From Lysobacteraceae bacterium (lineage in GTDB: Bacteria; Pseudomonadota; Gammaproteobacteria; Cardiobacteriales; Wohlfahrtiimonadaceae), in assembly GCA_012513365.1 (NCBI GenBank), contig JAAZCI010000199.1:1-33595 (forward strand): 33,595 nt of DNA, given 5' to 3'. Made by a program: the position numbers and the translations under genes. A model generated the notes under the pieces. The model made no database searches and was not told the origin of the DNA. It was given only the letters and a program-made list of their open reading frames with translations. The stretch's first letter is position 1. Every line of letters starts with the position of its first letter. Below are positions 1 to 33,595 of this stretch, piece by piece.

Positions 1-151
1 CCAATTAACGGATCACTCCATTAGGGGGCATCTGTGGCTCTATTCGTCTTAAAATCCCTAGTAAGCGGAAAAAAGCGCAGATTTCCCCCTTCTTTTAATC
101 TCTCATTGCATATTAATTACACAAAAAAACATCACAACTAAAGGATCTAGT

Positions 152-1351
152 ATGAGTTTATTACACCTCTCTACCCCTCATGAACGCCTAGCACTTCTTC
201 GTAAAACCGCACGCCCCTTTCGCGATCGCGCCACAGAACACGATGAGGAAAACAGCTTCCCTTTTGATAATATTGCCGACCTCCGCGCCATCGATTATCC
301 GGCAATTGTCCTTCCAAAAACTCATGGCGGGCTCGATATTTCGCTCGTTGAACTGCTAAAAATGCAACAAACCTTAGCGGAGATGGATGGCTCACCCGCC
401 CTTGCGATCGGCTGGCATATGGGCATCACCCAAAATTTAGGCCAAACAGATGAATGGTCGCCCGAGCTTTTTAAAGAATTTGCGAGCGATGTGCTAACAA
501 ATGGAGCGCTCATTAATAATGCCGCTTCAGAACCTGCAACGGGTAGCCCAACCCGCGGCGGTAAGCCTGAAACCACTGCAACGAAAACCAAAACTGGCTG
601 GATAATTAATGGGCGCAAAACCTTTACCACACTCTCACCGGTGCTGAATTATTTTGTAGTCAGCGCCTCAATTACCGGGAGCGATCGCGTAGCAAACTTC
701 TTAGTCAAACGTGAGTACTCCGGCCTATCCATTGATGAGACGTGGAATTCCATTGCCATGCGCGCAACCGGCAGTCACGACCTTGTGCTCGATCACGTTT
801 CGCTGCCTGACAACGCCTATCTCTACGATCTTGAGCCGGGTAAAAAGTCTCCCCGTGGCTGGCTGCTGCATATTCCGGCGGTCTATCACGGCATCAGCAT
901 TGCTGCCTTTGATTATGCGCTCAATTTTGCCAACACCTACGCGCCCAATAGTATTGCAAGTGGCACCATTGCCCAATTCCCAGCGGTGCAACAAAAGCTC
1001 GGTGCGATGCGCCTTAAAATATTGCAAAACGATCATTTTCTCTATGGCGTTGCCCACAAATGGGACGAAAGTGACCAAGAAACACGAGAGTCGTTAGGCG
1101 ATGAGCTTGCGGCAGTCAAAGTTGCTGTGGTAGAAAATGCCCTTGAAATTGTCGATCTTGCGATGCGTCTTGTGGGCGCCCGTTCCCTTCAAGCGAATAA
1201 CCCCTTACAGCGCTATTATCGTGACGTTCGCGCAGGACTTCATAATCCGCCGATGGAAGATGCCGTTCTCATTAGTCTTGCAAAATCCGCACTCAATTCA
1301 CATCGCGATAACAGACTTAACCACCCTAAAGGAGATCACTATGTTATCTAA
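152..1351 (+). CDS. Acyl-CoA-dehydrogenase-fold flavoprotein (DszC/SfnB-like)
   Basis: The 399-residue product has the layout of the acyl-CoA dehydrogenase/flavin monooxygenase superfamily: a helical N-terminal domain (about 1-120), a central beta domain (about 125-230, with SEPATGSP and INGRKTFTT, the usual flavin-contacting strand region) and a C-terminal helical domain ending in the RYYRDVRAGLHNP segment typical of the family. The start is supported by AAAGGA 6 nt upstream. The gene overlaps the next one, a MetQ-like lipoprotein, by 11 nt, so they are almost certainly co-transcribed. Family members beside MetQ-type transport genes are often linked to use of sulfur compounds, as in DszC/SfnB-type enzymes; that role is inferred here from the neighbours only. 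True beta-oxidation acyl-CoA dehydrogenase activity is an alternative. Family call firm, substrate unknown. Confidence 0.85.
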   Translation: MSLLHLSTPHERLALLRKTARPFRDRATEHDEENSFPFDNIADLRAIDYPAIVLPKTHGGLDISLVELLKMQQTLAEMDGSPALAIGWHMGITQNLGQTDEWSPELFKEFASDVLTNGALINNAASEPATGSPTRGGKPETTATKTKTGWIINGRKTFTTLSPVLNYFVVSASITGSDRVANFLVKREYSGLSIDETWNSIAMRATGSHDLVLDHVSLPDNAYLYDLEPGKKSPRGWLLHIPAVYHGISIAAFDYALNFANTYAPNSIASGTIAQFPAVQQKLGAMRLKILQNDHFLYGVAHKWDESDQETRESLGDELAAVKVAVVENALEIVDLAMRLVGARSLQANNPLQRYYRDVRAGLHNPPMEDAVLISLAKSALNSHRDNRLNHPKGDHYVI

Positions 1352-2309
1352 TACTATGACGCGCCCGACCGGACCGCTCGACCCCGATGCCACACCCCCT
1401 CGAATGTGGCGCTTTTTCCACCCGCTGATGATTCCCCTTCTTGGCGCCGGATTAATGCTATTAACGAGTTGCGGCAATAGTGAAGAATCTCCCCAACAGA
1501 GCGCGACGCCGAGCACACATCCCACGGACACCATCACCGTCGGTTTTGGGCCTTCCACCTATATCAATCAATTTGAAAATGGCATCAAACCGATCTTGGA
1601 AGCGCAAGGATATCGTGTTGAGACGAAAACCTTCTCGCAAAACTCGATGATTCCCGCCGCGCTAAAAGAGGGTGCGATTGATGCCTCGGTCCATATTAGT
1701 ACCGCCAATATGATCGAGATGAATCGCCGCCTTGATGCTGATATGATCGTCTGGGCCGACACGCCAAGCGCGCCGCAATCGCTTCGCTCTTTAAAGCACC
1801 AATCCCTTAATGCAATTCAAGATGGGATGAGCGTTGGCCTCCCGAATGACCCAGTGAACCTTGAGCGGGCTGTGCGCATTTTAGAAGATCTCGATTGGGT
1901 TGAAATCCCGCCAGATTTAGAGATTGCCACCTTTCACATCAATTCCGTCACCCCGAAAAAGTATGCGCTTAAACTCGTGTTAATGGACTCTGCCCAATTG
2001 CCTCGCGCGCTCGCCGACCTTGATTTTGCAATTATTAATGGAAATTATGTGGCCAATCAAGGGGATAAAATTAGTGATGGCCTTGTGATTGAAGATTCCC
2101 CGCCCGAACACCTTGTGAAAGTGGCGATTCGCGCCGTCAATCAAGATAAACCGTGGGCACATGATCTAAAAGCGGCCTATGAATCGGACGCATTTGAAGC
2201 CTATATTCGCTCCGATGAGCTCTTTGATGGGTTTATCTACCCGAAAGCGTGGCAGAAAGAGTCTAACCAAACTGACAGATCCAATCAATCCAATCCAGAT
2301 AATCTATAA
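1341..2309 (+). CDS. MetQ/NLPA-family substrate-binding lipoprotein, copy 1
   Basis: The predicted 322-residue lipoprotein belongs to the NLPA/MetQ family, the periplasmic binding component of methionine-type ABC importers. The chosen ATG has AAAGGAGAT directly upstream and lies inside the end of the preceding gene. A hydrophobic segment ends in the lipobox LLTSC (Cys44), giving an unusually long n-region; a second Met at residue 22 would give a more normal signal peptide but has no ribosome-binding site. The mature part starts ITVGFGPSTYINQFENG and ends with the FIYPKAW region shared with copy 2. No MetN ATPase or MetI permease gene lies beside it, so the transporter core must be encoded elsewhere or upstream of the window. 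The ligand is probably methionine or a related compound, by family membership only. Confidence 0.85.
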   Translation: MLSNTMTRPTGPLDPDATPPRMWRFFHPLMIPLLGAGLMLLTSCGNSEESPQQSATPSTHPTDTITVGFGPSTYINQFENGIKPILEAQGYRVETKTFSQNSMIPAALKEGAIDASVHISTANMIEMNRRLDADMIVWADTPSAPQSLRSLKHQSLNAIQDGMSVGLPNDPVNLERAVRILEDLDWVEIPPDLEIATFHINSVTPKKYALKLVLMDSAQLPRALADLDFAIINGNYVANQGDKISDGLVIEDSPPEHLVKVAIRAVNQDKPWAHDLKAAYESDAFEAYIRSDELFDGFIYPKAWQKESNQTDRSNQSNPDNL

Positions 2310-2324
2310 AACAAGGAGGTTTAT

Positions 2325-3173
2325 ATGATGCCCTTAATTCATTCAATGTTAAAACGACCACTTTTTATCGCACTTACGCTCTTATCGATGTTATTTTTGA
2401 GTAGCTGTGGCGATAACGATGACACGAACGCTACAAAAACCATCACTATGGGCTTTGGTCCGTCCACCTATGTGGATCAATTTGAGAAGGGGATTCGCCC
2501 GATTCTTGAAGCGAAGGGATTTAAGGTGAAAGTACGCGTGGTGTCGCAAAATAGCCAACTCAACCCCTCGATGAAGGAAGGCGCCATTGATGCCACCGTC
2601 TTCCAGAGCCGCGCCTATATGGAGAGCGTCAATCCCATTTTAAAAATGAATATGGTAAAGCTTGCTGATACGGCAAGCGCACCCCAATCGCTCCGCTCAA
2701 CGCGCCACGCATCTCTCGATGCGGTGAAAGATGGGATGACGGTGACGATCCCGCAAGATCCCGTTAATGGAGAACGCGCCGCTCGTCTACTAGAATCCCT
2801 TGGCTGGGTTACCATTGATGAAAATGCCGAGATTGCCACCTTTAGCGCGAAATCGATTCTGCCGGGGAATTATACGCTCTCGATTTTAGAGATCGATCCA
2901 GCGCAAAGTTTACGGACATTGGAAGATGTGGACTTTGCCATTGTTAATGGGAATTATATCGCTAATGCGGGCTTAAAAATGAGTGATGGATTGGCACTTG
3001 AGGCAACGCCTGAAGAACATGTGGTGATTGTCTCAATCCGCGGTGAGGATCTTGATACCGAATGGGCGAAGGCGCTGAAAGAGGCCTACGAATCTGATGA
3101 GTTTCGTGATTATATTCACTCCGAGCCACTCTATGATGGCTTTATTATGCCTAAGGCGTGGAATCAGGAGTAA
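2325..3173 (+). CDS. MetQ/NLPA-family substrate-binding lipoprotein, copy 2
   Basis: This 282-residue lipoprotein is a close paralogue of the gene just upstream. Shared blocks include GFGPSTY, KEGAIDA, ASAPQSLRS, the VNGNY segment and the C-terminal DGFI.PKAW. The start is preceded by a strong AAGGAGG, and a tandem ATG-ATG offers two adjacent starts. The signal peptide ends in the lipobox FLSSC (Cys28). It is 15 nt downstream of copy 1, in the same operon. The tandem copies look like a local duplication that has diverged, perhaps giving two ligand specificities to one ABC transporter. As with copy 1, no metN or metI is visible. The family assignment is firm; the ligand is inferred. Confidence 0.87.
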   Translation: MMPLIHSMLKRPLFIALTLLSMLFLSSCGDNDDTNATKTITMGFGPSTYVDQFEKGIRPILEAKGFKVKVRVVSQNSQLNPSMKEGAIDATVFQSRAYMESVNPILKMNMVKLADTASAPQSLRSTRHASLDAVKDGMTVTIPQDPVNGERAARLLESLGWVTIDENAEIATFSAKSILPGNYTLSILEIDPAQSLRTLEDVDFAIVNGNYIANAGLKMSDGLALEATPEEHVVIVSIRGEDLDTEWAKALKEAYESDEFRDYIHSEPLYDGFIMPKAWNQE

Positions 3174-3213
3174 TCGATACAATCTAATCCATAAATTACT
3201 CATGAATGAGAAC

Positions 3214-3258
3214 ACTCCCTCCAACTTAACCATTCTTAACCATTACTTTGGAGGGAGT
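3214..3258. terminator. Hairpin terminator between convergent genes
   Basis: A perfect 11-bp stem (ACTCCCTCCAA at 3214-3224, TTGGAGGGAGT at 3248-3258) closes a 23-nt loop and is followed by TCTTT. It sits between the lipoprotein operon and the convergent small gene and could work in both directions. The loop contains two tandem copies of CTTAACCATT (3225-3244). Confidence 0.6.
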
Positions 3259-3294
3259 TCTTTGATGAAAGATTCCTCTCTTATACGCTTAACG

Positions 3295-3690
3295 CTACTT
3301 CACCACGGAAATTAAGAGCGCAATGATGGAGATCGCAACGGCCACAAGCGACGCGGAGAGAATAAAGAGCTCTTTACGGAAACCGACCCGAAGATCGGCC
3401 ACAATCGCGGAAAGGTAGGGATAATTGACACACAGCGAGCCATTCATCTCTAAAAAGAGCGATACGCCCGGCCCACGCTCCCGTTTAATGCTATATTTTT
3501 CTTCCAAATAGTAGAGAAAACGCGCGTAGATGAGATCAGGATCGAGATTAAAATGCGCCGCCGTTTTCGCCAAATCGATCGGGACATACATTTTAGTCGG
3601 ACGCGATTTAGTATCAAAGTCGCGAAATGGGGCCTCATATTCACGATAAAGGTAATTAAAAAGGGCTAAATCAGTCGGCAACTTGGTCAT
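3295..3690 (-). CDS. Small hypothetical protein with C-terminal membrane anchor
   Basis: I do not recognise this 131-residue protein. It has a soluble N-terminal part (1-105, mixed charged, with PIDLAKTAAHFNLDPDLIYARF resembling a small helical bundle) and a single C-terminal transmembrane helix at about 108-129 (LFILSASLVAVAISIIALLI), so it is probably tail-anchored in the inner membrane with the soluble part in the cytoplasm. The start is supported by AGAGGAGT a few nt upstream. It is transcribed alone, with terminators on both sides. No function is suggested by sequence or context. Confidence 0.7.
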   Translation of the reverse strand: MTKLPTDLALFNYLYREYEAPFRDFDTKSRPTKMYVPIDLAKTAAHFNLDPDLIYARFLYYLEEKYSIKRERGPGVSLFLEMNGSLCVNYPYLSAIVADLRVGFRKELFILSASLVAVAISIIALLISVVK

Positions 3691-3853
3691 AGACTCCTCT
3701 CTTTTATGATCGCTCGTTTATTATTATATTAATGCACTTACGCTATCATAATCGAACTTAGGGGCCTCTGTCCAAGCCTTTTGATTTGCCCTTGTTTGAT
3801 ACGATTTTTAATGCCATTATCCACCGAGGATTTACCCCGAAAAACGCAGAAAA

Positions 3854-3876
3854 GACCCAACCTACGAGATTGGGTC
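3854..3876 (-). terminator. Rho-independent terminator of the AhpD-like gene
   Basis: Read on the minus strand, GACCCAA (3876-3870) pairs with TTGGGTC (3860-3854) around a 9-nt loop and is followed by TTTTC. It lies 66 nt downstream of the AhpD-like stop codon, as expected for a terminator. Confidence 0.7.
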
Positions 3877-3941
3877 AAAGTACTAAAAGATTTAGCAATC
3901 GAAAAGATGTTACTGCATTTTCTAATGTGGATTACATTAAA

Positions 3942-4280
3942 TTATGCACTGAGCTGTTTTGCGATCTCAATGGCTTTACCACCATAAGTAACCGCAGGGC
4001 CTCCGCCCATTAGAACCGCAACGTCGACCACTTCCGCGATCTCTTCAAGCGTTGCGCCCATCGCTAAAAGCGATTCTACGTGTGCGACAATGCATCCTTC
4101 ACACTGTTTGCTGATGGCAATGCCAAGCGCAATTAATTCTTTTGTTTTTTTCTCAAGTGCGCCGTCTTTCACCGCCGCCATATGAAGGCCATACATCGCT
4201 TTACCGACTTCTTGGCACTCATTCATTAAAAATCTACGTTCTTCTTTTACCTGCTTTGCTAATGCTTTATAGTCAGCCAT
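3942..4280 (-). CDS. Carboxymuconolactone decarboxylase (AhpD-like) family protein
   Basis: The 112-residue protein is an all-helical AhpD/CMD-fold protein with the redox signature C-x-x-C-x-x-x-H (Cys60-Glu-Gly-Cys63, His67) after the KTKELIALGIA segment. Such proteins act as small peroxidase or disulfide-reductase partners, normally as oligomers in the cytoplasm. A start nine codons upstream (4307) is possible, but the ATG at 4280 has AGGAGT at ideal spacing and gives the usual family N-terminus. The gene stands alone, with its own promoter (4363-4390) and an inverted repeat in the leader (4331-4349), which suggests specific, perhaps redox-linked, regulation. No alkyl hydroperoxide reductase gene is adjacent. 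Confidence 0.85.
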   Translation of the reverse strand: MADYKALAKQVKEERRFLMNECQEVGKAMYGLHMAAVKDGALEKKTKELIALGIAISKQCEGCIVAHVESLLAMGATLEEIAEVVDVAVLMGGGPAVTYGGKAIEIAKQLSA

Positions 4281-4330
4281 TGCTGTTACTCCTAATTCGT
4301 TATTCAAATTATGCTCTTCGATATATCTCT

Positions 4331-4349
4331 TTGATTAGATCACAATCAA
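4331..4349. promoter_or_regulatory. Operator-like inverted repeat in AhpD-like leader
   Basis: TTGATTagatcacAATCAA is a perfect 6-bp inverted repeat with a 7-nt spacer, lying just downstream of the predicted start point of the AhpD-like gene. That is a typical repressor position. The regulator is unknown. Confidence 0.4.
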
Positions 4350-4362
4350 GGAATGTGAGAGT

Positions 4363-4390
4363 AGTATAGCAGGTGTTTTATATTTATCAA
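4363..4390 (-). promoter_or_regulatory. Sigma-70-type promoter of the AhpD-like gene
   Basis: On the minus strand TTGATA (4390-4385) is separated by 16 nt from TATACT (4368-4363), which is preceded by TGC, an extended -10. Transcription would start near 4356 and give a leader of about 75 nt. Confidence 0.5.
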
Positions 4391-4558
4391 ACGATATTAT
4401 ATGATTTTATATATCAATTAAAACGCACCATCTAATGCGAATGGTCAAGGATTCACTCCATCCTTGTAATCGCCTGATTTTCCTTCTAAACGAGACCTAA
4501 TCATCCACGAAATCGATTAAAGAATGCCCGCTTTCCCTCCCTGTAAATCCCCCTTTTG

Positions 4559-4567
4559 TGATACAAT
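4559..4567 (+). promoter_or_regulatory. Candidate extended -10 promoter of dnaE
   Basis: TGATACAAT is an extended -10 element (TG, one nt, TACAAT), 49 nt before the dnaE start codon. No good -35 is visible, which is tolerated with extended -10 promoters. Confidence 0.4.
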
Positions 4568-4615
4568 TTTATCTTTTATTCCATCCCTTATTTACCCAAT
4601 TGTAACGGCGCGTCT

Positions 4616-7600
4616 ATGAGCTTTGTTCATCTAAATTTACATACTGAATTTTCCATTTCTGACGGGATTATCCGGATTAAACCTCTCTTTGCTCGGCTTA
4701 AAGAACAAGGGGCAACGGCGGTGGCACTCACCGATTTAGGCAATGAATTTGGCGCAATCAAGTTTTATAAAGAGGCGCTTAAAAATGGCATTAAGCCGAT
4801 CTTTGGAGCCGATGCACTGCTTGTTACCGAAGAAGATGATCGGGTTGGAAAAATTACGCTTCTTGCGCAAAATCACGATGGTTATCTCAATCTTGCCGAA
4901 ATTTTAAGTAAGGGCTACCGCGAAGGACAAATTCGAGGCGTTCCGCACATTAAACCTGAGTGGTTAAATGAGTATCACGCGGGACTGATTGTGATTTTAT
5001 CGAAAGAGAGTCACCTTGGGCATGCCCTCTTAAATCTCTCGGAAGAAGCGGCGTTTCACACCCTTCAAGGGCTCTTTAAGCCCTTTATCGATAATCGCCT
5101 CTACATTGGTGTCAAACGAACCAACTCTGAGGATGATGAACGTTTTATTCAAGCGGCAATTCCCTTTGCAAAAGCGCAAAATCTCCCGTTAGTGGCGCAT
5201 AATGAAGTGCGTTTTATGGAATCATCAGACTTTGAGGCTCATGAGGTGCGCTCCTGCATTCAATCGGGCCATGTATTGAGCGATCCGAATCGCCCTAAAA
5301 ACTACACTAAAGAGCAATATTTACGTTCTCCCGAGGAGATGGAGGCACTCTTTGCCGATCTTCCCGAAGCGCTTGAAAACTCTGTCGAGATCTCAAAACG
5401 CTGTAACGTAAAACTTACCTTAGGCGTACCGCAATTGCCGAACTTCCCCATTCCTGAGGGAATGACGATGGATGAGTATTTCCGCCATAAATCGGAAGTG
5501 GGCCTTGAGGAGCGCATCGGTAAAGAGACGCGCGACAGCCATAAAAAATATTGGGAACGGCTCGATACGGAGCTCAACGTCATTATTAATATGGGCTTTC
5601 CCGGCTACTTCCTGATCGTTGCAGACTTTATTCAATGGGCCAAAGATAACGCCATCCCCGTCGGGCCTGGGCGAGGTTCGGGAGCGGGCTCTCTTGTGGC
5701 GTGGGCGCTAAAAATTACCGATCTTGACCCACTACCCTATGACCTTCTCTTTGAGCGCTTTTTAAACCCCGAACGGGTCTCGATGCCGGACTTTGACGTA
5801 GACTTTTGTATGGAAGGCCGTGACCGCGTTATTGAATATGTGGCCAATACCTATGGGCGCGAGGCGGTTTCGCAGATTGCAACCCACGGAACGATGGCGG
5901 CAAAAGCGGTGGTTCGGGATGTTGGGCGCGCGCTTGGCCATCCTTATGGATTTGTGGATAATATCGCAAAACTGATCCCCTTTGAGCTCGGTATCACTCT
6001 TGAAAAAGCGATGATGCAAGAGCCTGAACTCCACGATCTCTATCACCAAGATGAAGAGGTTAAAATCCTCATCGATTTTGCAAAGCAGCTCGAAGGCTTA
6101 ACCAAATCGGTCGGACGGCATGCCGGCGGTGTTGTGATCGCCCCAACCAAACTCACCGACTTTTCCCCGCTCTATTGCGAGGAAGGATCCGCCGCGCTGG
6201 TGACGCAATATGATAAAGACGATATTGAATCAGCGGGCCTTGTTAAATTTGACTTCTTAGGGCTCCGAACACTCACGATTATCGACTGGGCGCTCAAAAA
6301 TATCGAATATAATCGCGATAAAACCATCGATATTCAAGCCATTCCGCTCGATGATAAACCCACCTTTGATCTTCTCAAAGCGTGCCAAACCACCGCTGTC
6401 TTCCAGCTTGAATCCCGCGGGATGAAGGATCTGCTTCGCCGTATGCAGCCCGATACGTTTGAGGACATTGTCGCACTTGTGGCACTTTTCCGCCCTGGCC
6501 CGCTTGAATCGGGCATGGTTGAGGACTTTATCAACCGAAAACACGGGCTTGCCGATGTGGATTATCCCTTTGATGAACTTGAGCCGGTGCTGAAACCGAC
6601 TTACGGGGTGATTGTTTACCAAGAACAGGTTATGCAGATCTCGCAAATCATCGGGAATTATAGCCTCGGTGGCGCGGACTTACTGCGTCGTGCTATGGGT
6701 AAAAAGCTCCCTGAAGAGATGGAGAAACAGCGCATTCTCTTTATGAAAGGGGCCGATGAGCTTGGCTTTGATAAAGAAAAAGCGGGACACCTTTTTGATC
6801 TGATGGAAAAATTCGCCGGCTACGGATTTAACAAATCTCACTCCGCCGCCTACGCCCTGCTTTCCTATCAAACGGCCTATTTAAAACATCATTATCCTGC
6901 GGAATTTATGGCCGCCGTACTCTCCTCTGACCTCGATCACACCGATAAAGTGGTGATCTTTATTGAAGAGTGTATGGCGATGGAGATTCCGATTCGTCGC
7001 CCGAATGTCAATGAGTCCTACTATCAATTTACCGTCAATCGTCAAAATGAGATTATCTATGGTTTAGGGGCGCTTAAAGGTTACGGGAAAGCGGCCGCGG
7101 AGCAATTAACCGCAGAGCGCGATAAAAATGGGCCTTACCAAGATCTATTTGATTTTTGCCGCCGCATCGATCTCTCAAGAACCAATAAACGCGCCATTGA
7201 GATCTTAATTCGCGCCGGTGCCCTTGATTGCTTTGATGAATCTCTCGAAACGGTGCTCGATCGCGCCGCCTATCGTGCGCAACTTTTTGAAACGCTGCCG
7301 GAGGCACTTAAACTTGCCGATCAACATCATAAAAACCTCGCCAGTGGCCAAGATGATCTCTTTGGACTTTTTGATGCAGGCCCTGCCGAAGCGGTGCAAC
7401 ATGAGTTGCAACCCGCGACGCCGCTAAGTGAATTTGAGCTCTTGCAGATGGAAAAAGCGACGCTCGGATTTTTCTTAACCGCGCACCCGATCGATCAATA
7501 TCAAACGGAGATCGACCAAATCATCACCAACTCCATCAGCGCCATTATGAATATGCCGGAGCCCACCTACAAACGCTATAACAATAACGATGATTCGAGC

Positions 7601-8161
7601 ATCACCGCGGGGCTGATTACCGATCTGCGCACCACTTATAGCAAGGCGGGCAACAAGATGACCTTTGTCACCCTGGACGATCGCTTTAATCGCATGGAGA
7701 TTCGCCTGTTTGACGAGATGATTGAGCGCTTTGCCGGCAATCTTAAAGTCGATGAAATTCTCTTTTTACGTGGGGGCCTTGTGTGGGATGATTATAATAA
7801 TCGCATGAGCATTCGCCCGGTTTCGCTGCATACACTCGATATGATGCGCTATGAACGCGCCCAATTTCTCTCGATTAAAAATCTAGTGCCGATCGATCTT
7901 GATCTTGTCAAACGCCTGATGGCAACTCTACCCACAGAGGTACCCGAACAGCGTCTGATCCGCCGAAGCCCCACCGGAGAAGAGGTCTGGTCGCCGGTTC
8001 CTCGCGGCGTTCCCATGATTATGCGGTACGAAACAGACTTTGGCTCCTGCATTATTCAATTGAGCGAAACGCAATTTTTCTACCCAGAAGATGAAACGTT
8101 CGAGGCGCTGAAACTTGAGTTCCACAATGTTTTACAATTTAAATTGCAATATCAGGTGTAA
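4616..8161 (+). CDS. dnaE: DNA polymerase III subunit alpha
   Basis: The 1181-residue product is the replicative polymerase catalytic subunit, close to the family length of about 1160. Domain order is clear: PHP domain (about 1-270, starting FVHLNLHTEFSISDG), the C-family palm with catalytic aspartates in PDFDVDF (Asp394 and Asp396) and KFDFLGL (Asp546), the VGPGRGSGAGSLVAW motif, fingers and beta-clamp region, a helix-hairpin-helix segment near 830-860, then an OB fold with QMEKATLGFFLTAHP and a C-terminal tau-binding region. The ATG is the first in frame, with only a weak ribosome-binding site. In many gammaproteobacteria dnaE sits near lipid A genes and accA; here the downstream neighbour is an OpgB-like gene instead. 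Confidence 0.98.
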   Translation: MSFVHLNLHTEFSISDGIIRIKPLFARLKEQGATAVALTDLGNEFGAIKFYKEALKNGIKPIFGADALLVTEEDDRVGKITLLAQNHDGYLNLAEILSKGYREGQIRGVPHIKPEWLNEYHAGLIVILSKESHLGHALLNLSEEAAFHTLQGLFKPFIDNRLYIGVKRTNSEDDERFIQAAIPFAKAQNLPLVAHNEVRFMESSDFEAHEVRSCIQSGHVLSDPNRPKNYTKEQYLRSPEEMEALFADLPEALENSVEISKRCNVKLTLGVPQLPNFPIPEGMTMDEYFRHKSEVGLEERIGKETRDSHKKYWERLDTELNVIINMGFPGYFLIVADFIQWAKDNAIPVGPGRGSGAGSLVAWALKITDLDPLPYDLLFERFLNPERVSMPDFDVDFCMEGRDRVIEYVANTYGREAVSQIATHGTMAAKAVVRDVGRALGHPYGFVDNIAKLIPFELGITLEKAMMQEPELHDLYHQDEEVKILIDFAKQLEGLTKSVGRHAGGVVIAPTKLTDFSPLYCEEGSAALVTQYDKDDIESAGLVKFDFLGLRTLTIIDWALKNIEYNRDKTIDIQAIPLDDKPTFDLLKACQTTAVFQLESRGMKDLLRRMQPDTFEDIVALVALFRPGPLESGMVEDFINRKHGLADVDYPFDELEPVLKPTYGVIVYQEQVMQISQIIGNYSLGGADLLRRAMGKKLPEEMEKQRILFMKGADELGFDKEKAGHLFDLMEKFAGYGFNKSHSAAYALLSYQTAYLKHHYPAEFMAAVLSSDLDHTDKVVIFIEECMAMEIPIRRPNVNESYYQFTVNRQNEIIYGLGALKGYGKAAAEQLTAERDKNGPYQDLFDFCRRIDLSRTNKRAIEILIRAGALDCFDESLETVLDRAAYRAQLFETLPEALKLADQHHKNLASGQDDLFGLFDAGPAEAVQHELQPATPLSEFELLQMEKATLGFFLTAHPIDQYQTEIDQIITNSISAIMNMPEPTYKRYNNNDDSSITAGLITDLRTTYSKAGNKMTFVTLDDRFNRMEIRLFDEMIERFAGNLKVDEILFLRGGLVWDDYNNRMSIRPVSLHTLDMMRYERAQFLSIKNLVPIDLDLVKRLMATLPTEVPEQRLIRRSPTGEEVWSPVPRGVPMIMRYETDFGSCIIQLSETQFFYPEDETFEALKLEFHNVLQFKLQYQV

Positions 8162-8166
8162 CCATT

Positions 8167-9738
8167 ATGGATCAATTTTTTAATATCTACACCACGCTAC
8201 TGGTTCCGTTAGGAACTACGCTCATTATTTTAACGGCGGTGCGCACTCAACACACCCCAAAATGGGTGCTTCGCCTTGCCTCCTTGGTGCCGGCGATTTT
8301 ACTTATTCTGTTTCTCATTAGTTACCTGCTCTTTTTCTTTGTGGGCGGTGGCATCAATGAGATGATTCTCTATCATTTAGCGATGGGTTTTGGCGAGATT
8401 AATCGCTTAAGTGATTTCTATCCACTGATGATTTTTAGTGGCGGTTTAATCGGTGGTGCCCTGTTGAGTTACTGGGCTACCCGCCGTTTTATTTTGCCGT
8501 ATACACCGAAAAAAAGTTATTCCCCTTGGCTTTTATTAGGACTCATTCCGACGCTGATATTTCACCCCCTTTCGATGAATCTTCGCACCGTGGGGACACT
8601 CTATTATAGCCAGCCAAGTGATGCCGAGATTGCCCAGTTTGATGCCTATGACAAACGTCCACAAAAGGCGGAATATCTCCTTCCTGAAGGCGTCAAAAAG
8701 AAAAATATTATCTATCTTTTTTTGGAAGGCGTTGAGCGCCAATTTTATGCCAACGATGAATATTTCCCTGAGCTCATGCCCAATTTAAAACATATTGCCA
8801 ATGATCATCTTGAATTTACCAATATTAAACAGCTCAATATCACCTCCAATACGATTACAGGAACCGTCGCCTCTCAGTGCGCCATCCCACTTATCAACCG
8901 TAACACCGGCCACGAGCGCAATAAACGGAATACTTTTCTCCCCAACGGGATTTGCATGGGCGATATGCTAAAAGAGAATGGTTATCACAACCTCTTTTTA
9001 ACAGGATATCTGCAAACATTTACCAATAAAGGGATTTTCTATACGCAACATGGTTTCTCCCCCGAGGAGATTTATGATTATCCCCGCATGAATGCGCTTC
9101 ACAATCATCAATATGTGCTCGATAGTTGGAATGGTGGAATGCACGATTATGATCTGTTTGCCTTTATGAAGGAAAAAGTCGATGAATTGAGCCAACAAGA
9201 GGCGCCCTATTTTATGGTCATCAATACCCTTGATACACACTTTGAAGATGGACATGTCGATGCGCTTCGCTGTCAAGACGTTCATTATGATCGCTATAAA
9301 TATGTGATGCCACGCGTTTTACACTGTTTAGATGGCATTATTGAGGATTTTTATCAATATCTTAAACACCATGAAAGCGCAGATGATACCCTACTGGTCA
9401 TCGCCTCCGACCACCTCTTTCCAGCCGGAAAAATCACCTCAGTGCTGCTTAACATTCCTGATCGCACTAATACCTTTATAGTGGTTGATTTTGAAAAAAT
9501 GGATAATCGCACCATCGATAAGCCCGGCCTTGCGTTTGATGAGGGCGTTACTATATTGAACTACGCCGGATTTCCGCTTGAAGCGCAACATTTTGGGCGT
9601 AATCTATTAAATGAAGATAATGAGAGTATCTATACCGACTTTAATTCAGTGACCGAACTTGATCATACATTAAGCCGATGGGGACGCCTCTTCTCTCGCT
9701 TTTGGCTCCCAAAGCAAGACGATGCATCTCATAAATAG
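8167..9738 (+). CDS. OpgB/MdoB-like phosphoglycerol transferase (sulfatase fold)
   Basis: The 523-residue protein has four N-terminal transmembrane helices (about 8-26, 38-60, 84-106 and 119-137) followed by a periplasmic alkaline-phosphatase/sulfatase-fold domain. Visible OpgB-type motifs are NIIYLFLEGVER (metal-ligand Glu187), the catalytic-Thr region NTITGTVASQCAIPL (Thr229/Thr231), CMGDMLKENGYHN, NKGIFYTQHGF and LLVIASDH (metal-binding Asp-His). OpgB moves phosphoglycerol from phosphatidylglycerol to periplasmic glucans; LTA-synthase or phosphoethanolamine transferase activity on another acceptor is an alternative, since I see no opgGH genes here. It starts 5 nt after dnaE, so it is probably read through from dnaE. 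The hairpin at 9764 ends the unit. Confidence 0.8.
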   Translation: MDQFFNIYTTLLVPLGTTLIILTAVRTQHTPKWVLRLASLVPAILLILFLISYLLFFFVGGGINEMILYHLAMGFGEINRLSDFYPLMIFSGGLIGGALLSYWATRRFILPYTPKKSYSPWLLLGLIPTLIFHPLSMNLRTVGTLYYSQPSDAEIAQFDAYDKRPQKAEYLLPEGVKKKNIIYLFLEGVERQFYANDEYFPELMPNLKHIANDHLEFTNIKQLNITSNTITGTVASQCAIPLINRNTGHERNKRNTFLPNGICMGDMLKENGYHNLFLTGYLQTFTNKGIFYTQHGFSPEEIYDYPRMNALHNHQYVLDSWNGGMHDYDLFAFMKEKVDELSQQEAPYFMVINTLDTHFEDGHVDALRCQDVHYDRYKYVMPRVLHCLDGIIEDFYQYLKHHESADDTLLVIASDHLFPAGKITSVLLNIPDRTNTFIVVDFEKMDNRTIDKPGLAFDEGVTILNYAGFPLEAQHFGRNLLNEDNESIYTDFNSVTELDHTLSRWGRLFSRFWLPKQDDASHK

Positions 9739-9763
9739 ATACATTTTCACTCTATTGACACAC

Positions 9764-9787
9764 AAACCACGTTTCGGCGTGGTTTTT
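9764..9787 (+). terminator. Rho-independent terminator after the OpgB-like gene
   Basis: AAACCACG (9764-9771) and CGTGGTTT (9778-9785) form an 8-bp stem with a TTTCGG loop, followed by more T residues. It lies 25 nt after the stop codon. Confidence 0.85.
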
Positions 9788-9851
9788 AAATTCCATATCG
9801 AAAAGAATCGCTTACCCTCGATAAGGTGCTAAAATCCCAATTTAACCTGCT

Positions 9852-9880
9852 AAAAATCAAGCTAAGATACTTGATTTTTT
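9852..9880. terminator. AT-rich perfect hairpin upstream of the MFS gene
   Basis: AAAAATCAAG (9852-9861) and CTTGATTTTT (9870-9879) form a perfect 10-bp inverted repeat with an 8-nt loop and a trailing T. It may be a second, weak terminator or an operator in the MFS gene's promoter region. Confidence 0.4.
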
Positions 9881-9942
9881 GTAAAGTTGTAATATGGTGA
9901 TAGATAGAAATATCTCATTATATAAGAATAAAAATCACCACC

Positions 9943-11136
9943 ATGCCAACGCCCTATACCCTCAAAGACCCCGAGTTCTGGAAGATCTCGATCAGTCTTG
10001 GTCTCGCCTCCATTTTTATCTTTGCGTTTCTTTACCCGCTTCAACCAATTTTACCGGTGCTTGCGCGCGAATTTGAGGTCTCAATCACCGTTGTAAGCCT
10101 CACGATGTCGTTTAGTATTATCGGACTCATTATTGGGCTGAATGTCCTTGGCATGTTGACCGATCGCTATGGTAGGCGTTCATTTGTGCTCGGTTCCCTG
10201 TTCCTATCGGTCATCACTTTTTTACTCATCCCGATGACCCACTCCTTTACCTTAATTATCATTTTGCGCTTTATCCAAGGCTTTGCGGTGGCAGCGCTTC
10301 CTGCATCCGCCCTTGCCTATATGGGTGAAGAGATCGCCAAACGCGACCTAAAAATTGCGGTATCGATCTATATCGCAGCAAACGCCTTTGGTGGCATGCT
10401 TGGGCGGATTGCAACGGGAATAATTACCGATCATTATTCTTGGCAAACGGCCTTTTTTATTTTGGGAACGGCAGGTGCCGTGGTGTCACTGCTCATTACG
10501 TTTATTCTGCCAAAATCTCGCTTTTTCCGCGCAACGCAGGGCTCATTTAAAGAGAATCTAAAAGGCTTTGCCTTCCATCTAAAAAATAACACCTTACTGC
10601 GCTATTTTGGTATTGGATTTATGATTCAGATGACCTACTCTGCCGTCTGGACCTATCTGCCCTTTTATCTTGAAGGGTCTCCCTTTTATCTCTCGGTTGC
10701 AGCGATTGGTTCGCTCTATTTAGCGCTTATTTGCGGTGTTCCAAGCGCGCCGATTGCAGGCTTTCTTGCCAATCGCATTCAGTTAAAAATCATTCTCTTT
10801 TTCGCCCTTGGGATCTTAGCCTTTGGTACGCTACTCACCGGCATTCCCAGCATTTGGATTGTGATGATCGGCCTTTGTTTTGTCAGTTTTGGAATGATCG
10901 CCGCTCACTCACTTGCGGCTGCGCTTGTAAACGAACACGCCACCGAATTTCGCGGAACGGCATCGAGCCTCTATTTTGTCGCCTACTACATTGGCGCTGC
11001 TGTCGGAAGTACGCTCTTCGCGCCCATTTGGGAAAGTCTGTCATGGGGAGGCATTGTCCTTATTTCAGGTGCGCTCCCACTTCTTTATATTGGTTTTTTA
11101 GCGCTTTTCCCGAGCAAATCGGACCGTGCGCCTTAA
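9943..11136 (+). CDS. MFS transporter, YnfM-like DHA1 family
   Basis: The 397-residue protein has twelve predicted transmembrane helices in the 6+6 pattern of the major facilitator superfamily. The loop between helices 2 and 3 carries the MFS signature GMLTDRYGRRS, and RFIQGFAVAALPASALAYMG matches the drug:H+ antiporter (DHA1) motif. ANAFGGMLGRIATGIITD resembles the E. coli YnfM subgroup. It is probably an inner-membrane, proton-driven exporter of an unknown substrate. The ATG at 9943 lacks a strong ribosome-binding site but gives the normal short cytoplasmic N-terminus; no better start is visible. The gene is flanked by hairpins and stands alone. Confidence 0.88.
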   Translation: MPTPYTLKDPEFWKISISLGLASIFIFAFLYPLQPILPVLAREFEVSITVVSLTMSFSIIGLIIGLNVLGMLTDRYGRRSFVLGSLFLSVITFLLIPMTHSFTLIIILRFIQGFAVAALPASALAYMGEEIAKRDLKIAVSIYIAANAFGGMLGRIATGIITDHYSWQTAFFILGTAGAVVSLLITFILPKSRFFRATQGSFKENLKGFAFHLKNNTLLRYFGIGFMIQMTYSAVWTYLPFYLEGSPFYLSVAAIGSLYLALICGVPSAPIAGFLANRIQLKIILFFALGILAFGTLLTGIPSIWIVMIGLCFVSFGMIAAHSLAAALVNEHATEFRGTASSLYFVAYYIGAAVGSTLFAPIWESLSWGGIVLISGALPLLYIGFLALFPSKSDRAP

Positions 11137-11198
11137 TAATTTACGCTTCTTTAATCTTTTTAACCGCTCAATTTGATAGCATGGACTCTTTTTAACCC

Positions 11199-11225
11199 CA
11201 CCAATTGATCGCATATCGATTGGTG
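11199..11225. promoter_or_regulatory. Hairpin upstream of the MscS-like gene
   Basis: CACCAATTGAT (11199-11209) pairs with ATCGATTGGTG (11215-11225) with one T-G mismatch and a 5-nt loop. There is no following T-run on the plus strand, so it fits a regulatory or leader element, or a weak terminator of the MFS gene. Confidence 0.4.
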
Positions 11226-11253
11226 TTATCGCTGTGTTAAGGAGTCCTCATTT

Positions 11254-13053
11254 ATGGTGATCGCCCTCACTCGTCTTAAAGCGCGTTTACAAAGTTCCGT
11301 TTTATGCATTTTGTTTTTATCGCTTATCGCATCTTTCTCATCGGTTTATGCCAATGATGAGGCAACTCAAGCCGATGCAAATCTTACCGAAACTACGCAA
11401 AAACCCACTGAAAAGGTGGCAGAGCCCAATTGTTGCGATGCCTTTGAAGAGACTGAAGCGACGATTTTAGAGCTGAATTCACGCATTAAAGAGCTCCAAA
11501 AAGAGCTAAAATCCGCCACAACCGAAGAGAGTAAAAGTGCTGTTTCACAGCGAATTGAGCATCTAGAGCTTCAACTGACCGAAGCTCGCCGCGCCTTTGA
11601 ACGGCTCTCGCTTGGTGGCATCGATCCCGCTCACTTTGCGCTCAGCACTGTATCCGATGACGATAGCTATGATTGGCAAAATGAGCTACTTCAAATCGTA
11701 CAACCGGTATTTGCCGAAGTGCAGCGCATGACGAAAACGACGCGTGAACGGGATAAATTAACGCGCAATCTCACAACGCTCAATGAGAAAATTGCCGAGC
11801 TTGAAAAAGGACTCCAATATCTTGAGACCGTTCCGACGGATAAATTGAGTAAAACGGCTCAAAATCGCATCACAGAACTTGGTAAAAATTGGACAAGCTA
11901 CCACCGCGATCTAAAACGCCAGCAAGAGACCTATACAACAAGTCTCAATGCGCTCGAAGATGATTATACCTTTTGGGAAAAATTAAAAATTGGGGCGTGG
12001 GAGTTTTTAACCGGGCGTGGCCTCATTCTATTTACCGCGTTTTCCACCTTTTTTGGAATTTTATATCTTTTAACGAAATCGATGGATCTGCTCATCGCGC
12101 GCCGTGAGCGTAATGGGTATACCCGTAAAGTCAATCTCAAATGGCGCTTGCTGCTGCTTGCCTATCGTCTATTTGCGGTTATTTTATCGCTCTTTGCCTT
12201 TTTAGTCGTGCTCCATTCCATGGGCGATATGGTGCTGTTTGGCCTTGCGATCTTAATTTTGATGGCGATTCTATTTGGCTTTCGTAACTATGTGCCCCGC
12301 TATTTCTCAGAACTTCGCCTCTTTTTAAACTTAGGAGCTGCACGCCAAGGAGAGCGCGTTATTTATCGTGGCATTCCGTGGAAAGTGGAAAAAATTAATC
12401 TCTATAGCGCCTATTTAGTGAACCCACTTTTAGATAATGGCCGTATTCGCTTGATGTTACCGGAGCTTGCAACTCTTACCTCACGCCCCGTTGAAATGGA
12501 TGAGATCTGGTTCCCCTCTCGCGTTGGTGAGAGCTTTATGATGTCCGATGGCACCTTTGTGGAAGTGCTACGCCAAACACCAGAAGCAGTCTATTTGGAA
12601 TCCTTTAATAGCCATATTATCTACCCAACCGCGGATTTTATTGCCGCCAAACCGAAAAATCTCTCGCTTGGTTACTATACCGTCGTTGATTTTGGGCTCG
12701 CGTATCAGCACTTTTCAATCCCTGTCGATGTGGTCTTTGAAAAAATCCATACCGCTGTGGAGACTTTTTTACAAGGTACCGATATTCATGATCAATACAA
12801 TTCAATTAGCGTTGAATTTCGTAAGATTAACGAAGGGGTTTCGCTGGTTTATACCATCATTATTTCGATGAAAGGCTCGGCAGCGGGTTATTATTATCAG
12901 GCCGGACGCTTAGTGCAAGAGGCCTGCTTACGCTGCGCTCAGCAAGAAGGATGGTCAATGCCCTTTAGTCATGTTGCGCTCAAATCGCCCGATGAAAATC
13001 TCTTCAAACCCCATGACAATGTTACTATTATGCCCAAAAATAATCCGGCGTAA
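11254..13053 (+). CDS. MscS-like membrane protein with coiled-coil periplasmic domain
   Basis: The 599-residue protein starts with a signal peptide (hydrophobic LCILFLSLIASFSSVYA, cleavage near residue 34). A highly charged coiled-coil region follows (about 60-235, with LELNSRIKELQKELK and RDKLTRNLTTLNEKIAELEK), then three transmembrane helices (about 252-275, 297-322, 326-345) and a soluble C-terminal domain. The segment after helix 3, with RQGERVIYRGIPWKVEKINL and a later DNGRIRLMLPE, resembles the MscS beta domain, and the C-terminal 130 residues resemble its alpha/beta cap. I infer a mechanosensitive-channel-type protein of the large MscK/YbdG kind, but the pore helix is not the classic Gly/Ala-rich one, so a non-channel function is possible. 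AAGGAG precedes the start. Confidence 0.7.
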   Translation: MVIALTRLKARLQSSVLCILFLSLIASFSSVYANDEATQADANLTETTQKPTEKVAEPNCCDAFEETEATILELNSRIKELQKELKSATTEESKSAVSQRIEHLELQLTEARRAFERLSLGGIDPAHFALSTVSDDDSYDWQNELLQIVQPVFAEVQRMTKTTRERDKLTRNLTTLNEKIAELEKGLQYLETVPTDKLSKTAQNRITELGKNWTSYHRDLKRQQETYTTSLNALEDDYTFWEKLKIGAWEFLTGRGLILFTAFSTFFGILYLLTKSMDLLIARRERNGYTRKVNLKWRLLLLAYRLFAVILSLFAFLVVLHSMGDMVLFGLAILILMAILFGFRNYVPRYFSELRLFLNLGAARQGERVIYRGIPWKVEKINLYSAYLVNPLLDNGRIRLMLPELATLTSRPVEMDEIWFPSRVGESFMMSDGTFVEVLRQTPEAVYLESFNSHIIYPTADFIAAKPKNLSLGYYTVVDFGLAYQHFSIPVDVVFEKIHTAVETFLQGTDIHDQYNSISVEFRKINEGVSLVYTIIISMKGSAAGYYYQAGRLVQEACLRCAQQEGWSMPFSHVALKSPDENLFKPHDNVTIMPKNNPA

Positions 13054-13084
13054 AGCGTCGGTAGATTTAGTCATTTAGCGATCA

Positions 13085-13681
13085 CTAATGATCCTCTAAA
13101 TCGGTGTAGCGCCCTTGGTAAATGAGTTCAATTTTTTTAGAGCCGCGCAATTGGCTTGGAAAAAGATAATCACCGCTTACCATCGGCGCTCGAATGGAGG
13201 AAAACTCCACCTCCAAATCAAGATCCGCCGCTTGATAGGCATCATAAATAAGGCGCGTACAATAGGTTCCTTGAGCGACATCATAATGAAATGGTACGCC
13301 TTGCTGAAGCCGTGCAAATTGTGTGGCGCTTTGGGCGATCACACCTTCATTTTTAACACGATAAATCGCAAAATGATCACTCCGCTCTTTTGCTAAAAAG
13401 AACTCAATGGAATCGATCACAACGCCGGAAAATCCATCGCCAATTTCATCGGGCGTTGCATGAATCACCTTCCAAGCGCCCTCCTCATAAATCACCATGC
13501 CCACATGGCTATAAAGATCATCATCAAGAGAGCGCACCACATCGCTCACAAACTCCGTCCCTTCCCTGAAAATAAAATCGCCCTCTTCTAACAGATCATA
13601 AAAAGGCGCACTAATCGCTTTTTCTAACGGCATTAATAATGTTATTAAAGAGATAAAAATAGAGGGGAAAAGACGTTTCAT
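13085..13681 (-). CDS. YiiX-like permuted NlpC/P60 family hydrolase
   Basis: The 198-residue protein has a signal peptide (about 1-25) and then the YiiX/permuted papain-fold pattern: GDFIFREG, the catalytic-His strand DDLYSHVGMVIYEEG (His59), and a C-terminal catalytic-Cys helix GTYCTRLIYDAYQ (Cys141). The His-before-Cys order is the circularly permuted arrangement of this family. Family members are thought to hydrolyse amide or ester bonds in cell-wall or lipid substrates; the substrate here is unknown. It is probably periplasmic. The MscS-like gene converges on it with only 31 nt between stop codons, and a terminator separates it from the lipoprotein gene upstream. Confidence 0.82.
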   Translation of the reverse strand: MKRLFPSIFISLITLLMPLEKAISAPFYDLLEEGDFIFREGTEFVSDVVRSLDDDLYSHVGMVIYEEGAWKVIHATPDEIGDGFSGVVIDSIEFFLAKERSDHFAIYRVKNEGVIAQSATQFARLQQGVPFHYDVAQGTYCTRLIYDAYQAADLDLEVEFSSIRAPMVSGDYLFPSQLRGSKKIELIYQGRYTDLEDH

Positions 13682-13716
13682 AGAATATTTCTGGGTTTTT
13701 TGAGAGTTTTAGGGCA

Positions 13717-13740
13717 AAAGAAAAGGGAGCATTCTCCCTC
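13717..13740 (-). terminator. Terminator of the DUF4878-like lipoprotein gene
   Basis: On the minus strand AGGGAG and CTCCCT (13739-13724) form a 6-bp stem with a 4-nt loop, followed by the T-rich tract TTTTCTTTT. It lies about 30 nt after the lipoprotein stop codon. Confidence 0.75.
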
Positions 13741-13768
13741 TCTTTACATGTCTATTATACGGCAATGG

Positions 13769-14170
13769 TTATTGCGCGATTTTCCATTTTCCATTTACTT
13801 TTTTAAGAGTGATCATATCAACGATATCGTCACCACCGCTCGCATCTTTCGCCGTTACGCGCACTTTTGCCATGGTTTTATCGTCGTTATATTCCGCTTC
13901 GCCAAAAGTCATCGCTTTTACGCCGCCTTGTTTTTTGAATTCATTCGCCATCTCTGTTGCCATCATCTCAAATTTTGGCTTGATCATGTTGAGCTCTTCT
14001 TGTGATACATCGGACATATCCATTAGATCAAACATGCCATCGATATTGCCTTTTTCAATTTGAGTGAAGTAATCTTTCGCCACTTTAACCGGCTTATCAT
14101 CAGCGCCACACGCCATTACTGCAAATGCCACCGTGAAAATCATCATAAAACGTGCAAACATACGAACCAT
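13769..14170 (-). CDS. Small DUF4878-like lipoprotein
   Basis: The 133-residue precursor has a short signal peptide ending in the lipobox AVMAC (Cys21). The mature 113 residues have the NTF2-like pattern of DUF4878 lipoproteins: a helix with VAKDYFTQIEKGNIDGMFDLM, an acidic middle, and paired strands ending in KKVNGKWKIAQ. Such proteins are small envelope lipoproteins of unknown function. The start has AAAGGAT upstream and is the first Met. The gene is monocistronic, with a terminator at 13717. Confidence 0.78.
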   Translation of the reverse strand: MVRMFARFMMIFTVAFAVMACGADDKPVKVAKDYFTQIEKGNIDGMFDLMDMSDVSQEELNMIKPKFEMMATEMANEFKKQGGVKAMTFGEAEYNDDKTMAKVRVTAKDASGGDDIVDMITLKKVNGKWKIAQ

Positions 14171-14397
14171 AATCTATCCTTTGTTTAAAAATCATTAATT
14201 TAATGCGTCATCATAGCGTATGAAATATAAAATTAATACCGTAGAACATAAAATCATATGACGTATGTTATTTATCCGCCAAATAAAACAACTAATTAGA
14301 AAATCAGTGAGATATTAATGACCAAACTTTACTCAAAACGGTTGATAATCTTCTTAAAATACCCTTAAGTCTTTACCCTTCTTTGCATTTTATCTGC

Positions 14398-14415
14398 ATA
14401 ATCATCCATGATTAT
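14398..14415. promoter_or_regulatory. 18-bp palindrome, candidate regulator site
   Basis: ATAATCATCCATGATTAT is a perfect 8-bp inverted repeat with a 2-nt centre. It lies about 75 nt before the predicted -10 element of the CstA-family gene, an activator-like distance. Confidence 0.5.
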
Positions 14416-14487
14416 CTCAGCGATGACCTATAACAAAAATGCATAATAGATATACTATTTATCTGCCGTTAAATCATCATACACCTT

Positions 14488-14496
14488 TGCTATAGT
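14488..14496 (+). promoter_or_regulatory. Candidate extended -10 promoter of CstA-family gene
   Basis: TGCTATAGT is an extended -10 (TG, one nt, TATAGT), 74 nt before the chosen start codon. The -35 (GTTAAA, 14468-14473, 17-nt spacing) is poor, which suggests dependence on an activator. Confidence 0.45.
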
Positions 14497-14570
14497 GAAA
14501 TTAACGCGCCAATTATCGGGCGCAATGTGTGATTCTAACAATAAAAATTCTCATGCAATTGGAGGCCTTA

Positions 14571-16031
14571 ATGATTACCTTTCTTGGCGGTATCGTTTTA
14601 TTAATTGTTGGCTATTTTACTTATGGTAAATATGTCGAACGAGTGTTTGGTGTACAGGAAAAGCGCCCAACGCCTGCGTTTGTCAATAGTGATGGCGTGG
14701 ACTATGTCCCGATGAATACGCGTAAAAATGCGTTAATTCAGCTACTAAATATCGCCGGTGTCGGCCCTATTTTTGGCCCAATTATGGGGGCGCTCTATGG
14801 TCCTGTTGCCTTTTTATGGATTGTCTTTGGAGCCATTTTCGCGGGCGCAGTGCATGATTATTTAACCGGTATGATCTCCATCCGGAATCGTGGTGCCCAT
14901 ATTCCCGAGCTTGCCGAGCGCTTCTTTGGCTCCTTTATGAAACATATCGTCAATGCGTTTTCGCTTCTGCTTTTAGTCCTTGTGGGGACGGTATTTGTGT
15001 CAGCCCCGGCAGATCTTCTTTACAATTTAATGAGCGGTAAAGTGGCGCTCGTAATTTTAGTCTCGGTGATTTTCGCGTACTACGTTTTAGCGACACTGCT
15101 CCCGATTGATAAAATTATCGGCCGATTCTATCCGTTCTTTGGGATTTTATTGGGATTAAGCGCCCTTGGCGTAGGCATTGGTCTTATTGTAAAAGGCGCG
15201 CCAATTCCTGAATTAACCTTAGAAAATATGCATCCTGGTGGCGTTGCCATCTTCCCACTTCTCTTTTTAACCATTTCATGCGGGGCGCTTTCAGGTTTCC
15301 ACGCCACTCAATCGCCGATTATTTCACGCACTACCGAATCTGAAGGCGAGGGGCGAAAAATTTTCTACGGCATGATGATTGCTGAAGGGGTTATCGCGAT
15401 GATTTGGGCGGCGGCGGGCATGAGTCTTTTCCACGGCCAAGAGTTAAATGATATTTTAGCCAACGGCGGGCCTGCGGTGGTTGTGAGTAAAGTGGCGACC
15501 ACGATGCTTGGCGCTGTCGGCGGCACGATTGCGATTTTAGGTGTGATCATTCTCCCCATCACCTCCGGCGATACCGCCTTTAGAAGTGCGCGCATGATTG
15601 TGGCAGATTATTTTAAAATCCCCCAGAAAAAAATGACAAGTCGCCTCTGGATTGCGCTTCCAATGTTTGCGATTTCAGCGGTGTTATTGCAGATCGACTT
15701 CACTCTTTTATGGCGCTATTTCTCATGGGCAAACCAATCAACCGCGGTAATTGCCCTCTTTATTGGCGCGATGTACCTCTATATTGATCGCCGTAATTAC
15801 TGGATTGCGCTCCTTCCGGGGACATTTATGTTGATGGCGGTGACTACCTATATTCTCAATATGCCGATCGGCTTTGGATTGCCGGCGGATATTTCTCAAA
15901 TCCTAGCAGCGGTGATTACTGCAGTTTTAGTGGTGCTATTTTTCTATGCAGCACGTCGTGCGCGCAATCAAAATACGCCACTGGAAGAAGATATCTCTAA
16001 TTTCCAACTTGCACAGCCCGTTATCCGCTAA
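14571..16031 (+). CDS. CstA-family (carbon starvation) transporter
   Basis: The 486-residue, highly hydrophobic protein belongs to the CstA/BtsT family of inner-membrane transporters, whose known members import peptides or pyruvate with protons. It carries the N-terminal pair GKYVERVFG and FVNSDGVDYVP, the GVGPIFGPIMGALYGP block and the SGFHATQSPIISRTTESE loop, all typical of the family. It is much shorter than E. coli CstA (about 700 residues) and matches the short subgroup. A start 14 codons upstream is open, but the ATG at 14571 has GGAGG 5 nt before it and gives the normal first helix (MITFLGGIVLLIVGYFTYG). The substrate is not readable from sequence; carbon-starvation control of the pyruvate or peptide type would fit the palindrome-rich upstream region. 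Confidence 0.9.
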   Translation: MITFLGGIVLLIVGYFTYGKYVERVFGVQEKRPTPAFVNSDGVDYVPMNTRKNALIQLLNIAGVGPIFGPIMGALYGPVAFLWIVFGAIFAGAVHDYLTGMISIRNRGAHIPELAERFFGSFMKHIVNAFSLLLLVLVGTVFVSAPADLLYNLMSGKVALVILVSVIFAYYVLATLLPIDKIIGRFYPFFGILLGLSALGVGIGLIVKGAPIPELTLENMHPGGVAIFPLLFLTISCGALSGFHATQSPIISRTTESEGEGRKIFYGMMIAEGVIAMIWAAAGMSLFHGQELNDILANGGPAVVVSKVATTMLGAVGGTIAILGVIILPITSGDTAFRSARMIVADYFKIPQKKMTSRLWIALPMFAISAVLLQIDFTLLWRYFSWANQSTAVIALFIGAMYLYIDRRNYWIALLPGTFMLMAVTTYILNMPIGFGLPADISQILAAVITAVLVVLFFYAARRARNQNTPLEEDISNFQLAQPVIR

Positions 16032-16114
16032 TGGGCCTCATAAACACCTGCAATGAAACCGTTGCAACCAAGGAGGCGTGCAGATAAGAACAATAACAAT
16101 GCACACGAACAATT

Positions 16115-16147
16115 AGAGCGTAATCTCCGGAGTTACGCTCTTTTTTT
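16115..16147 (+). terminator. Rho-independent terminator of the CstA-family gene
   Basis: AGAGCGTAA (16115-16123) and TTACGCTCT (16133-16141) form a 9-bp stem with a 9-nt loop, followed by a run of T residues to 16147. Confidence 0.92.
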
Positions 16148-16193
16148 GCCTTCGTTTTTTGTCTTATTATCTCTTTATGTAAAACGCAAACAT

Positions 16194-16229
16194 AAAAAAG
16201 CTGAAGCGAGGATTTCTCTGCTTCAGCTT
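16194..16229 (-). terminator. Rho-independent terminator of CoA-transferase copy A
   Basis: On the minus strand AAGCTGAAGC (16229-16220) pairs with GCTTCAGCTT (16207-16198) around a 12-nt loop, followed by T residues. It lies about 50 nt after the stop codon of the CoA-transferase gene. Confidence 0.9.
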
Positions 16230-16280
16230 AATCTAATACGTCTAACTCTATTTAATCTGGATCGATTAATCGACCATCCA

Positions 16281-17792
16281 TTAATCGAGTAACATCGTGC
16301 CTTTTTGGGCAAGATTCACGTGCCATGAGAAGGCTTTCTCTAACACGTGAGGCGTATTACCACTACGGGTCGCTTTCGCTTCCTCATAGTAATCACGGGC
16401 TTGCTGCTTAAAGGTTGGATGCATACAGTTTTCGATAATTTTCTCAGCCGCTTCTCGTGGGCAGAGACCGCGAATGTCCGCATACCCTTGCTCGGTGACG
16501 ATTACATCGACATCGTGATTAGTATGGTCAACGTGGGTCACGAAAGGAACAATCGTTGAGATCGCGCCATTTTTTGCCGTAGATTGCGTAACAAAAATGG
16601 TGATGCGCGCGTTACGAGCAAAGTCACCCGAGCCACCAATTCCGTTCATCATATGGGTACCGCTGACATGCGTTGAGTTGACGTTTCCGTAGATATCCAC
16701 CTCAAGCGCCGTATTAAAGGCAATTACCCCAAGACGGCGAATAATTTCTGGATTATTGGTAATCTCTTGCGGTCTAAACATGATGCTATTTTGATATTTC
16801 GCAAGGTCATTGGCAAGCGTTGCAACGCGGCGCTCAGAAAGAGATAGCGCGGTTGCGACCGCAAACTTCACAACCCCTGCATCGATAAGGTCAAAAATCC
16901 CATCTTGCAACACTTCAGAGGCAACAACCAAATCTTTAAATTTCGATTTCGTCATGCCGCTTAATACCGCATTGGCCACCGACCCAACCCCTGATTGTAA
17001 CGGTGCTAAGCTCTCCGTTAAGCGGCCATCTTCTACCTCTTTTTCTAAAAATGAGAGGAGATTATCGGCAATCGCTTGGGTCTCTTCATTGGGCTCGAAA
17101 AGTGGTGATGGAATATCGGGTTCTTCTGAGAGAATAATCCCTTTAATCTTATCGGGGCTCACGCGAATACCCTTCTCACCGATATGTTTATTGCTGATAT
17201 CGTAAATTGGAATCGCCTGGCGCTCCGAGCCTTGATCTGGCATCACCATAATATCGTGAACACCTTCATACTCTTTTGGTGCGCTCGTGTTTAATTCCAC
17301 AATCACATAGTCCGCTTTTTCTACATAAATCGGCGAGTTCCCCACCGATCCTGTGGGAATAATCAGCCCATCTTCAGTGATCGCCGCCGCTTCAATAATC
17401 GCGTAATCGATCTTACCGAGCGTCCCTTGACGAACAGTTTCTGCGGTATATGAAAGATGTTGGTCAATGTATTTAATTTCACCTGAATTGATTTTTTTAC
17501 GCAGGCTCGGGTTTGCTTGATATGGAAGACGCAGATTAATAATGCCCGCTTCCGCCATCACCCCATCGGCCGTTGGTCCAAGCGATGCACCAGTAAAAAT
17601 ATTGACTTTAAATTTATCGCCGTCTGCACGTTTTGCAAGTGCTTGTGGGAATACTTTGGGCTCACCATAGAGCGTAAATCCACTCATTCCCAGCGTCATA
17701 CCATTTTCAATCCAAGAAGCGGCCTCTTCTGCGGATACAATTTTTTTAGCCAGCTCTGGATGACGAATTCGGTTATTAAGATCAGTACTCAT
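16281..17792 (-). CDS. Acetyl-CoA hydrolase/transferase family protein, copy A (AarC-like)
   Basis: The 503-residue protein is a class I CoA-transferase of the acetyl-CoA hydrolase/succinyl-CoA:acetate CoA-transferase family (AarC/Cat1 type, usually about 505 residues). The catalytic glutamate is Glu293 in ASEVLQDGIFDLIDAG, matching the known AarC position, and the C-terminal half has the HVSGTHMMNGIGGSGDFARNA segment that binds the CoA/oxyanion. It would exchange CoA between a dicarboxylic acyl-CoA and acetate (or propionate) in the cytoplasm. GAGGAGATAATA precedes the ATG. A paralogue (copy B) lies immediately upstream with its own terminator, so this copy has a separate promoter. The exact acyl donor cannot be decided from sequence. 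Confidence 0.92.
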   Translation of the reverse strand: MSTDLNNRIRHPELAKKIVSAEEAASWIENGMTLGMSGFTLYGEPKVFPQALAKRADGDKFKVNIFTGASLGPTADGVMAEAGIINLRLPYQANPSLRKKINSGEIKYIDQHLSYTAETVRQGTLGKIDYAIIEAAAITEDGLIIPTGSVGNSPIYVEKADYVIVELNTSAPKEYEGVHDIMVMPDQGSERQAIPIYDISNKHIGEKGIRVSPDKIKGIILSEEPDIPSPLFEPNEETQAIADNLLSFLEKEVEDGRLTESLAPLQSGVGSVANAVLSGMTKSKFKDLVVASEVLQDGIFDLIDAGVVKFAVATALSLSERRVATLANDLAKYQNSIMFRPQEITNNPEIIRRLGVIAFNTALEVDIYGNVNSTHVSGTHMMNGIGGSGDFARNARITIFVTQSTAKNGAISTIVPFVTHVDHTNHDVDVIVTEQGYADIRGLCPREAAEKIIENCMHPTFKQQARDYYEEAKATRSGNTPHVLEKAFSWHVNLAQKGTMLLD

Positions 17793-18241
17793 TATTATCT
17801 CCTCTAATGATACAACTATTTTTAATAGTCTTTGTTTATGATTATTGTTATTAATCGCGCGCTCTCAATTTTGCCGAGAGGAGCGCTTATTAAAGCCGAT
17901 CATACTGAAAATAGATTCAATGTAAATCGCCGATTCAAAGGATTGCGAGTGCGTTTATCGATCACTAATCGATGCGCTTAGCCTTCATTTTATTTCTTTT
18001 TCTTAATTTAAATCAAGGCTTAATCGCTCTCAAATGAATCGTTGAATTATCCCACTATATAATTAAATACGCTTAAAAAGCAATCTTTTTTCTGCTTCCT
18101 GTTTCTCTCTTGTTTGCCTCCAAAGGGCGCTTTTTTAAAATTCTCTATTTTAATGGCGCATAAAAAAAGGAGACCGATCGGCCTCCTCTCTGATTTCTAC
18201 AATTGTCTACAATCTAGTGTGATTTCCTAGCATCAAGACGC
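17793..18241. other. Intergenic region between the two CoA-transferase genes
   Basis: This 449-bp gap holds the terminator of copy B (18162-18187), a candidate minus-strand promoter for copy A (TTGCTT at 18083-18078, 18-nt spacing, TATAGT at 18059-18054) and a possible leader hairpin near 17857-17887 with GCGC and TCTC arms and a 3-nt bulge. If the promoter is right, copy A has an unusually long leader of about 250 nt. No gene is visible. Confidence 0.5.
18162..18187 (-). terminator. Rho-independent terminator of CoA-transferase copy B
   Basis: On the minus strand AGGAG (18187-18183) pairs with CTCCT (18172-18168), extended by an inner CCG/CGG pair, and is followed by a run of T residues. 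It lies about 55 nt after the copy B stop codon. Confidence 0.82.
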
Positions 18242-19750
18242 TTAGTCTAATAGCATCGTACCTTTTTCTTTAAGGTTTAAGTGCCATGAGAACGCTTTTT
18301 CTAATACGTGAGGTGTGTTGCCCCCGCGTGCTTTCGCTTCTTCAAAGTAGTCGCGAGCTTGCTTTTTAAACTTCGGATGCATACAGTTTTCGATGATCAC
18401 TTCCGCCGCTTCCACAGGGTAAAGACCGCGAATATCTGCATAGCCTTGCTCAGTAACAATCACATCCACGTCATGATTGGTATGGTCAACGTGCGTTACA
18501 AAGGGAACGATCGCTGAAATCGCGCCATCTTTTGCCGTGGATTGCGTGACGAAAATGGTGATACGAGCGTTACGAGCAAAGTCGCCCGAACCGCCGATAC
18601 CGTTCATCATATGCGTGCCGCTTACATGCGTTGAGTTGACGTTTCCGTAGATGGCCACTTCAAGCGCGGTATTGAATGAGATCACCCCTAAACGGCGGAT
18701 TACCTCTGGGTGGTTACTCACTTCTTGTGGGCGGAAAATGATCTTATCTTGATAGCGTTTTAAGTCTTCTGCTAAGCTCTCAACACGGCGTTTTGAGAGA
18801 GATAATGCCGTTGCTGCTGCAAATTTAACAACGCCTGCGTCGATAAGGTCAAAGATCCCATCTTGAAGCCCTTCAGAAGCCACTACGATATCTTTAAATT
18901 TCGATTTCGCCATGCCACTTAATACCGCATTAGCAACCGATCCAACACCCGATTGAAGTGGTGCCAAGCTCTCAGTTAAGCGTCCTTCTTCCACTTCACG
19001 CTCAAAGAACGAGAGAAGATTATCCGCAATCGCTTGGGTCTCTTCATTCGGTTCAAAAAGCGGTGATGGAATGTCTGGCTCTTCTGAAATTACGATACCG
19101 CGCACTTTAGCAGGATCTACTTTGATCCCTTTCGTGCCGATGCGTTTACCAATCTCATAGACCGGAATTTCCTGACGCGTATTTTCACCTTGCGGGCCCG
19201 GTACGTAGATATCGTGAATGCCTTCGTACTCTTTTGGCGCCGTTAAGTTCAATTCAATAATTACGTGTTCGGCCATATCAACATAGATAGGCGAGTTTCC
19301 GACCGATCCTGTTGGGATAATTTCACCCTCTTCAGTGATCGCTGTCGCTTCAATTACGGCATAATCGATCTTGCCAAGGCTGCCTTGGCGAAGCGCTTCT
19401 GCGGTATATGAAAGATGTTGGTCGATATATTTGATTTCACCATCGTTAATTTTTTTACGTAAAACGCGGTTACTTTGATAGGGGAGTCTAAGATTTAAGA
19501 TATCCGCTTCGGCCATAGACTGGTCCGCCGCTGGGCCAAGCGATGCGCCGGTAAAGAGGTTTACTTTAAATGTCTCTTTCTTGCCTCTTTCTGAGAGCGC
19601 TTGTGGGAATACTTTTGGCTCACCAAACAGTGTGAAACCACTCATCCCTAAGGTCATGCCATCTTCAATCCATGATGCAGCTTCTTCCGCTGAGACCACT
19701 TTTTCCACAAAGTCTTTGTGGCGAATTCTACTACTTAAATCAGTACTCAT
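18242..19750 (-). CDS. Acetyl-CoA hydrolase/transferase family protein, copy B
   Basis: The 502-residue protein is a close paralogue of copy A, aligned from end to end with long identical blocks (for example EEPDIPSPLFEPNEETQAIA and SLAPLQSGVGSVANAVLSGM). The catalytic glutamate (Glu293) is kept, but its loop reads SEGLQD instead of SEVLQD. The two also differ in a surface insert near residues 182-195 and in residues 54-60. A very strong GGAGGAGG site precedes the ATG, stronger than that of copy A. It lies 69 nt downstream of waaA on the same strand. The pair looks like an old tandem duplication; different acyl-CoA preference or different expression are both possible. Confidence 0.92.
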   Translation of the reverse strand: MSTDLSSRIRHKDFVEKVVSAEEAASWIEDGMTLGMSGFTLFGEPKVFPQALSERGKKETFKVNLFTGASLGPAADQSMAEADILNLRLPYQSNRVLRKKINDGEIKYIDQHLSYTAEALRQGSLGKIDYAVIEATAITEEGEIIPTGSVGNSPIYVDMAEHVIIELNLTAPKEYEGIHDIYVPGPQGENTRQEIPVYEIGKRIGTKGIKVDPAKVRGIVISEEPDIPSPLFEPNEETQAIADNLLSFFEREVEEGRLTESLAPLQSGVGSVANAVLSGMAKSKFKDIVVASEGLQDGIFDLIDAGVVKFAAATALSLSKRRVESLAEDLKRYQDKIIFRPQEVSNHPEVIRRLGVISFNTALEVAIYGNVNSTHVSGTHMMNGIGGSGDFARNARITIFVTQSTAKDGAISAIVPFVTHVDHTNHDVDVIVTEQGYADIRGLYPVEAAEVIIENCMHPKFKKQARDYFEEAKARGGNTPHVLEKAFSWHLNLKEKGTMLLD

Positions 19751-19819
19751 ATTTCCTCCTCCAAGGATTTAGACTAATGCCGATTAAGTGCGGACAATTC
19801 GCGTCGAATCGCCCTTTAC

Positions 19820-21070
19820 CTAATCTATAAAAGGTTCGATTGCATGTAAAATGGTGTCGCTCGCGCCTTGATTTTCCATCATAGTGCGATGCGCATTTTG
19901 CCCCAATATTTCTCTCTTTTTGGGGTGTTCAATCAGCTCTTTAATGACGTTTGCGAGCTCCGGATAGTCGCAGGATACAATGGCATTATTCGCCTTAAAA
20001 AGCTCAAAGATTTCACTATTTTCATGCATGAAAGGACCGACTATTATGGGCTTGCCAAAATAGGCCGGTTCTAAGATATTATGCCCACCAATGGGCACAA
20101 AACTACCTGCCACAGTAGTAATATCCGATATCGCATAAAAGGTCAATAGCTCACCGATGGTGTCAATCAGCCAAAGATCGGTATCGGTATGAAATTCATT
20201 TAATGCCGTTTCAGAGCGTTTTAGATAACGTAAATCGGCATTTTTAATTAGGTTTTCAACCTCTTTAAAGCGCTCGGGATGACGAGGCGCAAGGAGCAAT
20301 TTTAGCTCCGGAAATTGCACTTTTAATTGACAAAACTCCGTTAAAATTCCCGCCTCTTCCCCCTCGTGAGTGCTCGCCACAATCCAAAAAAGCGTCGGGC
20401 CCTTAATCGAGGTTAAAGTTTTCACCGCCTCCATCGCTTTACCCGGCACGCGCATCTCATACTTAATATTGCCCATTTTTTGGGCAGACTTTACCCCAAG
20501 TGCTTTAAAACGCGCCACATCGTCATCGGTTTGCGCTAGAACATATGTCTGACTTAAGAGCGAGCCAATGGTTTTAGGAATTTTTTGATAACGATAAAAG
20601 GAGCGATCCGAGAGGCACGCGCTAATAATAAAAAGTGGGATATTGAGGACTTTTGCTTGATGGAACAGATTGGGCCAAATCTCCGTCTCCATGATTAAGA
20701 TCACCCTAGGGGCGACTTTTTTCAAAAATCGGCGCGTCATCGCACCGCCATCAAGCGGTAAAAAGGTATGGAGAACCCGATCCCCAAAACTCTCTTTGAT
20801 TTGGCGACTGCCCGTTAAGGTTGTGGCGGTAAAGAGGATTTTTTTATCGGGATAGGTTTCAAGTAGGCGATGAACAAAGGGCGTTACCGCTCGCACTTCC
20901 CCAAGAGAGACGGCGTGGATCAAAATATCGGCCTTGGGAATCTCACCAAGGGCAAAACGCGCCTTAAAAGAGTGACGCCCAAGCGGTGAGCGCCAATCTT
21001 TATAGAAGCGATAGAGTGCAATCGGTGGCAGTAATAGCCACCACAGCACGCGATAGATCCAAAAAATCAC
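19820..21070 (-). CDS. waaA: 3-deoxy-D-manno-octulosonic acid transferase (Kdo transferase)
   Basis: The 416-residue enzyme adds Kdo to the lipid A precursor at the inner leaflet of the inner membrane. It has a single N-terminal membrane anchor (about 3-20), the GT30 motif HAVSLGEVRA with catalytic-base Glu58, METEIWPNLF in the first Rossmann-like domain, and the CMP-Kdo-binding motif region in the second domain (LAPRHPERF, then GGHNILEPAYFGKP). Length and order match E. coli WaaA (425 residues). The gene is 1 nt from the bamD stop codon and probably shares its transcript, an envelope-assembly pairing. Whether it adds one or two Kdo residues cannot be told from sequence. Confidence 0.96.
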   Translation of the reverse strand: MIFWIYRVLWWLLLPPIALYRFYKDWRSPLGRHSFKARFALGEIPKADILIHAVSLGEVRAVTPFVHRLLETYPDKKILFTATTLTGSRQIKESFGDRVLHTFLPLDGGAMTRRFLKKVAPRVILIMETEIWPNLFHQAKVLNIPLFIISACLSDRSFYRYQKIPKTIGSLLSQTYVLAQTDDDVARFKALGVKSAQKMGNIKYEMRVPGKAMEAVKTLTSIKGPTLFWIVASTHEGEEAGILTEFCQLKVQFPELKLLLAPRHPERFKEVENLIKNADLRYLKRSETALNEFHTDTDLWLIDTIGELLTFYAISDITTVAGSFVPIGGHNILEPAYFGKPIIVGPFMHENSEIFELFKANNAIVSCDYPELANVIKELIEHPKKREILGQNAHRTMMENQGASDTILHAIEPFID

Positions 21071-21071
21071 A

Positions 21072-21836
21072 TTAATTAAACTCAGCTAAACGAGAATCTT
21101 GCGGGAAGTTATGGCGCAATAATGCGAGGCGATTTTCCGCTAAATCCGTTAATCCAAGCTCACGATAAGATTTAACTTGAAGATAGAGCGCATCGGAAAG
21201 TGAGGGCGTTTGGTCATAATGATCGAGCACATATTGCGCACGATTGGCCGCGCCGACATAGGCTTTACGCTTGAAATAGAACTCAGCGATGTGCATTTCG
21301 GATTCGGCGAGGGTGTTACGCAGATAGACCACACGTTTTGCTGAATCATCTGCATAGACGCTATCGGGATAATGCTCTAGAATATGTAAAAATGAATTAA
21401 GAGAATCGGTCATCTGCTGCTGATCAATTTTAGAACGATCGGGCGGCATCAATTTATCTAAGATAGAACGTGCACGGTCAAAGTTGATTAAACCTTGCAT
21501 GTACCACGCATAAGCAATATCCGGATGATTGGGATAGAGCTTCATAAAATCATCAATTTCGCGCAGTGCCTCATCAAAGTTACGATCGTGATAGAGCGCA
21601 TAAATTTTATTAAACTTCGCTTGCTCGGCTAAAGAACTATGAGGAAAACGAGCTTCAACTGCGTTAAAATGATCCACCGACGATTTATAGTTACCGCTTT
21701 TTACTTCACGATCCCCTTCTTCGAGCAGTTGAACCGCTGACATTCGTTTAATACGATCTTCTCGCGGTGTAGAACAGCTTGATAGGCCGACAATAACCAG
21801 CGTGGAGACAAAAAGTCTTAGAAATTTCTTATTCAT
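21072..21836 (-). CDS. bamD: Outer membrane assembly lipoprotein BamD
   Basis: The 254-residue lipoprotein is the essential BamD subunit of the BAM beta-barrel assembly machine, anchored in the outer membrane facing the periplasm. The signal peptide ends in the lipobox VGLSSC (Cys21). It is followed by tandem TPR units with the typical AVQLLEEGDREVKSGNYKSSVDHFNAVEARFP opening, here split between about residues 33 and 65, and conserved PNHPDIAYAWYMQGL. A longer start 16 codons upstream (21884) would push the signal peptide inward and is less likely. The gene is divergent from rluD, which is the classical arrangement, with a 53-bp shared upstream region. Confidence 0.95.
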   Translation of the reverse strand: MNKKFLRLFVSTLVIVGLSSCSTPREDRIKRMSAVQLLEEGDREVKSGNYKSSVDHFNAVEARFPHSSLAEQAKFNKIYALYHDRNFDEALREIDDFMKLYPNHPDIAYAWYMQGLINFDRARSILDKLMPPDRSKIDQQQMTDSLNSFLHILEHYPDSVYADDSAKRVVYLRNTLAESEMHIAEFYFKRKAYVGAANRAQYVLDHYDQTPSLSDALYLQVKSYRELGLTDLAENRLALLRHNFPQDSRLAEFN

Positions 21837-21889
21837 TTTATTAATATGGTTCCTAAATTTAATCAGCAACGAAATTATACCCAAAAGTT

Positions 21890-22888
21890 ATGAAACGTTC
21901 AGAAACATTTACCACAGTTTTAACCGAGGCCCATGCGGGCTCGCGAATTGATCTCGTATTATCGCAAGTTTTCCCTGAGATTTCACGCAATCAAATTCAA
22001 AATCTTATCAAAGCGAAGAAAGTTTTGATGAATGGCAAAGTTCCCAAGCCCCGCGACATTGTCGAAGGCGGTGAAGAGGTAAGCCTTGAGATCGAGATCG
22101 ATGAAGGTGTTTCGGCGCCAGAACCGCAAGCGATTGCCCTTGATATCTTATATGAAGATGACGATCTTTTAATCGTTAATAAGTCTGCGGGCATGGTGGT
22201 TCATCCTGGTGCCGGAAACCCCAATAACACCCTGATGAATGCCCTGCTCTATCACTATCCGCCACTGAAAGATCTTGAGCGCGCGGGCATTGTCCACCGC
22301 CTTGATAAAGAGACCTCCGGCGCATTAGTGATTGCCAAAAATGAAGAGACCGCGGAAGCGTTACAAAAGCAATTTGCCGAACGTACCGTCACCCGCGTCT
22401 ATCAAGCATTACTTGTGGGCGAACTTATCTCGGGCCGTACCGTCGATGCGTTTATCGGGCGCAATCCCTATAATCGCAAAAAAATGATGATTACCGAATA
22501 CGATGAAGAGCTTGAAGAGAATCCTGGTAAAGAGGCGATTACGCACATTCGCGTGCTTGAACGTTTCCGTGAGCACACCTTAGTGGAATGCCACTTAGAG
22601 ACCGGTCGCACCCATCAGATTCGCGTGCATATGCAACATATCAATCTTCCCATTGTGGGCGATCCAGATTACGGTAGCCGTCTTAAAATCCCAAGAAAAT
22701 TTACCCATCATGCGGAAAATGTTTTACGCGGATTTAGACGCCAAGCGCTACACGCCTATCAGGTTGGATTTATCCACCCAAAAACCGGTGAAGACGTGCT
22801 TGCAACCGCACCACTGCCCAAAGATATGACGACGCTAATCGACGCCATTCGTGAGGATCATGAACTCTATGTCAAAGATCATTTCTAA
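21890..22888 (+). CDS. rluD: 23S rRNA pseudouridine synthase RluD
   Basis: The 332-residue protein has an N-terminal S4 RNA-binding domain (about 15-75, SRNQIQNLIKAKKVLMNGK) and a pseudouridine synthase domain with the catalytic aspartate Asp139 in GIVHRLDKETSGALV, the same residue number as in E. coli RluD. The GRTHQIRVHMQHINLPIVGD motif is also present. RluD isomerises uridines 1911, 1915 and 1917 in helix 69 of 23S rRNA. Divergence from bamD and the following pgeF gene match the conserved bamD-rluD-pgeF block and support RluD over the related RluC or RluA. Confidence 0.96.
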   Translation: MKRSETFTTVLTEAHAGSRIDLVLSQVFPEISRNQIQNLIKAKKVLMNGKVPKPRDIVEGGEEVSLEIEIDEGVSAPEPQAIALDILYEDDDLLIVNKSAGMVVHPGAGNPNNTLMNALLYHYPPLKDLERAGIVHRLDKETSGALVIAKNEETAEALQKQFAERTVTRVYQALLVGELISGRTVDAFIGRNPYNRKKMMITEYDEELEENPGKEAITHIRVLERFREHTLVECHLETGRTHQIRVHMQHINLPIVGDPDYGSRLKIPRKFTHHAENVLRGFRRQALHAYQVGFIHPKTGEDVLATAPLPKDMTTLIDAIREDHELYVKDHF

Positions 22889-23690
22889 ACAAGGCCTGCT
22901 TGATGTCTCGGGTATAACGCTATTAACGCCGACTTGGCCTGAGATTCCAAACGTTCGTGCCTATACCACAACCCGCATTGGGGGCGTAAGTGAAGCGCCG
23001 TTTGATCGGCTTAATTTAGGCTTATCAAGCGGGGACAATCGCGCTCATGTGCTGGAAAATAGATCCCGGCTCTTTGATGCGCTCGAGGTGCCAGACACGG
23101 TTTTTTATCTCAATCAGATTCATTCCAACATTGCCGTGCGCATTGATGAAAGACTGATTGGGGTTGGTGCTGATGCCTCGATTACCGCAAAGCCTCGTGA
23201 GGTTTCCTACATCCTTACCGCCGATTGCTTGCCCATTTTAGTGGCGCATCGTGAAGGAAAAGAAGTGGCGGGAATTCACGCCGGCTGGAAGAGTTTGCTT
23301 ACCAATATGATCGAAGAGACGCTCGCTCTCGCTCAATTTCCACTCGATGAATATTACATCTGGCTTGGGCCGGCAATTTCGCAAAAAGCGTTTGAGATTG
23401 GCCAAGAGGTGCGCATGAGCCTTGAGCTTCGCGAACGTCAACTGGGGATTTCCTCTCAGTCTTCAGATCATCAGGCGATATTTAGACCCTCTTCCTCTGA
23501 GGTGGAAGGCCGCGTCTTTGCCGATATCTATCAGCTTGCTAAAAATCGTCTCACCCATCTTGGGATTCCAAGCGAGCATATTTTTGGCGGTGATTTTTGT
23601 ACCTACAGCGACCGAGAACTCTTCCATTCTTATCGCCGTGATGGCAATCAATCAGGGCGCATGGCAAGTCTGATCTGGATTGAACCGTAA
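22860..23690 (+). CDS. pgeF: Peptidoglycan editing factor PgeF (YfiH, polyphenol oxidase family)
   Basis: The 276-residue protein belongs to the YfiH/DUF152 family, a laccase-like metal protein that in E. coli removes wrong L-Ser peptidoglycan precursors. Metal-site motifs are visible: LTADCLPILVAHREGKEVAG, IHAGWKSLL and GGDFCTYSDRELFHSYRRDG. The ORF is open from a GTG at 22851; I chose the ATG at 22860, but the ATG at 22869, with GAGGA 11 nt upstream, is equally possible. The gene overlaps the end of rluD by about 29 nt, so translation is probably coupled. Confidence 0.93.
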   Translation: MNSMSKIISKQGLLDVSGITLLTPTWPEIPNVRAYTTTRIGGVSEAPFDRLNLGLSSGDNRAHVLENRSRLFDALEVPDTVFYLNQIHSNIAVRIDERLIGVGADASITAKPREVSYILTADCLPILVAHREGKEVAGIHAGWKSLLTNMIEETLALAQFPLDEYYIWLGPAISQKAFEIGQEVRMSLELRERQLGISSQSSDHQAIFRPSSSEVEGRVFADIYQLAKNRLTHLGIPSEHIFGGDFCTYSDRELFHSYRRDGNQSGRMASLIWIEP

Positions 23691-23727
23691 CCGCCATCAC
23701 CCAAAAAACTACGGGATTGATACCCTT

Positions 23728-24756
23728 TTAAGAGCGAAAATTGAGCATCCGATCAATGCCGATTTTCGCTTTTTTACGAATGGCTTCCGGCACCTCAATC
23801 TGATTCTCTCCGGTTTTAAGGACATGCAGAATCTTCTCAAGATGATTCATCGCCATCCATGGACACGCCCCACAGCTCCGGCAACTGACATCATGGCTTG
23901 CCGTTGGCGCAACATGGAAGGTTTTTCCCGGCACCGCTTCTTGCATTTTATGGAAAATCCCACGATCGGTCGCCACAATAAACTCTGTTGCCGGTGAAGC
24001 TTTTGCCGCACGAATCAATTGCGAGGTTGAACCCACCACATCCGCTTCAGCAATGACATCCATCGGCGATTCTGGGTGAACGAGCACCGACGCCTTCGGA
24101 TAACGCGCCTTATATTTAATGAGCTCATCGGCTTTAAATTCATCATGCACAATGCAGCTCCCCTCCCAAATCACCATATCCGCGCCCGTCTCTTTCTCGA
24201 TATAGCGCCCAAGATGCTGATCCGGCCCCCAGAGGATTTTTTCACCTTGCTGATGAAGCGCCCGCACAATCTTAAGCCCAACGGCCGATGTCACCACCCA
24301 ATCCGCCCGCGCTTTCACCTCGGCACTGGTATTGGCATAAACCACAACCGTACGATCGGGATGCTGATCGCAAAACGCACTAAACTCATCAATCGGGCAA
24401 CTTAAATCAAGGGAACACGCCGCCGCTAAATCCGGCAATAACACCCGTTTATCGGGGCTTAAAATCTTCGCCGTCTCCCCCATAAATTTAACCCCCGCCA
24501 CAACTAACGTATCAGCCTCCGTATCTCGTCCAAAGCGTGCCATCTCAAGCGAGTCCGCCACGCATCCGCCGGTCTTCTCTGCCAATGTTTGGATTAACGG
24601 ATCGGTATAATAATGCGCCACAATCGTCGCATTGTTAGCGGTTAGCTCTTCGGCAATTGCATCCGTTAAGCGTTCGATGTCGGCACCTGTTAAATCGCCA
24701 TGCACGGCGTGTCCTTCGGGCAGTGAAATTCGCTCTTTATTTATTCCCGGATTCAT
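23728..24756 (-). CDS. nadA: Quinolinate synthase
   Basis: The 342-residue enzyme condenses iminoaspartate with dihydroxyacetone phosphate to quinolinate in de novo NAD synthesis. Three cysteine motifs for the [4Fe-4S] cluster are present: [22 protein letters not shown] and [26 protein letters not shown] and HPESPMDV also match NadA. GAAAGGAGTGAGG lies before the ATG. The gene stands alone: nadB and nadC are not adjacent. It converges on pgeF with 37 nt between stop codons, and I see no clear terminator there. Confidence 0.96.
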
Positions 24757-25048
24757 TCCTCACTCCTTTCATTTATGGTTGTTTTATTATTTTTTCATTA
24801 ATACTCAATTTGAGCATATCCTATTTACAGAAAGATTCAACTTAAAAACCCTCAATAAGTTTACTAACCGGTCATTCTTTCATGACATATCGTTGAGATA
24901 ATTTAATAAACAAACGCCTTTTGTGATTTTTTGTAAGGATTCTACCCTTTTCTAATCGATGGAAAATTAACCTGAATTCACTCTTGAAATAAGCTAAAAT
25001 AGCCCCATAATTACGATTCACCGATAACGACTTATTAATAAAAAATAT

Positions 25049-26386
25049 ATGACCCACTCGGCACAAAAGAAATTTTATATCCAAACCCAAGGTTGCCAAA
25101 TGAATGAGTATGACTCAAAGAAAATGGCCGACAGCTTGAATGTCTTTTGCAACCTTGAGCGAACCGAAAATATTAACGAAGCAGACGTTTTAATCTTAAA
25201 TACCTGCTCGATCCGCGAAAAAGCACAAGAAAAAGTCTTCTCAGAACTTGGGCGCTGGCGCAAACTGAAAGAAGAAAATCCTGAACTGATTATCGGCGTT
25301 GGCGGCTGTGTTGCGAGCCAAGAAGGCGAAGCGGTTAAAAAACGCGCCCCTTACGTTGATGTGATTTTTGGACCACAAACCCTGCATCGCCTGCCTAAAA
25401 TGGTGATGGATGTCTGGAAAGGCAACGGGACTCAAGTGGACGTATCATTCCCCGAAATTGAGAAATTTGACCATCTTCCCAAACCTCGCGCAGAAGGCGT
25501 TACCGCATTTGTGTCGATCATGGAGGGCTGTAATAAATATTGCTCATTCTGTATCGTGCCTTATACGCGCGGTGAAGAAATTTCACGCCCCTTTATCGAT
25601 GTGATCGGTGAAATTGCCATTTTAGCAGAACAAGGCGTGCGTGAAGTCACGATGCTTGGCCAAAACGTCAACGATTATCGCGGTGAAATGCCCGATGGAA
25701 AAATTGGTGACCTTGCACTTTTAATCGAATATGTGGCACAAATTGAGGGGATTGAACGAATCCGTTACACCACCTCTCACCCGCTAGCGTTTTCGGACCG
25801 TTTAATTGAAGCCTATGCGCGCGTTCCAAAACTGGTCTCACATCTGCATCTTCCGGTGCAATCGGGTTCTGATCGCATCTTAATGATGATGAAACGCAAT
25901 CATACGGCAGCTGAATATATCGAAAAAATTCGTAAACTGCGTGAAATCCGCCCTGAAATCTCCATCTCAACGGATCTAATCGTCGGTTTCCCGGGCGAAA
26001 CAGCAGAGGAATTTGAGGAGACAATGAAACTTGTGGAAGAGATCGGCTATGATCACTCCTTTAGTTTTATCTACTCGCCCCGTCCGGGTACGCCCGCGTC
26101 AAACCTTCCCGATGATGTTCCCATGGAAGAGAAAAAAGAGCGCCTAGCACGTCTACAAAAACGACTATCTGAACAGGCGAGCGCCATTTCACAAAATATG
26201 GTGGGCACAACCCAACGCATTTTAGTGGATCGCCCGTCTAAAAACGATCCGCGCGAACTTGCGGGACGTACTGAAAATAACCGAGTTGTGAACTTCCAAG
26301 GCCCACAAGAATTGATCGGACAATTTTGTGATGTTGTCATCACCGAAGCGTTCCCCAATTCACTGCGTGGCCGTCTCGTTCTTTAA
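25049..26386 (+). CDS. miaB: tRNA-2-methylthio-N6-dimethylallyladenosine synthase MiaB
   Basis: The 445-residue radical-SAM methylthiotransferase modifies A37 of tRNAs reading UNN codons. The N-terminal MTTase domain has the three cluster cysteines in [27 protein letters not shown] and VGGCVASQE. The radical SAM motif is [15 protein letters not shown], and a TRAM domain ends the protein. This cysteine pattern and the NTCSIREKA sequence favour MiaB over RimO or MtaB. Upstream, CTGAAT (24972) and TAAAAT (24995) with 17-nt spacing are a weak candidate promoter. The next gene, pepA, starts 25 nt after the stop codon. Confidence 0.95.
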
Positions 26387-26411
26387 TATATAACGAAAAA
26401 TAGAGGAAATT

Positions 26412-28945
<2,534 letters not shown>

Positions 28946-28978
28946 GCCCGAATAATCGATTAATCCGTTTATAAATCA

Positions 28979-29015
28979 AAACCCGTAAGTGATTAACCTC
29001 ATTTACGGGTTTTTT
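28979..29015 (+). terminator. Rho-independent terminator after gapA
   Basis: AAACCCGTAA (28979-28988) and TTACGGGTTT (29003-29012) form a 10-bp stem with a 14-nt loop, followed by more T residues. Confidence 0.9.
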
Positions 29016-29261
29016 ATCGCCCGGATCCGCCCCGCTTGGTTTAAAAGTGAGCGAATCGGCGTTATCACTCATTACACTCATCAAAAGAGAATGAGATGAT
29101 TGGCGCCGACATCGCCTAGTTTGAGAGCCTTGAGGGCATTGCGCGAAAACCGATACCTACTCTCAGAAAAATATTATGTAGCCGATGGTTGCAAGGTCAC
29201 AATGAGTTGTGAAGGATTTTAGCGATCTTGATCAAACAATGCTCAGTTGCTCCACTCGAGT

Positions 29262-29291
29262 CTGACGAAATCTGAAATCGCCTACTATAAT
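29262..29291 (+). promoter_or_regulatory. Candidate sigma-70 promoter of the TPR-like gene
   Basis: CTGACG (29262-29267) and a perfect TATAAT (29286-29291) are separated by 18 nt, about 30 nt before the start codon. Confidence 0.5.
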
Positions 29292-29321
29292 ATTCCAACC
29301 AAAGGACTTGGAGTTTAGATT

Positions 29322-30338
29322 ATGTTGCGCGTTTCAGATCTTTTAAAACAGCTTGAAACTATCCCCGATGACCAGCACACGGAACGGATTCCACTGCTCA
29401 TCACATTGATCAATTTAAGCGATATTCATGATTATCGTGAAATCAGCATTTACGCCCGCGAATTGCTACTCGACGCCTATTCTCAAACGCAACAATACAA
29501 AAAGATGATCCGCATTTTTTCGTGGCTCATCAACGAGTGGGAAGTTCATCCAAAGCTTGTCGATGAGGCGTATCTTTTAGCGCAAACCCAATGGATTCAC
29601 TCGCTACTACCGGATTATTTAGAGCCGTCTATTCATGATTTAAATGCGCTTTCGCAAAAATTACGTCAAGTGGTTCGCCGATACCATGCCCCGCTCCTTG
29701 AGTATTATCAGACCCAAATTTATCACGCGTTAAGCCTCTATCGTTACGATGTGGCGCTTAAATATTTAAAGCGGTGGCGTGCTTATAATAAAAAAGTGAC
29801 GATCCCCTGCCCAATCTGTTATTGCCGGCACGAAATCGCCTTTTGCATGGCGCTTAATCGCTTAACAGAGGCTAAACACGCCGAACATCTGCTCCATCAA
29901 TACGACCCTAGTATCTGTATGCACTCATCGATCTATAGTTCGGCGGATCTCATGCTGTTAAATCAAAAACTCGGGCTCTTTGATCTTGCAGAGACCTATT
30001 ATCAGGAGCTCAAACAGCAAGCCGAATTTCTTCATCAATACCCCACAGCGCTCGGGCAAATGCTTGAATATCTCGTCAAAATCAAACGCGAGGAGGAAGC
30101 TCGCGCGCTTTTTGATGCCAATCGTCGCCCCTTTACCGACGAGGTGCCCGACCGTGTGAAATTCCTCTACTACGCCCGCGCCTCCGGCATTAATATGGCG
30201 TTAAAGGATAAGGTCTACCACGTCGCCCAAACCCTCGCCGATCGGTTTGATCAGCGCAACCGCAACCACGGCGCAACGCTCTATCTCGAAACTCTCTATC
30301 TGCCTAATGAGCTTAAATCGATGGAGGGGACGGAGTAA
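29322..30338 (+). CDS. Helical-repeat (TPR-like) protein with CPxCxCxH cluster
   Basis: The 338-residue protein looks all-helical, with several TPR-like repeats, for example around residues 40-70 (EISIYARELLLDAYSQTQQY), 124-150 (LLEYYQTQIYHALSLYRYDVALKY) and 205-230 (GLFDLAETYYQELKQQAEF). Between repeats it has CPICYCRHEIAF (Cys163, Cys166, Cys168, His170), which could be a metal site or a structural feature of a TPR subfamily. No signal peptide or membrane helix is present, so it should be cytoplasmic. GGAG lies about 10 nt before the ATG. I do not know its function. It stands alone just before the defence-like locus, with only 29 nt between its stop and that of the convergent WYL regulator. 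Confidence 0.72.
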   Translation: MLRVSDLLKQLETIPDDQHTERIPLLITLINLSDIHDYREISIYARELLLDAYSQTQQYKKMIRIFSWLINEWEVHPKLVDEAYLLAQTQWIHSLLPDYLEPSIHDLNALSQKLRQVVRRYHAPLLEYYQTQIYHALSLYRYDVALKYLKRWRAYNKKVTIPCPICYCRHEIAFCMALNRLTEAKHAEHLLHQYDPSICMHSSIYSSADLMLLNQKLGLFDLAETYYQELKQQAEFLHQYPTALGQMLEYLVKIKREEEARALFDANRRPFTDEVPDRVKFLYYARASGINMALKDKVYHVAQTLADRFDQRNRNHGATLYLETLYLPNELKSMEGTE

Positions 30339-30367
30339 ATAAGTATAAATCAGAGACAGATCAGGAG

Positions 30368-31267
30368 TTATTGCGAGAATCCGGGAGCTATTTTCATCGA
30401 TGAAACATTAAAGAGTTCTTTTAAATTATTTAAGCGTAAAGGATATTCACTGGGATTCAAGTCAGCATTTCTTGAGCAATCCACTCTTAGATCAATTAAA
30501 GTAAATCCTAGCAGCGCTTCTGACACAATGATTTCTCTAACACCTAAATCTTTCACACCCAAGTCCAGCATTTGGCTCTCAGGGTGCACAGCTTTAGGGT
30601 GCGGAATTAATTGAGCATGTCGATAACGATTCCAATCATCATCTCGCTCTCTACTGATGCCATGCCCGACTAATAAGGGATCACTCTTGTTGACCTCCAA
30701 TACACGGCTGAATTTAAATGTCTTATAACCTTTTTGAATAATCGCATGACTTAATGGAAAATCGAATGATTCATTCATGTCAGGCACCTCAAATGCTCTG
30801 AAATACCATGAATTTCCTGCTTTAAATAGACTGTGAGGCCTGATGTTTTTCACAGTTTCCCCTGATGAGGTTGAGAAATATTTTATTGTTAACCACTTAT
30901 TATTTACAATTGCTCGTGTAATTTCAGCTGTCAACATCTTGTTTAAGTTTATAAAACTTTTTAAATGTGCATGACCATATCTCTCTACAGGAAGGGCACT
31001 AGATACAACCCCATAAGCAAGATACTGCAAAGCAGATTCAACTGAGTGCGAGTAATGTAACGTGAAACTTTCCGAAATCACATAACCATTGCGTGCTCCC
31101 ATAAAAACCATTTGCTCTGGGTGTTTTTCTATGTAATTAGCAATCAATCGACTCGCCGTCGCCTCACCGATCGAAAAGCGAATCACTAACTCATTTCTAG
31201 TGAGAACGCCCTTAAATAGCAATAAAAACTCTATAAACTGGTATTTTTCTTGTAAACTCGCATCCAT
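30368..31267 (-). CDS. BrxR/CapW-type WYL-domain transcriptional repressor
   Basis: The 299-residue protein has the three-part layout of BrxR/CapW regulators: an N-terminal winged helix (about 8-65, EKYQFIEFLLLFKGVLTRNE with recognition-helix region GEATASRLIANYI), a WYL domain (about 120-200, TIKYFSTSSGE, then IRPHSLFKAGNSWYFRAFE and FDFPLSHAI) and a C-terminal WCX-like domain. In known cases such dimers repress defence operons (BREX, CBASS) and are relieved by a ligand or DNA damage signal bound at the WYL domain. A TTG nine nt upstream (31276) is open, but the ATG at 31267 has GGA at good spacing. It is divergent from the TOPRIM gene, with one palindrome before each gene. Transfer with the locus is suggested by the AT-rich sequence. 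Confidence 0.87.
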   Translation of the reverse strand: MDASLQEKYQFIEFLLLFKGVLTRNELVIRFSIGEATASRLIANYIEKHPEQMVFMGARNGYVISESFTLHYSHSVESALQYLAYGVVSSALPVERYGHAHLKSFINLNKMLTAEITRAIVNNKWLTIKYFSTSSGETVKNIRPHSLFKAGNSWYFRAFEVPDMNESFDFPLSHAIIQKGYKTFKFSRVLEVNKSDPLLVGHGISRERDDDWNRYRHAQLIPHPKAVHPESQMLDLGVKDLGVREIIVSEALLGFTLIDLRVDCSRNADLNPSEYPLRLNNLKELFNVSSMKIAPGFSQ

Positions 31268-31282
31268 ATTTTCCAACTATAA

Positions 31283-31294
31283 TATCAATTGATA
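31283..31294. promoter_or_regulatory. Operator palindrome 1, at the WYL gene
   Basis: TATCAATTGATA is a perfect palindrome (14 bp perfect if extended to ATATCAATTGATAT, 31282-31295). It lies 16 bp before the WYL start codon, just downstream of its candidate -10 elements (TATAAT on the minus strand at 31308-31303 and 31316-31311), as expected for autorepression. Confidence 0.75.
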
Positions 31295-31368
31295 TCTGAA
31301 TAATTATAAGATTATAAAACACAACCATCGTCTTTTCTATAAAAATAAGCGGTTAAGCACAAAAGAGA

Positions 31369-31397
31369 TTGACATATGCGTAAATCATACTCATAAT
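31369..31397 (+). promoter_or_regulatory. Near-consensus sigma-70 promoter of the TOPRIM-SMC unit
   Basis: TTGACA (31369-31374), a 17-nt spacer and CATAAT (31392-31397) make an almost ideal housekeeping promoter. The start point would be near 31404, directly before operator 2, so high basal strength held down by a repressor is likely. Confidence 0.8.
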
Positions 31398-31411
31398 TCT
31401 AAAATCTTTAG

Positions 31412-31423
31412 TATCAAATGATA
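31412..31423. promoter_or_regulatory. Operator palindrome 2, at the TOPRIM-SMC promoter
   Basis: TATCAAATGATA matches operator 1 at 11 of 12 positions and has the same TATCA/TGATA half-sites. It lies about +8 to +19 from the predicted start point and 5 bp before the first ATG, so bound protein would block transcription. Confidence 0.75.
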
Positions 31424-31428
31424 TAGAA

Positions 31429-32229
31429 ATGAAAATGCTTCAGGAATTAGACAATATTAAAAAAGGAAACAGCGTTAATTGGCCAGTCCTTCATAGAAAA
31501 CTATCTCGTTTAAAGATTGATGATTCATTAATTTACCAGGCTATCGCGGTAAAACAGTACAGCGAAACGGCTTATCGAGTTGATATTATTGATCATAATG
31601 CGTTTAATACAATTCTTCAGCGCATTCAACCCATTGATAAAAGCAGTCGGGCCGCAGCTAGCGTAACGGGAGATACACATCAGACGAATGTTAATGGGGC
31701 ATTACTCGTAGCCGTTACGGAGCAATCAAAATCACCATACGTTCATGTTTTCATGAAAAACGCTCTATTACCTCACCCCAAAAAGCAACACGCAATTATT
31801 ATCGAAAACCTCGAGTGTTTCTTAAATTTTAAAGAGATATACCTCTTTATGAAAAATCATTGTCAGATGCCATACAACATGAAAGATATTGAATTCATTT
31901 ACGCTGCGGGCAATAGCATTTCAAATCAAGCTATTATTCCATATTTAAAAGAATTTAAGGGCGATATTTTCTGTCTATTCGATATTGATATCGGTGGGTT
32001 ACAAATTTATAAAAATCTACTCAAGAATGGTTTATCGATCCGTAATACACATTTTGTGATTCCTAATGATATCGAACAACGACTTAAAAAATCTCGACGA
32101 GAAACTAGAAAGTCTGAAATAAACAAACTCAATAATTTTTTAAACATTTCCAAGCAAATTGATCAACTCATTAGGCTAATGCATTATTACCAAACAACCA
32201 TCGAACAGGAGAGTTACCGTGCACAATGA
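31429..32229 (+). CDS. JetD-like TOPRIM-domain protein (putative nuclease subunit)
   Basis: The 266-residue protein has an N-terminal helical, winged-helix-like part (about 1-90) and a C-terminal TOPRIM domain. TOPRIM landmarks are visible: a strand then the conserved glutamate in AIIIENLECFLNF (Glu126), the GNSISNQ turn (about 161-167) and the Asp-x-Asp motif CLFDIDIGGLQIY (Asp185, Asp187). The ENLECF and DIDIGGLQI pair resembles the DUF2220 domain of JetD, the Wadjet nuclease that cuts circular plasmid DNA extruded by its SMC complex. JetD is usually nearer 380-400 residues, so this is a shorter form. It is divergent from the WYL repressor and overlaps the SMC-like gene by 11 nt, indicating coupled translation. 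The start (31429 or 31435) has no strong ribosome-binding site. The nuclease role is inferred. Confidence 0.75.
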   Translation: MKMLQELDNIKKGNSVNWPVLHRKLSRLKIDDSLIYQAIAVKQYSETAYRVDIIDHNAFNTILQRIQPIDKSSRAAASVTGDTHQTNVNGALLVAVTEQSKSPYVHVFMKNALLPHPKKQHAIIIENLECFLNFKEIYLFMKNHCQMPYNMKDIEFIYAAGNSISNQAIIPYLKEFKGDIFCLFDIDIGGLQIYKNLLKNGLSIRNTHFVIPNDIEQRLKKSRRETRKSEINKLNNFLNISKQIDQLIRLMHYYQTTIEQESYRAQ

Positions 32230-33460
32230 TTCATTATCTTTAGATCTACAAAGCCAATATTCCATCAATGAATTAATATTCATTAACTCCGGATCAAACT
32301 ATTATGTGCGGCTCCCTGTCAATCAATCTGCAGCTCTATTTGCGGGGAATAATGAGGGAAAAACCTCCTCTCTATCCGCCCTTAAACTATTTTTATTGCC
32401 CGAGGTGAACTTTAAGGGAAGTGCCGCTAAGTTTAATTTTTCATCTGGGGGAACTCTCTTTTCTAATGAGGCATCCTTTCAATATTATTTCCCGAGCGCT
32501 GAATCATACATTATTTGCGAGGCAGAAAACCCACGCTATCATAACGGTTTTTGTTGGGTTCTATTTAAAAGCACTTATTATCATTATGATCGAATCGCCG
32601 TCCCTCACCCATATGACTATATTGAACATCTATTCTGGAATGCATCATCTCTGCATAATGAAGAGCTTGGCGCATTACATGAAAATATCTCCGTCAAAAC
32701 AATCAAAGAAAAACTATTATCTGAACAGTATGGCGGTAAATTAATTACCGATAAAAAAATGCTTGGAGAAGCCATCTATTCGCGAACAACGGCACAAAAT
32801 GACCATACCCAATTTTGCCTTCTACCCATGGTGCAAAAATCATCTCCTGCCAGTACAAAAATGGTGCGAGCACTACTCGATATGGCGTTTGATTTAAGCA
32901 ATGCATCGACAACATCCCTCCCTATAGCAATTGGTTCTATCATTGATAGTAAAGGATTAAGTGTTGTTAATGACCATGGTATTTTTCTTGATTTAGAAGA
33001 GAAATTAGATGAATGGCGCGAACTGCAAAAAGAACAGATATTTCTTTCTCTTGTAGAGGATAAAAAACCTCAATGGACGCAATTTAACCAAGATTTAGAT
33101 AAATATCGATCCGAGCGCTCAACAACTAAGGATCTTTTTAATCATACTTCTAACTATATAAATAGCGCTTCAAACTTATTGACTCAAGAATTACATCAAT
33201 TACAAGAAAAAGCGGCTCAAGATGAAAAAATATTAAATACCGAGCATCAAAAACTTCGGCAAGTCGAAGACGCCATCACCACACTTAAAGCGCTCACTGC
33301 AAATACAGCGGATGAAATTAAAGAAATTAGCCATAACTTGGCTGAGATTGAGGCCGTAAAGACCGATTATGAGCAACAAAATATATATTCGGTTGAAGAG
33401 ATCATTAAAGACCTTAAACAAAAAGCATCAAGTAATCAAAATAATATAGACGCTCTGTAA
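32219..33460 (+). pseudogene. SMC/JetC-like ATPase, N-terminal fragment cut by an IS
   Basis: The 413-residue remnant starts with a GTG preceded by AGGAG. It has an ABC/SMC-type head half: the P-loop AGNNEGKTSS at 42-51 (Lys48, Thr49), helix LSALKLFLL, then beta-rich sequence to about 165. A long coiled coil follows (from about 260, with KEQIFLSLVEDKK, LLTQELHQLQEKAAQDEKIL and ISHNLAEIEAVKTDYEQQ). The hinge, second coil, signature motif and Walker B are missing: the reading frame runs into an IS3-family left end at 33456, and the stop codon lies inside it. JetC/MksB proteins are about 1,000 residues or more, so well over half is absent. It overlaps the JetD-like gene by 11 nt. Identity as JetC-like rests on the partner and architecture; a RecF- or Rad50-like ATPase is the alternative. 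Confidence 0.72.
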
Positions 33461-33595
33461 TCCCCCCTAAAAATAATACCGACTATAAGTAGAATTTTCT
33501 CGTATCATTTATCTAGGAGAATTAACTATGAAGAAATCAAAATTTACAGATTCGCAAATCATGTCCATTTTAAAACAAAACAAAGCCGGCGTTAA
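33456..33595 (+). mobile_element. IS3-family element (IS407-group-like), left end, partial
   Basis: The element appears to begin with TGTAATCCCCCCTAAAA, the style of terminal inverted repeat (TG start, CCCCTAAAA-like run) used by many IS3-family elements. The first base is placed at 33456, inside the last codon of the ATPase fragment. The transposase orfA starts 72 nt in. The element continues past the window, so its right end and target duplication cannot be seen. Confidence 0.8.
33528..33595 (+). CDS. IS3-family transposase OrfA, N-terminus only
   Basis: The 22 visible residues, MKKSKFTDSQIMSILKQNKA followed by GV, match the start of OrfA of IS407-group IS3 elements (MKKSxFTxxQIxxILKQxEAG pattern), which is a helix-turn-helix DNA-binding domain. 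AGGAGA lies 7 nt upstream. The frame is open to the window edge. OrfB with its DDE catalytic core must lie beyond. Confidence 0.85.
   Translation, partial: MKKSKFTDSQIMSILKQNKAGV

What the first reader, a model, noticed from the sequence alone, without database searches (positions are those of the whole stretch)
30368..33460. Wadjet-like TOPRIM + SMC locus with a WYL repressor and non-canonical gene order
A BrxR/CapW-type WYL regulator is divergent from a compact JetD-like TOPRIM protein, which overlaps by 11 nt an SMC/JetC-like ATPase. Known Wadjet loci are jetA-B-C-D, with kleisin (JetA) and KITE (JetB) first and the TOPRIM nuclease last. Here the TOPRIM gene is first, the ATPase second, and no JetA or JetB is visible upstream. 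That may be a divergent Wadjet/Mks relative with A and B beyond the IS, or a separate reduced TOPRIM+SMC defence system. The WYL partner, the AT-rich sequence and the IS all fit a defence island. The family relation is inferred from motifs (ENLECF, DIDIGG, AGNNEGKT and a long coiled coil), not from a database search.
Basis: partly seen in the sequence, partly recalled or inferred. Interest (0 to 1): 0.88.

Follow-up and report, generated by a model that had tools for sequence, protein, structure and literature searches.

The report
Untyped Wadjet-like plasmid defence, D-C-A-B order
The window holds the front half of a bacterial DNA-defence operon related to Wadjet, a DNA-loop motor coupled to a DNA-cutting enzyme that destroys small plasmids; its motor gene is split by a jumping element, and the operon belongs to a widespread compact version that current defence catalogues do not recognise.

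Summary
In detail: a divergent WYL regulator, a 266-aa TOPRIM protein and an SMC-type ATPase overlapping it by 11 nt. The 413-aa ATPase is a fragment: an IS3-like element enters the gene at 33456, and the contig ends inside the IS. The rest of the gene, then a kleisin-like and a KITE (MksE-family) gene, lies on another contig (C213) of the same genome, with a matching 4-bp target duplication (GCTC) and the reading frame kept. A same-species genome has the empty site.

About 30 intact relatives in Gammaproteobacteria share one order, TOPRIM-SMC-kleisin-KITE (D-C-A-B). Sampled classical (type I) Wadjet loci run A-B-C-D. The TOPRIM model matches Top6A and MksG; the kleisin model's three best PDB hits are Wadjet JetA and MukF. 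Metal-site and C-terminal glutamates, Walker and signature motifs are conserved. The TOPRIM lacks about 140 N-terminal residues of JetD, the SMC is shorter, and PADLOC has no specific model. TOPRIM sequences form a strongly supported clade apart from type I.

Verdict: a new, compact variant of Wadjet/MksBEFG, probably plasmid-restricting, IS-disrupted in this genome. It is not a reduced two-gene system. Function is inferred, not tested; the relation to Wadjet type III is unresolved.

The parts
30368..31276 (-). WYL-domain regulator (wHTH + WYL, BrxR/CapW-like), divergent from the operon
   Evidence: Pfam WYL 1e-6 over cut-off; homologues divergent upstream of TOPRIM in about 13 of about 35 related loci
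31282..31295 (.). palindrome ATATCAATTGATAT next to the WYL start: candidate operator 1
   Evidence: perfect 14-bp palindrome; similar (L008) or imperfect (L007 TATTAATTGATA) site at the same place in the two nearest relatives
31369..31397 (+). sigma-70-like promoter TTGACA-17-CATAAT for the TOPRIM operon
   Evidence: read from the sequence; TTGACA conserved in L007 and L008
31412..31423 (.). near-palindrome TATCAAATGATA just before the TOPRIM start: candidate operator 2
   Evidence: same sequence and place in L007 and L008
31429..32229 (+). JetD/MksG-like TOPRIM nuclease subunit (266 aa, compact)
   Evidence: PF09983 over cut-off; AF2 pLDDT 89.9 and Foldseek to Top6A and MksG; E126, D185, D187, E259, E261 conserved
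32219..33455 (+). N-terminal part of the JetC/MksB-like SMC ATPase (Walker A GNNEGKT, start of the coiled coil); interrupted by the IS
   Evidence: 71% identity to intact 985-aa SMCs; continuation on G000:C213
33452..33455 (.). GCTC, left copy of the 4-bp target-site duplication
   Evidence: the same 4 bp follow the right IS end on G000:C213
33456..33595 (+). left end of an IS3-like element (inverted repeat TGTAATCC..., orfA start MKKSKFTDSQIMSILKQNKAGV) running off the contig
   Evidence: same left end at the ends of contigs C131, C90 and C89

Best explanation
The window holds the 5' half of a four-subunit, SMC-based DNA restriction system of the Wadjet/MksBEFG kind, in an untyped lineage with gene order nuclease (D), SMC (C), kleisin (A), KITE (B). 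Likely mechanism: two SMC dimers with kleisin and KITE form an ATP-driven loop extruder; on a small circular DNA, extrusion stalls when the circle is reeled in, and the TOPRIM dimer then cuts the DNA with its metal site (E126, D185/D187) and the C-terminal EQE glutamates, so small plasmids are lost. The WYL protein most likely represses the operon through paired TATCAAWTGATA sites until it is relieved. In this genome an IS3-like element interrupts the SMC gene, so the system is probably inactive here. Shown here: subunit identities, order, conserved active sites, IS interruption, presence/absence in one species. Inferred: loop extrusion, plasmid targeting, WYL repression.
For: Own genome carries the rest of the operon beyond the IS: C213 continues the SMC frame (987 codons with one terminal stop when one GCTC copy is counted), then 471-aa kleisin-like and 201-aa KITE genes. 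C66 and C213 are neighbours by an independent line: a same-species genome has the flanking genes side by side at an empty site. About 30 relatives keep D-C-A-B. KITE: Pfam MksE E=3.5e-13 in L008. Kleisin-like model: top three of 350,542 PDB chains are JetA (8as8), MukF (7nz2) and MukF N-domain (1t98), with winged-helix ends, long helices and a low-confidence linker. TOPRIM model: Top6A and C. glutamicum MksG, prob 1.00. MksG residues tested or discussed in the literature (E236, D279; glutamates E349/E351; PMC10123090) have counterparts here: E126 in 25/25, D185 and D187 in 24/25, E259-Q260-E261 in 24 of 24 aligned. SMC: G47 K48, S876, D909 E910 in 31/31. Profile comparison to type I: TOPRIM 3.5e-5, SMC up to 3e-9.
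Against: No functional assay. The kleisin has no sequence-level match to any known JetA, and its structural E-values are modest (best 1.5e-3, low TM-scores). KITE versus type I JetB is weak by profile (0.005-0.01). The IS junction is inferred across two contigs of a 305-contig assembly with 6.9% estimated contamination. WYL is present in only about a third of loci.
Confidence: 0.8

Rival explanations
1. Same machine, but its main target is phage or conjugative-element DNA rather than small plasmids.
For: Lies in a defence island next to a type I R-M system and a SIR2-like/HerA-like pair; WYL (BrxR-type) partners are reported with many phage-defence systems (PMC9122601); related copies sit on large plasmids of 320 and 599 kb.
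Against: Characterised relatives (type I Wadjet, C. glutamicum MksBEFG) act on plasmids; copies on replicons over 300 kb fit a size-selective anti-plasmid system equally well.
Confidence: 0.25
2. A chromosome-organising Mks condensin that happens to have a nuclease-like neighbour.
For: The KITE hits MksE; MksBEF complexes without nuclease exist.
Against: TOPRIM is always the first gene, overlaps or abuts the SMC and keeps its active site; patchy distribution (4 of 369 and 8 of 398 sampled genomes); empty site in the same species; IS-disrupted here; low GC.
Confidence: 0.08
3. A reduced two-gene TOPRIM+SMC defence system without kleisin and KITE.
For: Only two genes are visible in the window before the contig ends.
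Against: Kleisin-like and KITE genes follow in the same genome and in every intact relative with enough flank.
Confidence: 0.01
4. A divergent member of the already named Wadjet type III rather than a separate type.
For: One relative's TOPRIM (L055) hits PADLOC JetD3 at 1.2e-6; the full-length SMC hits JetC3 at 3.9e-6, over coiled coil.
Against: PADLOC gives no JetA3 or JetB3 match; SMC is about 985 aa against about 1450-1470 positions in the JetC3 models; TOPRIM is about 266 aa against about 346.
Confidence: 0.2

Closest known systems
Wadjet type I (JetABCD) / MksBEFG
   Same: Four subunits: kleisin, KITE, SMC, Top6A-like TOPRIM nuclease; conserved metal site and C-terminal glutamates; operon; accessory distribution
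   Different: Order D-C-A-B instead of A-B-C-D; TOPRIM about 266 aa against about 400 (about 140 N-terminal residues missing); SMC about 985 aa against about 1120-1230; kleisin unrecognisable by sequence; separate clade
Wadjet type II (DUF2397/2398/2399)
   Same: Same subunit logic
   Different: SMC 1392 aa and JetD2 447 aa in the one locus sampled (L142), order A ... C-D
Untyped DUF3584 loci (L138-L141, L143)
   Same: Short TOPRIM of about 290 aa, an SMC that groups nearest in the SMC tree, divergent WYL in L141
   Different: Order SMC, about 215 aa, about 410 aa, TOPRIM; SMC about 1225 aa
MukBEF
   Same: Kleisin-like model resembles MukF; KITE and SMC logic
   Different: No nuclease in MukBEF
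Lamassu (LmuA/B/C)
   Same: SMC-like ATPase coupled to an effector; LmuB model hits the coiled coil (1.3e-6)
   Different: From established knowledge, Lamassu has no kleisin or KITE and a different effector

Membership tests
Wadjet / MksBEFG | TOPRIM nuclease of the JetD/MksG (Top6A) fold with acidic metal site | tested here: met
   PF09983 over cut-off; Foldseek Top6A and MksG prob 1.00; E126, D185, D187, E259, E261 conserved
Wadjet / MksBEFG | SMC ATPase with Walker A, signature and Walker B plus long coiled coil | tested here: met
   intact relatives and C213; profile match to type I JetC up to 3e-9
Wadjet / MksBEFG | Kleisin subunit (JetA/MksF) | tested here: met
   by structure only: best PDB matches 8as8 JetA, 7nz2 and 1t98 MukF, modest E-values; no sequence match
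Wadjet / MksBEFG | KITE subunit (JetB/MksE) | tested here: met
   Pfam MksE 3.5e-13 and 6.6e-10, over cut-off, in L008 and L007
Wadjet / MksBEFG | All four genes in one operon | tested here: met
   about 30 loci; own genome across the IS
Wadjet type I | Order jetA-B-C-D | tested here: not met
   D-C-A-B in every intact locus; type I loci sampled here are A-B-C-D
Wadjet type I | Full-length JetD (DUF3322 N-terminal part + C-terminal TOPRIM, about 400 aa) | tested here: not met
   266 aa; global profile alignment starts at JetD column 141
Wadjet type I | Recognised by PADLOC JetA1/B1/C1/D1 models | tested here: not met
   only a weak JetD1 hit (1.7e-5; 5.9e-4); none for A or B; no JetC1
Wadjet type III | Recognised by the four PADLOC type III models | tested here: inconclusive
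   weak JetC3 and JetD3 hits only; no type III locus sampled
Wadjet | Restriction of small circular plasmids | not testable with these tools
   needs a transformation assay
BrxR/CapW WYL regulators | wHTH + WYL, divergent from a defence operon, palindromic operator | tested here: inconclusive
   WYL domain and divergent position met; candidate operators found; DNA binding untested

The most novel reading that the evidence does not exclude
D-C-A-B loci, perhaps with the related DUF3584 loci ordered SMC-KITE?-kleisin?-TOPRIM, form new Wadjet types in which a compact nuclease without the N-terminal extension of JetD is controlled by the SMC motor in a different way from type I, for example without autoinhibition by elongated CAP arms, or with a different plasmid-size limit set by the shorter SMC arms.
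Probability: 0.35. Interest if true: 0.75.

Novelty: new variant of a known kind. Interest (0 to 1): 0.6.

Why it matters
Nearly all mechanistic work on Wadjet concerns type I (stated in PMC10586767). A separate compact lineage, present in roughly 1-2% of the Gammaproteobacteria and Pseudomonadota genomes sampled here and missed by PADLOC, gives a natural test of which parts of JetD and which SMC arm length are needed to sense and cut small circles. It also means defence catalogues under-count SMC-based plasmid defence in marine and animal-associated bacteria. The strain pair (IS-disrupted operon in one genome, empty site in the other) shows recent gain or loss of the system.

Tried and rejected
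PDB sequence-profile searches with all four families gave no true relatives; SMC hits were coiled-coil noise. Pfam KIF21A, EF1G, WSN, ERO1 and similar hits were set aside as coiled-coil or chance. An SMC alignment of 15 diverse members was too divergent for the collection scan; a six-member subset worked. The phage collection gave no match. A two-gene system and a chromosome-condensin role were considered and rejected or ranked low. Persicobacter L011 was at first a candidate relative, but its KITE-like gene precedes the SMC, so it was not counted as D-C-A-B. The founding Wadjet paper was sought (PMC6387622) but is not held, so published type II/III gene orders could not be checked. Literature searches for 'type IV' Wadjet or another order found none.

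Full report
1. Observation. The 302-aa minus-strand ORF has a WYL domain (Pfam 1e-6). The 266-aa ORF passes the Pfam cut-off for JetD_C, 'Wadjet protein JetD, C-terminal' (4e-5). The next ORF overlaps it by 11 nt and starts with GTG behind CAGGAGAG. The 413-aa 'ATPase' is only the first part of a gene: from 33456 the sequence is the left end of an IS3-like element, and the contig (the whole window is contig C66 of a 305-contig assembly) ends inside it; the same IS end closes contigs C131, C90 and C89. GC of the cassette is 36.0%, against 45.6% in window 1-30338.

2. The other half is in the same genome. A search with Pfam DUF3584 rang on contig C213 of the window's own genome. C213 opens with the right end of an IS of the same kind (inverted repeat TGTAATCCTCCC..., against TGTAATCCCCCC... 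on the left), followed by GCTC, the same four bases that precede the left end at 33452-33455, and then the missing 3' part of the SMC gene. Counting one GCTC, the frame runs on without an internal stop for 987 codons. Then come a 471-aa ORF, a 201-aa ORF, and, on the other strand, a 260-aa metallopeptidase-like gene and hsdR. In a same-species genome (G002) the 338-aa gene that flanks the cassette in the window and the 260-aa gene that flanks it on C213 stand side by side, 47 bp apart. This independently shows that C66 and C213 are neighbours and that the cassette is a discrete presence/absence unit.

3. Relatives. Two whole genomes of the same family carry the intact operon. Wider profile searches found it in 4 of 369 and 8 of 398 sampled genomes, the window's own included, all hits being in the same class; on two large plasmids, Methylophaga thalassica 320 kb and Photobacterium damselae 599 kb, where the four genes are annotated as hypothetical proteins; and at 28 named genome loci, among them Wohlfahrtiimonas, Marinobacter, Halomonas, Endozoicomonas, Colwellia, Shewanella, Paraglaciecola, Pseudidiomarina and Acinetobacter. 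In every locus where all four genes lie on the held DNA, about 30 after removing duplicates, the order is TOPRIM, SMC, about 465-aa, about 190-aa, on one strand. Exceptions are damaged or extended loci: L038 (TOPRIM split by another gene), L018 and L061 (broken SMC), L034 (TOPRIM alone), L009 (two extra genes between SMC and the third gene). A divergent WYL gene lies next to the TOPRIM in about 13 loci.

4. Identity of the subunits. TOPRIM: AlphaFold2 on the window protein with 24 relatives gave mean pLDDT 89.9; its only PDB matches below E 0.001 are Top6A (2zbk, 9o8p) and the C. glutamicum MksG nuclease (8b7f), each with probability 1.00, although TM-scores are modest (0.38-0.45). MksG E236 and D279 are needed for cleavage, and glutamates E349/E351 are discussed as alternative nucleophiles (PMC10123090); by alignment these correspond to E126, D185/D187 and E259/E261 here, conserved in 24-25 of 25 sequences. 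The correspondence of D279 to D185 rather than D187 is my reading. SMC: Walker A, signature and Walker B residues are invariant or nearly so in 31 sequences. Third gene: no convincing sequence match anywhere, but the model has a winged-helix-like N-terminus, long helices, a low-confidence linker (303-375) and a helix-plus-hairpin C-terminus, and its three best hits in the PDB are E. coli JetA, MukF and the MukF N-terminal domain, with PA14 JetA at rank 11. E-values are modest, so the kleisin call rests on rank, architecture and operon context together. Fourth gene: Pfam MksE, well above cut-off in L008 and L007.

5. Comparison with known Wadjet. JetD_C loci sampled in the class include type I loci by PADLOC, with kleisin, KITE, SMC and JetD in A-B-C-D order wherever all four were visible, JetD about 375-470 aa and SMC about 1120-1230 aa. 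One type II locus has JetA2 ... JetC2-JetD2. Profile comparison of the present family with type I gives significant but distant matches for TOPRIM (3.5e-5 to 3.6e-4) and SMC (up to 3e-9), weak for KITE and none for kleisin; type I subgroups compared with each other score far better for TOPRIM and KITE. A global alignment places the compact TOPRIM on JetD columns 141-419, so about 140 N-terminal residues are missing. In trees, the D-C-A-B TOPRIMs form one group with 100/99 support and the SMCs one with 88/82, both apart from type I; several branches are long, so deeper joins are unsure. PADLOC and NCBIfam have no model that recognises the operon.

6. How it most likely works (inferred from type I Wadjet and MksBEFG). 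SMC, kleisin and KITE form a loop-extruding motor that senses small circular DNA when extrusion stalls, and the TOPRIM dimer then cuts it. The WYL gene and the operon are divergent; a TTGACA-17-CATAAT promoter at 31369-31397 is followed by TATCAAATGATA five bases before the TOPRIM start, and a second palindrome lies before the WYL start; the TOPRIM-side site is identical, and the WYL-side site similar, in both near relatives. A WYL repressor acting on both promoters is the simplest reading and is untested. In this genome the IS almost certainly disables the SMC, hence the system.

7. What is not settled. Type III Wadjet was not sampled, and the original paper is not held, so I cannot say that D-C-A-B is absent from every named type. 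Anti-plasmid action is inferred. The IS junction spans two contigs, and the assembly has an estimated 6.9% contamination, though the same-species synteny makes a mix-up unlikely.

Noticed in passing
L138, L139, L140, L141, L143: DUF3584 SMC loci with the order SMC (about 1225 aa), about 215 aa, about 410 aa, TOPRIM (about 290 aa), not typed by PADLOC; L141 has a divergent WYL gene. They look like a second untyped Wadjet-like arrangement (C-B-A-D); the two middle genes were not verified as KITE and kleisin.
   Followed up: partly
L134:3877-9000 and L164 (G000:C213); L163 (G002): Next to the cassette is a type I R-M locus whose hsdS-hsdR gap holds a SIR2-like plus HerA-like pair in this strain and a nucleotidyltransferase-like gene with two others in the same-species genome: a strain-variable defence cargo slot (names from the sequences, no family search run).
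   Followed up: partly
L163:11117-11163: Same-species genome G002 has the empty site of the WYL-DCAB cassette (47 bp between the flanking genes).
   Followed up: yes
L009:8938-9712: Photobacterium damselae plasmid locus has two extra genes (one annotated DUF5406) between SMC and kleisin.
   Followed up: no
L034:6615-7502: TOPRIM homologue without adjacent SMC, kleisin or KITE genes: orphan or remnant.
   Followed up: no
L038:7491-9942: TOPRIM gene split by a 357-aa minus-strand ORF, a second interrupted copy of the system.
   Followed up: no
L109:1842-9239: Locus in canonical A-B-C-D order with a JetA not recognised by PADLOC and a very long branch in both trees: another possible divergent Wadjet.
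   Followed up: no
window:33456-33595: IS3-like element present in at least four places of this genome, breaking the assembly at each.
   Followed up: partly
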